Below are positions 1-64,000 of a stretch of DNA of 64,000 nucleotides, one piece after another. The notes beneath the pieces were generated by a model that had not been told where the DNA came from, did not search any database, and saw only the letters and a list, made by a program, of their open reading frames with translations. The DNA is taken from assembly GCF_039525035.1 (NCBI RefSeq), contig NZ_BAAAHE010000044.1:110891-174890 (forward strand), written 5' to 3'. Origin of the DNA: Sporichthya brevicatena (GTDB lineage Bacteria > Actinomycetota > Actinomycetes > Sporichthyales > Sporichthyaceae). Every line of letters begins with the position of its first letter. The first letter of the stretch is position 1. A program made the translations under genes and the position numbers.

Positions 1-1674
1 GGCCGGGCCGCCGGGGTGAACCCGTCCGACGCGGTCGGGAACTCCGCCTCCGGCACGAACACGCAGGAGGCCGGGGTCGACGAGGCGGACCTGGCGAAGA
101 CCGACGGCCGCCTGCTCGTGACCGTGCGTGACCGCAGCCTGGTCGTCATGGACGTCGCCGGGAAGGTCCCCCAGCGGCTCGGGTCGGTCCGTCTGACCGG
201 CCAGCGGGCGCTGGAACTGCTGCTGGCCGGCGACCGGGCCGTCGTGATCGGCACCGCGGACTCCCGGGAGCGCTACCTCGACGACGAGGCCGGGGCGCGC
301 AGCCGCGGGGCGGCGGCGCTGACGACGCTGTCGGTCGTCGACCTCTCCGACCCCGCCCGCCCGCGCGTCGTGAGCACCGAGGAGATCACCGCCCGCTACC
401 TGTCGGCGCGGATGACCGGCGACACGGTCCGGGTGGTCCTTTCCAGCACCCCGGACGTCCTGCGCGGCCTCGGCGGCGTGGCCGACGGGTGGCGCGGGCG
501 CGACGACAGCGGCCTGGAGGCCGCCCGCGAGCGCCTGGCCCGCGTCCCTGGCGAGGACTGGCTCCCGATGCGCCGCCACGTCGACCGCGAGGCCCGGTCG
601 GTCTCGGAGTCCCCGCTGCTGGACTGCTCGGACGTCCGGTACCCGGTCACCGACTCCGGGCTGGACCTGCTGACCGTCCTGTCCCTCGACACCGGACTCG
701 ACGACGCGATCGAGCAGGCGGCCGCGACCGCGCTCGTCGGCAGCGGCGACCTCGTCTACGCGACGGCCGAGAAGCTGTTCGTCGCCACCACCGACGGCGG
801 CTGGAACGACGGGTGGGACGAGTTCCGCGGCCGCCGCGGCGGCGTGACCACACGCGTGCACTCGTTCGACATCACCGGCGCCGGCGCGGAGTACCTCGCC
901 AGCGGCCGGGTCGACGGCTACCTCTACGGCCGGTGGGCGATGTCCGAGTCCGACGGCCTGCTGCGGATGGTCACGACCAGCACCGCTCCCTGGCGGCGTG
1001 GGGGCAGCACGGAGACCGGGGTCGTCGTCCTCGACACCGACGGCAAGCGCATGCGCGAGATCGGGCGCGTCGACGGGATGGGGCTGACCGAGACCGTCCG
1101 CGCGGTGCGGTGGTTCGACGACGTCGCGGCGATCGTGACGTTCCGTCAGACGGACCCGCTGTACCTGGTCGACCTCTCGCGACCGGAGAGCCCGCGGGTG
1201 CGCGGCGAGCTGAAGATCCCGGGCTACTCCGCCTACCTGCACCCGATCGGGGACCACCGGCTCCTCGGCGTCGGGCAGGACGGCGACAACTGGGGCGCGA
1301 ACGGAGGTCTGCAGGTGTCGAACTTCGACATCCTCGACCTGGCGGACCCGCGGCGCACCGACGCGCTCGGGTTCGGCCCGGGCACCTCGTCACCGGTCGA
1401 GCAGGACCCGCGCGGATTCGTGTACCTGCCGAGCGAGTCGCTCGCGGTGCTGCCGGTCTTCTCCTACCGGGAGGGCCGCAACGGGCTCGCGGCGATCGGC
1501 GTGACCGACAACGGCCGCCTGCGCAAGGTGGCGACCTGGTACGACTCCGACCGTCGGCGGGTGATCAAGGTGATGCCCATCGGCGGCGGCCGGATCGTCG
1601 CTCTCGACCACGAGGGGGTTCGGATCTTCGACGCGGAGTCACTCCGCCTGCACGGCTCGGCGTACTACCGCTGA
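1..1674 (+). CDS. Secreted beta-propeller domain protein, 5' end outside window
   Basis: The reading frame is open from the first base, so the N-terminus, including any signal peptide, lies upstream. The visible part of about 557 residues matches the family of secreted proteins with a C-terminal beta-propeller (Pfam Beta_propel type). The block GTNTQEAGVDEADLAK near the start and the segment around IPGYSAYLHP recur almost unchanged in the next gene, so the two are tandem paralogues. Repeated LSVVDLSDPARPRVV-like strands fit propeller blades. No catalytic motif is visible. A GTG at base 16 could be read as a start, but alignment with the paralogue shows it is internal. Function is unknown; an extracellular binding role is inferred. 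Confidence 0.85.
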   Translation, partial: GRAAGVNPSDAVGNSASGTNTQEAGVDEADLAKTDGRLLVTVRDRSLVVMDVAGKVPQRLGSVRLTGQRALELLLAGDRAVVIGTADSRERYLDDEAGARSRGAAALTTLSVVDLSDPARPRVVSTEEITARYLSARMTGDTVRVVLSSTPDVLRGLGGVADGWRGRDDSGLEAARERLARVPGEDWLPMRRHVDREARSVSESPLLDCSDVRYPVTDSGLDLLTVLSLDTGLDDAIEQAAATALVGSGDLVYATAEKLFVATTDGGWNDGWDEFRGRRGGVTTRVHSFDITGAGAEYLASGRVDGYLYGRWAMSESDGLLRMVTTSTAPWRRGGSTETGVVVLDTDGKRMREIGRVDGMGLTETVRAVRWFDDVAAIVTFRQTDPLYLVDLSRPESPRVRGELKIPGYSAYLHPIGDHRLLGVGQDGDNWGANGGLQVSNFDILDLADPRRTDALGFGPGTSSPVEQDPRGFVYLPSESLAVLPVFSYREGRNGLAAIGVTDNGRLRKVATWYDSDRRRVIKVMPIGGGRIVALDHEGVRIFDAESLRLHGSAYYR

Positions 1675-1771
1675 GCCCCGGTCGCGAGGGGGCCGTCTGC
1701 ACCGGCGGTCCTCGCGCAAAGACCGGCGAAAACAGCTGACGAGCACGCACACACATTGAGACGGTGGGGAC

Positions 1772-3844
1772 ATGAGCGGTCGAACCGGCACGCGTACGAC
1801 GAAGACACGCAGATCTCCGGCCCGGGCGGTCCGCGCCACGGCCGGCACGGGGGCGGCGCTCGCCCTCGTCCTGGGCTACGGCACGGTCACCGGCGGGGTG
1901 GGGCACGCCGCGGCCGACGAGCTGCCGCGATTCAGCGACTGCAACGAGTTCACGAAGTACATGCGCTCGACCGCGGAGTCCGAGGTCACCGCGTACGGCC
2001 TCGGCGGCGGGCCGATGATGTACAAGACCGCGCCGATGACCGCCGAGGGTGACGCGTCGCGCGCCGGGGCGGCTCCGAGCGCCGCCGTCGGCAACGGCCC
2101 GACCGGGACCAACACCCAGGAGCGCGGGGTCGACGAGCCCGACATCGCGAAGATCCAGGGAAAGCGCGTCCTCAGCCTGGTGAACGGCAAGCTCACCGTC
2201 GTCGACGCCGCGGGGCGCAAGCCCAAACTGCTCTCGACCCACACGTTCGCGGAGAACGAGTACCCGAACGAGCTGTTCGTCCTCGACAGGAACCGCGTGA
2301 TGGTGCTCGGCACCGGCTGGAAGCAGCACGACGCGGTGGACTCCCCGGCCGGCAAGCGCGCCCCCGGCTTCGCGCCCGGCCCGTACCGGCCGGCCGAGTC
2401 CTACGTCGTGCTGACCGTGCTGGACCTGTCTCAGCCGACCCGGCCGAAGTTGGTCCGCACCGAGAGGATCACCGGCTCCTACGTCACCGGCCGGCTCACC
2501 GACGGCGTCGCGCGGATCGTGCTGACCAGCCAGCCGCGGATCGCGTTCAGCACCCCGCGCGAGGGTGAGCCCGAGACGCTGGCGCTGGCCCGCAACCGCA
2601 AGGCCGTCCGCGACGCGAAGGCCGAGGACTTCCTGCCCGAGCGCACGGTCCTCGACCAGGCCGGCAAGGTCGTCCGCTCCGGCCCGCTGATGGACTGCGG
2701 GGCCGTCCGGCACCCGTCGGTCCGCTCCGGGCTGGGCATCATCTCGGTCCTCACCCTCGACACCGCCGACGGCGGAGCCCGGCTCGAGCGGGGCAAGGCC
2801 GCAGGCGTCGTCAGCAACGGCGACCTCGTCTACAGCTCGACCGACCGCCTCTACGTCGCCACGACCGACGGCGGCTGGAACTCCCCGCGCCCGGTCGACT
2901 CGCGCCGTCCGCGCGAGCAGGAGATGCGGACCCGGATCCACGCGTTCGACGTGACCGGCCGCAACGACAGCCCGTACGTCGCGACGGGTTCAGTACCGGG
3001 CTTCCTCCTCGGCCGCTGGGCGCTCTCGGAGTTCCAGGGCAAGCTCCGCGTCGCCACCACGACCGGGCAGCCGTGGGCACCGCCGGAGGAGACCCCGAAC
3101 TCGCAGTCGAGCGTCGTGGTCCTCGCCGAGCGCGGCGACGAGCTGCGGAAGATCGGCTCGGTCTCCGGCCTCGGCAAGGGCGAGACGATCCGCGCCGTCC
3201 GCTGGTTCGACGACATCGCCGCGATCGTGACGTTCCGTCAGACCGATCCGCTGTACCTCGTCGACCTCGCCGACCCGGCCCACCCGGCCGTGCGCGGCGA
3301 GCTGAAGATCCCGGGCTACTCCGCCTACCTCCACCCGGTCGGTGGGGACCGCCTGCTCGGCGTCGGGCAGGACGCCGACTCGACCGGCCGCGTCACCGGC
3401 CTGCAGGTCTCGTCGTTCGACCTGCGCAACCTGGCGAAGCCGACCCGCACCGCCGCGCTCGGCTACGGCCGCGGCTGGACCGACGTCGAGCACGACTCCC
3501 GGGCGTTCACCTACCTGCCCGGCCGTCGCCTCGCGGTGCTGCCGGCGTACGTGACGCAGAAGGTCCCGTGCCCGCCGGACGCCCAGTGCTTCGCCGCCGA
3601 CGGGCGCCCGGGCTTCGTCGGGGAGATCCAGGTCCCCGCCGCTCTCGGCATTCGGGTCGGCGCCGACGGCACGCTCCGCAAGGCCGGGAAGTTCGTCGCG
3701 GACTCCGCCATCCTGCGCGTCCTCCCGGTCGGCGACCGCCTCGTCGCGATCACCGGGAACGCCGTCGTCCTCCTCGACCCGGACACCTTCTCCCCGACCG
3801 GGTCGGTCCGCACGGCCCCGGACGAGGCCAAGCCCACGCGCTGA
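1772..3844 (+). CDS. Secreted beta-propeller domain protein (tandem paralogue)
   Basis: 690 residues. An Arg/Thr-rich N-terminus is followed by a hydrophobic stretch (about 27-46) and an Ala-rich cleavage region (GHAAADE), a clear signal peptide. The block GTNTQERGVDEPDIAK (about residue 111) opens the propeller domain, which ends near the C-terminus. Four Cys are likely disulfide formers: one in SDCNEF near the mature N-terminus, one in DCGAVR, and a pair in PCPPDAQC that the first copy lacks. The ATG follows GGTGGGGAC, a usable ribosome site. It lies 97 bases after the first paralogue and is probably co-transcribed. Ligand and function are unknown. Confidence 0.88.
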   Translation: MSGRTGTRTTKTRRSPARAVRATAGTGAALALVLGYGTVTGGVGHAAADELPRFSDCNEFTKYMRSTAESEVTAYGLGGGPMMYKTAPMTAEGDASRAGAAPSAAVGNGPTGTNTQERGVDEPDIAKIQGKRVLSLVNGKLTVVDAAGRKPKLLSTHTFAENEYPNELFVLDRNRVMVLGTGWKQHDAVDSPAGKRAPGFAPGPYRPAESYVVLTVLDLSQPTRPKLVRTERITGSYVTGRLTDGVARIVLTSQPRIAFSTPREGEPETLALARNRKAVRDAKAEDFLPERTVLDQAGKVVRSGPLMDCGAVRHPSVRSGLGIISVLTLDTADGGARLERGKAAGVVSNGDLVYSSTDRLYVATTDGGWNSPRPVDSRRPREQEMRTRIHAFDVTGRNDSPYVATGSVPGFLLGRWALSEFQGKLRVATTTGQPWAPPEETPNSQSSVVVLAERGDELRKIGSVSGLGKGETIRAVRWFDDIAAIVTFRQTDPLYLVDLADPAHPAVRGELKIPGYSAYLHPVGGDRLLGVGQDADSTGRVTGLQVSSFDLRNLAKPTRTAALGYGRGWTDVEHDSRAFTYLPGRRLAVLPAYVTQKVPCPPDAQCFAADGRPGFVGEIQVPAALGIRVGADGTLRKAGKFVADSAILRVLPVGDRLVAITGNAVVLLDPDTFSPTGSVRTAPDEAKPTR

Positions 3845-3861
3845 CGCACTTCACCAGCTGC

Positions 3862-3902
3862 ACCCCTGCTTCACCGCCCGGCCCGGCCGGTGAAGCAGGG
3901 GT
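3862..3902. terminator. Strong hairpin after the beta-propeller pair
   Basis: A perfect 15-bp inverted repeat (arms ACCCCTGCTTCACCG at 3862-3876 and its complement at 3888-3902) encloses an 11-base GC loop. It starts 17 bases after the beta-propeller stop and ends 32 bases before the next start. No T-run follows, as is common for actinobacterial terminators. It is inferred to terminate the propeller operon. Confidence 0.7.
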
Positions 3903-3934
3903 ACGGCCAGTGAAGGCGGGGTGGGGACGGCAGG

Positions 3935-5164
3935 ATGCTCGGCGTGGCGACGCGATCCTGGGTGCCGGTGCCGGAGGGCTCGGACTTCCCGCTCCAGAAC
4001 CTGCCGTTCGGGGTGTTCTCGCGGCCCGGTGCGGAGCCCCGCTGCGGGGTGGCGATCGGGGACTTCGTCCTCGACCTCGCGCCGGTGTTCGGTGACCCGG
4101 CCTTCGGCGAGCCGTCGCTCAACCGGTTCCTGGCGGCGGGACGGGATCGCTGGGACGAGGTCCGGCGGGCGCTGACGTCGTTCCTGTCCGACCCGTCGCA
4201 CGCGATCGACGTCGAGCCGCACCTGATCCCGCGGTCCGCGGTGACCCTGCATCTGCCGTTGGAGGTCGCGGACTACGTCGACTTCTACGCCTCGGAGCAC
4301 CACGCGACGAACGTCGGGCGCATGTTCCGGCCGGGCGGCGAGCCGCTGACGCCGAACTGGAAGCACCTGCCGATCGGCTACCACGGCCGGGCGGGGACGG
4401 TGGTGGTGTCGGACACCGACATCGTCCGCCCCTGCGGGCAGCGGCGGTCGGCGGAGGGCCCGCCGACGTTCGGACCGACCCAGCGCCTCGACATCGAGGC
4501 CGAGGTCGGGTTCGTCGTCGGGGTCGGCACGGCGATGGGGACGCGGGTGCCGGTCGAGGACTTCCCCGAGCACGTCTTCGGCGTCGTGCTGCTCAACGAC
4601 TGGTCCGCCCGGGACGTGCAGCAGTGGGAGGCCCAGCCGCTCGGGCCGTTCCTCGGCAAGTCCTTCGCGACGTCGATCTCGCCGTGGGTGGTGCCGCTCG
4701 CGGCACTGGAGCACGCGCTCGTCGACGCACCGGCTCCCGACCCGGAGCCGCTGCCCTACCTGCGGACCCCCGGACCCAGCGGTCTCGACATCGCGCTGGA
4801 GATCGAGATCGACGGCACGGTGGTCTCCCGGCCGTCGTTCGCCGACATGTACTGGACCGCCCCGCAGCAGTTGGCGCACCTGACCGTGAACGGGGCGTCG
4901 CTGCGGACCGGAGACCTCTTCGCCTCCGGCACCGTGTCCGGACCGGAGCGGGAGCAGCGCGGCTGCCTGCTCGAGCTGAGCTGGAACGGCACCGAGCCGA
5001 TCCGTCTCGCTGACGGGTCCTCACGCACGTTCCTCGCCGACGGGGACACCGTGACGATCCGCGGCACCGCGCCCGGGGCGGACGGTGTCCGCATCGGGTT
5101 CGGTGAGCTCAGAGGAACCGTGCTGCCAGCGTCTCCAGCCGGGCGCGGTACTCCGGCCAGGTGA
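3935..5164 (+). CDS. fahA: Fumarylacetoacetase
   Basis: 409 residues, the normal length for bacterial fumarylacetoacetase, the last step of tyrosine/homogentisate breakdown (fumarylacetoacetate to fumarate and acetoacetate). The N-terminal SH3-like domain (about 1-100) is followed by the catalytic FAH domain with metal-binding acidic residues in DIEAEVGFVVG and NDWSARDVQQWE, then GPFLGKSFATSISPW. The GTG three codons downstream (VATRSWVP) is an alternative start. The homogentisate dioxygenase and maleylacetoacetate isomerase partners are not in the window. Its last 56 bases overlap the 3' end of the convergent DinB-like gene. Confidence 0.93.
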   Translation: MLGVATRSWVPVPEGSDFPLQNLPFGVFSRPGAEPRCGVAIGDFVLDLAPVFGDPAFGEPSLNRFLAAGRDRWDEVRRALTSFLSDPSHAIDVEPHLIPRSAVTLHLPLEVADYVDFYASEHHATNVGRMFRPGGEPLTPNWKHLPIGYHGRAGTVVVSDTDIVRPCGQRRSAEGPPTFGPTQRLDIEAEVGFVVGVGTAMGTRVPVEDFPEHVFGVVLLNDWSARDVQQWEAQPLGPFLGKSFATSISPWVVPLAALEHALVDAPAPDPEPLPYLRTPGPSGLDIALEIEIDGTVVSRPSFADMYWTAPQQLAHLTVNGASLRTGDLFASGTVSGPEREQRGCLLELSWNGTEPIRLADGSSRTFLADGDTVTIRGTAPGADGVRIGFGELRGTVLPASPAGRGTPAR

Positions 5165-5693
5165 GGTCGCCGGGCAGGTTACTGTTCCCCGCCCGCAGCC
5201 CGGCCTGACCGTCGATCAGCTCGCGCACGATGTCGATGTGCCCCGCGTGCCGGTTCGCCTCGGCGATCATGTGGACGAGGATCACCTGCAGCGTGACGGG
5301 ATTGCGGTCGCCCCACCACGGCACGTGCCCCGGCGCATCCAGCGGCAGCTCGGTGATCGTCGCGTCCGAGATCTCGCGCACGCGGCGCCAGAAGGCGATG
5401 ATTTCCTCCTTCGACTCGGACTCGGTGGCAAACATGTCCGCGTTGGGTTCGGCGTCGTCGTCGTACCACGGCAGTGTGATGTCGGTGGCCCGGCCGAACG
5501 TCCAGCCGAAGTAGCCGAGCTCGACGCAGGCCAGGTGCTTCGCCACGCCCAGAACGTTGGTGCCGGTCGGGGTCAGGGGGCGCCGGGCGTCGTACTCGGA
5601 GAGGTCCTCGAGCTTCCACAGCACGGCGTCCCGCACGCCCGTGAAGTACCTGTGCAGGACAGTCTTGGGCTCGTTCAGGGGATTCTCGGCCAT
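5109..5693 (-). CDS. DinB-family (DUF664-like) four-helix protein
   Basis: 194 residues starting at the ATG of MAENPLNEPKTVLHRYF, preceded by GGTGAGGAC. The DinB/YfiT-like metal-binding fold is shown by His in GVAKHLACVELGYFGW and the HxxH-like pair in NRHAGHIDIVREL. Relatives are thiol-dependent transferases or isomerases using mycothiol or bacillithiol; the substrate here is unknown. It is transcribed divergently from the TipA-like MerR regulator, with 83 bases between starts, so that regulator may influence it. A longer reading frame continues upstream of this ATG, but it is antisense to the MerR gene and lacks family similarity. Confidence 0.85.
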   Translation of the reverse strand: MAENPLNEPKTVLHRYFTGVRDAVLWKLEDLSEYDARRPLTPTGTNVLGVAKHLACVELGYFGWTFGRATDITLPWYDDDAEPNADMFATESESKEEIIAFWRRVREISDATITELPLDAPGHVPWWGDRNPVTLQVILVHMIAEANRHAGHIDIVRELIDGQAGLRAGNSNLPGDLTWPEYRARLETLAARFL

Positions 5694-5739
5694 GTCCTCA
5701 CCCTGCCACCGGCCACCGACAGACACACCTCGAAATGGC

Positions 5740-5770
5740 TTGACCCTCACGTCGCGGGAGGCTTCAGGAT
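5740..5770 (+). promoter_or_regulatory. MerR-type promoter/operator of the TipA-like gene
   Basis: TTGACC (5740-5745) and CAGGAT (5765-5770) are separated by 19 bases, the over-long spacer typical of MerR-activated promoters. The spacer holds an imperfect inverted repeat, CCTCACGTCGCGGGAGG. The GTG start of the regulator lies 7 bases after the -10, so the transcript may be nearly leaderless. Autoregulation is inferred from how MerR and TipA families work. Confidence 0.6.
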
Positions 5771-5776
5771 CGAGCC

Positions 5777-6535
5777 GTGGACGGATACACGGTCGGCGAG
5801 GTGGCCAAGCTCGCGCACATCTCGGTGCGCGCGCTGCACCACTACGACGAGCTGGGGCTGCTGACTCCGGCGGGGCGCTCCCCCGCCGGCTACCGGCTCT
5901 ACTCGAACAAGGACCTGCACCGGCTGCAGCAGATCCTCTTCTACCGCGAGCTGGAGTTCTCCCTCGAGGAGATCGCCGCGATGCTCGCCGACCCGGACGT
6001 CGGCGTCGACGACCACCTGCGCCGCCAGCACCGACTGGTGCGCGAACGGCAGGCCCGCAACGCCGCGCTGCTGGCGGCGATCGAGAAGGAGATGGAGGCC
6101 CGGAGCATGGGCATGTCCCTGACACCCGAGGAGCAGTTCGAGATCTTCGGCACGGACAAGATCGCCGAGTACCAGGAGGAGGCGAAACAGAAGTGGGGAG
6201 ACACCGACGCCTGGCGTGAGTCACAGCGCCGATCGGCTCGGTACACGAAGGAGGACTGGATCGAGATCAAGGAGCAGGCCGGAGCGAACATCGAGGGCTT
6301 CCTTGCGGCGATCCGAGCGGGCGAACCGGCCGACGGCCCCGTCGCGATGCAGCTGGCCGAGGAGCACCGGCAGCACCTGATCCGCTGGTTCTACGACTGC
6401 GGCCCGGACATGCACCGTGGGCTCGGCGATCTCTACATCTCCGACCCGCGGTACATGGCGGAGTACGACAAGCTCGCCCCGGGGTTCTCCCACTACGTCC
6501 GGGACGCGTTCCACGCGAACGCCGACCGGCTCTGA
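5777..6535 (+). CDS. MerR-family regulator with TipAS ligand-binding domain
   Basis: 252 residues. The N-terminal winged HTH (YTVGEVAKLAHISVRALHHY, then GLLTPAGRSPAGYRLYS) is typical of MerR. A dimerisation helix (about 75-115) leads to a C-terminal TipAS-type globin-like domain (about 130-252). In Streptomyces TipA this domain binds thiopeptide and other amphipathic antibiotics; the ligand here is unknown. The GTG start fits both the HTH boundary and the upstream MerR-type promoter. It is divergent from the DinB-like gene. Confidence 0.92.
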   Translation: MDGYTVGEVAKLAHISVRALHHYDELGLLTPAGRSPAGYRLYSNKDLHRLQQILFYRELEFSLEEIAAMLADPDVGVDDHLRRQHRLVRERQARNAALLAAIEKEMEARSMGMSLTPEEQFEIFGTDKIAEYQEEAKQKWGDTDAWRESQRRSARYTKEDWIEIKEQAGANIEGFLAAIRAGEPADGPVAMQLAEEHRQHLIRWFYDCGPDMHRGLGDLYISDPRYMAEYDKLAPGFSHYVRDAFHANADRL

Positions 6536-6566
6536 ACGGGGGTTCGGGCATCAGCAGAATTGGCCG

Positions 6567-7388
6567 GTGCCCGAACTGCCTGAGGTCGAGTCCGCCCGCC
6601 GCGTCATCGAGTCCTACGCCCTCGGGCGACGGATCGTCGACGTCGACGACAGCGACACCTACGAGTGCCGTCCGCACTCCCCCGGCCAGATCCGCGACGC
6701 CCTCGTCGGGCGGAAGCTCACCGAGGCCTGCCGGCGCGGGAAGAGCATGTGGTGCCTGACCGGCGGAGTCGGGCGCAGCCGCACCCCCGGCCCGGAGCTC
6801 GGGATCCATCTCGGCATGTCCGGCAAGATCGTCGTCGCCGACCCGAACGGCGCCGAGACCGACGGCGGCGACTACTGGGCCCGTGGCCGGGCTGCCGGCG
6901 ACCACCGCTTCACCCGCTTCGCGCTGCGGTTCGACGACGGCGGGTACCTGCTTCTCGTCGACCCACGCCGGCTCGGCCGCGTTCGTCTCGACCCGCCCCA
7001 CGAGGACCTCGGGCCGGACGCGCAGGGCATCGGCGCCGCGGAGTTCCGCGCGATGCTCGGCCGCAGCGCCGCCCCGGTGAAGGCGCGTCTGCTCGACCAG
7101 CACGCGATCGCCGGCATCGGCAACCTGCTCGCCGACCAGGCGCTCTGGCTCGCGAGGGTCAGCCCGAGACACCCGGCCAAGGAACTGTCCCGCGCCGAGG
7201 CGGACCGGCTCCACAAGGGCGTGCGCAAGGCGATCACCGATGCGATCGCCGGCGGCGGCGTCCACACCCTGTCGGTCATCCCGTACCGGAAGGCCGGGGC
7301 CGAGTGCCCCCGGGACGGGGCACCCATGACCCGCGGCACCGTCGGCGGCCGGACCACCTGGTGGTGCGCGGAGGAGCAGAAACTCTGA
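6567..7388 (+). CDS. Fpg/Nei-family DNA glycosylase-lyase with altered zinc finger
   Basis: 273 residues from GTG. The start gives PELPEVE directly after the initiator, as required for the catalytic N-terminal Pro and Glu. The conserved Lys is in RRGKS, and the H2TH region includes GIGNLLADQALW. Members excise oxidised bases and cut at abasic sites. The C-terminal finger keeps the usual spacing, but the second Cys of each pair is acidic: ECPRD, then 16 residues, then CAEE, instead of CxxC-x16-CxxC. The loop Arg is kept (GGRTTWWC). Zinc binding by this finger is therefore doubtful, while base-excision function remains likely. Confidence 0.9.
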   Translation: MPELPEVESARRVIESYALGRRIVDVDDSDTYECRPHSPGQIRDALVGRKLTEACRRGKSMWCLTGGVGRSRTPGPELGIHLGMSGKIVVADPNGAETDGGDYWARGRAAGDHRFTRFALRFDDGGYLLLVDPRRLGRVRLDPPHEDLGPDAQGIGAAEFRAMLGRSAAPVKARLLDQHAIAGIGNLLADQALWLARVSPRHPAKELSRAEADRLHKGVRKAITDAIAGGGVHTLSVIPYRKAGAECPRDGAPMTRGTVGGRTTWWCAEEQKL

Positions 7389-7394
7389 CGCCTC

Positions 7395-7409
7395 CTGACG
7401 ATGCGTCAG
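7395..7409. terminator. Short hairpin between convergent genes
   Basis: CTGACG-ATG-CGTCAG forms a perfect 6-bp stem between the glycosylase stop and the AttH-like gene, overlapping the latter's stop codon. It is a weak candidate for a shared terminator. Confidence 0.35.
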
Positions 7410-8368
7410 TGAAGCTGGCGGGTGATTCCCTGCTCGAGGAGCCCGAAGCCCTCGACCCCGTCGGCCCGGCGCAGCGAGTGCCACTCGTCGTACGCGCTCA
7501 GCGTCGGGCCGGCCTGCTCGTCCAGACCCATCGGGCACCAGAACGTGCCGTGGCGCTCGACGAGCGAGACCTCGAGCGGGTCGCCCTCCTTGCGGTCGAT
7601 GCGCGTGGACCGGAACAGACCAGCGGCGTCACGGACGATCGTCATACCCGTCACCGGGACGGTGCCGTTCGCGTCGCAGACGTGCCCGATCGTCGCGGTG
7701 TGGCCGTCCTGCCCGAGCAGGCGGATCGCCGAGACCGAGACGTCCGGGAACACCCACATGCAGCCGTAGTACTCCTGCACGCTGGCCGACTCCTCCCGGA
7801 AACCCCAGGTGCGGTCGCGGTAGCCGAAGCCGTCGACCTCCACCGTGCGCCCGTGGACGGTGAGCGTCCCGGTGACCCGCGCGCTGCGCTGGTAGTGGTG
7901 CAACGGGTGCTCGGCGTCGAGGCTGAACGCCTTCGGCGCGGACTCGCCGAGAAAGACCGCGAGCGCGTGGTGCGGGGCGAACGTCAGGCTCCCCGACAGG
8001 CCGGGGCCGTCGACGGTGAAGCCCGTCTGCGGGTCGAAAGTGATCGACTCGCTGTTCCAGGTCGCGAAACCGAGGGACTCGACGACCTCGACGGTCGTGT
8101 TCTCCACCCGCACGCTGACGCGCGCCCGCCGCCCGCCGGCCGCGTTGGGCGAGGCCGACACGTGCATCACGCCGGTGACCCGGCCCGCGGGGTCCCAGAA
8201 GCACAGGAACGCGTTGTCCCGCCACGGCCGCGGGTCGTCCGGGACCTCGGCGTGCAGCGGCTGGGCCAGCGGCCCCCAGTCGGTGTCGCTCGCCGTCCCG
8301 CTCGCCGTCCCGCTCAAGCCGCCCGCCTCCGTCGCCACTGTCCGTCGACCCTGCACTGGAGATGACAT
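7406..8368 (-). CDS. AttH/DUF7064-like lipocalin-type protein
   Basis: Up to 320 residues. The C-terminal half holds VEVDGFGYRDRTWGFRE, the characteristic segment of AttH / carotenoid 1,2-hydratase-like beta-barrel proteins (DUF7064/7065 type), often found with lipid or steroid metabolism genes. No signal peptide is visible and the reaction is unknown. The annotated ATG lies inside a palindromic intergenic repeat, so a later start is likely, for example the GTG at 8338 (VATEAGG); family similarity only begins near DTDWGPLAQPLH. It converges with the DNA glycosylase gene. Confidence 0.75.
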   Translation of the reverse strand: MSSPVQGRRTVATEAGGLSGTASGTASDTDWGPLAQPLHAEVPDDPRPWRDNAFLCFWDPAGRVTGVMHVSASPNAAGGRRARVSVRVENTTVEVVESLGFATWNSESITFDPQTGFTVDGPGLSGSLTFAPHHALAVFLGESAPKAFSLDAEHPLHHYQRSARVTGTLTVHGRTVEVDGFGYRDRTWGFREESASVQEYYGCMWVFPDVSVSAIRLLGQDGHTATIGHVCDANGTVPVTGMTIVRDAAGLFRSTRIDRKEGDPLEVSLVERHGTFWCPMGLDEQAGPTLSAYDEWHSLRRADGVEGFGLLEQGITRQLH

Positions 8369-8400
8369 CTCCAGTGCAGGTCGGTGGAGATGTCATCTCC
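8350..8400. repeat. Palindromic repeat, GGAGATGWCATCTCC family (2 copies)
   Basis: A 31-bp perfect palindrome at 8350-8380 has GGAGATGACATCTCC at its core (8358-8372). A second core in the opposite sense, GGAGATGTCATCTCC, follows at 8386-8400, 28 bases on. The same 27-base palindrome recurs at 57114-57140 in a longer array. It lies downstream of gatB (58 bases from its stop) and overlaps the annotated start of the AttH-like gene. It could serve as a terminator or a protein-binding site. Confidence 0.85.
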
Positions 8401-8458
8401 AAGGTGTCTGGACAGGTTATATGGACACGGCGTCCGGCACTAGGGCGGAGCGGGGCCG

Positions 8459-9982
8459 CTACTCCGAGACGCCGAGCTTCTCCAGGATCAGCGCCTTCGC
8501 GGCGGCGGCGTCGGCCTGGCCGCGGGTCTCCTTCATGACCGCCCCGACGAGGGCCCCGACGGCCTGGATCTTGCCGCCGCGGATCTTGTCGGCCACCCCG
8601 GCGTTCGCGGCGATCGCGGCGTCGACGGCGGCCGAGAGCGCCCCGGTGTCGGAGACGACCTCCAGGCCGCGGGCGGCGACGACCTGCTCCGGCGTCCCCT
8701 CCCCGGCGAGCACGCCCTCGATGACCTGGCGAGCGAGCTTGTCGTTGAGCTTGCCGGCGTCGACGAGCGCGCAGACCTCGGCGACCTGCGCCGGGGTGAT
8801 GGCGAGCGCCGCGACCTCGACGCCCGCCTCGTTCGCGCGCCGGGCCAGCTCGCCCAGCCACCACTTGCGGGCCGCCTCCGGGGACGCGCCCGCGGCGACG
8901 GTCGCCTCGACGGAGTCGAGCGCGCCGACGCCGGTGAGGGCCTGCATGTCGAGGTCCGAGAGGTCCCACTCCGCCTGCAGCCGCTTGCGCCGCGCGGTCG
9001 GCAGCTCGGGCAGCGCCGCCCGGAGCTCCTCGACCCACTCGGGGGCCGGGGCGATCGGGACGAGGTCGGGCTCCGGGAAGTACCGGTAGTCCTCGGCGGT
9101 CTCCTTGCTCCGGCCGGGCGTGGTCGTCCCGGAGTCCTCCTGGAAGTGGCGGGTCTCCTGGATCACGCGGCCACCGGCGTCGAGCACGCCCGCCTGCCGC
9201 GAGATCTCGAACCGCACGGCGCGCTCGACCGAGCGCAGCGAGTTGACGTTCTTCGTCTCCGAGCGGGTGCCCCACTCGCTCGCGCCGCGGGGCGCGATGG
9301 AGACGTTGGCGTCGCAGCGCAGCGAACCCTCCTCCATGCGCACGTCGGAGATGCCGAGGGTGCGGCAGATGTCGCGCAGCTCGGTGACGTAGGCGCGGGC
9401 GACCTCGGGCGCAAGTGACCCGGTGTCAGTCACGGGCTTGGTCACGACCTCGACGAGCGGGATGCCGGCGCGGTTGTAGTCGACGAGCGAGTGCGAGGCC
9501 CCGTGGATGCGACCCGTCGCGCCGCCGACGTGCAGCGACTTGCCGGTGTCCTCCTCCAGGTGGACGCGCTCGATGCCGATGCGGAAGGTCCGGCCCTCGA
9601 CCTCCACGTCGAGGTGGCCCTCGAAGCAGATCGGCTCGTCGTACTGGCTGATCTGAAAGTCCTTGGGCATGTCCGGGTAGAAGTAGTTCTTCCGCGCGAA
9701 GCGGCACCAGGACGCGATCGAGCAGTTCAGGGCCAGCCCGAGCCGGATGATCGAGGAGATCGCCTTCTTGTTCGCCACCGGCAGCGAGCCCGGCAGGCCG
9801 AGGCAGGTCGGGCAGACCTGGGTGTTGGGCTCGGCGCCGAACGCGGTCGGGCAGCCGCAGAACATCTTCGACGCGGTGCCGAGCTCGACGTGGACCTCGA
9901 GGCCGATGACCGGCTCGTAGGTCTCGAGCGCCTTCTCGTAGGGGACGATCGCGGGGGTCGCCAGGGTCTCGGTTCCGCTCAC
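8459..9982 (-). CDS. gatB: Asp-tRNA(Asn)/Glu-tRNA(Gln) amidotransferase subunit B
   Basis: 507 residues from GTG ([34 protein letters not shown]). It is the tRNA-binding, kinase-like subunit of GatCAB, which amidates Glu-tRNA(Gln) and/or Asp-tRNA(Asn). The family signature is seen in [13 protein letters not shown] and FCGCPTAFG with [12 protein letters not shown] (zinc-binding Cys), then [10 protein letters not shown] and [13 protein letters not shown]. The C-terminal YqeY-like domain follows residue 330. Its GTG overlaps the gatA stop by four bases (GTGA), indicating translational coupling. A longer open frame upstream of this GTG is antisense-type sequence over gatA. Confidence 0.97.
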
Positions 9983-11472
9983 AGCTGGGGAGCCTCCTCG
10001 ATCAGCAGGTGCCCGGCGCGCTCCACCAGGGCCTTCTCCAGCGCCGCCCCGACCCGGTAGAGGCGATCGTCCGCCATCGCCGGCGCCATGATCTGCAGGC
10101 CGACGGGCAGACCGTCCTCCGGCGCGAGGCCGACCGGAACGGACATCGCGCAGTTGCCCGCGAGATTCGACGGGATCGTGCAGAGGTCCTGCAGGTACAT
10201 CGCGAGCGGGTCGTCGACCTTCTCCCCCAGCGGGAACGCCGTGGTCGGGGTGGTCGGCGAGACGAGGACGTCGACCTGCGAGAAGGCCGCCTCGAAGTCC
10301 CGCGCGATGAGTGTGCGGACCTTCTGCGCCGAGCCGTAGTAGGCGTCGTAGTACCCGGCGGACAGCGCGTAGGTACCGAGGATGATGCGGCGCTTCACCT
10401 CGGGGCCGAAGCCCGCCGCGCGCGTCCGCGACATGACCTCCTCGACCCCGGCGGTGCCGTCGTCGCCGACCCGCAGGCCGTACCGCATCGCGTCGAACCG
10501 GGCGAGGTTCGAGGAGCACTCGCTCGGCGCGATCAGGTAGTAGGCGGGCATCGCGTAGGTGAAGTCCGGGCACGAGACCTCGACGACCTCCGCACCGAGC
10601 GAGGTCAGCAGCTCGACGGCCTCCCGGAAGCGCTGCTCGACGCCGGGCTGGTACCCCTCGCCGGAGAGCTCGCGCACGACGCCGACGCGCAGCCCGGCGA
10701 CGTCGGCCTGCCGGGCCGCGGCGACGACGGCCGGCACGGGCGCGTCGATCGACGTGGAGTCCAGCGGGTCGTGCCCAGCGACGGCCTCGTGCAGCAGCGC
10801 CGCGTCGAGGACGGTGCGGGCGAACGGCCCGGCCTGGTCGAGGCTGGAGGAGAACGCGACGAGCCCGTAGCGGCTGACGCCGCCGTACGTCGGCTTGGTG
10901 CCGACGATGCCGCAGACCGCGGCCGGCTGCCGGATCGAACCACCGGTGTCGGTGCCGATCGCGAGCGGCGCCTCGAACGCGGCGACCGCCGCCGAGGACC
11001 CGCCGGACGAGCCGCCCGGGATGCGCGTCAGGTCCCACGGGTTGCGCGTCGGGCCGTAGGCCGAGTTCTCGGTGGACGAACCCATCGCGAACTCGTCCAT
11101 GTTCGCCTTGCCGAGGATGACGACGCCCGCCGCGCGCAGCTTGCGCACGACCGTCGAGTCGTACGGCGGCCGCCAGCCCTCGAGGATCTTCGAGCCGCAG
11201 GTGGTCGGGACGCCCTCCTGCGTGAGGACGTCCTTGAGCGCGAGCGGGACACCGGCGAGCGGACCGAGGGGCGTGCCTGCCGATCGCGCCGCGTCCACGG
11301 AGGCCGCGGCCGCCAGCGCCCCCTCGGTGTCGAGGTGCAGGAAGGCGTGGACGGAGTCGTCGACCTTGGTGATGCGGTCCAGGTGAGCCTGCGTCACTTC
11401 GACGGCGGACGCCTCGCCCGCCGCGATGAGCGCGGCCAGCTCCGCCGCGGTCAGCCTCGTCAGGTCGCCCAT
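9979..11472 (-). CDS. gatA: Asp-tRNA(Asn)/Glu-tRNA(Gln) amidotransferase subunit A
   Basis: 497 residues, the glutaminase/amidase subunit that releases ammonia from glutamine for GatB. The amidase-signature Ser-cisSer-Lys triad is visible: Lys in [19 protein letters not shown], and the Ser pair in [13 protein letters not shown] with [12 protein letters not shown]. Length and motif order are standard. It overlaps the gatC stop by one base (TAATG) and the gatB start by four, forming the gatCAB operon. Confidence 0.97.
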
Positions 11473-11768
11473 TACGGCGCCTCCCCCAGGATCCGCGGCA
11501 CCCGGAACCGGCCGTCCTCGGCGGCCGGGGCGCCCGAGAGCGCCTGCTCCGGCGTCAGACCGGGACGCACCTCGTCCTCGCGGAGGACGTTCGTCAACGG
11601 GACGGCGTGGGACATCGGCGGCACGTCGGCGCCCGCGACCTCGGAGACGCGCGCCACCGCGTTGAGGATGGCGTCCAGCTGGCCGGCCATCTGCGCCAGC
11701 TCGTCCTCGCTCAGATCGAGCCGGGCGAGCCGGGCGAGGTGCGCGACCTCGTCTCGGGTGATGGACAT
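11472..11768 (-). CDS. gatC: Asp-tRNA(Asn)/Glu-tRNA(Gln) amidotransferase subunit C
   Basis: 98 residues from [20 protein letters not shown]. GatC wraps around GatA and stabilises the GatAB complex. The N-terminal helix with [14 protein letters not shown] and the C-terminal [16 protein letters not shown] segment are typical. It is the first gene of gatCAB and divergent from the ACT-domain gene 114 bases away. The longer open frame upstream is ignored because the family begins at this ATG. Confidence 0.96.
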
Positions 11769-11882
11769 GCGGCTCCGATCGAACGAGCTCCGGCGGACCC
11801 CGGCAATCCTAGGAGCCGACGAAAACACGGCCGAAACCTGCCGTCGACACGGCTGTCGCGCCCGGTGAGGGAGAATGGACGC

Positions 11883-12542
11883 ATGTTCCTGCTCCGCGTC
11901 GTCCTGCCCGACCGCCCCGGTTCGCTGGGCGCGCTCGCGACGGCGCTCGGCAAGGCCGACGCCGACATCGTCGGCGTCGACGTCGTGGAGCAGCGTGGGG
12001 ACGGCCGCGCGGTCGACGACATCCTCGTCCAGCTGCCGCCGGGCAAGATGGCGGACGCCCTGGTCACGGCGTGCAACTCGGTCGAGGGCGCGCAGGTCGA
12101 GTTCGTCCGGTTCTACCCCTCGCGCGGCGGGCTCCAGCGCGACCTGCAGGCCGTCGAGGCGATGACGGCGGACCCCACGCACGCCGAGGCCGTCCTCGTG
12201 CAGCTGAGCCCGAACGTCTTCCGCGCGGACTGGGCGATCCTGCTGGAGGCCCGCGACGAGGGCGACTCCAGGCCGCGGCTGCTGGACCGCAGCCCCGCCG
12301 CGCCGGAGGAGATCGACGACGTCAGCACGCCGTGGCTCCCCCTGACGCGACCGATAAGGCTGCCCGACCCCGCGGAGTGGGCGCCGAGCCTCGCGCAGTC
12401 CACGACCGCCGCCGTGATGACCTCCGGCGACCGGGTGCTGATCCTGGGCCGCCGCGGCGGGCCCGAGTTCCTCGACTCCGAGCTCGCGCGACTCGGTCAC
12501 CTCGTCGCCCTGGCCCGGGCGATCGGCGCCGGCGCCGCCTGA
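11883..12542 (+). CDS. ACT-domain amino-acid-binding protein
   Basis: 219 residues. The first 70 form an ACT fold: [35 protein letters not shown], with the ligand-site motif DRPGSLG. The remainder has no recognised domain, though the region near [15 protein letters not shown] resembles a small beta sheet. It is probably a cytosolic small-molecule sensor. The ATG is preceded by GAGGGAG; a nearby ATG at 11875 is in another frame. It is divergent from gatC, and the role is unknown. Confidence 0.85.
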
Positions 12543-12744
12543 GACCTGCGCCACAGCGGCAAATCTGTCTCGTCGGGCTTTGTCCGACTCCCGGGCCAAT
12601 TCGTCAGCTGATGCTTCGTCAGGTGTGCCCGGTTCACGTCCGAACCGCGGCAATTCACGGCGCGTGATGGGCCGTCGCGATTGCCGTTACACCGAGTGCA
12701 CCCCGTCTGAGCCGCCCTTACGTTCCTGACCTACGGGGGTTACC

Positions 12745-12765
12745 GGAAGGCAAGCAGCGCCTTCC
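12745..12765 (+). promoter_or_regulatory. Hairpin in the 5' leader of the secreted Pro/Thr-rich gene
   Basis: GGAAGGC (12745-12751) and GCCTTCC (12759-12765) pair over a 7-base loop, 25 bases before the ATG and just upstream of the G-rich ribosome site (GGGGGG near 12773). The 248-base gap upstream holds no gene. A role in translation control is possible but unproven, and it matches no riboswitch I recognise. Confidence 0.4.
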
Positions 12766-12790
12766 AAGTACCAGGGGGGTAAGTCCGCTC

Positions 12791-13708
12791 ATGCAGGCCA
12801 CGCGCGTCCAAATGTTCCGCCGAGCCACCATCGTCGCTTCCTCGGCATTTCTGCTCAGCCCGACCTTGTTCGGACACACCGCGGCGGTCGCCGACCCCGC
12901 CGGCGACAACGGCGTGCTCCAGGTCCACGACCAGGGCACGTCGCGCACCGACCGCAGCAACGACCCGCACGTCGGGTGCGGCTTCTACTTCGTCGGGTTC
13001 GGGTTCGACGCCAACACCACGATCGACTACATCGTCGACGACGGCCCGCCGTTCCCGGCCAACCCCTCGGCGCCGTACGTGCTCACCGGGTCGTTCCAGG
13101 TCGACAGCGACGGCAACGGCTCGACCCTGAACCTGACCCTGCCGACCGGCGACTACAAGGTCTACTTCTCCTACACCGGCCAGAACGGCAACGGGAACGA
13201 CAAGCGCTTCGACGTCACCTGTGCCCCGGCGCCCACGCCCACGCCGACGCCCACGCCCACCCCGACCCCGACCCCCACCCCGACGCCCACGCCGGTCGTG
13301 ACGCCGACCCCGACCCCGACTCCGGTCGTCCCGACCCCCACCCCGGTGGTCCCCACCCCGACCCCGGACCCGACCCCGGCCGTCGGTGGCGTCACGGTGC
13401 CGGCTCCGACGCCGGCTCCGACCCCGCCGACCACGAAGCCGGTCGCCCAGCCCGCCACCAAGCCCGCGACGAAGCCCGTCGCGAAGCCCAAGCCCGTCGC
13501 GGAGCCCGCGCCGGCGGTGGGCGGCGTGGCGGTCCCGGCGGACGACGACAACGGGGCGATCCCGACCGGCGGGGTGGCGGCCGGTGGTGGCGCTCTCGCC
13601 GCCGGGGACAGCTCGCTCCCGCTCGGGCAGCAGTCCGCCGCCGCGATGGTCCTGGCCGCCATGGGCGCCTGGGCCGGCGTCGAGCGGCTGCGCAACCGCA
13701 AGCGCTGA
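12791..13708 (+). CDS. Secreted Pro/Thr-repeat protein with C-terminal membrane anchor
   Basis: 305 residues. A signal peptide (about 1-35, ending near HTAAVADPA) is followed by a small beta-rich domain (about 50-140) with two Cys (HVGCGF and DVTCAP) that could pair. A long PT-repeat linker (about 143-205), a Lys/Pro/Ala tract and a C-terminal hydrophobic segment (about 278-297) with the basic tail RLRNRKR complete it. This is the layout of a sortase substrate, but no LPxTG or LAxTG is present; SLPLGQQ just before the hydrophobic segment is the nearest match. A class F-like sortase gene begins 10 bases downstream. It is probably a surface protein anchored in the envelope. Confidence 0.82.
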   Translation: MQATRVQMFRRATIVASSAFLLSPTLFGHTAAVADPAGDNGVLQVHDQGTSRTDRSNDPHVGCGFYFVGFGFDANTTIDYIVDDGPPFPANPSAPYVLTGSFQVDSDGNGSTLNLTLPTGDYKVYFSYTGQNGNGNDKRFDVTCAPAPTPTPTPTPTPTPTPTPTPTPVVTPTPTPTPVVPTPTPVVPTPTPDPTPAVGGVTVPAPTPAPTPPTTKPVAQPATKPATKPVAKPKPVAEPAPAVGGVAVPADDDNGAIPTGGVAAGGGALAAGDSSLPLGQQSAAAMVLAAMGAWAGVERLRNRKR

Positions 13709-13718
13709 GGTCCTCCTC

Positions 13719-14378
13719 GTGCGCTCCCTCGTGCGCGCGGGCGCCCGCCGTTCCGTGCGGTGGGCGCCCGCTGCTCTCGCCGTCCTCGCGGTCGGCTACG
13801 GCGGTCCCTCGGCCGCCGGGACCGAACCGGTTCTGACCCACGACGCGCCGTTCACCATCGCGTCGTTCCCCGCCGCCGACTCCGTGCCCGCGGCTGTCGC
13901 GGCGAGCGAGTCCGCGACCGGGTCGGCCACTGAACAGGTGGCCGACCCGGCGCGAGTCGCCGTACCCCGTCTCGGCATCTCGGCGGCGCTGTCGCCGCTG
14001 AGCCTGGGCGCCGACGGCGAGTTGATCCCGCCGGACTACGGCTCCGCCGGCTGGTACCGCAACGGCCCCGAGCCGGGCGAGACCGGGCGGGCGGTGATCG
14101 CCGGGCACGTCGACTCCCGGACCGGTCCGGACGTCTTCGCCGACCTGCGCAACGCCCGGCCGGGTGACCGGATCGTCGTCGACCTCGTCGACGGCACGGC
14201 GCAGGAGTTCGTCGTCGACGACGTCGGCCTGTACGCGAAGTCGGCGTTCCCGACCGCGGACGTCTACGGCCCGAGCACCGAGCGCGAGCTCCGCCTCATC
14301 ACCTGCGGGGGCGAGTACGACCGTGACCGCGGCGGCTACCAGTCCAACGTCGTGGTGTTCGCCCACGCCGTGGGCTGA
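13719..14378 (+). CDS. Sortase, class F-like
   Basis: 219 residues from GTG, with GAGG eight bases upstream; a second GTG four codons later is possible. An N-terminal hydrophobic stretch (about 13-32) would export or anchor it. The sortase domain (about 80-219) has the catalytic His in IAGHVDSRTGPDVF, Cys in LITCGGEYDRDRGGYQSNVVV, and the Arg in DRDRGGY. Sortases cleave a C-terminal sorting motif and transfer the protein to a nucleophile. Its tight spacing to the secreted Pro/Thr-rich gene suggests that protein is the dedicated substrate (inference). Confidence 0.9.
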   Translation: MRSLVRAGARRSVRWAPAALAVLAVGYGGPSAAGTEPVLTHDAPFTIASFPAADSVPAAVAASESATGSATEQVADPARVAVPRLGISAALSPLSLGADGELIPPDYGSAGWYRNGPEPGETGRAVIAGHVDSRTGPDVFADLRNARPGDRIVVDLVDGTAQEFVVDDVGLYAKSAFPTADVYGPSTERELRLITCGGEYDRDRGGYQSNVVVFAHAVG

Positions 14379-14385
14379 CGCGAGG

Positions 14386-15564
14386 TCAGCGCACCCGCAC
14401 CACGGTGTCGTCCACCCCGCGGCTGTAGACGGTCGCGACGGTGCGGTCGCGGGCGCGCCGCAACCGGGCGAGGTCCTCCCCCGCCGGCTTGCGCGCGAGG
14501 TCGGTCGCGACGTCTGCGGTGTGCAGTCCACCGACGGGTGAGACGAAGGTCGGGGTGACCTCGATGTCGGTGACCTTCCAGCGGTCGCCGTCGCGGGTGA
14601 AGGTGAACTTCGGGACGATTCCCTCGCGCGAGGCGCCGCTCGCGAAGTCGTGGCTCAGGGCCGAGATGACGTTGCCGAGACCGTAGGCGACGTAGCGGTC
14701 GCCGAACGCTTCGATCGCCTGGACCACGTGCGCGTGGTGGCCGATCACGAGGTCGATCTCGCCGGAGTCCATCAGCTCGGTCGCCAGCGAGATCTGATCA
14801 GCCGTCGGATTCGTCACGAACTCGACACCCCAGTGCAGGCTCGCGATCACGACCTCGGCCCCGGCCGCGCGCGCGGCGCGGGCGTCGTCGAGGATCGACT
14901 TGTCCGCGAGGGTGTTGATCAGCCACGGCTTGTCGGCCGGCCGGGCGTTGTTGTGGCCGTAGGTGTAGGACAGGTGAGCCACCGTCACGCCGTTGGCGTC
15001 GAGCAGCACCGGCTTGTCCTCGTCCGCGTTGCGCGCGGTTCCGACGTGGGCGACCCCCGCGGCGTCGAGCGCGGCCAGCGTCGAGTTCACGCCGGCCTCG
15101 CCCTGATCGATCCCGTGGTTGGACGCGGTCGAACAGGTGTCGTAGCCCAACTTGGCGACGGCGACGGCGAGCTCGGGCGGGTTCTGGAAGAGCGGGAAGC
15201 CCTTCGGCTCCGCGCCGGCCGCGCCCATCGGGCCTTCGAGGTGACAGATCGCGATGTCGGCACCGGCGATCAGCGGTTCCAGCGCGGACAGCGCCGGGAA
15301 GAAGTCGTAGCGCGCGGACGTACCCTTCGCCTCGCGCTCCGCCCGCCACCACACGCCCGGGTGGATCAGCAGGTCACCGCTCGCGACGACGGTGAACTGC
15401 TGCGGGGCGGGCGTGGGTGTCGGCGTCGGGGTCGCCGACGGCGCGGCCGTCGCGACCACGTCCGCCGCGGGCAGCGGGCCGGAGTCGTCGTCGGCACACG
15501 CCGACAACGACAGCACCAGGGACATCCCGAACACGGCCGCCCCGGCCCCCCGCACGAAGCTCAC
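14386..15564 (-). CDS. CapA/PgsA-family lipoprotein (metallophosphatase fold)
   Basis: 392 residues. The N-terminus carries a lipobox (LSLSAC, Cys about residue 23) followed by a PT-repeat spacer. The CapA domain has VVASGDLLIHP, CHLEGPMG, ASNHGIDQGEAG and GHHAHVVQ, fitting the calcineurin-like metal site of poly-gamma-glutamate synthesis CapA proteins. In Bacillus, CapA belongs to a polyglutamate capsule machine, but here no capB/capC neighbours are present, so the substrate is open. It converges with the sortase gene 7 bases away. Confidence 0.9.
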   Translation of the reverse strand: MSFVRGAGAAVFGMSLVLSLSACADDDSGPLPAADVVATAAPSATPTPTPTPAPQQFTVVASGDLLIHPGVWWRAEREAKGTSARYDFFPALSALEPLIAGADIAICHLEGPMGAAGAEPKGFPLFQNPPELAVAVAKLGYDTCSTASNHGIDQGEAGVNSTLAALDAAGVAHVGTARNADEDKPVLLDANGVTVAHLSYTYGHNNARPADKPWLINTLADKSILDDARAARAAGAEVVIASLHWGVEFVTNPTADQISLATELMDSGEIDLVIGHHAHVVQAIEAFGDRYVAYGLGNVISALSHDFASGASREGIVPKFTFTRDGDRWKVTDIEVTPTFVSPVGGLHTADVATDLARKPAGEDLARLRRARDRTVATVYSRGVDDTVVRVR

Positions 15565-15588
15565 GCGGGCATGGTGACAGGCGCGGCG

Positions 15589-17700
<2,112 letters not shown>

Positions 17701-18723
17701 TCACTCCTGTCCGAGGTCGGCGAGCCGGCGCGCCGCGTCGGCGCACCGGATGGTCACGGCACGGACCCAGGCCGGCGACGCCCCGGCCAGCCCGCACGCG
17801 GGCACCGGCACGACCCGCCCCAGGCCCGCTCGCGGCAGACCGAGGCGGTGCCAGAGGTCCTGCACCGGGGAGACCGTAGTCGCCAGCGGTGACAGTCCGC
17901 CCGGAGCGTCGACGGCGGGGACGACCCCCGACAGCAGGACCCCACCGGCCTCCAGGAACTCCCCGAGGGCCTCGTCGGCGCCCTCACCGGCGACCGAGAG
18001 GTCGAGCGCCAGCCCCGCCGCACCGGCCCGGTGGAGCAGGGCCACGGGGGTGTCCGCGGCGCAGGAGTGGATCACGGTCGGCACGCCGTCGGCCGCGAGC
18101 ACGTCGATCACCCCCCGCAGCGTGGCCTCGACGACCGGCCCGTCGACCGCCCGGAGCGTCCCGAAGCCGCTGGCGGTGCGGACCGACCCGCGCAGGACGC
18201 CTGGGAGCGTCGGCTCGTCGAGCTGGACCACGACGGTCGTCGCCCGCGGCAGCCGCTTGCGGACCTCGGCGACGTGGCCGCGCAGACCTTCCGCGAGGCT
18301 GGCGGCGATGTCGCGGCAGGCCCCGGGGTCCGAGAGCGCCTTGTCGCCGTGCCGGAGCTCGACGGTCGAGGCGAGGGCCCACGGGCCGGCGACCTGGACC
18401 TTGATCGCGCCCTCGTAGCCCTCGCCGCGCTCCTCGAGCGCGTCCAGGTCCTGGCCGAGGTGGCTCATCGCCCGGCGGGTGTCCCGGCCGGGGTGCTCGG
18501 CGAAGCGCCATCCGCTCGGGGCGAGGTCGGCGTAGAGCTCGACGAGGATCCCGAACGCGCGGCCGATCATGTCGGCGCCGGGGCCACGGGCCGGGAGCTC
18601 GGGCAGGTAGGGCAGGCCGGGGAGGTCGAGGACGACGGGGAGCACCTCTAGCGGCGCGGTCCCGGGGAGGGAACCGACCCCACTGGCGGAGCCGGGCGGC
18701 AGGTCGAGCGGGAGGGCAGGCAC
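17701..18723 (-). CDS. Short cobalamin-independent methionine synthase-like protein
   Basis: 340 residues, matching only the C-terminal catalytic barrel of MetE, which is usually about 750 residues. Zinc-ligand candidates remain: His-x-Cys in TVIHSCAADTP and Cys in PACGLAGAS. VVVQLDEPTLPGVL matches the barrel strand with the conserved Asp-Glu-Pro. Such short proteins are widespread next to ligA and mnmA in Actinomycetota, and their true methyl donor or substrate is not settled. It ends three bases before the ligA start. The next gene on this strand, mnmA, is displaced by an accessory segment. Confidence 0.85.
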   Translation of the reverse strand: MPALPLDLPPGSASGVGSLPGTAPLEVLPVVLDLPGLPYLPELPARGPGADMIGRAFGILVELYADLAPSGWRFAEHPGRDTRRAMSHLGQDLDALEERGEGYEGAIKVQVAGPWALASTVELRHGDKALSDPGACRDIAASLAEGLRGHVAEVRKRLPRATTVVVQLDEPTLPGVLRGSVRTASGFGTLRAVDGPVVEATLRGVIDVLAADGVPTVIHSCAADTPVALLHRAGAAGLALDLSVAGEGADEALGEFLEAGGVLLSGVVPAVDAPGGLSPLATTVSPVQDLWHRLGLPRAGLGRVVPVPACGLAGASPAWVRAVTIRCADAARRLADLGQE

Positions 18724-18765
18724 CCCCGCAGGTTAGAACGCGACCGTCGCCACACCGGTCCCGGC

Positions 18766-18794
18766 TTGACGGCGGGGCGAATCGGGAGAACTCT
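18766..18794 (+). promoter_or_regulatory. Candidate sigma70-type promoter
   Basis: TTGACG (18766-18771), a 17-base spacer and AACTCT (18789-18794) lie 49 bases before the ATG of the following secreted-protein gene. The -35 is good and the -10 poor. This is inference from consensus only. Confidence 0.3.
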
Positions 18795-18842
18795 CGCATT
18801 TCGGGTGCACGACGGGTGCCCCCAGCAGATTCGGGAGCCCCC

Positions 18843-19415
18843 ATGCACGCCCTCGCCCGCCGCGCCGGTGCCGCGACCGCCGTCCTCACCCTGGCGCTCT
18901 CCCCCACCGCCGCCCACGCGGCCGGGCCGAAGCCCGTCACCCAGGGCGACGGGATCCTGATCGCCGACGGCGCCGCCGTGCGCCTGCCCGCCACCTTCGT
19001 GTGCCCGGCCGGTTGGACGGCCTACCTGGTCGCGCAGATCATCCAGGCGGTCGGCGACGAGTTCGCCGGCGGCTTCGACTCGGTCGCGAAGGAGTGCACC
19101 GGTCAGCGGCAGAAGGTGACGTTCTTCGTCCAGGCCGTCCCGGCGGGCGACAACACGCACCCGTTCCGGCCGGGCACCGCGTCCTCCCGCGTGATCATGG
19201 ACGCCGTCGACCCCGCCGCCCAGGAGCCGCCCTACTACGAGGGCGAGGAAACCCCGGCCGAGGAGGAGGGTTCCTCGCTGCTGCCGCCGCTGCCGCCGCT
19301 GATGACCAGTCAGAACTCCGTCGCGGACGACCCGATGCCGACCGAACCCGCTCCGCAGACCGTCCACGCCGAGGCCCGCGGGGTCATCAAGCTGAAGGAG
19401 AGGGCCCGCTCCTGA
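18843..19415 (+). CDS. Secreted protein of unknown function
   Basis: 190 residues. The N-terminal signal peptide MHALARRAGAATAVLTLAL ends near PTAAHAA. The mature part begins with GPKPVTQGDGILIADGAAVRLP and has two Cys (TFVCPAGW and KECTGQ) about 31 residues apart. An acidic and proline-rich low-complexity region (about 137-160) and a basic C-terminus follow. GGGAG seven bases upstream supports this ATG over longer options. I do not recognise a family. The downstream intergenic palindrome is shared with two other places nearby. Confidence 0.72.
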   Translation: MHALARRAGAATAVLTLALSPTAAHAAGPKPVTQGDGILIADGAAVRLPATFVCPAGWTAYLVAQIIQAVGDEFAGGFDSVAKECTGQRQKVTFFVQAVPAGDNTHPFRPGTASSRVIMDAVDPAAQEPPYYEGEETPAEEEGSSLLPPLPPLMTSQNSVADDPMPTEPAPQTVHAEARGVIKLKERARS

Positions 19416-19430
19416 CGCCCTCCTGACATT

Positions 19431-19495
19431 CTCCCGAAAGCGCAGTACGACACGTCTGTAGGCAAAATCCGGGTGCTGCGCTGCGCTTTCGGGAG
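19431..19495. repeat. 65-bp palindromic repeat, CTCCCGAAAGCGCA family, copy 1
   Basis: A perfect 15-bp stem (arms CTCCCGAAAGCGCAG and its complement) encloses a conserved 35-base centre containing CAAAATCCGGGTGCTGC. It lies between convergent genes (secreted protein and MarR) and may double as a bidirectional terminator. Copies 2 and 3 are at 21943 and 23009. Confidence 0.88.
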
Positions 19496-19516
19496 TGGAG
19501 GACACTCCGGGCGTCG

Positions 19517-19951
19517 TCAGCGCCAGGGGTCGGTGATCTCGCGCAGGTCCTCCAGAGCCCGACGGAGTTGGGCCATGCGGCGCTCGCCGAGGTGAGCGGT
19601 CCACTCCGCCTCGACCGCGGCCGCGATCGGGCGCGACGCCTCGACCGCGCGGACGCCGCGTTCGGCCACCGTCACCAGGCGCGCGCGGCCGTCGGTCGGG
19701 TCGGGGACGCGTTCGACGTACCCGGCGCGCTCGAGCTGGTCGACCAGAAAGGCCGCCGTCGGCTTGGTGATGCCGGCCTGCTCGGCGAGTTCGGTGAGGC
19801 GGGTCCCGTGGGGGCCGATTCGCTGGAACACGCGAGCCTGCGCCGGCGTGATGTCGTCGAAGCCGGCGGCGGCCAGCTCCCGGAAGACCCGGGTCTCCAG
19901 TGCGCGGTACGGGAGGAACAGCAGCAGGCCGACGTTCAGAGACTCCGTCAC
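19517..19951 (-). CDS. MarR-family transcriptional regulator
   Basis: 144 residues with the MarR winged-helix layout: ITPAQARVFQRIGPHGTRLTELAEQAGITKPTAAFLVDQLERAGYVERVPDPTDGRARLV. The recognition helix (ITKPTAAFLVDQL) and wing Asp-Gly-Arg are intact, and the dimerisation helices flank it. It is divergent from a DinB-fold gene with 71 bases between starts. That gap holds overlapping inverted repeats suited to MarR binding. Autorepression and control of the DinB-fold gene are inferred; the ligand is unknown. Confidence 0.92.
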   Translation of the reverse strand: MTESLNVGLLLFLPYRALETRVFRELAAAGFDDITPAQARVFQRIGPHGTRLTELAEQAGITKPTAAFLVDQLERAGYVERVPDPTDGRARLVTVAERGVRAVEASRPIAAAVEAEWTAHLGERRMAQLRRALEDLREITDPWR

Positions 19952-19980
19952 ACTTGACGACGCTACCGGATGATTAGAGA

Positions 19981-20008
19981 CTCGAACTACTTGGTTCGAT
20001 ACTCGAAC
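19981..20008. promoter_or_regulatory. Candidate MarR operator in the divergent intergenic region
   Basis: CGAAC-N6-GTTCG (19983-19998) overlaps TTCGA-TAC-TCGAA (19995-20007), and ACTCGAAC occurs twice about 21 bases apart. The overlapping repeats sit between the divergent MarR and DinB-fold starts. The site is inferred from symmetry and position. Confidence 0.5.
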
Positions 20009-20022
20009 AACTGGGGATCGCG

Positions 20023-20460
20023 ATGGACCGCGACGAGAAGTGGACCGTCATCGCCGAGCAGCGGCACGTCCTGGCCGACCTGCTCGCGTCCCTGAGTCCG
20101 GAGCAGTGGGAGCGGCCCTCGCTCTGCGACGCCTGGCGGATTCGCGACGTCGCGGCGCACATCGCGCTGACCCCGCAGTCCCCCGGCTTGCCCAGGATCG
20201 TCGGCATGGCCGTCCGCGCCCGCGGGAACTTCGACGGCCTCAACCGGGACCTGGCCGTCCGGCACGCCGCGCGTACGCCGGACCTGGTCGCCGAGCTGCG
20301 CGCCCTCGCCGACAGCCGCAGCAAGCCCGCGATCACGACGCTCGACAACCTCGTCTTCGACACGCTCGTGCACATCCAGGACGTGGCCCGACCGCTCGGG
20401 CTGACCGTTCCGATGCCACCGATTGGAAATCCCCCACTTCCGTGGAGGCATGAGCTATGA
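20023..20460 (+). pseudogene. Maleylpyruvate isomerase-like DinB-fold gene, 5' part cut by IS
   Basis: The first 134 codons belong to a TIGR03083/mycothiol-dependent maleylpyruvate isomerase-like protein (EKWTVIAEQRHVLADLLASL, then SLCDAWRIRDVAAHI with the conserved His). After VPMPP the frame enters the IS3-family element and stops at 20460 with an IS-encoded tail. Removing the element and one copy of the 3-bp target duplication restores a continuous 210-codon frame ending at 21934, so the insertion is the only lesion. It is divergent from the MarR gene, which probably regulated it. Confidence 0.88.
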
Positions 20461-21699
20461 GGAGTAGCCATGTCAGAGACGAGAAGGAAGTTCGACGCCG
20501 AGTTCCGTGAGGGGGCGGTGCGGCTGGTCCGGGAGAACCCGGGCAAGTCGATCGCGGCGCTCGCGCGGGACTTGGGCATCAACGAGGGCACGCTGGGGAA
20601 CTGGGTAGCCCGGGACCGGGCCGCCGAGGGCGGGAACGGGCACCTGTCCGCTGATGATCTGGCCGAGCTCAAGCGGCTGCGTGCGGAGAACGCCGAGCTG
20701 CGGATGGAACGTGATGTCCTCAAGCGCTCCGTGGTCCTGTGGGTGAAGGAGGCGACGAAGTGAGCGTGGCGGGCTTCATCGCCGACCAGAGGACCTCCTA
20801 CCGGGTGCCCCACGCGGTCTGCTGCGCCATCCTCGGGGTGAGCGTGTCGTGGTTCTACAAGTGGCTGGCGCGGGTCGGGAACCCGGCCCCGACGGTGCGG
20901 GCCCAGCGTCGGGCTCTGCTCGATGCTGAGGTTCGGCGGTGCTTCGAGGCCTCGGGTGGCGTTTACGGATCGCCGCGGGTCCATCTGGATCTGGTCGAGG
21001 CCGGCTGGCAGGTCAGCGTGAACACCGTCGCGGACTCGATGCGCCGCCAGCACCTGTTCGGGCGCAAACCCAAGCGGTACAAGGGATTGACGCGCCAGGA
21101 CAAGGCCGCGCCGAAGTTCCCGGACCTGCTCAACCGTGACTTCAGCGCAGCGGCGCCGAACCGGAAGTGGTGCGGGGACATGACCGAGATCCCGACCGGT
21201 GAGGGCAAGCTCTACCTGGCGACCGTGATTGACCTGTACTCGCGGCGGCTGCTGGCCGCGGCGATGAGTGAGCACCCGGACGCGGTGCTGGCCGCGGATG
21301 CGATCAAGATCGCCGCTGCTGTGCGCGGTGGCCGGTCGGTGATCGAGGGTGTCATCTTCCACACCGACCGCGGCTCGACCTACACCGCCAAGGACTTCCG
21401 GCGCCTGTGCGCCGAGCAGCTCGGGATCCGCCAGTCGATGGGCAGGGTCGGGTCGTGTTTCGACAATGCAGCCGCGGAATCGTTCTTCTCCACCCTTGAA
21501 CACGAGGTCCTGTCCCGGCACACCTTCGCGACAAAGGCCGAAGCCCGCGCGGTCATCGGACCTTGGTGCTACGAGTTCTACAACCATCGCCGCCGGCACA
21601 CCACCGCGGCTGGACTGCCACCGGTCCGATACGAAATGATGCTCACTGACGCACCATCAGCTGCAAAACGGAACCCTCCACGAAATGAGGGGATTCCCA
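20424..21699 (+). mobile_element. IS3-family insertion sequence, 1276 bp
   Basis: Ends begin TG and finish CA. The terminal inverted repeats (20424-20448 and 21675-21699) match at 20 of 25 positions, starting TGGAAATCCCC against TGGGAATCCCC. A 3-bp target duplication, GAT, flanks it (20421-20423 and 21700-21702). It carries orfA and orfB in the usual overlapping arrangement. Clear ends and an otherwise intact target gene indicate a recent insertion. Confidence 0.95.
20470..20763 (+). CDS. IS3-family transposase OrfA
   Basis: 97 residues. The N-terminal HTH ([40 protein letters not shown]) binds the element ends. It is followed by a leucine-zipper-like helix ([22 protein letters not shown]). 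AGGAG lies five bases before the ATG. Its TGA overlaps the orfB GTG. Confidence 0.95.
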
Positions 21700-21863
21700 G
21701 ATCGCCGCGGCCGCCGGGCTGGAGCGCGTCTGGCGCATGGGCTGGCCGTTCTGGGCCCGCCGGCGCCTGCGCGGCCTCCGCCTGCAGGCCACCGACCTCG
21801 ACTGGTCCGCCGGCTCCGGCGAGGAGGTCACCGGCCCCGCCGCCGACCTCCTGCTCCTGCTGA
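20760..21863 (+). CDS. IS3-family transposase OrfB (DDE), reading out into host DNA
   Basis: About 367 residues from GTG. AAGGAGG (20746-20752) lies seven bases upstream and the GTG overlaps the orfA stop (GTGA), so re-initiation fits better than the -1 frameshift common in IS3 elements; no A-rich slippery run is seen. The DDE triad is visible: Asp in WCGDMTEI, Asp in FHTDRGSTY, Glu in [14 protein letters not shown]. The frame has no stop inside the element and continues about 54 codons into the disrupted gene, giving a foreign Pro/Ser-rich tail. Whether it remains active is unknown. Confidence 0.9.
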
Positions 21864-21934
21864 CCGGCCGCACCGCCGCCGCCCTCCCCGCCCTCTCCGG
21901 CCCCGGCACCACCCGCCTCGCCGCGGCGGTCTGA
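21700..21934 (+). pseudogene. Maleylpyruvate isomerase-like gene, 3' part after IS
   Basis: The remaining 77 codons resume in the same frame as the 5' part ([23 protein letters not shown], then [26 protein letters not shown]). The DLLLLLTGR segment is typical of the C-terminus of this family. It has no start of its own and is not expected to be translated as such. Confidence 0.85.
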
Positions 21935-21942
21935 CCGCCGTT

Positions 21943-22007
21943 CTCCCGAAAGCGCACTACGACACGTCCGAACACAAAATCCGGGTGCTGCACTGCGCTT
22001 TCGGGAG
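21943..22007. repeat. 65-bp palindromic repeat, CTCCCGAAAGCGCA family, copy 2
   Basis: Same length and orientation as copy 1, with a perfect 14-bp stem and the centre CAAAATCCGGGTGCTGC preserved. It lies between the convergent disrupted gene and the AbiEi/DUF559 gene. Confidence 0.88.
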
Positions 22008-22036
22008 TCGATGGCGCCCCGGCGGGGCGGGGGGGG

Positions 22037-22906
22037 CTACCAGCGCATGCCGCGGGCGCGGAGGGCCGCGACGACCTGGTCGATGATCCACTGCGGCCGG
22101 AAGAAGATGTCCTCCTTCGTGACCTTGATCAGGATCCAGCCGTTCTCGCGGTAGGCGGCGTCGCGGCGGATGTCTCGCCGCCACTGATCGCGATCGGTCT
22201 GATGGTGGCTGCCCTCGATCTCGATCGCGACCCTCACCGTGTGCTCCCCCAGGTCGGGCTCGGCGAACGGGCGACCGTCCCGACCGATCGCCGGCTCGTT
22301 CACCGCCAGCGGCGGGACGCCGGCGAGGGTCAACAGCACGCGCACCCGCGTCTCCTGCGGAGATTTCGCGGCCGGGTTCAACAGTGCCCGCACCTCCCTC
22401 GCCAGCCGGATGCCCCGGCGGGCGACGGCCAGCGCGAGCGCTCGATCGAGCTCGGCGAGGTTGCTGCGGGACCCGAGGACGTCCCCGGCGACGCAGAGCG
22501 ACATCAGATCCAGCTTCGACGCGAGGTCGACGAACGTCCGGCCCGGTGAGGTGACGGGGAAACCGCGCACGTTCCAGACGTCACCGAGGTCCAGCACGCG
22601 GTGCGCGACCAGACCTCGCATGCGCGGCTCGATCTCCGAGCGGACGCTGAGGTGGATCTTGGGGTCCGGGTCGATCGGAACGTTGTAGAGCTCCGCGGCG
22701 GTGAAGTGGCTGAACACGAACGGAATGTCCACCGCTTTGCGGAACGCAGCGCACCGCGTCGGCAGGTCGAGCGGCGTCTCCGCCGCGACATGGACGTCCT
22801 TCGTGATCAACCGGAAGCGCGACCCATTTACCTGACGCGCCGTCAAACCAGCTTCCAGGCCCTCGCGACGTCGGAAGGGCCCGTGGAGAAGTTCTGCATC
22901 GGTCAT
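22037..22906 (-). CDS. AbiEi-like/DUF559 domain protein (Vsr-like nuclease fold)
   Basis: 289 residues. The N-terminal half resembles the AbiEi-type wHTH and adaptor regions (FRRREGLEAGLTARQVNG, then FSHFTAAELYNVP and FPVTSPGRTFVDLAS). The C-terminal DUF559 domain (about 195-285) has PDLGEHTVRVAIEIEGSHH and RRDAAYRENGWILIKVT, the Vsr/very-short-patch nuclease fold with Asp and Glu candidates. Related proteins are labelled type IV antitoxin-like, but no AbiEii toxin is adjacent, so an antitoxin role is unsupported. An upstream ATG 26 codons earlier is an alternative start. Confidence 0.8.
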   Translation of the reverse strand: MTDAELLHGPFRRREGLEAGLTARQVNGSRFRLITKDVHVAAETPLDLPTRCAAFRKAVDIPFVFSHFTAAELYNVPIDPDPKIHLSVRSEIEPRMRGLVAHRVLDLGDVWNVRGFPVTSPGRTFVDLASKLDLMSLCVAGDVLGSRSNLAELDRALALAVARRGIRLAREVRALLNPAAKSPQETRVRVLLTLAGVPPLAVNEPAIGRDGRPFAEPDLGEHTVRVAIEIEGSHHQTDRDQWRRDIRRDAAYRENGWILIKVTKEDIFFRPQWIIDQVVAALRARGMRW

Positions 22907-23008
22907 GAGCGGAAGCGTCGGGCACCCGGCTGTCCCGCCGACTCGGCCTGTGGACAACTTCGTGGGTGTGCGCGCTGTGGACAACTCCGCCCCAGCGCCC
23001 CGCCCCCT

Positions 23009-23073
23009 CTCCCGAAAGTGCAGTACGGCACCCGGATTTTGCTTTCGGACGTGCCAGAGTGCGCTTTCGGGAG
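23009..23073. repeat. 65-bp palindromic repeat, CTCCCGAAAGCGCA family, copy 3 (inverted)
   Basis: Read on the minus strand it aligns with copies 1 and 2 over its full 65 bases, including CAAAATCCGGGTGC in the centre, with one stem mismatch. It lies between the AbiEi/DUF559 gene start and the mnmA stop. Confidence 0.85.
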
Positions 23074-23114
23074 AACGGCGGGGCGGGGACGGCGGGGCGG
23101 GGAGGGCGGGGCGG

Positions 23115-24182
23115 CTATCGGACGGTGGCGGCGATGGTGGCGGAGCCGAGGACGCGGGTGCCGTCGTAGAGGACGGCGGCCTGGCCGGGGGCGACGCCGC
23201 GGACCGGGGTGGTGAACGCGATCTGGAGCCCCGCCTCGAGGGCGGTGACGGCGGCGGGGACGGGGTCGCCGTGGGCGCGGAACTGCACCAGGCACTCGGA
23301 CGAACCGAGCAGGGCGTCGCCGCACCAGCGGGGGCGGTCGGCGGTCAGGCCGCGGACGTCGAGGGCCTCGGCGGGGCCGACGGTGACGCGGTTGTCGACG
23401 ACCGAGACGTCGAGGACGTACCGGGGCCGGCCGTCCGGCGCGGGAGTCCCGATGCGCAGGCCCTTCCGCTGCCCGACGGTGAAGCCGTAGGCACCGGAGT
23501 GCTCCCCCAGCACCGCGCCGGTGGTGTCGACGAGCTCGCCCGGCCGTTCCCCCAACCGCCGGCGGAGGAATCCCGCCGTGTCGCCGTCGGGGATGAAGCA
23601 GATGTCGTGGCTGTCGGGCTTGGCCGCGACGGCGAGGCCGCGCGTCTCGGCCTCGGCGCGGACGTCGCCCTTCACCGAGTCGCCGAGCGGGAACATCGCG
23701 TGGGCGAGCTGATCCGCCTCCAGCACCCCGAGCACGTAGGACTGGTCCTTGTCCGGGTCGATTGCTCGGTGCAGCTCGCGACCTGACGGACCGTCAATCA
23801 GCCGCGCGTAGTGGCCGGTGCAGACGGCGTCGAAGCCGAGGCCGATCGCACGGTCGAGCACCGCGGCGAACTTGATCGACTCGTTGCAGCGCAGGCACGG
23901 GTTCGGCGTGCGCCCGGCGGCGTACTCGGCGACGAAGTCGTCGACCACGTCGGCACGGAACTGCTCGGCGAGGTCCCACACGTAGAACGGGATGCCGAGC
24001 ACGTCGGCGACGCGGCGCGCGTCCCGGGCGTCCTCGGGCGTGCAGCAGCCCTTGCCCCGCGGGTTGTCCGGCGCCTCGGCCAGCGCGAGGTGGACGCCGG
24101 TGACGTCGTGCCCGGCCTCGACGGCGCGGGCCGCGGCGACCGCGGAGTCCACGCCCCCGGACATCGCCGCGAGGACGCGCAT
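23115..24182 (-). CDS. mnmA: tRNA-specific 2-thiouridylase
   Basis: 355 residues. It thiolates U34 of tRNA for Lys, Glu and Gln, using sulfur passed from a cysteine desulfurase. The ATP PP-loop is [11 protein letters not shown] at the N-terminus. Catalytic Cys residues lie in [14 protein letters not shown] and [11 protein letters not shown]. The central TGHYARL segment and C-terminal beta-barrel are standard. It starts one base after the cysteine desulfurase stop, so sulfur donor and acceptor are co-expressed. Confidence 0.97.
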
Positions 24183-24183
24183 C

Positions 24184-25371
24184 TCAGGCCCGCTTGTGCC
24201 GGGCGGCCGCGATCTCGCCGGCGCGACGGGCGCGCTCCACCACCGGGGGCAGCGCCTCGATCAGGTCGGCGACGTCGGCCTCGGTCGAGGTGTGGCCGAG
24301 CGAGAAGCGCAGCGAGCTGCGGGCCGAGGCCTCGTCGTGCCCCATCGCGAGCAGCACGTGCGACGGCCGCGCGACCCCGGCCGAGCACGCGGACCCGGTC
24401 GAGCACTCGATGCCGCGGGCGTCGAGCAGCATCAGCAGCGAGTCACCCTCGCAGCCGGGGAACGAGAAGTGGGCGTTGCCGGGCAGGCGGTCGTCGGGGT
24501 CGCCGTTGAAACGGGCGTCGGGCACGGCGGCCAGCACACCGGCGATCAGGTCCGAGCGCAGGCGCAGCATCGTCGCGGTGTGCGCGTCGAGGTTGCGCAC
24601 CGCCGACTCGACGGCCGCCGCGAAGCCCGCGATGGCCGGCGTGTCCAGCGTGCCGGAGTGGACGTCACGCTCCTGCCCGCCGCCGTGGAGCAGCGGCGTC
24701 GGGACCGTCCCACGGGCGAGGACGAGGGCGCCGATGCCGAGCGGCCCGCCGAGCTTGTGACCGGTCAGCGCCATCGCGGACACCCCGGAGGCGGCGAAGT
24801 CGACCGGAAGCTGCCCGACGGCCTGGACGGCGTCCGAGTGCAGCGGGATCTCGAACTCGCGGGCGATCGCGGCGAGCTCGGCGATCGGCTGGACCGTCCC
24901 GACCTCGTTGTTCGCCCACATCACCGAGACCAGCGCGACCGAGGCGGGATCGCGCTCGATCGCGGCGCGCAACGTCTCGGGCTGCAGGCGTCCGAGGTCG
25001 TCCACGGGGAGGATCTCCAGCTCGGCACCCTGCTGCCGAGCGAGCCAGGCCGCGGGGTCGAGGACCGCGTGGTGCTCCACCGCGCTGATCAGGATGCGCC
25101 GGCGGGCCGGGGCCTCCGTGGAGCGTGCCCAGTACAGGCCCTTGAGCGCGAGGTTGTCGGCCTCCGTGCCGCCCCCGGTGAACACGACCTCACCGGGCCG
25201 GCACCCGAGCGCCGCGGCGACGGTCTCGCGCGACTCCTCGACCACCCGGCGGGCCTGACGGCCACTGCCGTGCAGCGACGAGGGGTTCCCGACGCGCCCG
25301 AGCTCGGCCGTCATCGCGGCCAGCGCCTCGGGGAGCATCGGCGTCGTCGCCGCGTGATCCAAGTACGTCAT
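24184..25371 (-). CDS. Cysteine desulfurase (NifS/IscS type)
   Basis: 395 residues. This PLP enzyme converts cysteine to alanine and enzyme-bound persulfide. It begins [12 protein letters not shown]. The PLP Lys is in [12 protein letters not shown], with HHAVL upstream, and the persulfide Cys is in [20 protein letters not shown]. The immediate mnmA neighbour indicates tRNA thiolation as a main role, possibly along with Fe-S assembly. No iscU or regulator is nearby. Confidence 0.96.
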
Positions 25372-25405
25372 CGTTCCGCCAGCCTAACCGTCGCCCTTAA
25401 CCACC

Positions 25406-25451
25406 TGCGTCCGGCGAACTGTGGGCTGTAGGCCACAGTTCACCGGACGCA
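25406..25451. terminator. Long hairpin downstream of etfA
   Basis: Arms of 19 bp (TGCGTCCGGCGAACTGTGG at 25406-25424 and its near-complement at 25433-25451, one mismatch) enclose an 8-base loop. It begins 26 bases after the etfA stop on the minus strand and probably ends the etfBA transcript before the cysteine desulfurase gene. The length suggests it may also be a dispersed genomic repeat. Confidence 0.65.
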
Positions 25452-25476
25452 ACGCCGTGGGAGGGCGCGAACTTCC

Positions 25477-26436
25477 CTACTTGCGCTTGGTGATCTCGTC
25501 GGTGGCCTGCGGCAGGACCTTGTGCAGGTCGCCGACGACGCCGTAGTCCGCGAGCTCGAAGATCGGGGCCTCGCGGTCCTTGTTCACCGCGACGATCGTC
25601 TTCGAGGTCTGCATGCCGGCCCGGTGCTGGATCGCACCGGAGATCCCCGCCGCGATGTAGAGCTGCGGCGAGACGGTCTTGCCGGTCTGGCCGACCTGCG
25701 AGTTGTGCGGGTACCACCCGGCGTCGACGACGGCGCGGGAGGCGCCGACGGCCGCGCCGAGCGAGTCCGCCAGCTTCTCGACGACCGACATGTTCTCGGC
25801 CGAACCGACACCGCGACCGCCGGAGACGACGATCGAGGCCTCGGTGAGCTCCGGACGCTCGCCCTTCTCCTCGATGACGGAGTCGACGATCTTCGCGCCC
25901 TTGGCGGCGGCGGAGAGCTCCACCGAGACCGGGACGCGGTTGCCGGCGGCCGGCGAGGCCTCCGGCGGGGTGGCGTTCGGGAGCACCGCGATGATCGGGG
26001 TGCCCTTGGTGGCCGAGGACTGCACGACCGTGGCGCCACCGAAGATCGACTGCTCGGCGACGACCGAACCGCCCTCGCTGGTCAGGCCCGTGGCGTCGGT
26101 GAGGACACCGGAGGTGGTCTTGATGGCCAGGCGACCGGCGATCTCCTTGCCGGTGGCCGTGGCGGCGATCAGGACGGCGGCCGGGGACTGCTCCGCGACC
26201 AGCTTGGCCAGCACCTCGGCGACCGGGGCGACGACGTAGCCCGTGAGTTCGGCGTCGTCGGCGACGTAGATGGTCTCCGCGCCGTACTCGGCCAGCTTGT
26301 CGGCGGCGTTGTCGATGCCGGAGCCGACGAACACGGCCGCCGGCTCACCCACGGCCTTGGCCATGGTCAGCAGCTCGAGGCTGACCTTCTTCAGCGCACC
26401 GTCGGTGTGCTCGACGAGAACGAGAACCTGCGACAT
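25477..26436 (-). CDS. etfA: Electron transfer flavoprotein subunit alpha
   Basis: 319 residues. EtfA binds FAD and, with EtfB, passes electrons from acyl-CoA dehydrogenases to ETF-quinone oxidoreductase. The C-terminal FAD domain is clear: [50 protein letters not shown] and [13 protein letters not shown]. It lies 17 bases after etfB on the same strand. Confidence 0.97.
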
Positions 26437-26453
26437 GTCTACCGGATCCCTTC

Positions 26454-27239
26454 TCAGACGAACTTCTTGGAGGCGAGGAAGTCGACGAGCGCGACGCCAC
26501 CGTTGCCGTCGTCCTCGACGATGGTGCCGGCCGACCGCGGGGGCCGGTCCGCGCTGGAGTTGACCTGGGTCCAGGAACCCCCGAGGCCGACCTCACCGGC
26601 GTCGATGCCGAGGTCGGACAGCGACACCGTCTCGACCGGCTTCTTCTTCGCGGCCATGATCCCCTTGAACGAGGGGTACCGCGGCTCGTTCATCTTCTCG
26701 ACGGCCGAGATCATCGCCGGCAGCGAGGCCTCGACGACCTGGTAGCCGTCGTCGGTGATGCGGTTGGCCTTGAGGGTCTTCGCGTTCGGGTCGACCTCGA
26801 CCTTGTTCACGAAGGTGACCTGCGGGATCCCGAGGCGCTCGGCGAGCATCGCGGGCACGACCGAGGTCCGGGCGTCGGAGGCCTCCGACCCGGCGATGAC
26901 CAGGTCGTAGTCCCCGATGCGCTCGAGGGCCTTGGCGAGCACCAGCGAGGTGGTCGCGGCGCACGAGCCCTTGAGGGCGTCGTCGACGACGTGCACGGCG
27001 TCGTCGGCACCCATCGAGAGCGCCTTGCGAATGGCCTCCGTGGCCGAGTCCGGCCCCATGCAGAGCACGGTCACCGAGCCCCCGTGGGCCTCGGTCATCT
27101 GGAGGGCCTCTTCGATGGCGAACTCGTCCATCTCGTTGAGGATGTTGTCGACCGAGACGCGGTCGAGCGTCTTGGACGCGTCGAGCTTCTTCTCAGCCCA
27201 CGTGTCCGGCACCTGCTTCACGCAGACGACGATCTTCAT
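26454..27239 (-). CDS. etfB: Electron transfer flavoprotein subunit beta
   Basis: 261 residues beginning MKIVVCVKQVPDTWAEK. It binds AMP and forms the ETF heterodimer with EtfA. Typical segments are NEMDEFAIEEAL, VLCMGPDSATEAIRKALSMGADDAVHV and VIAGSEASDARTSVVPAMLAE. It is the first gene of etfBA. An operator-like inverted repeat lies about 90 bases upstream of its start. Confidence 0.97.
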   Translation of the reverse strand: MKIVVCVKQVPDTWAEKKLDASKTLDRVSVDNILNEMDEFAIEEALQMTEAHGGSVTVLCMGPDSATEAIRKALSMGADDAVHVVDDALKGSCAATTSLVLAKALERIGDYDLVIAGSEASDARTSVVPAMLAERLGIPQVTFVNKVEVDPNAKTLKANRITDDGYQVVEASLPAMISAVEKMNEPRYPSFKGIMAAKKKPVETVSLSDLGIDAGEVGLGGSWTQVNSSADRPPRSAGTIVEDDGNGGVALVDFLASKKFV

Positions 27240-27325
27240 GTTCGGCTCAGACCTCCTGGTCGAAAACGTCGCGCCGCAGCTTCACGCCGGCCTCGGTGCC
27301 CGAGGACCGGGTCACCGGGAAACGA

Positions 27326-27339
27326 TTACTGGCGAGTAG
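27326..27339 (-). promoter_or_regulatory. Candidate beta-oxidation operator upstream of etfBA
   Basis: TTACTGGCGAGTAG carries the inverted repeat TACT-N4-AGTA. A related 14-mer lies upstream of the 3-hydroxyacyl-CoA dehydrogenase gene at 60687. TetR- or GntR-type fatty-acid regulators commonly use such sites; the regulator here is unknown. Confidence 0.45.
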
Positions 27340-27369
27340 GGATCCTATCGGGTGGTGCAGGACACGCTG

Positions 27370-28149
27370 TCATCGCCCCACGAACGATGCCTTCCCCGGA
27401 CCGTTCTCCACGAACGAGCGCATGCCGTTCTTCTGGTCCTCGGTGGCGAACAGGGCCGCGAACAGGACCCGCTCGATGTCGAGGCCGGTGGGGAGATCGA
27501 CCTCCAGACCGCGGTCGACGGCCTCCTTGGCCGCACGGAGGGCAGCTGCCGGCCCACCGACGAAGGTGCGGGCCCACGCGACGGCGGCGTCGTAGACCTC
27601 GGCGTCCGGGACGACCTTGTCGACCAGGCCGATCGAGAGCGCCTCGGCGGCGTCGACGAACCGGCCGGAGAAGATGATGTCCTTCGCCTTGGCCGGGCCG
27701 ACCAGACGCGGCAGGCGCTGCGTGCCGCCGGCGCCGGGGATGATCCCGAGCAGGATCTCCGGCTGGCCCCACTTGGCGCTCTCGCCGCTGACGCGGAAGT
27801 CCGCGCACATCGCGAGCTCGCACCCGCCGCCGAGCGCGTAGCCGGTCACGGCCGCGATCGTCGGCTTCGGGATCGCCGCGACGGCGTTGAAGCAGCGGTG
27901 CAGGTCCATCGACTTGACGGCCATCTCGGCGTACGAGAGTTCCGCCATCTCCTTCACGTCGGCGCCCGCCGCGAAGACGCGCTCACCGCCGTAGATCACG
28001 ACCGCGCGGATGTCGTCGTCCTTGCGCGCCGCCTGGGCGGCGTCGTGGAACTCCTCCTGAACCTGCGCGTTCAGGGCGTTCATCTTGGGCCGGTCGAGCC
28101 GAATCGTCGCGACCCCGTTGTCGACCTCAAGCCGCACAAACTCCGCCAT
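27370..28149 (-). CDS. Enoyl-CoA hydratase/isomerase family protein
   Basis: 259 residues from the ATG of MAEFVRLEVDNGVATIRLDRP, chosen because GAGGAGG lies five bases upstream; the frame extends 16 codons further. Crotonase-fold motifs are intact: the oxyanion-hole segments FAAGADVKEMAEL and GYALGGGCELAMCADF, and the catalytic Glu in GQPEILLGIIPGAGGTQRL. It likely hydrates enoyl-CoA in fatty-acid oxidation, consistent with etfBA just downstream. The exact acyl specificity is not determined. Confidence 0.93.
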   Translation of the reverse strand: MAEFVRLEVDNGVATIRLDRPKMNALNAQVQEEFHDAAQAARKDDDIRAVVIYGGERVFAAGADVKEMAELSYAEMAVKSMDLHRCFNAVAAIPKPTIAAVTGYALGGGCELAMCADFRVSGESAKWGQPEILLGIIPGAGGTQRLPRLVGPAKAKDIIFSGRFVDAAEALSIGLVDKVVPDAEVYDAAVAWARTFVGGPAAALRAAKEAVDRGLEVDLPTGLDIERVLFAALFATEDQKNGMRSFVENGPGKASFVGR

Positions 28150-28222
28150 ACCGACCTCCTCGTCGAGTTCCTTCCGCACGGGCACGTTATCGGCCACGCT
28201 CCGCAGGCGGGATCATGGCCGG

Positions 28223-30391
<2,169 letters not shown>

Positions 30392-30392
30392 G

Positions 30393-32111
30393 CTACTCGC
30401 CCTGCTCCAACTCGACCGCCGGCGGCGTCGGCTCCGGCGTGAGCGTCGGCGTGGGCGTGGGCGTCGGCTCCTCCGTCGGCGTCGGGGTCGGCGTCGGCGT
30501 CGGGTCCGGCGGGGTGACCGTCACGACCGGGATCGTCGGGGTCGGGGTCGGGACCGGGGTGGGAGTCGGGGTCGGGGTCGGCTCCGGGGTCGGCGTCGGG
30601 GTGGTGCCCGGGGCCAACGGGGTCGGAGTCGGGGTCGGGGACTCCTCCGGGGTCGGGGTCGGGGACTCCTCCGGCGTCGGGGTCGGGGTCTCCTCCAGGT
30701 CGCCCGGGAAGCCCGGGGTCGGCAGGACGATGCCCGGGTCGTCGGTACCGGGGTCGTCGTCCCCGTCGCCGCCACCGAGCACCGCGCCGATCGCGACGCC
30801 GACGCCGATCACCGAGAGCAGGACGACGGCGGCGATGATCGCGAAGCGCCGACGCCGGTCGCGCTCGTACATGGCGAGGTAGGCGGCGTTGCGCGCGCGC
30901 TCCTCCTCGGCGTCCGCGGCCGCGGCGACCTCGACCGGGTCGGAGCCGACCGGCCCGTACCCGGCCCCGCCGTAGCCACCGGCGCCGTACCCGGCCGCGG
31001 CGGCGTAGGCCCCGGCGTCGTAGGCCCCGGCGTCGTAGCCGCCGGACTCACCGTAGGAGCCCGAGGAGGGGTACGGGTCGTAAGCCGCGGGCTCGACCGG
31101 CGGACGCTCCCAGGGCGCGGGGTCCGCGGGCGGGGGCGTCCAGGCGGGCGGCTCGACGACCGGCAGGACGTCGGTCTCGGCGGTCGGGCTGACGTCACCG
31201 ATCGGCTCGTCGACCCAGGCCGACCCCGGTGCGCTGATGTCCGGCAGCGGGGCGAGCGGCACCGCCGCGGCGATGGGCCCGATCGGCGCGGCGGGCGGGA
31301 CGCGGTCGACGTCGGCCGCGATCGCGTCGAGGTACCCGGCCACGGCGGCGGCGGGGCCGACGCGGGCGGCGCCGTCCTTGGCGAGCAGCGCCGCGATCAG
31401 GACCCACAGCTGGTCGGGGATGCCGGCCGGACGGACCGGCACCTCCTCGACGTGACGGCGCGTCACGTCAGCCGGGTCGCCGGTGAACGGCGGCACCCCG
31501 ACGCACATCTCGTGCAGCAGGACACCGAGGGCGTACAGGTCGGCGGACGCCCCGGGCACGCCACCCGCGGCCACCTCGGGCGCCGCGTAGGCCGCCGCGC
31601 CGACCGGGATCCAGCCCCGGCCGAGTCCGGCCAGCCACCGCGTCAGGCCGGCGTCGGAGACGCGCACCGCCGGACGGCTGCCCGAGTCGTTGAACAGGAT
31701 GTTGGTCGAGGTCAGGTCGCCGTGGACGAGGCCGGTCGCGTGCAGCGAGGCCAGCGCCCGGGCGATCTGCGCGCCGAGGCGGCACGCCTCCGACGGCGGG
31801 AAGGTGCGGACGACCTCGAGGGCCTGGCGCAGGTTGCCGCCCTCGGCCCGCTCGCTGACGACCGCGAGCAGCCCGGTGTCGGTGAGCACGATGTCGTACA
31901 CCGGCATGAGGTGCGGGTGCCGCAGCGAGGTGAGGGTGTCGCGCTGCCCCGCGAACTCGCGCGCGGACGCGTCACCCCCGGACAGGTCCGGCGTCAGGAC
32001 CTTGACCGCGAGGCGGCGCTCGGCCGCGTCCTGCGCGGTGAACACCGCGCCATGGGGACCGCGCCCCATGACCTCGCCGGCCAGATAGGGCGTGCCCGGC
32101 AACCGTTCCAC
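30393..32111 (-). CDS. Membrane Ser/Thr protein kinase with Pro/Thr-rich extracellular tail
   Basis: 572 residues. The kinase domain (about 8-275) has a Gly loop (GRGPHGAVF), Lys in LAVKVL, catalytic loop [17 protein letters not shown] in place of DFG, AAPE and [12 protein letters not shown]. Key Asp and Asn residues remain, but the loop Lys is Thr and DFG Phe is Ala, so activity is plausible yet atypical. A Pro/Tyr/Gly-rich juxtamembrane region leads to one TM helix (about 425-447), then a PT-repeat tail with no folded sensor. Placed between glgX and glgP, it may link envelope state to glucan metabolism (inference). Confidence 0.92.
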
Positions 32112-32137
32112 GCCTTTACTCCTACCGGTCCCGCTGA

Positions 32138-32167
32138 ACGATCTTGTGCAGCACGATCTTGTGCAGC
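32138..32167. repeat. 15-bp tandem direct repeat upstream of the kinase gene
   Basis: ACGATCTTGTGCAGC occurs twice without a gap, 26 bases upstream of the kinase ATG. The position suits a regulator-binding site in the kinase promoter; no matching factor is recognised. Confidence 0.6.
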
Positions 32168-32272
32168 CGCCGAATCTACGGCGACGGGGTCAAGGATTGC
32201 ACCCGGAACCGATGATTGTTCGGGATAGTTCGCTACGCGTGTCCCGCGACCGACGGCCGCCCCCTCCCGGGG

Positions 32273-34888
32273 TCAGCGCACCGGCCCGTCCGTCATCCCC
32301 GCCGGGGCCATCGGGACCGCGACGAGCCCGAGCTCCGCGGGGCTCGCGAGCAACCGGTGAGCCGGCAGGACGCGCACCGAGTACCCGAACGGCCCGCTGT
32401 TCCGCAGCGCGACGGTGCCCTCGTACCGGCTGCGGCCGCTGTCGAACTGCTCCGCGACGGTGAGGGAGAGCGTCTGCGGCGCGAGGATCTGGTCCGACTC
32501 GTCGACCCGGCCGTACACCAGCTGCACGTCCACGTCAGCCGGGTCGAGCGACCCAAGGGAGACCAAACAGGAGACCGAGACCTCGTCACCCACGGACGCG
32601 ACGTCGACCGCACCGGAGACCTCGACGTGGTCGACGCGGACGGCCTCCCAGCCACCCCGGACGCGCGACTTCCAGGACGCGAGCTCACGGGCGAGCGAGA
32701 GCTTGTCGTCAGCGAGCTCGCGCGACGACACCGCCGCGGGCGCGTAGAGCTGGTTGACGTAGTCCTGGACCATGCGCGAGGCGAGGACCTTCGGGCCCAG
32801 CGAGCCGATCGTGTGCCGGACCATCTCCAGCCAGCGGGCCGGCAGACCGGAGTCGTCGCGCTCGTAGAAGCGCGGTGCCACCGAGGTCTCGATCAGGTCG
32901 TAGAGCGCGCTCGACTCGAGCTCGTCGCGCCGCTCCGGGTCGTCGACACCGGTCGCGGACGGGATCGCCCAGCCGTTCGCGCCGTCGTACCACTCGTCCC
33001 ACCAGCCGTCGAGCACGGAGAGGTTGAGGCAGCCGTTCAGAGCGGCCTTCATCCCGGACGTGCCGCAGGCCTCGAGCGGGCGCAGCGGGTTGTTCAGCCA
33101 GACGTCGCAGCCGGGGATCATCTCGGCGGCGAGGCCCATGTCGTAGTCGGTGAGGAACACGATCCGGTGCCGCACCGCGGGGTCGTCGGCGAAGCGGACG
33201 AGCTCCTGGATCAGGCGCTTGCCGCCGTCGTCGGCCGGGTGCGCCTTGCCGGCGATGACGAGCTGGATCGGACGCTCGGGGTGCAGCAGCAGGTGCTGAA
33301 GCCGCTCCGGGTCCGTCAGCATCAGCGTCAGTCGCTTGTAGGAGGGCACGCGGCGCGCGAACCCGATCGTCAGGACGTCGGGGTCGAGGACCGTGTTGAC
33401 CCAGCCGAGCTCGGCCTCGCTCGCCCCCCGCTGCAGCCACTGCGCGCGCAGGCGCCGGCGGACCGACTGGACCAGCCGCTCGCGGAGCAGCCGGCCGACG
33501 TCGAACAGGGCGCGGTCGGAGACGTCGTCGAGCGCGCCCCAGTCCTCGGCGGTGGCGATGAAGGCCTGCCCGGCCTCGCGCCGGGCGAGCTCGATCGCCT
33601 CGGGCGCGGTCCAGGTCGGCGCGTGGACGCCGTTGGTGATGGACGTGATCGGCACCTCGTCCGGGTCGAAGCCCGGCCAGAGCCCGCCGAACATCTCGCG
33701 GCTGACCGCGCCGTGCAGCAGGCTCACGCCGTTGGCGCGCTGCGCGAGGCGCAGGCCCATGACCGCCATGTTGAACACCGTCGGGTCGCCGCCGGAGTAG
33801 GTCTCGGCGCCGAGTTCCAGGATCCGCTCGACCGGCACCGAGGCGATCGCGTTGTCGCCGCCGAAGTAGGTCGCGATCAGCTCGCGCGGGAAGCGGTCGA
33901 TGCCGGCCGGCACCGGGGTGTGCGTGGTGAACACGGTCCCGGCCCGGGCTGCCTCGAGTGCGGCGTCGAACGGCAGGCCGTCCTCGTCCGCGTACTCGCG
34001 GATGCGCTCGATGCCGAGGAAGCCGGCGTGCCCCTCGTTGGTGTGGAACACCTCGGGGTCGGGCGTGCCGGACAGACGGCAGTACGCGCGGACGGCGCGG
34101 ACGCCGCCGATGCCCAGCAGCAGCTCCTGGTGCAGGCGGTGCTCGGTGCCGCCGCCGTAGAGGCGGTCGGTGATCTCCCGCTCGAACGGGCCGTTCTCCT
34201 CCACGTCCGAGTCGAGCAGCAGCAGCGGGACTCGGCCGACCTGCGCCTTCCAGACCTGCGCGGACAGGGTTCGGCCTCCGGGCAGTCCGATGCGGACCCG
34301 CAGCAGCGAGCCGTCGGCCTCGCGCAGGGCCTCGATCGGGAGTTCGTGCGGGTCGAGGACCGGGTAGCGCTCCTCCTGCCAGCCCTCGCGGGAGAGCGAC
34401 TGGATGAAGTAGCCGCGCCGGTAGAGCAGCCCGACGCCGATGATCGGGACGCCGAGGTCGCTGGCCGCCTTGAGGTGGTCGCCGGCGAGGATGCCGAGGC
34501 CGCCCGAGTACTGCGGCAGCACCGCGGTGATGCCGAATTCGGGAGAGAAGTAGGCAATCGCCCGCGGCAGCGGGTGCTCGCCGGCCTGCTCGTTGCGCTG
34601 GTACCAGCGTTCCTCGGTGCAGTAGGAGCGCAGGTCCGCCACGGCGGCGTCGAGCCGGGCGCGGAACTCGGTGTCGGCCGCGAGCTCGGAGAGCCGGGTC
34701 GTGGAGACGGCGCCGAGCAGCTTCATCGGGTCCTGCCCGACCGCGTCCCAGGTCGTGGGGTCGACCGCGGCGAAGATCGCCCGCGTGTCGGCGTGCCAGC
34801 TCCAACGGAGGTTCGTGGCCAGCTCCCCCAGGGGGAGCAGCTCGGCGGGCAGGGCGGCGCGGACGGTGAACCGACGGATAGCTCTCAC
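32273..34888 (-). CDS. glgP: Alpha-glucan phosphorylase
   Basis: 871 residues from GTG (VRAIRRFTVRAALP), the usual start of this TIGR02094-type family; an ATG 11 codons upstream is the alternative. It releases glucose-1-phosphate from alpha-1,4-glucan. An N-terminal DUF3417-type segment precedes the phosphorylase fold. Active-site blocks include YFSPEFGIT, QYSGGLGILAGDHLKAASDL, FHTNEGHAGFL, FTTHTPVPAGIDRFP and the PLP Lys in EACGTSGMKAALNG. A C-terminal beta domain follows about residue 760. It is divergent from glgE, 146 bases away. Confidence 0.96.
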   Translation of the reverse strand: MRAIRRFTVRAALPAELLPLGELATNLRWSWHADTRAIFAAVDPTTWDAVGQDPMKLLGAVSTTRLSELAADTEFRARLDAAVADLRSYCTEERWYQRNEQAGEHPLPRAIAYFSPEFGITAVLPQYSGGLGILAGDHLKAASDLGVPIIGVGLLYRRGYFIQSLSREGWQEERYPVLDPHELPIEALREADGSLLRVRIGLPGGRTLSAQVWKAQVGRVPLLLLDSDVEENGPFEREITDRLYGGGTEHRLHQELLLGIGGVRAVRAYCRLSGTPDPEVFHTNEGHAGFLGIERIREYADEDGLPFDAALEAARAGTVFTTHTPVPAGIDRFPRELIATYFGGDNAIASVPVERILELGAETYSGGDPTVFNMAVMGLRLAQRANGVSLLHGAVSREMFGGLWPGFDPDEVPITSITNGVHAPTWTAPEAIELARREAGQAFIATAEDWGALDDVSDRALFDVGRLLRERLVQSVRRRLRAQWLQRGASEAELGWVNTVLDPDVLTIGFARRVPSYKRLTLMLTDPERLQHLLLHPERPIQLVIAGKAHPADDGGKRLIQELVRFADDPAVRHRIVFLTDYDMGLAAEMIPGCDVWLNNPLRPLEACGTSGMKAALNGCLNLSVLDGWWDEWYDGANGWAIPSATGVDDPERRDELESSALYDLIETSVAPRFYERDDSGLPARWLEMVRHTIGSLGPKVLASRMVQDYVNQLYAPAAVSSRELADDKLSLARELASWKSRVRGGWEAVRVDHVEVSGAVDVASVGDEVSVSCLVSLGSLDPADVDVQLVYGRVDESDQILAPQTLSLTVAEQFDSGRSRYEGTVALRNSGPFGYSVRVLPAHRLLASPAELGLVAVPMAPAGMTDGPVR

Positions 34889-35034
34889 CCGACTCAATCT
34901 ATCCGGGACACGTTTCCGCAATGCATCGCGCGCGGAGCCATTCGAGGGAGCCGCCCGACATCACCCGAACAGCCCGGTCCGTCCACTCGCCCGGTGCCTG
35001 GTTGCGACCCGGACAGCCGGGTACGTTCGCCAAC

Positions 35035-37044
35035 GTGAGCGCACGAATCCCGATCACCGACGTCCACCCGGTCGTGGACTGCACGGCCCGCCCCGCGAAG
35101 GCGGTCGCCGGCGAACCCTTCGAGGTCCGCGCGACGGTCTTCCGCGAGGGCCACGACGCGGTGAACGCGAACGTGGTCCTGCGCGACCCGCGCGGCAAGG
35201 TCGAGTCCTGGGTCCCGATGCGGCTGCTCGCCCCCGGCACCGACCGGTGGGCCGCGACCGTGATGCCCACCCGCCCCGGCAAGTGGACCTTCCAGGTCGA
35301 GGGGTGGAGCGACCCGTACGGCACGTGGCACCACGACGCCCCGCTCAAGATCGCGGCCGGCGTCGACGTGGAGCTGATGCTCGAGGAGGGCGCGCGGCTG
35401 ATGGAGCGCGCGGCCGAGGCGCTCGCCGCGAACTCGGCCCTCGGCCCCGAGGAGATCGAGGCCGGACTGAAGCTGCTCCGCGGCACCGCCGCGGACCTGC
35501 GGGACGAGCGCTACCCCGCGCAGGTCCGCCTCGCGGCCGGCCTGGCGCCGGAGGTGGGGCGGCTGCTCGCCCGCCACCCGCTGCGTGACCTCGTGACCGC
35601 GACCAAGCGCTTCCCGCTGCAGGTGGACCGGCGCGAGGCGCTGTTCAGCTCCTGGTACGAGTTCTTCCCGCGCAGCGAGGGCGCGAGCCTGGACCCGCCG
35701 CGGTCCGGGACGTTCGCCGATGCCGCCGAGCGTCTGCCGGCGATCGCGGCGATGGGCTTCGACGTCGTCTACCTGCCGCCGATCCACCCCGTCGGCCACT
35801 CGTTCCGCAAGGGCCCGAACAACACGCTGACCCCCGGCCCCGACGACCCGGGTTCCCCGTGGGCGATCGGGTCCGAGGACGGCGGACACGACGCCGTGCA
35901 CCCCGACCTCGGGACGCTCGCCGACTTCGACCGCTTCGTCGACACGGCCCGGACGAACGGTCTCGAGGTCGCGTTGGACTTCGCGCTGCAGTGCTCCCCC
36001 GACCACCCGTGGGTCAAGGAGCACCCGGAGTGGTTCACCACGCGCGCGGACGGGACGATCGCCTACGCGGAGAACCCGCCGAAGAAGTACCAGGACATCT
36101 ACCCGATCAACTTCGACAACGACTTCGACGGCCTGTACGCCGAGTGCCTGCGGGTCCTGCGGCACTGGATGGACCACGGCGTCCGCATCTTCCGCGTCGA
36201 CAACCCGCACACCAAGCCGGTGTCGTTCTGGGAGCAACTGCTCGCCGACATCCGCCGCACGGACCCGGACGTGCTGTTCCTCTCGGAGGCGTTCACGCGG
36301 CCGGCGATGATGCACGAGCTGGCGAAGGTCGGGTTCCACCAGTCCTACACGTACTTCACGTGGCGGACGACGAAGGAGGAACTGACCGAGTACGCGACGG
36401 AGCTCTCACAGCAGACGGCGCACTTCCTGCGGCCGAACTTCTTCGTCAACACCCCGGACATCCTCCACGCGTTCCTGCAGTACGGCGGGCCGCCGGCCTT
36501 CAAGATCCGCGCGGTCCTGGCCGCGACGCTCTCCCCCGCCTGGGGTGTGTACTCCGGCTACGAGCTGTACGAGTCGGTCGCCGTGCGCCCCGGCAGCGAG
36601 GAGTACCTCGACTCGGAGAAGTACCAGTACCGGCCGCGCGACTACGCGGCCGCCGAGGCCGAGGGCCGCAGCCTCGCGCCCTACCTCGCGACGCTGAACC
36701 GTTACCGCCGTGCGCACCCGGCGTTGCAGCAGTTGCGTAATCTCGCCTTCCACGACGTCGACGACGAGAACGTGATCGCGTACTCGAAGACCGCGTCCGG
36801 TCCTGACGGGTCGTCGGACACCGTGCTCGTCGTCGTGAGTCTCGACCCTCACGCGACACGGGAAACGATGCTGCACCTGGATCCCGCGCCCCTCGGCCTG
36901 ACTCCCGGGGAGTCCTGCCTCGTGACCGACGAGTTCACCGGCGAGACCTGGACCTGGGGCGCCCACAACTACATCCGCCTGGACCCGCATCACGAGCCGG
37001 CGCACCTGCTCACCCTGCGGCGCTCGGGGACCGCGGGCCGATGA
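35035..37044 (+). CDS. glgE: Alpha-1,4-glucan:maltose-1-phosphate maltosyltransferase
   Basis: 669 residues from GTG ([15 protein letters not shown]), the family start; the frame runs 38 codons further upstream without similarity. GlgE extends linear glucans with maltose-1-phosphate. The N-terminal beta-sandwich and helical insert precede the GH13_3 barrel. The nucleophile Asp is in [10 protein letters not shown], the acid Glu in [10 protein letters not shown], and the third Asp in FVNTPDILH. It is the first gene of the coupled glgE-treS-mak-glgB operon, with its stop overlapping treS by four bases. Confidence 0.97.
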
Positions 37045-38798
37045 GCGACGACGTGTCCCGCGCCGCCGACGCCATGTCCGGCGACGCCCCGATCGAGTCC
37101 AACGCCCCGATCGAGTCGTACTCGGACACCCCGGCGAGTCCGCCGGACCCGCAGTGGTTCAAGCGCGCGGTCTTCTACGAGGTCCTCGTCCGGTCCTTCT
37201 ACGACAGCAACGACGACGGCGTCGGCGACCTGCGGGGCCTGACGGAGAAGCTCGACTACCTCGCCTGGCTCGGCGTCGACTGCCTGTGGCTGCCGCCGTT
37301 CTTCGCCTCCCCGCTGCGGGACGGCGGGTACGACGTCGCGGACTACACCGCGGTGCTGCCGGAGTTCGGCACGCTCGGCGACTTCGTCGAGTTCGTCGAC
37401 GCCGCGCACCAGCGGGGCATCCGCGTGATCATCGACTTCGTCATGAACCACACGTCGGACGCGCACCCGTGGTTCCAGGCCTCGCGCACCGACCCGGACG
37501 GCCCCTACGGCGACTTCTACGTGTGGGCCGACGACGACAAGGGCTACGGCGACGCCCGCATCATCTTCGTCGACACCGAGACATCGAACTGGACCTACGA
37601 CCCGGTCCGCAAGCAGTACTACTGGCACCGCTTCTTCTCGCACCAGCCCGACCTGAACTTCGAGAACCCGCGGGTGCGCGAGGCGATCATGGAGGCCCTG
37701 CGCTTCTGGCTCGACCTCGGCATCGACGGGTTCCGCCTCGACGCCGTGCCCTACCTGTTCGAGGAGGAGGGCACCAACTGCGAGAACCTCCCGCGCACGC
37801 ACGAGTTCCTGCGCGAGGTGCGCGCCGAGGTCGACCGGCTCTACCCGGACCGCGTCCTGCTGTGCGAGGCGAACCAGTGGCCCGAGGACGTCGTCGAGTA
37901 CATGGGCGACGGCGACGAGTGCCACATGGCGTTCCACTTCCCCGTCATGCCACGGCTGTTCATGGCCGTCCGCCGCGAGACGCGCTACCCCATCTCGGAG
38001 ATCCTCGCCCAGACGCCGAAGATCCCGGACAACTGCCAGTGGGGCATCTTCCTCCGCAACCACGACGAGCTCACGCTCGAGATGGTCACGGACGAGGAAC
38101 GCGACTACATGTACGCGGAGTACGCCAAGGACCCGCGGATGAAGGCCAACATCGGCATCCGCCGGCGCCTGGCCCCGTTGCTCGACAACGACCGCCGCCG
38201 CCTCGAACTGTTCACCGCCCTGCTGCTCTCGCTCCCCGGCTCCCCCGTCCTCTACTACGGCGACGAGATCGGGATGGGCGACAACATCTGGCTCGGTGAC
38301 CGCGACGGTGTGCGCACGCCGATGCAGTGGGACCCGGACCGCAACGCGGGGTTCTCCAACGCGAACCCCGGGCGCCTCACGCTGCCGGTGATCATGGACC
38401 CGATCTACGGCTACCAGGTCACCAACGTCGAGGCGCAGATGGCGTCGCCGACGTCGCTGCTGCACTTCACCCGCCGGATGATCGAGGTGCGCAAGGCGAA
38501 CCCCGCCTTCGGGCTCGGCACCTTCACCGACCTCGGCGGGTCGAACCCCAGCGTGCTGTCGTTCCTGCGCGAGTACTGCCCGGACCCGGAGAACCCGACG
38601 CGGTGCGACATCGTCCTGTGCGTGAACAACCTCTCGCGGTTCGCGCAGCCGGTGGAGCTCGACCTGCGCCGCTTCGAGGGGTACCGGCCGGTCGAACTGC
38701 TCGGCGGCGTCGCATTCCCGCTCATCGGTGAGCTGCCTTACCTCCTGACGGCGCCACCGCACGGCAGCTACTGGTTCCGCCTCGACCCGCCCGGGTAA
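37041..38798 (+). CDS. treS: Trehalose synthase / maltose alpha-D-glucosyltransferase
   Basis: 585 residues. It interconverts trehalose and maltose. After a variable 35-residue N-terminus the GH13_16 barrel shows [41 protein letters not shown], the nucleophile in [16 protein letters not shown], the acid Glu in [15 protein letters not shown], and [12 protein letters not shown]. The start overlaps the glgE stop (ATGA). With Mak it supplies maltose-1-phosphate from trehalose. Confidence 0.97.
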
Positions 38799-38807
38799 GC
38801 GATCGTC

Positions 38808-40271
38808 ATGGACAGAAGTGACGAGCTCGCCCGCTGGTTGACCGGCCAACGGTGGTTCGCGGGCAAGGGCCGCGAGATCGCCCGGGCAGAGGCCTCGCGG
38901 ATCGGGCGTCTGCACGACGACCCCGCGGCCGACCTGCTGGCGGTCGCGGTGACCTACGCGGAGGACGCCGACGACCCCGCGGCGGGCGGGGAGACGTACT
39001 CGGTGCCGGTGTCCTACCGGTCCGAGCCCGACCCGAACCTGGCCCACGCGCTGATCGGCCACTGGGCCCCGGCCGAGGGCGAGCCCCCGCAGTACGCCTA
39101 CGACGCGACGCACGACAAGGAGACGACGGCGGCCTGGCTGACCGGCATGGCCGCCGGGAGGTACGCGGGCAGCCTGACCTTCCACCGTGACTCGACGGCG
39201 CTGCCGCTGCCCGCGAACGAGCCCTCGCGCGTGATCGGCGGCGAGCAGTCCAACACCTCGCTCGTCTTCGGCGACCTCTCCGACGGTCCGAAGGCGATCC
39301 TCAAGGTGTTCCGCCGCCTCGTCGCCGGCACCAACCCGGACGTCGAGCTGCTGCACGCGCTCGGACAGGCCGGCAACACGAGCGTGCCCGCCCTGCTCGG
39401 GTGGGTCGACGGCGAGTGGGCCGGGCCCGACGGCGACCCGCAGCACGGCACGCTCGCCATCGCGACGGAGTTCTTCCCCTCGGCGACCGACGGCTGGGAC
39501 CTGGCGCTCGCCAGCGTCCGCGCGCTGTACGCCGACGACGACCCCGACCCGGCCGCCTCCGGCGGCGACTTCGCCGGCGAGGCCTACCGGCTCGGCCAGG
39601 CGACCGCGTCGGTGCACGCGGACCTCGCTCGCGTCCTCGGCAGCGTCACGTGGTCGGCGGCCGAGGTCGCCGACCTCGCGGCGACCCTGCGCAAGCGCCT
39701 CGACGCGGCCGTCGCCGCGGTGCCGGACCTCGCGCCGTTCGCCGAGGAGATCGCGGCCCGCTACGCCGAACTGCCGGCGGCGGCCCGCAACCTCGTCGGG
39801 CAGCGCGTCCACGGCGACCTGCACCTCGGGCAGGCGCTGCGGACCGACACCGGCTGGAAGATCCTCGATTTCGAGGGCGAGCCGGCCCGGCCGATCGCCG
39901 AGCGCTCCGCGCCGCAGACCGCGCTGAAGGACGTCGCCGGCATGTTGCGCTCGTTCGACTACGCCGCCCGGCAGCTGTTCTCCGGCGCCGACCCCGCGGA
40001 CCCCGCGAGTCGTCCGGGGGCCGAGGAGCGGGCGGCCGCGTGGGCCGCACGCAACTCCCGCGCGTACTGTGCCGGCTACGCCGACGTCGCGGGCGCGGAC
40101 GCCCTGGCCGACCCCGTTCCGCTGACAGCTCTCGTCCTCGACAAGGCGGTCTACGAAGTGGTGTACGAGACGCGCAACCGACCGGACTGGGTCGACGTTC
40201 CGCTGGGGGCGATCCGCCGGATGCTGGCGGCGCCCGTCCTGGGCGACGTCCTGACGGGAGGCCGCTCATGA
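38808..40271 (+). CDS. mak: Maltokinase
   Basis: 487 residues. It phosphorylates maltose with ATP to maltose-1-phosphate, the GlgE donor. The N-terminal cap domain ([18 protein letters not shown]) is typical of Mak/Pep2. The aminoglycoside-kinase-like core has the catalytic loop [13 protein letters not shown] and metal-binding [11 protein letters not shown]. It lies 9 bases after treS and overlaps glgB by four (ATGA). In some actinomycetes treS and mak are fused; here they are separate. Confidence 0.96.
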
Positions 40272-42478
40272 GCAGGATCCAGGAGAAGGCCCTGACCCCG
40301 ATGCCCGTCCCCCGCGAGGTCCTCGGCCGCGTCGTCGCCGGTGAGCACCACGACCCGCACTCGATCCTCGGTGCCCACCCCGACGGCCAGGGCGGGGTGA
40401 CGATCCGCGCGCTGCGCCCGCTCGCCGACCGCGTCACGGTCGTCGTCGGCTCGGGCCCGGACGCGGCCCGGCACGAGCTCACCCACGAGCACGAGGGCGT
40501 CTTCGTCGGCGTCGTGCCGGGCGAGCACGCCCCCGACTACCGCCTCGAGGTCACCCACGACGGCACCACGACCCTGCTCGACGACCCGTACCGCTACCTC
40601 CCGACGCTCGGCGAGGTCGACCTGCACCTGATCCGCGAGGGCCGCCACGAGCAGCTCTGGCAGGTGCTCGGCGCGCACGTGCGGCACTACGACGGGCCGG
40701 CCGGGACGGTCGCGGGAACCTCGTTCGCCGTCTGGGCGCCGAACGCCCGGGGCGTGCGCCTGATCGGCGACTTCAACTTCTGGGACGGCCGGGCGCACCC
40801 GATGCGTTCGCTCGGCTCCTCCGGCGTCTGGGACATCTTCGTCCCCGGCATCGGTGCCGGCACGCACTACAAGTACGAGATCCTCGGCCGCGACGGGGGC
40901 TGGCGGCAGAAGGCCGACCCGATGGCGGCCGCCGCCGAGGTTCCGCCCGCGACCGCGTCCGTGGTCTACGAGTCGTCGTACACCTGGAACGACGAGCAGT
41001 GGATGACCACGCGCACGTCGACGGCGCCGACCGACCGGCCGATGAGCGTCTACGAGGTCCACCTCGGCTCGTGGCGTCCGGGCCTGACGTACCGTCAGCT
41101 CGCGGAGGAGCTCGTCAGCTACGTCCAGGAGATGGGCTTCACCCACGTCGAGTTCCTGCCGGTGGCGGAACACCCCTTCGGGGGGTCGTGGGGGTACCAG
41201 GTCTCCTCCTACTACGCGCCGACGTCGCGCTTCGGCTCCCCCGACGACTTCCGGTACCTCGTCGACCGACTGCACCAGGCCGGCATCGGCGTCATCATCG
41301 ACTGGGTCCCGGCGCACTTCCCCAAGGACGAGTGGGCCCTGGCGCGCTTCGACGGCACGCCGCTCTACGAGCACGGCGACCCGCACCGGGGCGAGCACCC
41401 CGAGTGGGGCACGCTGATCTTCGACTTCGGCCGCAACGAGGTCCGCAACTTCCTCGTCGCGAACGCCTCGTACTGGCTGGAGGAGTTCCACGTCGACGGT
41501 CTGCGCGTCGACGCCGTCGCCTCGATGCTCTACCTGGACTACTCACGCCCCGAGGGCCAGTGGACGCCGAACCAGTACGGCGGCCGCGAGAACCTCGACG
41601 CGGTGCAGTTCCTGCAGGAGATGAACGCGACGGTCTACCGGCGCGCACCCGGCGCCTTCACCGTCGCCGAGGAGTCCACGGCCTGGCCGGGCGTCACCCG
41701 CGCCACGCATCTGGGCGGCCTCGGCTTCGGCTTCAAGTGGAACATGGGCTGGATGCACGACTCGCTCGGCTATGTGAGTCACGACCCCATCCACCGGCAG
41801 TACCACCACCATCAGATGACGTTCTCGATGATGTACGCGTACTCCGAGAACTACGTCCTGCCGCTCTCGCACGACGAGGTCGTCCACGGCAAGGGCTCCC
41901 TGCTCGGCAAGATGCCGGGCGACCGGTGGCAGAAGCTCGCGAACCTGCGCGCGTACCTGGCCTTCATGTGGGCGCACCCCGGCAAGCAGCTGCTGTTCAT
42001 GGGCGGCGAGTTCGGCCAGGAGTCCGAGTGGTCCGAGGGCCGGGCGCTCGACTGGTGGCTGCTCGAGCACCCCGAGCACGCCGGGCTGCACCGGCTGGTC
42101 GGCGACCTCAACCGTGTCTACGTCGCCTCGGCCGAACTGTGGGAGCGCGACCACGACCCGAGCGGCTTCGCCTGGATCGACGCGAACGACACCGGCAGCA
42201 ACGTGTTCTCGTTCCTGCGCTTCGCCGCCGACGGGTCCGCGCTGGCGTGCGTCGCGAACTTCGCCAACACCGTCCACAGCGAGTACCGGATCGGCCTGCC
42301 CTACGCCGGCCGCTGGACCGAGGTCCTCAACACCGACGCCGAGGTCTACGCCGGCAGCGGCGTCGGGAACCTGGGCGGCATCGACGCCACCGAGGTCCCG
42401 CACCACGGGCTCCCCGCGTCCGGGTGCCTCACCCTGCCGCCGCTCGGCGCCGTCTGGCTCCGCCACGGCCCCGCCTGA
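40268..42478 (+). CDS. glgB: 1,4-alpha-glucan branching enzyme
   Basis: 736 residues from [19 protein letters not shown], overlapping the mak stop. It adds alpha-1,6 branches to GlgE-made chains. Two N-terminal carbohydrate-binding domains (about 25-230) lead to the GH13_9 barrel: the nucleophile Asp in [18 protein letters not shown], the acid Glu in [13 protein letters not shown], and [16 protein letters not shown]. It is the last gene of the operon. A palindromic repeat array follows within seven bases of its stop. Confidence 0.97.
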
Positions 42479-42484
42479 CCCGCC

Positions 42485-42560
42485 AGAAGGGGTGACACCC
42501 TTTCTGGCGCCGAAAGGGGTGACACCCTTTCTGGCGCCGGAAAGGGTGTCACCCCTCCTG
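42485..42560. repeat. Palindromic repeat AGGGGTGACACCCTTT family, convergent terminator
   Basis: Two direct 27-base units (each with GGGGTGACACCCTTTCTGG and GCGCC) are followed by a third copy in inverse orientation (AAAGGGTGTCACCCCT). The inverted copies can form a long hairpin. It fills most of the gap between convergent glgB and the thioredoxin/TPR gene. The same palindrome sits at 47183. Confidence 0.88.
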
Positions 42561-42577
42561 GTTCGTGGGCGGGCCCG

Positions 42578-43597
42578 CTAGAAGAGGGCGCTCGCGAGGG
42601 CGCGGCGGGCGGTGATGACGCGGGGGTCGTCGGCGCCGAGGACGGCGAACAGGCTCAGCAGGTGCTCGCGGAGCGCGTCGCGGTCGTCGCCGCCGGAGAC
42701 CCGGATCGCCTCGACCAGACGGGTGAAGCCCGCCTCGGGGATACCGGAGGCGACCTCGACGTCCGCGGCGAGGCGGACCGCTGCGAGGTCGGCCGGGCGC
42801 TCGTTCGCCGTCTTGAGCGCAACGTCGGGGTCGACGCCCTGCACGCGCTGCAGCAGCTGCACCCGGGCGAGGCCCTCGGCCGCGTCGCGGTCCGCGGGCC
42901 GGTCGGCGAGCACCGCGGCGTACTTCGCCTCGGCCTCGTCCAGGTTGCCCGCGACCATTGCCTCGTAGGCGTCGGCGTGCGGGACGACCGGCTCGGCCGA
43001 CGTCGCCGCGGCAGCCGGCGCACTCCCCCGCGGGGCGGCGCGGCCGGCGACGCCGTTCATCGCCGCGACGCGGAGCAGTTCCTCGATGTACTGGCGGACC
43101 TGCGCCTCGGGCAGCGCGCCCTGGAACAACGGCACCGGCTGCTGCCCGACGACGGCGAGGATCGTCGGCAGGCTCTGGATGCCGATCTCCTGCGCGAGCC
43201 GCTGGTTCGCGTCGGTGTCGATCGTGGCCAGCAGGAAGCGGCCCTCGTACTCGAGCGCCAGCTTCTCCATGATCGGCGCGAGTTGCTTGCACGGCTGGCA
43301 CCAGCCCGCCCAGAAGTCGATGACGACCGGGACGGTCATCGAGGTCGTCATGACCTCGGTGCCGAAGTTCTCCTCGGTGACCTCGACGACCCAGGGGTTG
43401 CCGCCGTGTCCGGCCGCACCGGCGTCGGCTCCACCGGTGTGCTCCGGACCGACGCCCAGGGCGGAGCCGGCCGCGAGCGGCGGAGCCGAGCGAGCCGGCG
43501 GCTCGGGGATCTCACCCGGGCGGGTCGGACGCGCCTTCAGGGCGGAGAGGTCGACGGCGCCGTGGGTGGGGATGCGGGGAGAGGGAGGCTGAGCCAT
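42578..43597 (-). CDS. Thioredoxin-TPR protein (YbbN/CnoX-like co-chaperone)
   Basis: 339 residues. A disordered N-terminus (about 1-70) precedes a thioredoxin domain (about 70-180) with the active site FWAGWCQPCKQLAP and cis-Pro in QSLPTILAV. The C-terminal part is helical with TPR-like repeats (LDEAEAKYAAVLADRPADRDAAEGLARVQ). In E. coli CnoX this layout protects proteins from oxidation and passes them to chaperonin. That role here is by family analogy. It is convergent with glgB and followed by the DUF3817 gene upstream on the same strand. Confidence 0.92.
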   Translation of the reverse strand: MAQPPSPRIPTHGAVDLSALKARPTRPGEIPEPPARSAPPLAAGSALGVGPEHTGGADAGAAGHGGNPWVVEVTEENFGTEVMTTSMTVPVVIDFWAGWCQPCKQLAPIMEKLALEYEGRFLLATIDTDANQRLAQEIGIQSLPTILAVVGQQPVPLFQGALPEAQVRQYIEELLRVAAMNGVAGRAAPRGSAPAAAATSAEPVVPHADAYEAMVAGNLDEAEAKYAAVLADRPADRDAAEGLARVQLLQRVQGVDPDVALKTANERPADLAAVRLAADVEVASGIPEAGFTRLVEAIRVSGGDDRDALREHLLSLFAVLGADDPRVITARRALASALF

Positions 43598-43601
43598 GGG
43601 T

Positions 43602-43925
43602 TCATCCTGCCTGACGGGAGTCCGCGTGGCCGGGCTCGGCGGGCTCGTGCTGCGTCCGGAGCCAGCGTTCGACGAAGAAGGTGGCGAACGGGATCACCGA
43701 GGCGCCCAGGAGCTTGACGAGCGTGACGTTGTCCCAGCGCATCCGCCGCTGCAGGTCGAGCACGCCCAGCACGTAGGCGACGAACAGGATCCCGTGGATG
43801 GGCCCGAGGACGGCCACGCCGGGGTGCCAGTCGAGCACCCACTGTGAGATCAGGAGCAGCAGCAGGTAGCTGACCCCCTCGACCAGCGAGACCACTCGCA
43901 GCCGACCGATCCGCGTCGCCAGCAT
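43602..43925 (-). CDS. DUF3817 integral membrane protein
   Basis: 107 residues with three predicted membrane helices (about 12-30, 38-58, 72-90). The motif VEGVSYLLLL and WHPGVAVLGPIHGILFVAYVL identify the actinobacterial DUF3817/YdzA-like family, of unknown function. It ends four bases before the thioredoxin-TPR start, suggesting co-transcription. The function is unknown; the C-terminus is Glu/His-rich. Confidence 0.88.
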   Translation of the reverse strand: MLATRIGRLRVVSLVEGVSYLLLLLISQWVLDWHPGVAVLGPIHGILFVAYVLGVLDLQRRMRWDNVTLVKLLGASVIPFATFFVERWLRTQHEPAEPGHADSRQAG

Positions 43926-44151
43926 CCGGCACCCCTTGCTCTGCTCTCGTTCGGCGCGAACACCCGTCCGCGCCCGCCTCCATCTTGCCCGGTCGCACTT
44001 TCACGCCGCCCGCACGCCCGGTTGCGGTCCGCGACCCGCGCCGCGTCGGCCGCGCTGCGTCGGCCGCGCCCCGGCAACCGCTAGGCGACGAACACGTCAC
44101 GGAGCGGCGGTTCGGCTTTCAGGGCCCCCGAACCGGGACAAGGATGGAGAC

Positions 44152-45129
44152 ATGAGACGGCGAGGCCGCGGTGCCCGGGGCGCGACCCTGCTCGCCGTGG
44201 CCGCATCGGTCACGGCGCTCGCGGCCTGCGGTGGTCAGCCCGAGGTGACGCCGGCGGGCGACGCCGGTCTCGACGTCCCCTACGACGACTCCGCGCCCCG
44301 CGCCGCCGGGCAGCCGCGGCCCGCCGCGAGCACGTCCCCGCTGCCGAACGGGGCGACCCCGCCCCCGGCGATCCCGCTGCCGGGCGGCACGTTCCAGCCC
44401 CCGAAGCCGGTGAAGTCCGGCAAGCCGGGAGCCCCGACACCGACGCCCGCGCCGGGCCTGCCGGCGCCGCCGCCCGAGGGTGGCCTGACGCTGCCCGCCC
44501 CGGGCGAGTACACCTACACGCTCACGGGCAGCTCCAGCCTCGGCAAGCCACCGTCGACGATGAAGGCCACGGTCGCCGCGTCCTCCGGCGAGGACGAGCA
44601 GGTCTGGACGCTCGACGCCCGCCGCGCCGACGGCGCCGGGATCATCGAGGAGCTGACGCTGGCCCGCCAGGCCGACGGCGTCTACCTCTCCGCGTACCGG
44701 ATGGACGCCTCCACCGGGCTCGCGGCGGTCGTCCTGGAGTTCGTCCCGCCGACGCCGGTGCTGTTCGAACCGGACGACGCGAAGGCGGGCCAGACCTGGG
44801 CGTTCGACCTCGAGTCCAAGGACGGCTGTGCGGCGGCACACACCGCCGCCGTGCTCGTGTCGGAGGGCAAGCCCGGCGCCGACGGGGTGAACTCGGTCCG
44901 GCACGTCCGGATGACGACGACGTTGAAGACGATCGGCCCGCCGACCTGCCCGGCGATCAGCGCCAAGCGCGTCCAGGACACGTATCACCCGGCCGGGGTC
45001 GCGCTCCCCGCCCGGATCGACAACAACTTCTCCGGCTCGCTCGGCGCCGTCCCGGTCCGGTCCGACACGCGCGCCACTCTCACCGCCCCGACCCCGAAGT
45101 CAGCGGCACGCCGGCCCGACGCGGACTAG
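44152..45129 (+). CDS. Putative lipoprotein, first gene of an ABC transporter operon
   Basis: 325 residues. The N-terminus RRRGRGARGATLLAVAASVTALAACGG has a good lipobox (LAAC, Cys about 27). A Pro-rich linker (about 50-115) precedes a beta-rich domain (about 118-310) with TYTLTGSSSLG, a Cys pair DGCAAAH and PPTCPA, and VALPARIDNNFSGSLG. I do not recognise a family; the single-sheet layout could accommodate a lipid or glycan ligand. GGAG lies just before the ATG. The permease starts 11 bases downstream, suggesting an extracytoplasmic partner of the transporter. Confidence 0.8.
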   Translation: MRRRGRGARGATLLAVAASVTALAACGGQPEVTPAGDAGLDVPYDDSAPRAAGQPRPAASTSPLPNGATPPPAIPLPGGTFQPPKPVKSGKPGAPTPTPAPGLPAPPPEGGLTLPAPGEYTYTLTGSSSLGKPPSTMKATVAASSGEDEQVWTLDARRADGAGIIEELTLARQADGVYLSAYRMDASTGLAAVVLEFVPPTPVLFEPDDAKAGQTWAFDLESKDGCAAAHTAAVLVSEGKPGADGVNSVRHVRMTTTLKTIGPPTCPAISAKRVQDTYHPAGVALPARIDNNFSGSLGAVPVRSDTRATLTAPTPKSAARRPDAD

Positions 45130-45140
45130 GTTCTCCCAGC

Positions 45141-46187
45141 ATGTGGCTGATTCCGCTGCGGGACCTCCAGTGGCGCCACCGACGGTTCGTGCTCGGCGCG
45201 GTCGCGACGGCCGTCGTTCTCACCCTCACTCTGCTCCTCGGCGGCGTCGGTTCGGCGCTGCGCGGCGAGGCGGACCGCGCCGTGCAGGCGGTGGGCGCCG
45301 ACGCCTGGCTGGTCCGGGAGGGCGCGAGCGGGCCGTTCCACACGCTCGCCGCGATGCCGGACACCGTCGTCGACCAGGTCGCCCGTGCCCCGGGGGTGGC
45401 CTCCGCCGACCCGTTCGTGGCCGCGTCGGCCACCACCGGCGGCGCGCGCACGGTCGACGTCACGGTGATCGGTTATCGCCCCGGCGGGCTCGGGCCGCCG
45501 GTACCGACGGCCGGCCGTCAGCCCAGCCGGCCCAACGAGGCGCTGGTCGACCGCTCGACCGGCTACGCGGTCGGCGACACCGTCAGCCTGTCCGGGATCA
45601 ACTTCACCGTCGTCGGCCAGGTCGAGCACATGACGATGCGCGGCGGCGTCGGCAACGTCTACCTGAACATTCGTGACGCGCAGTCAGTCCTGTTCAAGGG
45701 CAACCGGTTCGTCACCGCCGTCGTGGTGAAGGGCGTGCCCGAGGTCCCCGCCGCGCTCGGGCTCCGCGTGCTGGACACCGTCGACGCCCGCAGCGACGCG
45801 CTCCGGCCCGTCGACCGCCAGCTCGACGCCACGCACGCCCTGCGTCTGCTGCTGTGGGCGGCGGCCATCCTCGTCGTCGGCGCGACGGTGCACCTGGCGG
45901 CGGCGGAGCGGACGCAGGACCTCGCGGTGCTCAAGGTTCTCGGCGCGACGACCTCGACCCTCGCCGCCGGCCTCGCCCTGCAGGCCGTGGTGATCTCGCT
46001 CGTCGCCGCCGCCGCGGCGGTGCTCACCGCTCCACTGTTCGCGCCGGCGCTGCCGCTGCCCACGCACTTCTCGATGGGATCGACGATCGGTCTGTTCGCG
46101 ATCGCCGCCGTCATCGGCATGCTCGCCGGGCTCGCGGGGCTCAGCCGCGCGGCTCGGGTCGAGGCGATCGAGGCGCTGGACGCCTGA
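45141..46187 (+). CDS. FtsX/MacB-like ABC transporter permease
   Basis: 348 residues. One N-terminal TM helix (about 16-36) is followed by an extracytoplasmic domain (about 40-235), then three TM helices (about 243-263, 278-304, 312-332): the FtsX/MacB four-helix pattern. The coupling region AAERTQDLAVLKVLGATTSTLA, with its KxLGAT motif, is characteristic. Such permeases do mechanotransmission or lipoprotein/drug export rather than classic import. It ends one base before the ATPase start. Confidence 0.9.
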   Translation: MWLIPLRDLQWRHRRFVLGAVATAVVLTLTLLLGGVGSALRGEADRAVQAVGADAWLVREGASGPFHTLAAMPDTVVDQVARAPGVASADPFVAASATTGGARTVDVTVIGYRPGGLGPPVPTAGRQPSRPNEALVDRSTGYAVGDTVSLSGINFTVVGQVEHMTMRGGVGNVYLNIRDAQSVLFKGNRFVTAVVVKGVPEVPAALGLRVLDTVDARSDALRPVDRQLDATHALRLLLWAAAILVVGATVHLAAAERTQDLAVLKVLGATTSTLAAGLALQAVVISLVAAAAAVLTAPLFAPALPLPTHFSMGSTIGLFAIAAVIGMLAGLAGLSRAARVEAIEALDA

Positions 46188-46188
46188 G

Positions 46189-47169
46189 ATGGAGCACCTG
46201 CAGATCAGCGACCTGACCGTCGAGCACGCGAGTGGTGACTACCTCGTCCGCCCGCTCGACCGGTTCAGCGGTGAGGCCCGCTCCGGCGAGCTCGTGCTCC
46301 TGCTCGGTCCCAGCGGCAGCGGCAAGACCACGCTGCTGGCCTGCCTGGCCGGCTTGCGGTCCCCCACCTCCGGCGGGATCCGGCTCGACGACGAGGTGGT
46401 CACCGATCTGCGGGGCCGGGACCTCGCCGAGTACTGCCGCCGCTCGGTCGGTCTGGTCCTCCCCGGTGCCAAACTGCTGCCCGGCCTCACGATCCGCGAG
46501 AACGTCGAGGTCCCGCTGCGCCTTGCGCACGTCCCCGGCCGCACGGCCCGGGCCCGCGCCGCGGAACTGCTCGACCTCGTCGGCCTCGGCGAGCACGGGC
46601 ACCAGCGCCCCGCCGACCTCTCGGGCGGGCAGCAGCAGCGCGTCGCCATCGCGCGGGCGCTCGCCCACGAGCCGCCGCTGATTCTCGTCGACGAGCCGAC
46701 CGTCGGGGCCGACTACGTGCAGGTCGAGATCGTGCTCCGCACCCTGCGCGACCTGGCCGTCCCCGGCCGTGCGGTGATCGTCGCGACCCACGACGAGCGG
46801 CTCGTGCCGCTGGCCGACCGCGTCATCGAGATGCGCCCGCAGACCCCCGAGGCCGAGCAGCTCGGCACCGTCGACCTGAAGGAGGGTCAGACGCTGTTCG
46901 AGCAGGGCGACAACGGCGAGCTCGTGTACGTGATCGTCAAGGGCCAGCTCGACGTGTTCCGCGCCCTCGCCGACGGCGGCGACGCGCTCGTGCACACCTG
47001 CCAGCCGGGCGAGTACGTCGGGGAGATCGGTCCGCTGCTCGGGCTGCCGCGGTCCGCCACCGTGAAGGCGAAGACCGACGCCGTCGTCCAGGGCCTCACC
47101 GTCGAGGAGTTCTGCGAGCGTGTCGGCCCCGAGGGGGTCCGTCACGCCCTGGGGTCGACCTCACTCTGA
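46189..47169 (+). CDS. ABC transporter ATPase fused to a cyclic-nucleotide-binding-like domain
   Basis: 326 residues. The ATPase (about 1-215) has Walker A LGPSGSGKTTLL, signature LSGGQQQRVAIARAL, Walker B LILVDEP and switch His in VATHDE. The Q-loop reads VGLVLPGAKLLPG, so the usual Gln is Pro. Residues about 225-320 form a CRP-like cNMP-binding domain (TLFEQGDNGELVYVIVKGQLDVF, then GEYVGEIGPLLGLPRSATVKA with conserved Gly-Glu and Arg-Ser-Ala of the phosphate cassette). It pairs with the adjacent FtsX-like permease and lipoprotein. Gating by a nucleotide is inferred. Confidence 0.92.
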   Translation: MEHLQISDLTVEHASGDYLVRPLDRFSGEARSGELVLLLGPSGSGKTTLLACLAGLRSPTSGGIRLDDEVVTDLRGRDLAEYCRRSVGLVLPGAKLLPGLTIRENVEVPLRLAHVPGRTARARAAELLDLVGLGEHGHQRPADLSGGQQQRVAIARALAHEPPLILVDEPTVGADYVQVEIVLRTLRDLAVPGRAVIVATHDERLVPLADRVIEMRPQTPEAEQLGTVDLKEGQTLFEQGDNGELVYVIVKGQLDVFRALADGGDALVHTCQPGEYVGEIGPLLGLPRSATVKAKTDAVVQGLTVEEFCERVGPEGVRHALGSTSL

Positions 47170-47182
47170 CCCGGCCGCCAGT

Positions 47183-47224
47183 AGGGGTGACACCCTTTTC
47201 GGCGCCAGAAAGGGTGTCACCCCT
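47183..47224. terminator. Hairpin of the AGGGGTGACACCC family between convergent genes
   Basis: A perfect 16-bp stem (AGGGGTGACACCCTTT at 47183-47198, complement at 47209-47224) encloses a 10-base loop TCGGCGCCAG. It lies between the convergent ABC ATPase and meaB stops, with short T-runs on either side, so it can terminate both ways. It is the same sequence family as 42485-42560. Confidence 0.85.
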
Positions 47225-47235
47225 TCTGGTTGCCG

Positions 47236-48192
47236 TCAGGTGGCGAGCTGCTCCGCGAGGGCGTCGGCCGCCGCGTAGGGGTCGAGCTCGCCGGCGGCGA
47301 CGCGGTCGGCGAGGGCCTCCAGGCGACGGTCACCCCGCAGGTTGCCGATCCGGCGGCGCATCCCCTCGAGGGTGACGGCCTCGACCTCACCGGCCGCGCG
47401 CCGGCGGCGGCGGGCGAGAAGGCGCCCCGAGTCGGTGAGGTGCTGCCGGTGCTGGGAGATCGCGTCGAGGACCTCCTCGACGCCGTCCCCCCGGGACGCG
47501 ACGGTCTTGAGCACCGGTGCGGTCCAGTCGCCCTCGCCGCGGCCGGGGCCGAGGGAGAGCATGTGGGTGAGCTCGCGCGCGGTCTGCGCGGCGCCTTCGC
47601 GATCGGCCTTGTTGACGACGTAGATGTCGCCGACCTCGAGGATCCCGGCCTTGGCGGCCTGGATGCCGTCGCCCATGCCGGGGGCCATCAGGACGAGCGT
47701 CGTGTCGGCCTGGCCGGCGACCTCGACCTCGGACTGCCCGACGCCGACGGTCTCCAGCAGGATCACCTCGCACCCGGCGGCGGCGAGGACGCGCAGTGCC
47801 TGCGGCGCCGCCCACGACAGTCCGCCGAGGTGACCGCGGGCCGCCATCGAGCGGATGTAGACGCCGTCGTCCTCGGCGTGCGCGCCCATCCGGATGCGGT
47901 CACCGAGCAGCGCGCCGCCGGAATAGGGCGAGGACGGGTCGATCGCCAGCACGCCGACGCGGACGCCGCGGCGGCGGTACGCGCCGATCAGCGCCGCCGT
48001 CGACGTGGACTTGCCGACGCCCGGCGGGCCGGTCAGTCCCACCACGTAGGTGTCCGCCGGACCGGCCGCGACGAGGGCGGCCATCACCTCGCGCAGCAGC
48101 GGCGAGGCGTCCTCGACCAGGCTGATCAGCCGGGCGACCGCGCGACGGTCACCCGTGCGCGCCCGCCCGACGAGATCGGCGACGTCGGTCAC
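47236..48192 (-). CDS. meaB: Methylmalonyl-CoA mutase-associated GTPase MeaB
   Basis: 318 residues. This G3E-family GTPase loads and protects the B12 cofactor of acyl-CoA mutases. The P-loop is GLTGPPGVGKSTSTAAL (about 52-68), followed by IDPSSPYSGGALLGDRIRM and LLETVGVGQSEVEV with the switch residues, then VVNKADREGA for guanine binding. The thiolase gene lies upstream on the same strand, 27 bases away. No mutase gene is in the window. Confidence 0.95.
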   Translation of the reverse strand: MTDVADLVGRARTGDRRAVARLISLVEDASPLLREVMAALVAAGPADTYVVGLTGPPGVGKSTSTAALIGAYRRRGVRVGVLAIDPSSPYSGGALLGDRIRMGAHAEDDGVYIRSMAARGHLGGLSWAAPQALRVLAAAGCEVILLETVGVGQSEVEVAGQADTTLVLMAPGMGDGIQAAKAGILEVGDIYVVNKADREGAAQTARELTHMLSLGPGRGEGDWTAPVLKTVASRGDGVEEVLDAISQHRQHLTDSGRLLARRRRRAAGEVEAVTLEGMRRRIGNLRGDRRLEALADRVAAGELDPYAAADALAEQLAT

Positions 48193-48219
48193 GAACTGGC
48201 CAGCGATTCTGACGAAGAG

Positions 48220-49404
48220 TCAGGACCCGACCTTGATGATCAGAGCGTCGCCCTGGCCACCGCCGCCGCAGAGCGCGGCGGCGCCGTACCCGCCGCCACG
48301 GCGGCCGAGCTCGAGGGCCAGGTGGAGCACGATGCGGGCGCCGGACATCCCGACCGGGTGCCCGAGCGCGATCGCGCCGCCGTTGACGTTGACCTTCTCC
48401 GGGTCGACGCCGAGCTCACGGGTGGACTGGATGCCGACTGCGGCGAACGCCTCGTTGATCTCGATCAGGTCCAGGTCCGAGGCCGCGATGCCCTGCTTGG
48501 CCAGCGCGGCGTTGATCGCGCGGGAGGGCTGGGACTGCAGCGAGGAGTCCGGGCCGGCGACCATGCCGTGCGCGCCGATCTCGGCGATCCAGGACAGCCC
48601 GTTGGCCTGCGCCTTCTCCTTGCTCATCACGACGACCGCGGCGCCGCCGTCGGAGATCTGCGAGGCCGAGCCCGCGGTGATGGTGCCGTCCTTGGTGAAC
48701 GCCGGGCGCAGCTTCGACAGCGACTCGGCGGTGGTGTCCCCACGCACGCCCTCGTCGTCGCCGAACAGGATCGGGTCGCCCTTGCGCTGCGGCAGCTCGA
48801 TGGGGGCGATCTCGTCGGCGAACAGGCCGTTCTTGTGCGCCGCGGCCGCGCGCTGGTGGGAGCGGGCCGAGAACTCGTCCTGCTCCTCGCGCGTGATGTT
48901 CAGACCCGCGTTGGCCTTCTCGGTGAGCTCACCCATCGGCACGTTGGTGAACTGGTCCCACAGGCCGTCGTAGGCCATCGAGTCCGTCAGCTTGGTGTCG
49001 CCGTACTTGAACCCGCTGCGCGAGTTGAGCAGCACGTGCGGGGCGTTCGTCATCGACTCCATGCCGCCCGCGACGACGGTGTCGACCTCACCGGCGCGGA
49101 TCAGCTGGTCGGCCATCGCGATCGCGTTCAGACCCGACAGGCACACCTTGTTGATGGTGATCGCGGGGACGTTCATCCCGATCCCGCCCTTGACCGCGGC
49201 CTGGCGGGCGGTGATCTGCCCCGCGCCGGCCTGCAGGACCTGGCCCATGATCACGTACTGGATCTCCGCGGCCGGCACACCGGACTTCGCGAGCGCGGCC
49301 TGAATGGCATGACCACCCAGGTCCGCCCCGGAGAAGTCCTTGAGGGAGCCGAGCAGGCGTCCCATCGGCGTACGCGCGCCGGCAACGATCACGGAGCTGG
49401 TCAT
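48220..49404 (-). CDS. Acetyl-CoA C-acetyltransferase (thiolase)
   Basis: 394 residues from [19 protein letters not shown], with GGAGG upstream. Thiolase active-site residues are present: Cys in [15 protein letters not shown], His in [11 protein letters not shown], and Cys in [14 protein letters not shown]. It condenses two acetyl-CoA or cleaves acetoacetyl-CoA. Beside ccr, epimerase and meaB it would supply C4 units to the ethylmalonyl-CoA route (inference); beta-oxidation is the alternative. The open frame continuing upstream overlaps the epimerase gene on the other strand and is spurious. Confidence 0.94.
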
Positions 49405-49563
49405 GGGGGGCCTCCACGGGTCCTCGGACGTGCCCTGGTCTCGGGCATCTGCCACGATAGTCAGGAGGCGCAAATCGACATCTCCCCGGCGTCCGTGCCG
49501 TCGGCCGGGTGGACCGCTCGTCGCGCCGAACGGCCCGTCGGACGCCCGCCAGGGAGCACCCTC

Positions 49564-49992
49564 ATGATCAACCGGATCGACCACGTCGGCCTCGCCGTCC
49601 AGGACCTGGACGCCTCGATCGCCTTCTACGAGCGGACCTTCGGCATGCACGTCGTGCACGAGGAGGTCAACGAGGAGCAGGGCGTCCGCGAGGCGATGCT
49701 GGCGGTCGGCGACTCGGGCTCCTACATCCAGCTGCTCGCGCCGCTGCGCGAGGACTCCCCCATCGGCAAGTTCCTCGCCCGCAACGGCGAGGGCATCCAG
49801 CAGATGGCCTACAACGTGGACGACATCGACGCGATCTCCACGCACCTGCGGGACGCCGGCGTCCGGCTCCTCTACGACGAGCCCAAGCGCGGCACCGCCA
49901 ACTCCCGCATCAACTTCGTCCACCCGAAGGACGCCGGCGGCGTCCTGATCGAGCTCGTCCAGTCGGCTCCGGAGGGCGAGGGCGGCCACTGA
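49564..49992 (+). CDS. mce: Methylmalonyl-CoA epimerase
   Basis: 142 residues, a VOC-fold enzyme that epimerises methylmalonyl-CoA (and ethylmalonyl-CoA). The N-terminal metal His is in [13 protein letters not shown], then [12 protein letters not shown], with Glu in LIELVQSAP. The usual GxHHIA block is [13 protein letters not shown], with Gln replacing the metal His. Mycobacterial epimerases share this Gln-Gln variant, so it is a subtype rather than decay. It is divergent from the thiolase gene and upstream of ccr on the same strand. Confidence 0.93.
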
Positions 49993-50010
49993 GCCCGCCG
50001 GCGGGCCACC

Positions 50011-50027
50011 GCTGAGGCTCCCTCAGC
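50011..50027 (+). terminator. Hairpin downstream of the epimerase gene
   Basis: GCTGAGG-CTC-CCTCAGC forms a perfect 7-bp stem 18 bases after the epimerase stop. The remaining 200 bases before ccr hold no gene and presumably its promoter, which I could not define. Confidence 0.5.
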
Positions 50028-50231
50028 CAGGCCGGCTGAGGCGCAGAACACGGTTTACCGTTCGGGCTTTCCGGTCACCTTGGCTCGAAACCGCACGCCA
50101 CCTCGCCGCCGCTCGGCGACGGGGTCGACCGTCCGGCGACCAGCTCGACCAGGCGAGCGGCGGCCGGTCCGGGGGACATTTCGGGCGTCGGTATCGTCTA
50201 CCAGCCGCTCGCACTACCCGGGAGTAATGCC

Positions 50232-51569
50232 GTGAAGGACATCCTCGAGGCCATCCTCGCCAGCGACACCGAACGCCCGGACGTTGCCGGACTCCCGATC
50301 CCGGAGTCCTACAAGGGCATCGTCGTCCGCAAGGACGAGCAGAACATGTTCGAGGGTGTCCCCTCCAAGGAGAAGGACCCGCGCAAGAGCCTCCACCTCG
50401 ACGAGGTCCCCACCCCCGAGCTCGGCCCGGGTGAGGCCCTCGTCGCCGTCATGGCGTCGTCGGTCAACTACAACACCGTCTGGACCTCGATCTTCGAGCC
50501 GGTCTCGACGTTCGGCTTCCTGGAGCGCTACGGCCGGGTCTCCGAGCTGACCAAGCGCCACGACCAGCCGTACCACGTGGTCGGCTCCGACCTCGCCGGC
50601 GTCGTCCTCAAGGTCGGCCCGGGCGTGAGCAAGTGGAAGGCCGGCGACCGCGTCGTCGCCCACTGCCTGAGCGTCGAGCTCGAGGACGCCATGGGCCACG
50701 ACGACACGATGATGGACCCGCAGCAGCGCATCTGGGGCTTCGAGACCAACTTCGGCGGCCTCGCCGAGCTGGCCCTGGTCAAGGCCAACCAGCTGATGCC
50801 CAAGCCGGACCACCTCTCGTGGGAGGAGGCCGCGTCCCCGGGTCTGGTGAACTCCACCGCCTACCGGCAGCTGGTCTCGCACAACGGCGCGAACATGAAG
50901 CAGGGCGACGTCGTCCTGATCTGGGGCGCCTCCGGCGGCCTCGGCTCCTACGCCACACAGATGGCCCTGGCCGGCGGCGCGATCCCGGTCTGCGTCGTCT
51001 CCTCCCCCGACAAGGTCGAGATCTGCAAGTCGCTCGGCGCGGAGCACGTCATCGACCGCGCGGCCGAGGGCTACAAGTTCTGGAAGAACGAGAACGAGCA
51101 GGACCCGAAGGAGTGGCAGCGCTTCGGCAAGAAGATCCGTGAGCTCACCGGCGGCGAGGACATCGACATCGTCTTCGAGCACCCGGGCCGCGAGACCTTC
51201 GGCGCCTCCATCTACGTGACCCGTCGCGGCGGCATCATCACCACCTGCGCGTCGACCTCGGGCTACATCCACCAGTACGACAACCGGTACTTCTGGATGA
51301 ACCTCAAGCGGATCATCGGCTCGCACTTCGCGAACTACCGCGAGGCGTGGGAGGCCAACCGCCTCATCGACAAGGGCATCATCCACCCGACGCTGTCGAA
51401 GACCTACGCCCTCGCCGACACCGGCCAGGCCGCCCTCGACGTCCACCGCAACGTCCACCAGGGCAAGGTCGGCGTCCTCTGCCTCGCCCCCTCCGAGGGC
51501 CTCGGCGTCGCCAACCCCGAGAAGCGCGCCAAGTTCGAGGACAAGATCAACCGCTTCCGCAACGTCTGA
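50232..51569 (+). CDS. ccr: Crotonyl-CoA carboxylase/reductase
   Basis: 445 residues from GTG (VKDILEAILASDTERPD); the ATG five bases upstream meets a stop at once. The enzyme reductively carboxylates crotonyl-CoA to ethylmalonyl-CoA with NADPH and CO2. Length and sequence match CCR rather than plain enoyl reductases. The Rossmann motif is GASGGLGSYA (about 231-240). Residues known to hold CO2 in the Kitasatospora enzyme are kept: Asn in SVNYNTVW, Phe-Glu in WGFETNFGG and His in GSHFANY. It feeds either acetate assimilation or ethylmalonyl extender units. A strong terminator follows. Confidence 0.96.
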   Translation: MKDILEAILASDTERPDVAGLPIPESYKGIVVRKDEQNMFEGVPSKEKDPRKSLHLDEVPTPELGPGEALVAVMASSVNYNTVWTSIFEPVSTFGFLERYGRVSELTKRHDQPYHVVGSDLAGVVLKVGPGVSKWKAGDRVVAHCLSVELEDAMGHDDTMMDPQQRIWGFETNFGGLAELALVKANQLMPKPDHLSWEEAASPGLVNSTAYRQLVSHNGANMKQGDVVLIWGASGGLGSYATQMALAGGAIPVCVVSSPDKVEICKSLGAEHVIDRAAEGYKFWKNENEQDPKEWQRFGKKIRELTGGEDIDIVFEHPGRETFGASIYVTRRGGIITTCASTSGYIHQYDNRYFWMNLKRIIGSHFANYREAWEANRLIDKGIIHPTLSKTYALADTGQAALDVHRNVHQGKVGVLCLAPSEGLGVANPEKRAKFEDKINRFRNV

Positions 51570-51607
51570 GCCTCGCGCCCGGACCTCCTGCACCACCCCG
51601 ATCCGCC

Positions 51608-51748
51608 CGACCGCCCGCTCATGCATGAGCGGGCGGTCGCTTTTCGGGCGGCCGGTGTCCGAATCTCGACCCTCCGCTCATGCATGAGCGGGCGGTCGCT
51701 TTTCGGGCGGCCGGTGTCCGAATCTCGACCCTCCGCTCATGCATGAGC
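51608..51748. repeat. ccr terminator palindrome duplicated as a 59-bp tandem repeat
   Basis: A 32-bp perfect palindrome (51608-51639, core GCTCATGCATGAGC) followed by CTTTT forms an intrinsic terminator for ccr. A 59-base unit starting with this core at 51617 is repeated exactly at 51676, and a third core stands at 51735-51748. The tandem copies lack the outer palindrome arms. The rest of the gap up to 51822 holds no gene. Confidence 0.9.
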
Positions 51749-51822
51749 AACGGGCGGGAGCGGGGACGTGAAGATTTGTCCGTTTCGTTCCCGGGCCGGG
51801 GGCGCCGTGGGAACATGCCGGG

Positions 51823-53649
51823 GTGACGTCGGACGCCGAGCGGGCGCCCGGCCGCGAGCTGTCGCGGCCGGGGACGGTCGCACGGTTCGAGACGGCCCTG
51901 CGCGGTTACGACCGGGCCCAGGTCGATCTCTACGTCGACGAACTCAGCTCCCGGCTGGAGGCACTGCGCGCCGCGGTGGCGGACGCCGAGCAGGTCGCGC
52001 ACGACGCGCGCGAGGACGCACTCGCCGCGCACGCGGAGCTGACGCGGACCCGAGCCCGGCTCGCGGACACCGAGGCCCGGCTCGCCCAGGTCGAGGCCTC
52101 CCCCGGCCTGCCCGGGGAGGACAGCGCCGGCCGGCTGATGCGCCTGGCCGAGCTGACGGCCGAGGCGCTGCGCGCGGAGGCGGCCGAGGCGGCCGCCGCG
52201 GTGCAGCGGGAGGCCCACGAAGCACTGGAGGCGGCGCACCGCAGGCACGCGGAGCTGCTGGAGGCGGCCGCGGTCGAGAAGGCCGCCCTGCTCGCCGAGG
52301 CCCGCCGGGTGGCCGTGGCCCTGGCCGAGGCCGGCCGCGTCACCGGCGAGGCCCGCCGGACCGAGGGCGCGAGCTCCCGCAAGCGCGCCGAGCAGGCCGC
52401 CCGCCGGGAGGGCGAGCGGATCGTCGCGGCCGCGCGGGCCCGGGCCGCCGAGATCGAGCGCATCATCGAGCGCCGCGTGACCGAGGCCGAGACCGCCGGC
52501 TTCGGGGCCCGGGCCCGTGGTCACGCCCAGGCGGCGGCGACCGCCGCGCGGCTGCGGACGCGCGCCGCGGACGTCCTCGCCCGCGCCCACGAGCGGGCCG
52601 AGACCCTGCAGACCACGGCCGCCCGCGAGGCGGACGCGCTGATCACCGAGGCGACCGCGAAGTCCCAGGCGATGCTCGCCGCGGCCCGGACCGAGAGCCA
52701 GCAGCTCGTCACGGACGCCGAGACCCGCCTCGCCGCCGCGCAGGCCGCGGCGGCCGCGCTCACCCGCGTCGCGACGGCCGAGGCGCGGGAACTCTCCGAG
52801 ACCACGAAGGCCGAGGCCGCACGGCTCGCGGAGACCTCACGCGAGCAGGCCACCCGTCTGCTCCAGGAGGCCCGCGCCGAGGCCACCCGCCTGACCACCG
52901 CGGCCCGCGCCGAGGCCGAGCGGGTCTCGCGGTCGGCCGCCGACGAGGCGACCGCCCTGCTCACCGCGGCCCGTAGCGACGCCGAGGCCACCACCGTCGC
53001 CGCCCGCGAGGCCGCCGAGAAGCTGACGACCACGTCCACCGCGGCCGCCGCGGCGCGCGAGGCCAGCGCCCGGGCCGAGGCCGAGCGGGTGCTGCGGGAG
53101 GCCCAGGAGGCGGCGGACGCCCTGACCGCGCGCTCCACCGGCGAGGCGGCGAAGGTCCTTGCCGAGGCCCGGCGCGAGGCGCACTCGATCGCCGCGGCGT
53201 CGCGGTCCCAGGTCGAGCAGATCACCAGCGAGGCCCGGGCGACCGCGGACGCCGTCACCGCCCGCGCCACGGCCGAGGCCGAGCGCCTGTCCTCCTCGAC
53301 CCGCGCCGCGGCCGCCGAGCTCGCCGCGGCCGCCAGTGCGGACCGCGAAGCGGCCGCCGAGATGTTGGCCGAGGCGGAGCGCAAGCTCGACGACGCCCGG
53401 CGGCGCGCCGAGGGCCTCGCGACCGCGGCCCTGGAGGCGATCGCGGACGAACTGGCCGCGCGCCGGGCCGAGGTCCGCGCCCTCGAAAACGAAAGAGATT
53501 CGATTCTGGCGCAGCGTCAGGACATCGGTGCGCACTTGATCAACCTTCAGGCAAGTCTGGATCTCATGGCCGAGCTCGGCGTCGATCCGGGTGGTCCTGG
53601 TTCCGAATCGGGCTCGGACAACGGGCCGAAGTCGACCGACAGGTCCTGA
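51823..53649 (+). CDS. Large DivIVA-like coiled-coil protein
   Basis: 608 residues from GTG. A DivIVA-type N-terminal motif (TVARFETALRGYDRAQVDLYVDELSSRLE, about 18-46) is followed by nearly unbroken Ala/Glu/Arg coiled coil to about residue 585 and a short Gly/Ser-rich tail. It resembles the Scy/FilP-like or polar-growth scaffold proteins of Actinomycetota. A role in apical growth or cytoskeletal scaffolding is inferred from architecture. A second smaller DivIVA-like gene follows 218 bases downstream. Low-complexity GCC/GAG-rich DNA gives long antisense frames. Confidence 0.85.
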   Translation: MTSDAERAPGRELSRPGTVARFETALRGYDRAQVDLYVDELSSRLEALRAAVADAEQVAHDAREDALAAHAELTRTRARLADTEARLAQVEASPGLPGEDSAGRLMRLAELTAEALRAEAAEAAAAVQREAHEALEAAHRRHAELLEAAAVEKAALLAEARRVAVALAEAGRVTGEARRTEGASSRKRAEQAARREGERIVAAARARAAEIERIIERRVTEAETAGFGARARGHAQAAATAARLRTRAADVLARAHERAETLQTTAAREADALITEATAKSQAMLAAARTESQQLVTDAETRLAAAQAAAAALTRVATAEARELSETTKAEAARLAETSREQATRLLQEARAEATRLTTAARAEAERVSRSAADEATALLTAARSDAEATTVAAREAAEKLTTTSTAAAAAREASARAEAERVLREAQEAADALTARSTGEAAKVLAEARREAHSIAAASRSQVEQITSEARATADAVTARATAEAERLSSSTRAAAAELAAAASADREAAAEMLAEAERKLDDARRRAEGLATAALEAIADELAARRAEVRALENERDSILAQRQDIGAHLINLQASLDLMAELGVDPGGPGSESGSDNGPKSTDRS

Positions 53650-53867
53650 GAAATCCCTTTCGACCGGCGCCGCGCGGTCCCTCGGTTTGCCCAGAGGGCG
53701 GACGGCGGGACCCGCCTCGAGAGATGATCACTGCAGGCTCGCGCCGGGCCGAGGCAAAGCGGGACCATGAAGATTGCACAGATCCCGCGTCGCACCCGAA
53801 CCGGCTGCGAGGATGGTCAACAATCAACGCAGGACGATCACCGCAGACCTTGAGGACAAGTGTCGCA

Positions 53868-54848
53868 ATGACGATGAACGAGACCCCTCCCGCCTTCGAC
53901 ATCGTGCTGCGTGGGTACGAGCGCCGCCAGGTCGACGAGCACCTGTCCACCCTCGTGAACGACCGGCTCTCGGCTGAGCGCAAGGTCCAGGAGCTGGAGA
54001 AGCAGGTCCAGCGGGTCCGCGCCGAGTTCGAGGCCAGCGACGTCAGCGAGCCGAACTACGCCAGCCTGGGCGCCCGGGTCGAGAAGATCCTGCGCCTGGC
54101 CGAGGAGGAGGCCCGCGACGTTCGCGCCGAGGCCGACGCCGCCGGCCAGCAGGCCCGCGCGAAGGCGAGCGAGGACGCCGAGGCGATCCGCAAGTCGGCC
54201 GAGGCCGAGGCGGAGCGCCGCCGCACCGAGGCGGAGGCCAAGACCGAGCAGATGCTCGAGCAGGCCAAGGCCGAGGTCGAGCGGATCCAGACCGAGGCCC
54301 AGAACGAGGCCCAGGCGAAGATCACGAGCGCAGAGAACATCGTCGAGGAGGCCCGCGCCAAGGCCGCCCAGATCGCGACCGAGGTCGAGGCCAAGCTCGC
54401 CAAGCGCCGCGAGCAGGCCGAGCGCGACATGGCCACCCGCCAGGAGGTCGCCGAGCGCCGCCTGATGGAGACCGGCGAGAAGGCCGACGCCCTCCGCATG
54501 GAGGCCCAGAAGATGCGGGACGACGCCGAGCGTCGCGCCAAGCAGCTGCTGGAGGCCGCGCGCCGCGAGGCCGAGGACCTGGTCGCCGACGCCCGCGCCA
54601 AGGCCGAGCGCATGCGCCTGGAGTCCGAGCGCGAGCTCGCCGCCCTGACGCACCGCCGCGACAGCATCAACGCCCAGCTGAGCAACGTCCGCGAGATGCT
54701 CGCGACGCTGACCGGCTCGGCGGCGGCCCTGATCGGTGGCGGCGCCCCCGCCGCCGGTGCCGAGACCGGGGCGATGCCGGCGCAGGCTCCGCGTCCGGAC
54801 GCGCCGCAGCAGCCGCAGTCGGCCGACAACGGCACCGCGGCCTCCTGA
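53868..54848 (+). CDS. DivIVA-domain coiled-coil protein
   Basis: 326 residues. The N-terminal DivIVA motif (FDIVLRGYERRQVDEHLSTLVNDRL, about 9-33) closely matches the preceding larger protein. A coiled coil rich in Ala, Glu and Lys spans about 35-275, then an Ala/Gly/Pro-rich tail. GAGGA lies upstream of the ATG; a second ATG two codons on is possible. Relatives take part in polar growth and septal placement. The pair may co-assemble. A strong hairpin terminator follows. Confidence 0.88.
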   Translation: MTMNETPPAFDIVLRGYERRQVDEHLSTLVNDRLSAERKVQELEKQVQRVRAEFEASDVSEPNYASLGARVEKILRLAEEEARDVRAEADAAGQQARAKASEDAEAIRKSAEAEAERRRTEAEAKTEQMLEQAKAEVERIQTEAQNEAQAKITSAENIVEEARAKAAQIATEVEAKLAKRREQAERDMATRQEVAERRLMETGEKADALRMEAQKMRDDAERRAKQLLEAARREAEDLVADARAKAERMRLESERELAALTHRRDSINAQLSNVREMLATLTGSAAALIGGGAPAAGAETGAMPAQAPRPDAPQQPQSADNGTAAS

Positions 54849-54870
54849 GGTAGCTCACCCAGCAATCACC

Positions 54871-54907
54871 CCGAAGGGGCGGCACCGGTTCGGTGCCGCC
54901 CCTTCGG
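54871..54907 (+). terminator. Strong hairpin terminator after the DivIVA-like gene
   Basis: A perfect 17-bp stem (CCGAAGGGGCGGCACCG, then GTT, then its complement) begins 22 bases after the stop. No long T-run follows. The downstream gene on the minus strand ends at 54939, so it may serve both. Confidence 0.8.
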
Positions 54908-54938
54908 CGTGTTCGGGGTGCTCGCCGGCGTCGTGGGC

Positions 54939-55211
54939 TCAGCCCAACGGCCGGCGCCGGGTCCGGGCCTCCCAGCAGGCGGTGTGCCAGTGGCGGCGGT
55001 CGGCGCCGTCGGAGTCGGCGGGCCAGGCGACGACGTGCGGCCGCGACGCCGGGAGCTCGTGCGCGCAGCCCGGGCACCGGTAGGTCCGCCCCGACGGGGA
55101 GCCCGTGAGCCGCCGGACGTTCCACTCCCCGTCCGGGCCGGACTCGTAGGCCTGGGTCTCCCGCACCGGGCGCACCGGACGCCCGTCCGGGCGTGGCTTG
55201 CGGCGCGGCAT
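54939..55211 (-). CDS. Small actinobacterial Cys/His zinc-ribbon-like protein
   Basis: 90 residues from MPRRKPRPDGRPVRP; an ATG three codons upstream is equally possible. The core YRCPGCAHELPASRPHVVAWP and RRHWHTACWEARTRR is conserved across Actinomycetota, where it is often labelled ATP/GTP-binding without evidence. Two Cys plus His/Cys in HWHTACW suggest a zinc site. N- and C-termini are Arg-rich and may contact nucleic acid. The function is unknown. It is convergent with the DivIVA-like gene and divergent from the SIMPL gene. Confidence 0.75.
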   Translation of the reverse strand: MPRRKPRPDGRPVRPVRETQAYESGPDGEWNVRRLTGSPSGRTYRCPGCAHELPASRPHVVAWPADSDGADRRHWHTACWEARTRRRPLG

Positions 55212-55355
55212 GAGGTCCATTCTCCCGCCCGCCGTCGTGCCCGCGGAATTTGTCCCGATCCCGGCGAACGTTCCGCCCGGCCCCGCCGTCCTCCCCCCGA
55301 ACGGGCCACGGGACCGGCCCCGGTGACCGGGCCGCGCTGAAGGGGAGACACCGCC

Positions 55356-56105
55356 ATGACCATGTCGCTTCGTCGCACCTGGGGGCCGCTCGCCGCGGCC
55401 GGCGTCGTCGGCGCCGTCCTCACCGGCGTCCTGCTGGGCAGCGGATCGGGCGCGAGCGTCGCCGCGATCGGGTCGGACAGCGTGCGGGACACGGTCTCCG
55501 TCGCCGGCACCGGCAAGGTCAGCGGCGTGCCGGACGTCCTGCGCCTCGACCTGGGCGTCGAGCACACCGGCAAGGACGTCAACGTCGCGCTCAACGCGGC
55601 CAACCGCGACGTCGCCGCGATCAAGAAGGCGCTCGGCCGCTTCGACGTGCCGGACGCCGACATCCAGACCTCGCAGCTCTCGATCAACCCGCACTACGAG
55701 AACAACGGCAAGGTCAACGGCTACGAGGTCTTCCAGGGGCTGACGGTCAAACTGCGCGACCTGCCGAAGGCGGGCCAGGCGATCTCCGCGGCGGCGCAGG
55801 CCGGCGGCAACGCGACACGCATCAACGGCGTCTCCTTCGACATCGAGGACAACGCGAAGCTCGTCCAGGCCGCCCGCGACGCGGCGTTCGCCGACGCGAA
55901 GGCCAAGGCCGAGCAGTACGCGAAACTCGCCGGCCGTCGCCTCGGAAAGGTGACGACGATCAGCGAACAGACCTCCTACGGCGGCGAGCCGGTCCCCTAC
56001 GCCGTGATGGCGGAGGACTCCGCGGCCGCCGGCGGTTCGGTGCCGCTGGAGGCGGGCAGCCGGCAGGTCTCGGTCGACTCCAACGTCGCCTGGGAACTGG
56101 TCTAG
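55356..56105 (+). CDS. SIMPL (DUF541) domain secreted protein
   Basis: 249 residues. An N-terminal hydrophobic segment (about 11-30) acts as a signal peptide or anchor. The SIMPL domain (about 45-245) begins DTVSVAGTGKVSGVPDVLRLDLGVEHTGKDV and includes QTSQLSINPHYENNGKVNGYEVFQ and the helix ARDAAFADAKAKAEQYAKLAG. Family members are periplasmic or exported oligomers linked to stress tolerance, with no known enzyme activity. A strong hairpin follows its stop. Confidence 0.92.
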   Translation: MTMSLRRTWGPLAAAGVVGAVLTGVLLGSGSGASVAAIGSDSVRDTVSVAGTGKVSGVPDVLRLDLGVEHTGKDVNVALNAANRDVAAIKKALGRFDVPDADIQTSQLSINPHYENNGKVNGYEVFQGLTVKLRDLPKAGQAISAAAQAGGNATRINGVSFDIEDNAKLVQAARDAAFADAKAKAEQYAKLAGRRLGKVTTISEQTSYGGEPVPYAVMAEDSAAAGGSVPLEAGSRQVSVDSNVAWELV

Positions 56106-56146
56106 CAGGCTCGGCGACGTCGCAGAACTGCACTGTCGGGGGAAGG

Positions 56147-56185
56147 GGCCGGCCGGACGCGCTGGTGGGGCGCGTCCGGCCGGCC
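56147..56185 (+). terminator. Hairpin terminator after the SIMPL gene
   Basis: A perfect 16-bp GC stem (GGCCGGCCGGACGCGC at 56147-56162, complement at 56170-56185) encloses a 7-base loop, 41 bases after the stop and 36 before the next ATG. No T-run follows. Confidence 0.75.
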
Positions 56186-56221
56186 GTCGCATGTCGGGGC
56201 GGGCAGGAGCAGGATGGAGCG

Positions 56222-57109
56222 ATGGCTCCGCGAATGCCCGTGGCCTTCCTCGGCCACGGCAACCCGATGAACGCGCTCGAGACCAACCGCTACACCGAGG
56301 CCTGGCGCGCGTTCGGGGCGGCGGTCCCCCGCCCGCGCGCGATCCTCGTGGTCTCCGCGCACTGGTACATCCACGCGACCGCCGTGACGGCGATGCCGCG
56401 GCCCCGCACCATCCACGACTTCTTCGGCTTCCCCCAGGCGCTGTTCGACGTCGCCTATCCCGCGCCCGGGCTGCCGGAGCTCGCGACCGAGATCGCGGAC
56501 GTCGTCCACCCGACCTGGGTCGGCGCCGACCAGGACTCCTGGGGCATCGACCACGGCACGTGGTCGGTGCTCGTGCACGCGTTCCCCGAGGCCGACATCC
56601 CCGTCGTGCAGCTCTCGCTCAAGGCCGACGCCGGTCTCGACCACCACCTCGCCCTCGGCGCCCGGTTGGCCCCGCTGCGCGAGCGCGGTGTGCTGATCGT
56701 CGGCAGCGGCAACGTCGTGCACAACCTGCGCGCCGTCGACTTCTCGCAGCCCGACGCCGGCTTCGACTGGGCCCAGCGGTTCGACGCGGCCTTCACCGAG
56801 GCCGTCACCGGCTCCGACCCGGCCGCCACCGCCGCCCTCGACGGCCACGCCGACTTCGCCGCCGCCGTCCCGACCCCGGATCACTACCTGCCCGCGCTGT
56901 ACCTCGCGGGCCTCGCCGACGCCGCCGGCGAGTCCGCGGAGGTCCTGATCGACGGCTGCGCCTACGGCTCGTTGTCGATGACCGCGTACACCCTCGGCCT
57001 CCCGGCCGCCGACCGGACGAACGACCGGGCGAACGACAACGCGGCGGCGGCCACCACCCCCGCCGCCGAGACCGCCCCCGCCGCCCCCGCGGACTGCGCG
57101 AACATCTGA
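56222..57109 (+). CDS. DODA-type extradiol dioxygenase (class III, YgiD-like)
   Basis: 295 residues. Metal ligands of the LigB/DODA fold are evident: His in FLGHGNPMNAL, His in VSAHWYIHATAVT, and His in GSGNVVHNLR. SWGIDHGTWSVLVHAFPEADIPVVQLS is characteristic of 4,5-DOPA dioxygenase-extradiol-like proteins. They cleave catecholic rings, but natural substrates are mostly unknown. An Ala/Asp-rich C-terminal tail (about 260-295) is extra to the family. The stop is followed immediately by the 37-bp palindromic array. Confidence 0.92.
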   Translation: MAPRMPVAFLGHGNPMNALETNRYTEAWRAFGAAVPRPRAILVVSAHWYIHATAVTAMPRPRTIHDFFGFPQALFDVAYPAPGLPELATEIADVVHPTWVGADQDSWGIDHGTWSVLVHAFPEADIPVVQLSLKADAGLDHHLALGARLAPLRERGVLIVGSGNVVHNLRAVDFSQPDAGFDWAQRFDAAFTEAVTGSDPAATAALDGHADFAAAVPTPDHYLPALYLAGLADAAGESAEVLIDGCAYGSLSMTAYTLGLPAADRTNDRANDNAAAATTPAAETAPAAPADCANI

Positions 57110-57113
57110 CCCC

Positions 57114-57282
57114 TGCACTGGAGATGACATCTCCAGTGCACAGGCCCGAACCCGGTGGAGATGTCATCTCCACCGCACACACCCCAACCCGGTGGAGATG
57201 ACATCTCCAGTGCACAGACCCGAACCCGGTGGAGATGTCATCTCCACCGCACAGGCCCGAGCCCGGTGGAGATGTCATCTCC
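57114..57282. repeat. Array of five GGAGATGWCATCTCC palindromes, exact 37-bp period
   Basis: Palindrome cores start at 57120, 57157, 57194, 57231 and 57268, each 37 bases apart. Copies 1 and 3 read GGAGATGACATCTCC, and copies 2, 4 and 5 read GGAGATGTCATCTCC. The 22-base spacers are near-identical (CACAGGCCCGAACCCGGT type), unlike CRISPR spacers. The first unit shares a 27-base palindrome with 8352-8378. It lies upstream of the FmdB-like gene. Confidence 0.92.
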
Positions 57283-57316
57283 ACTGTGGGGGGACGCGCC
57301 GACCTACAATGGGCGG

Positions 57317-57547
57317 GTGCCCCGATACGAGTACCGCTGCCGCGACTGCGAGCACACGTTCGAGCTGAACCGGCCGATGGCGGACTCCGGCGCGCCCGCG
57401 CCGTGCCCGTTCGGCCACACCGACACCGTCAAGCTGCTCTCGACGATCTCGGTCGTCGGCGCCGCCACCAGCGGTGGCGGGGCTCCGCGGCCCGCCGCTC
57501 CCCCGCCCGCGATGGGTGGCGGCTGCTGCGGCGGCGCGTGCCACTGA
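57317..57547 (+). CDS. FmdB-family zinc ribbon protein
   Basis: 76 residues from GTG (VPRYEYRCRDCEHTFEL). The FmdB/CxxC_CXXC_SSSS zinc ribbon has Cys pairs in YRCRDCEHTFEL and, less regularly, PCPFGHTD, where the second pair has His for Cys. A flexible Gly/Pro-rich tail ends in GGCCGGACH, adding three Cys and a terminal His. Relatives are putative regulators. It lies 34 bases after the palindromic array, which might govern it. Confidence 0.85.
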   Translation: MPRYEYRCRDCEHTFELNRPMADSGAPAPCPFGHTDTVKLLSTISVVGAATSGGGAPRPAAPPPAMGGGCCGGACH

Positions 57548-57549
57548 CG

Positions 57550-58762
57550 TCAGGTCACCGTCACCGGCAGGCGGTCGAGCCCGTGGAAGATGAAGCTCGG
57601 CGCCCAGGTCAGCTCGTCGGGGTCGACGGCGAGGCGTAGCTCCGGGCACCGACGCAGCAGGGTCTCGAAGGCGATCCGCGCCTCCAGCCGCGCGAGCGCG
57701 ACGCCGAGGCAGTGATGAATCCCGTGGCCGAAGCCGAGGTGCGGCCGCGGTTCCCGGGTGACGTCGAGGACGTCCGGCTCCGCGACCTGGGCGGAGTCCC
57801 GGTTCGCCGGCATCAGCGCGACGATCACCAGCTCCCCCGTCCCGATCACGGCGCCGCCCACGTCGACCGGCTCGGCCGCGATCAGCGGGAACGCCACCTG
57901 GACCGGGCCGCACCAGCAGAGCAGTTCCTCGACGGCGGCGGGCACGCGCTCGGGCTCGGCGCGGAGCAGGTCCCACTGCGGACGGTGCGTCAGCAGGGCC
58001 TCCACGCCGTTGGCGATCAGGTGCACGGTCGTCTCGTGGCCCGCGGCGATGAGGATGAACGTCATCGACAGCAGCTCGTCCTCGGAGAGCGTGTCGCCGC
58101 CGTCGTCACGGACCTCGATCAGCGCACTGATCAGGTCGTCGCCGGGTTCGCGCCGCTTGGTCGCCACGAGCTCGGTGAGGCTGCGTTCGAGCACCTCGAA
58201 CTTGGCCGCCCACTCCTCGTCGGGCATGCCCATGCCGCGGAAGGTCGTCTCCATCCCGGCCTTGATGTCGTCCCGCAGGTGCGCCGGTACGCCCATCAGC
58301 TCGCAGATCACGGTCATCGGCAGCGGGAAGGCGAACTGCGCGAGCAGGTCGACGGTCGAGCCGTCCTTTCCCGCGATCAGCACCTCGTCGAGCAGGGCGT
58401 CCGTGATCGCCTGCATCGACGGGGCGAGGGACTCGACGCGCCGCCGGGTGAAAGCGGCCGTCACGAGACGGCGCTGGCGTTCGTGCGCCGCGCCGTCGCG
58501 GACCAGCATGTGGCTGGCGATCCAGGGCGCCCGGGCGAGGCGCTCGCGCCGGAACGGGGTGACCGGCGGCGGTGGCGCCTTCACCAGGCGCGCGTCGTTG
58601 AGGACGGACCGCCTCGGCGTAGCCCGTGACGAGCCACGCCTCCCCGCCCCCGGGGGACGGGATCCGCAGCACCGGACCGGCGGACGCCATCGCGGCGTAG
58701 GCCGCGACGCGGTCACCGCGGGCGGTGGCGAGGAACGGGTTGAGGCCGGCTGGTGCGCTCAT
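57550..58762 (-). pseudogene. Cytochrome P450, frameshifted
   Basis: Two overlapping frames together encode one P450 of about 404 residues. The first frame (from 58762) gives [17 protein letters not shown] to TGYAEA. The second continues SVLNDARLVKAPPPP to the end. The shift lies near 58610-58625 and needs one extra base skipped. The second part has AGHETT in helix I and the heme segment FGHGIHHCLGVALARLE. The K-helix ExxR motif reads EELLCW, with Cys for the nearly invariant Arg, one base change from CGC. A frameshift plus ExxR loss suggests an inactive gene. An assembly error could explain only the frameshift. Confidence 0.82.
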
Positions 58763-58841
58763 GGCGACTCCCGGGCGTGGGTGGCACGTCGAGTCTGACG
58801 CGGGCCACCCCCGCCCGGGAAGGGCTCAGCGGTGGAGCTGC

Positions 58842-60617
58842 TCAGCTGTAGTCGCGGAACCCGCGGCCGGTCTTGCGGCCGAGGTAGCCGGCGGTGACGA
58901 GGTGCTCGAGCAGCGGAGCCGGGGCGAACCCGGACTCGCGGAACTCGGAGAACAGCGTCCGCTCGATCGCCAGCGAAACGTCGAGGCCGACGACGTCGAG
59001 CAGGGTGAACGGCCCCATCGGGAGCCGGCAGCCTTCCTTCATCGCCAGGTCGATGTCGTCGGCGGTCGCGTAGTGCGCCTCGAGCATCTTCACCGCGTCG
59101 TTCAGGTACGGGAACAGCAGCGCGTTGACGATGAAGCCGGCCCGGTCGCCGCAGGTGACCGCGACCTTGCCGAGCTTGACGCACAGGGCCTGGGCGGTCT
59201 CGGTGACCTCGGGCGAGGTCGAGACCGTGTGCACGACCTCGACGAGCTTCATGATCGCCGCCGGGTTGAAGAAGTGCATGCCGACGACGTCGCCGGGGCG
59301 CTTGGTGCTCGCGGCGAGTTCGACGACCGGCAGCGACGAGGTGGTCGTCGCGAGGATCGCGCCCGGTCGGCAGATCTCGTCGAGGTTCTCGAACAGTGCG
59401 CGCTTGACGTCGATGTCCTCGACGACGGCCTCGACGACGAGGTCGACCGACGCGAGGTCGTCGAGCTTCGTGGTGCCGGTGACCTTCGCGAGCGTCGCGT
59501 CGCGGGCCTCCTCGGTGAGCTTGCCGCGCTGGACGGCCTTCTCGAGCGACTTGGCGATCGACTTCTGGACGCCCGCGGCCTTCTCCTCGCTGCGCGCGAC
59601 GAAGATGACGTCGTAACCCGCCTTGGCGAAGACCTCGACGATGCCGGTCGCCATGGTGCCGGTGCCGATGACACCGACACGGCTGATCTCGTGGCGCAGC
59701 TGCGGGAGGCGGTCCTTGCTCGGGGTCTGCTCGTCGGCCACGACCTCGTGGGAGTCCTTGCCCGCGTAGGTGTAGAAGCCCTTGCCGGTCTTCCGGCCGA
59801 GCAGGCCCGCGGTGATCATCTGCTTGAGGATCGGCGCCGGCGCGTGGACGCGCTTGCGGTCCTGCTTGTACATCGAGTTCAGGATCTCGTAGGCCGAGTC
59901 CAGGCCGATGAGGTCGAGCAGCGCCAGCGGGCCCATCGGGTAGCCGCAGCCGTACATCATCGCGGCGTCGATGTCCTCGCGCGTCGCGTAGCGCGACTCG
60001 TACATCTGCACCGCGTGGTTGAGGTAGCCGAACAGCAGCGCGTTGGCGATGAAGCCCGCCTTGTCGCCGCAGACGACCGGGGTCTTCCCGAGCTTCTCGG
60101 CGAGGTTCTTCACCGCGTCGACGGCGCTCTGGTCGGTGACGACCGTCCGCACGACCTCGACGAACGCCTGCACCGGCGCCGGGTTGAAGAAGTGGAGGCC
60201 GAGCACGCGGCGCGGGTTCGCCGTCGAGACCGAGATCTCGGTGACCGACAGCGACGAGGTGTTCGTGGCGAGCACGGCCTCGGGGCGCGTGATCTGGCCG
60301 AGTTCGGTGAAGATCTGCTGCTTGAGCTCCAGGTCCTCGGGGACGGCCTCGATGACCAGGTCCGCCGCGGCGACCGCCGTCAGGTCGGTCCCGATCGTGA
60401 TCCGGCCCAGCAGGTCGGCGCGCTCGGCCTCGGTGAGCTTGCCGCCGGCGACGGCGCGGGCGGTGGAGGCCTCGATCGTGGCGCGGGCGCGGGTGGCGGA
60501 GTCGGCGTCCTTCTCGACCCCGACGACGGAGACCCCGCTGCGCGCGAGTACCTCTGCGATCCCCGACCCCATCGTCCCGATTCCGACGACCCCGGCGGTG
60601 GCGAACTCTGCGGACAC
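58842..60617 (-). CDS. Duplicated-domain 3-hydroxyacyl-CoA dehydrogenase
   Basis: 591 residues, two complete 3-hydroxybutyryl-CoA dehydrogenase modules in tandem (about 1-285 and 310-591). Each has a Rossmann NAD motif ([28 protein letters not shown]), a catalytic His ([24 protein letters not shown]) and the C-terminal dimerisation domain ending [12 protein letters not shown] / LGRKTGRGF. It oxidises 3-hydroxyacyl-CoA in fatty-acid oxidation or the C4 cycle. No crotonase domain is fused, unlike FadB. An operator-like inverted repeat lies 70 bases upstream. Confidence 0.94.
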
Positions 60618-60686
60618 GGTGAATCTCCTTGGTTCCAGCTGAAAATCCCGCGCTGCCTGACCCGGCGGCGCGTTGCCTGGGTCACG

Positions 60687-60700
60687 CTACCGCCCGGTAA
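60687..60700 (-). promoter_or_regulatory. Candidate beta-oxidation operator upstream of the dehydrogenase gene
   Basis: On the gene's strand it reads TTACCGGGCGGTAG, with inverted arms TACC-N4-GGTA. It agrees with the etfBA site (TTACTGGCGAGTAG) at 10 of 14 positions. Shared control of the two fatty-acid oxidation loci is inferred. Confidence 0.42.
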
Positions 60701-60809
60701 AGATCGCCTGCTCAGCGCGGCGGTTCGGCGGCCGTTCGGCGCGACGGGCGGTGGCGCGAATCGACGGGCGGCACGCGTCCGCGCCGAGTGGACCCGTAGC
60801 GTTGCGTTC

Positions 60810-61484
60810 GTGCGCCTCGTGATCGCCCGCTGCTCCGTCGACTACGTCGGCCGGCTGACCGCCCACCTCCCCCCGGCCACCCGGCTGCTGCTGATCAAGG
60901 CCGACGGCTCGGTCCTGGTCCACTCCGACGGCGGCTCGTACAAGCCGCTGAACTGGATGAGCCCGCCGTGCACGCTCAAGGAGGCCCCCGCCGACGACGG
61001 CACCGCCTCCTGGGTCGTCACGAACAAGGCCGGCGAGGAGCTCCGGATCTCGATCGAGGAGGTCCTGCACGACTCGTCCCACGAGCTCGGCGTGGACCCG
61101 GGTCTGCAGAAGGACGGCGTCGAGGCCCACCTGCAGATCCTGCTGGCCGAGAACGCCGAGGTCCTCGGCGAGGGCTGGCGCGTCGTCCGCCGCGAGTACC
61201 CGACCTCGATCGGCCCCGTCGACCTGCTCTGCAAGGACGCCGCCGGCGCCTCCGTCGCCGTCGAGATCAAGCGCCGCGGCGAGATCGACGGCGTCGAGCA
61301 GCTCACCCGCTACCTCGACCTGATGAACCGGGACCCCCTGCTGGCCCCCGTCTCGGGCGTCTTCGCCGCCCAGGAGATCAAGCCCCAGGCCCGCGTCCTC
61401 GCCGAGGACCGCGGCATCCGCTGCGTCGTCCTCGACTACGACGAGCTCCGCGGCATGGACGACAAGGAGTCCCGCCTCTTCTGA
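60810..61484 (+). CDS. nucS: Mismatch-specific endonuclease NucS
   Basis: 224 residues from GTG ([16 protein letters not shown]). NucS/EndoMS cuts both strands at mismatches and replaces MutSL in most Actinomycetota. The N-terminal beta domain binds DNA and dimerises. The C-terminal RecB-like nuclease has GPVDLLCKD and [22 protein letters not shown], giving the Asp, Glu-x-Lys and downstream Gln of the catalytic core. The extreme C-terminus (KESRLF) resembles the clamp-binding tail reported for NucS. Confidence 0.96.
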
Positions 61485-61521
61485 TCGGCGGGATGTGGGT
61501 CCGGCGGGTTAGCGTCAATCC

Positions 61522-64000
61522 GTGCCCGCCGCCCTGTTCACCCTCGACGTCGCCAGCCTGCGGGCGGTCGTCGGGATGGCGACGTTTCAGCGGGGCGTGG
61601 AGTACGCCGACCGCGGCGCCGTCGAGCAGCTGACCTGGAGCAAGGCGGCCCGGGTGGTGCTGGGGTCCGTCGCGGGCGGGTCGACGACGCCGTACGTGAC
61701 GACGCTGCACGTGTACCCCTCCGACTCCGGCAGCGGGGCGTACGTGTTCGTCCGGGGCGAGTGCAGCTGCCCGGTCCACTACAACTGCAAGCACGCGGCC
61801 GCCCTCGCGCTCGTCGCCGGCGGGCACGCGGCGCCGCCCCCGGCGAAGCCCACCCCGCCGAAGGAACCGACGTGGGAGGACCGCTGGCGCTCGGCCCTCG
61901 ACCCGGCGGCGCCGTTCCCGGTGAAGGTCGAGCCGCGCACGCTCGCGATCGAGTTGACCCTCAAGCGCCGCCTGCCGACCCGGTGGGGCGGCGGCGACGC
62001 GATGGCGAGCGAGCCGGTCGAGCTGTGGGCGCGGATCGTGCGCGAGGGCAAGAAGGGCTGGGTTGCGGGCGAGCTGTCCTGGGGCCGTCTCGGGTCGCTG
62101 GCGAGCCGCACCGCCTACCCCGAGGACCAGGTGCGCGTCCTGCACGACCTGCACGCCCTCTACCGGGCCCGCACCGGCGCCGGCTACGCCGAGCATCTCC
62201 GCTACGGCGACGAGCGCTCCATCGAGCTCTCCGCCGTCACCTCCAGCGCCTTGCTCCCCCTGCTCCGCCAGGCGGTCCGGGCCGGGTTGCGCCTGATCCA
62301 CCCGGACCTCGGCGACCTGCCTCCGATCGAAACCGCGGACCTGTGCCTCGACGTGACCGCGGCGTCCGCCGACGCCGACGCCGAAACCGGACTTGAGGTC
62401 ACTCCCGTCCTGCGGACCGGGACCGGGTTCGGGGAGCTGACGCCGATCGCCTTCCTCGGCAGCGGATCCGGGGCCCTCGTGCGCTCGCGGGAGGACGAGG
62501 ACCGCCTGCCCGGCAACCCCGCGGACTGGCCGATCCGCCTCGTCGAGCTCAGCTCCCCCGCCGCGCTCCCCCTGCGCCGCATGGTGTTCGCGGTCGAGCC
62601 GCTCGCGGTGCCGGCGGCCCACCGGGACCGGTTCACCGACGAGTACCTCCCGCAACTGCGCCGCATCGCCGAGGTCGTCAGCTCCGACGGTTCGTTCACC
62701 GTCCCCGAGGTCTCGCCGCCCGAGCTCGTGCTCCGCGCCGACTTCGGCGACGACCACGCGCTCGCGCTGTCCTGGCACTGGTCGTACCGGGTCGGCGACG
62801 AGGAGCGGCGGCTCACGGTCAACTCCCCCGAGGGCGCGGCGTTCCGCGACCCCCAGGCCGAGGCCGCCCTGATGTCCGGTCTCGCCCCGGGCCTGAGCGC
62901 CTACGGCCTGGGCCGCCCCGACGGTCCCGGCGTCGACTCCCCGCTCGAGCTCTCCGGCGTCGACACCATGCACTTCGCCACCGAGTGGCTCCCGCGGCTC
63001 ACCGAGCGGGACGACCTGCGGGTCGAGGTCGGCGGCACGCCCGTCGAGTACCGCGAGGCCGGCGACTCGCTGCGGATCGCGGTCTCCACCGCGGCGCTCG
63101 ACAACGACGGCGACTGGTACGACCTCGGCGTCTCCGTGACCGTCGACGGCGAGACCGTCCCGTTCCTGCAGCTGTTCGTCGCCCTCGCACAGGGCCGTTC
63201 GCACCTGCTGCTGCCGGGCGGCGCGTACTTCTCGCTGGAGAAGCCCGAGCTGATCGCCCTGCGCGCGTTGATCGACGAGGCCCGCCGGCTCGCGGACGCC
63301 CCGCCGGGCCAGCTGCGGATCAGCCGGTACCAGACCGGGCTCTGGGAGGAGCTCGCCGGCCTCGGCGACGTCAGCCACCAGACCCCGGCCTGGCAGGAGC
63401 ACGTGCAGGCGCTGCGCCGACTCGACGCCATCGGCAGCACCCCCGTCCCCGCCGGCGTCCACGCCGATCTGAGGCACTATCAGGTCGAAGGTTTCGAGTG
63501 GCTCGCGTTCCTCTGGGAGCACCGCCTCGGCGGAATCCTCGCCGACGACATGGGCCTGGGCAAGACACTGCAGTCGCTCGCGCTGATCGCGCACGCCCGT
63601 ACCACCGAGCCCGACGCACCGCCGTTCCTCATCGTCGCCCCGACCTCGGTCGTGTCGAACTGGGCGGCCGAGGCGGCGCGCTTCACCCCGGGCCTGCGGG
63701 TCGAGACCGTCACCGAGACGGCCGCGCGCTCCCGGCGCTCCAAGTCGGCCCCGCTGCACGAGAAGGCCGCGCGGGCCGACGTCGTCGTGACCTCCTACGC
63801 CCTGCTGCGCATCGACGCCGCGAGCTACCTGGAGCGGCCGTGGGCCGGACTCCTGCTCGACGAGGCGCAGTTCGTGAAGAACCGCAAGGCGCAGGTGCAC
63901 CGGGTCGCGCGGCACATCGACGCCCCGTTCAAGCTCGCCATCACCGGGACCCCGCTGGAGAACTCGGTGATGGAGCTGTGGGCACTGCTCTCCGTCGCAG
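61522..64000 (+). CDS. SWIM-domain SNF2/HepA-type helicase, 3' end outside window
   Basis: About 826 codons from GTG (VPAALFTLDVASLRAVVG), open to the window end. The N-terminal SWIM zinc finger is CSCPVHYNCKH (about 81-91), the CxC...CxH pattern. A long middle region (about 120-640) includes the beta-rich domain often found in these proteins. The SNF2 ATPase starts near 650: motif I DDMGLGKTLQSL (about 675), Ia IVAPTSVVSNW, II LLLDEAQFVKN and III AITGTPLENS. The second RecA-like domain lies beyond the window. It probably remodels nucleoprotein complexes in repair or transcription recycling. It lies 37 bases after nucS. Confidence 0.93.
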   Translation, partial: MPAALFTLDVASLRAVVGMATFQRGVEYADRGAVEQLTWSKAARVVLGSVAGGSTTPYVTTLHVYPSDSGSGAYVFVRGECSCPVHYNCKHAAALALVAGGHAAPPPAKPTPPKEPTWEDRWRSALDPAAPFPVKVEPRTLAIELTLKRRLPTRWGGGDAMASEPVELWARIVREGKKGWVAGELSWGRLGSLASRTAYPEDQVRVLHDLHALYRARTGAGYAEHLRYGDERSIELSAVTSSALLPLLRQAVRAGLRLIHPDLGDLPPIETADLCLDVTAASADADAETGLEVTPVLRTGTGFGELTPIAFLGSGSGALVRSREDEDRLPGNPADWPIRLVELSSPAALPLRRMVFAVEPLAVPAAHRDRFTDEYLPQLRRIAEVVSSDGSFTVPEVSPPELVLRADFGDDHALALSWHWSYRVGDEERRLTVNSPEGAAFRDPQAEAALMSGLAPGLSAYGLGRPDGPGVDSPLELSGVDTMHFATEWLPRLTERDDLRVEVGGTPVEYREAGDSLRIAVSTAALDNDGDWYDLGVSVTVDGETVPFLQLFVALAQGRSHLLLPGGAYFSLEKPELIALRALIDEARRLADAPPGQLRISRYQTGLWEELAGLGDVSHQTPAWQEHVQALRRLDAIGSTPVPAGVHADLRHYQVEGFEWLAFLWEHRLGGILADDMGLGKTLQSLALIAHARTTEPDAPPFLIVAPTSVVSNWAAEAARFTPGLRVETVTETAARSRRSKSAPLHEKAARADVVVTSYALLRIDAASYLERPWAGLLLDEAQFVKNRKAQVHRVARHIDAPFKLAITGTPLENSVMELWALLSVA

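Follow-up and report, generated by a model that had tools for sequence, protein, structure and literature searches.

A candidate sorting signal without LPxTG beside a class F sortase of Sporichthya brevicatena

Our analysis identified a gene pair in Sporichthya brevicatena that encodes a predicted secreted protein rich in PT repeats (P0001) and, immediately downstream, a class F sortase (P0002), both located in the window, that is, the whole 64,000-nucleotide stretch of DNA that was analyzed. P0001 ends in a conserved tripartite C-terminus composed of a motif, a hydrophobic segment and a basic tail, P0002 retains its catalytic His and Cys, and the motif co-varies with class F sortases in other genomes. 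Based on these sequence features and on analogy with studied sortases, P0001 and P0002 probably constitute a dedicated sortase-substrate pair, in which cleavage at a particular bond of the motif and covalent attachment to the cell wall would follow. The motif itself is not a first discovery, since an NCBIfam model for it exists (NF058571, GVDTG_CTERM, "GVDTG sorting domain-containing protein"), and the locus in the window is a divergent member of this catalogued signal type.

The gene pair and its class F enzyme

The original prediction had paired a PT-rich protein ending in a hydrophobic segment and basic residues with a sortase starting 10 bp further on, and the ORFs agree with this arrangement: 10 bp (13709-13718) separate P0001 from the downstream sortase gene. 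The features of the pair are the following:

12791-13708, + strand: predicted secreted PT-rich protein P0001, the proposed substrate, 305 amino acids (ORF)
12908-13222, + strand: P0001 ectodomain, approximately residues 40-144, for which an Ig-like beta sandwich containing two cysteines is predicted (homologues, alignment and AlphaFold2)
13223-13561, + strand: PT/PA-rich linker of P0001 (sequence)
13562-13585, + strand: proposed sorting motif PTGGVAAG, residues 258-265 (motif statistics and a weak NF058571 match)
13613-13633, + strand: SLPLGQQ, residues 275-281, spacer before the TM segment (sequence)
13634-13681, + strand: C-terminal hydrophobic segment SAAAMVLAAMGAWAGV, residues 282-297 (sequence)
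13682-13705, + strand: basic tail ERLRNRKR (sequence)
13719-14378, + strand: class F sortase P0002, 219 amino acids, GTG start, with an N-terminal membrane/signal segment (NF033748, Pfam)
14106-14108, + strand: catalytic His, residue 130 of P0002 (His in 231/234 class F sequences)
14304-14306, + strand: catalytic Cys, residue 196 of P0002 (Cys in 232/234 class F sequences)
14346-14348, + strand: Asn, residue 210 of P0002, at the usual place of the sortase Arg (Asn in 225/234 class F sequences)

Searched as a whole protein, P0001 gave no match at E<=1 in either Pfam or NCBIfam. Its N-terminus (RR...IVASSAFLLSPTLFGHTAAVA), judged by eye only, is signal-peptide-like, and its ectodomain was predicted by AlphaFold2 with a mean pLDDT of 83.5; a Foldseek search with this domain retrieved beta-sandwich proteins such as PmoD (E ~2e-4), the list also including C3/alpha2-macroglobulin domains and CopC. 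The protein terminates in ...AIPTGGVAAGGGALAAGDSSLPLGQQSAAAMVLAAMGAWAGVERLRNRKR, in the order AIPTGGVAAGGGALAAGDSSLPLGQQ-SAAAMVLAAMGAWAGV-ERLRNRKR, and the proposed motif, in its fuller form IPTGGVAAG, lies within the stretch NGAIPTGGVAAGGGALA. The hydrophobic segment is short and immediately followed by a Glu; it failed an 18-residue TM test and passed a 16-residue test. Inspection of the C-terminal region of P0001 confirmed the reported absence of LPxTG and LAxTG, an LPTG string of the protein being part of the N-terminal domain (NLTLPTGDYK), distant from the tail.

The linker (13223-13561) harbors two more copies of PAVGGV (PAVGGVTVPA and PAVGGVAVPA), which are similar to the motif in its first half and lack the TG/AG end. 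Such partial extra copies upstream of the real motif are also found in five Jiangella loci (L008-L011 and L038; GGVNTG and similar), and in both cases the sequences give the impression of a duplicated signal. The next gene of the window (14386-15564, - strand) encodes a predicted secreted protein that, by eye, has a CapA-type look.

P0002 scored 174.1 bits against the NCBIfam class F sortase model NF033748, above the cutoff of 166. The enzyme, previously described as class F-like, can therefore be assigned to class F proper. It also matched the Pfam Sortase family (E 6e-22), and its predicted structure is a sortase fold (pLDDT 93.7) that Foldseek related to solved sortases at E ~5e-9, with class C and class A folds as the closest. 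A profile search of the PDB at E<=0.01 returned nine chains of other sortases and no class F chain. With its conserved His and Cys and its Asn in place of Arg, P0002 shows no notable difference from the NF033748 family; the Arg-to-Asn replacement in actinobacterial class F enzymes has already been published, according to the accessible part of a later article (PMC6998099, citing Malik & Kim 2019). An Arg four residues N-terminal to the Cys is found in 209/234 class F sequences, similar sortases having been thinned before the alignment (A1) was built. From its sequence and structural model, P0002 is a putative transpeptidase. A simple, uncurated regular expression found lipobox-like N-termini in 53/234 class F sortase ORFs (for example LLVPAAC-SGDD at L105:5316-7154), which suggests that some class F sortases may be lipoproteins rather than signal-anchored proteins.

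A recurrent motif upstream of class F sortases

The original prediction had raised the idea that class F sortases recognize an alternative motif, and had proposed aligning the C-termini of proteins encoded beside homologous sortases. We performed this alignment on a discovery sample of class F sortases, together with the proteins encoded upstream of them, from named species and from further genomes of the window's class (among the class F matches listed, all 30 loci and 80 others were read). Partners were defined by structure only: an ORF had to show coding bias and to end in a hydrophobic segment with basic residues behind it. With the strict version of this test, a partner was found for 96 of 154 distinct class F sortases, a count that leaves out the window's own pair, which failed the strict TM test. 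A pattern, P.[GSRKN][GASH][VAPIM].[TSA]G (hereafter STRICT), was present in 79/96 partners, compared with 0.84 on average and at most 5 in 1,000 shuffles, and lay 7-22 residues upstream of the hydrophobic segment; L[PA]x[TSA]G was present in none of the 96. Under a looser hydrophobicity test, 118 partners were recovered in the discovery set, 96 with STRICT and one with the canonical motif.

The resulting signal architecture is P-x-G-[GASH]-[VAPIM]-x-[TSA]-G, followed by a TM segment and a basic tail, and its typical form, P-x-G-G-V-x-T-G, recurs beside class F sortases across actinobacteria in place of LPxTG. Read in the LPxTG register, the motif replaces Leu (P4) by G/A/S/H and Pro (P3) by V/P/A, has T/A/S at P1, and adds a P-x-G upstream and often GxGG downstream; some partners carry APETG, APATG or APQTG, one step from LPxTG. 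The logo of the 96 partners was kept, and one anchored on [TSA]G was left unused because later TG/GG strings had contaminated it. The alignment thus bears out the idea of a conserved motif in the C-termini of class F neighbours and places it approximately 10 residues upstream of SLPLGQQ, the element that had originally drawn attention and that corresponds to a variable spacer before the TM segment. Some divergently transcribed neighbours carry the motif as well. One family of the class encodes the proposed substrate on the strand opposite to the class F sortase, not in tandem with it (L143, L144, L145, L151, L153 and L156).

Since STRICT had been drawn up after viewing the discovery sequences, it was fixed in writing before the neighbours from other classes were fetched. 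The held-out set comprised other classes of the phylum (among the matches listed, the given loci and 60 fetched stretches, some loci having been named but unread before the patterns were fixed). Here, 24 of 74 sortases had no partner passing the structural filter, sortases with less than 400 nt of upstream sequence being omitted from the count. STRICT was found in 28 of the 50 partners (best of 1,000 shuffles, 4) and a second pattern, LOOSE, in 34 (shuffle maximum, 10), compared with a single canonical motif among the 50 and with motifs in 2/54 ORFs with a TM tail located elsewhere in the same loci. STRICT therefore missed 22 partners and LOOSE 16; by eye and post hoc, 15 of the latter carry variants (AAGGVATGAGG, RPNRVEAGAGG, PTRVDAG, IPTGPPATG and similar), and the remaining one (L237) was the only LOOSE miss without any motif-like element.

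A leave-out profile was built from 20 signals, none of them from the window's family or from a Streptomyces-like genus, and was run against eight genomes of these two groups. By coordinates, all 13 matches at E<=1e-4 lie beside a class F sortase. The next matches, away from such neighbourhoods, of which the first ends in LASTG, include proteins with LASTG, LAETG or LAATG ends, which are of the class E type. P0001 was absent from this genome search at E<=0.1; scored alone against the same profile, it reached 16.5 bits. A profile search of the window's own genome gave no fourth strong match (next best E 0.015), and its three strong matches were disregarded, as the profile contained those three sequences by construction.

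NF058571 counts as an independent test, because the model had not been seen when the pattern was drawn up. In a scan of ten proteins that included an LPATG paralogue of P0001 (L104), 4/9 class F sortase neighbours scored above its cutoff, and in a second scan of ten C-termini three did so. Across the 197 genomes of the class, 63 matches above cutoff were found in 48 genomes, and 61 of them lie no more than 2 kb from a class F sortase: 52 directly upstream in the same orientation at a distance of up to 1 kb, and nine more within 2 kb, of which six are divergent and three are in tandem at greater distance. The remaining two have no class F sortase in reach and are both at contig ends; one stops 14 bp before the end of an 8,190,446-base contig that has a class F sortase within its first 650 bases, and the other begins 99 bases away from the end of a contig.

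P0001 fits STRICT, and at its C-terminus the motif is followed by a TM segment and then a basic tail, as in GVDTG_CTERM. Against the model, compared here by its name and scores, it obtained 17.1 bits (last 65 residues) or 18.1 bits (genome search) and did not reach the cutoff of 29; a paralogue on contig C15 also remained below it, with 21.9 bits. P0001 thus belongs here through its architecture and context rather than its curated score. It is a divergent, weak member that lies below the NF058571 cutoff, has Ala at P1 and carries Glu immediately behind a short hydrophobic segment.

If the pair functions as we propose, P0001 would be exported, and the hydrophobic segment and the basic tail at its C-terminus would retain it in the membrane for a short time, with IPTGGVAAG displayed on the outer face. 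The Cys of P0002 would then attack the A-G bond of the motif (generally T-G), predicted to be A264-G265 by analogy with the T|G bond of LPxTG, and would transfer P0001 to a cell-wall acceptor, leaving the beta-sandwich domain on a proline-rich stalk at the cell surface. Both the cut after T/A and the transfer to the wall are inferred from the behavior of the sortase family.

Natural controls and competing explanations

The P0001 ectodomain recurs in other proteins, with C-terminal signals that differ by neighbourhood. Beside a class F sortase, its relatives have ends of the GGVxTG type (L002, L003 and L046; PAPVGGVDTGGGG in L003 and PGVGGVATGGGG in L046) or variants of it (PNGGPPAGGGG in L019 and a reduced PAGGGG in L081). 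In fetched loci without a class F sortase, the ends are LAETG (L045), LPATG (L104), LPFTG (L054) and LPRTG (L060). A further relative at a contig end has GGVDTGGGG (L047), and two have no usable C-terminus (L048 and L050). The LPATG paralogue is encoded in the same genome as P0001 (L104:7262-8218, - strand); a sortase of another class is encoded approximately 3 kb away (3298-4119, - strand).

A second control is provided by a class F paralogue without the catalytic Cys, present in the window's genome and in four relatives of its family. The Cys is replaced by Ser in L268-L270 (where the His is also changed, to Arg), by Pro in L271 and by Ala in L272; the L268 pseudo-sortase lies at G000:C21:44959-45681. 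The copies of the four relatives are 47-94% identical to that of the window's genome, indicating that the gene has been kept even though no normal sortase activity would be possible. In all five cases, the upstream neighbour, a predicted secreted TM protein ending in ...GAAGAAGRR, lacks the motif and keeps a conserved TM-RR tail. Pairs that may have decayed in this way, with the anchor retained and the motif lost, would suggest a non-catalytic scaffold role, and from its sequence the Cys-less paralogue may possibly be a scaffold or a regulator.

These controls bear on the other ways in which the locus could be explained. P0001 could be an uncleaved membrane-anchored protein, with the sortase acting on another target and the motif serving as a conserved linker or docking site, much as the original prediction had suggested in its option of a purely membrane-anchored partner. 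The deviations of P0001 itself (Ala at P1 and a weak TM segment) speak for such a reading, as do the dead sortases with their motif-less TM partners, which indicate that pairs of this kind can persist without catalysis. However, the motif is confined to a limited distance before the TM segment (7-22 residues) and is rare in other ORFs with a TM tail (2/54). Moreover, it is kept beside intact sortases and missing beside conserved ones that have lost the catalytic Cys; because the motif tracks the intact enzymes in this way, we disfavor an uncleaved anchor and regard it as unlikely. Assignment of P0001 to a housekeeping class E sortase, with the class F gene adjacent by chance, is less likely still and in our view improbable: a class E-like sortase, by its look and with no match to the class F profile, is indeed encoded elsewhere in the genome (L104 3298-4119), but the signal occurs almost only beside class F sortases (61/63 matches in 197 genomes) and no class F sortase accompanies the proteins with the same ectodomain and LPxTG/LAxTG ends in the fetched loci.

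As for the position of the signal, SLPLGQQ, read as an LPxG-type variant, is present in P0001 near the hydrophobic segment. Strings of this type occur in only 6/168 partner pre-TM segments, where they differ in sequence and place (LPLG twice, LPTG twice, LPGG and LPDG), and the equivalent zone of the relatives (NLPLVAGG, SLPLLAFGG or SPLLPIAG) looks like the start of a TM segment. SLPLGQQ was accordingly rejected as the sorting motif, its chance of being the signal being very slight. A dedicated pair acting through PTGGVAAG remains our preferred reading.

Relation to known systems and significance

Our literature search found no paper that describes GGVxTG/GVDTG as a sorting motif of class F sortases, and Di Girolamo 2019 and Malik & Kim 2019 may say more on the subject. 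According to the accessible parts of two articles (PMC13257024, PMC7913060), biochemical work on class F has been reported for SrtF of Cutibacterium acnes only, and this enzyme is said to recognize LPXTG, which counts against an alternative motif for the class. SrtF (Di Girolamo et al. 2019) belongs to the same class as P0002, but it is reported there as the sole sortase of its host, acting on LPXTG, whereas the neighbour of P0002 has no LPxTG. Likewise, the accessible text of a study of Actinoplanes missouriensis (PMC13251363) describes no phenotype after deletion of all four class F sortases, which counts against the pair proposed here. In that organism, AMIS_11010 and AMIS_36440 adjoin srtF1 and srtF4, and the authors found no recognizable pentapeptide in them. 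Compared by their description in the available portion of that study, both resemble P0001 in being secreted proteins with a C-terminal TM segment and a basic tail beside a class F sortase, and we predict that they carry a motif of the GGVxTG type. An altered motif is also known from the class E/LAXTG system of S. coelicolor SrtE1, which, in the part of the source at hand (PMC5148588), is also actinobacterial and has a motif altered at P3 with P1 and P1' kept; class E retains the Leu at P4, whereas class F partners have G/A/S/H at this position.

A broader reading, to which we give about even chances, is that actinobacterial class F sortases form a separate branch in sortase chemistry and economy, characterized by Asn in place of Arg, a motif without the P4 Leu (PxG[GA][VPA]xTG) and one private adjacent substrate per enzyme. 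Genomes would then hold several non-interchangeable pairs, and some pairs would have decayed to conserved pseudo-sortases, with partners that have lost the motif and kept the anchor.

A class F sortase above the family cutoff is present in 84/197 genomes of the window's class, and these enzymes are common in soil actinobacteria, yet they are without a settled function in the literature accessible to us. A 2026 genetic study, in its accessible part, discounted the neighbours of class F sortases as substrates because the pentapeptide was missing (PMC13251363). Together, the aligned motif and this locus make the question of class F substrates directly testable. If the proposal is true, substrate prediction in actinobacteria would extend past LPxTG/LAxTG searches, and class F sortases would provide an LPxTG-independent set of enzymes, possibly mutually orthogonal, that could be useful for protein ligation.
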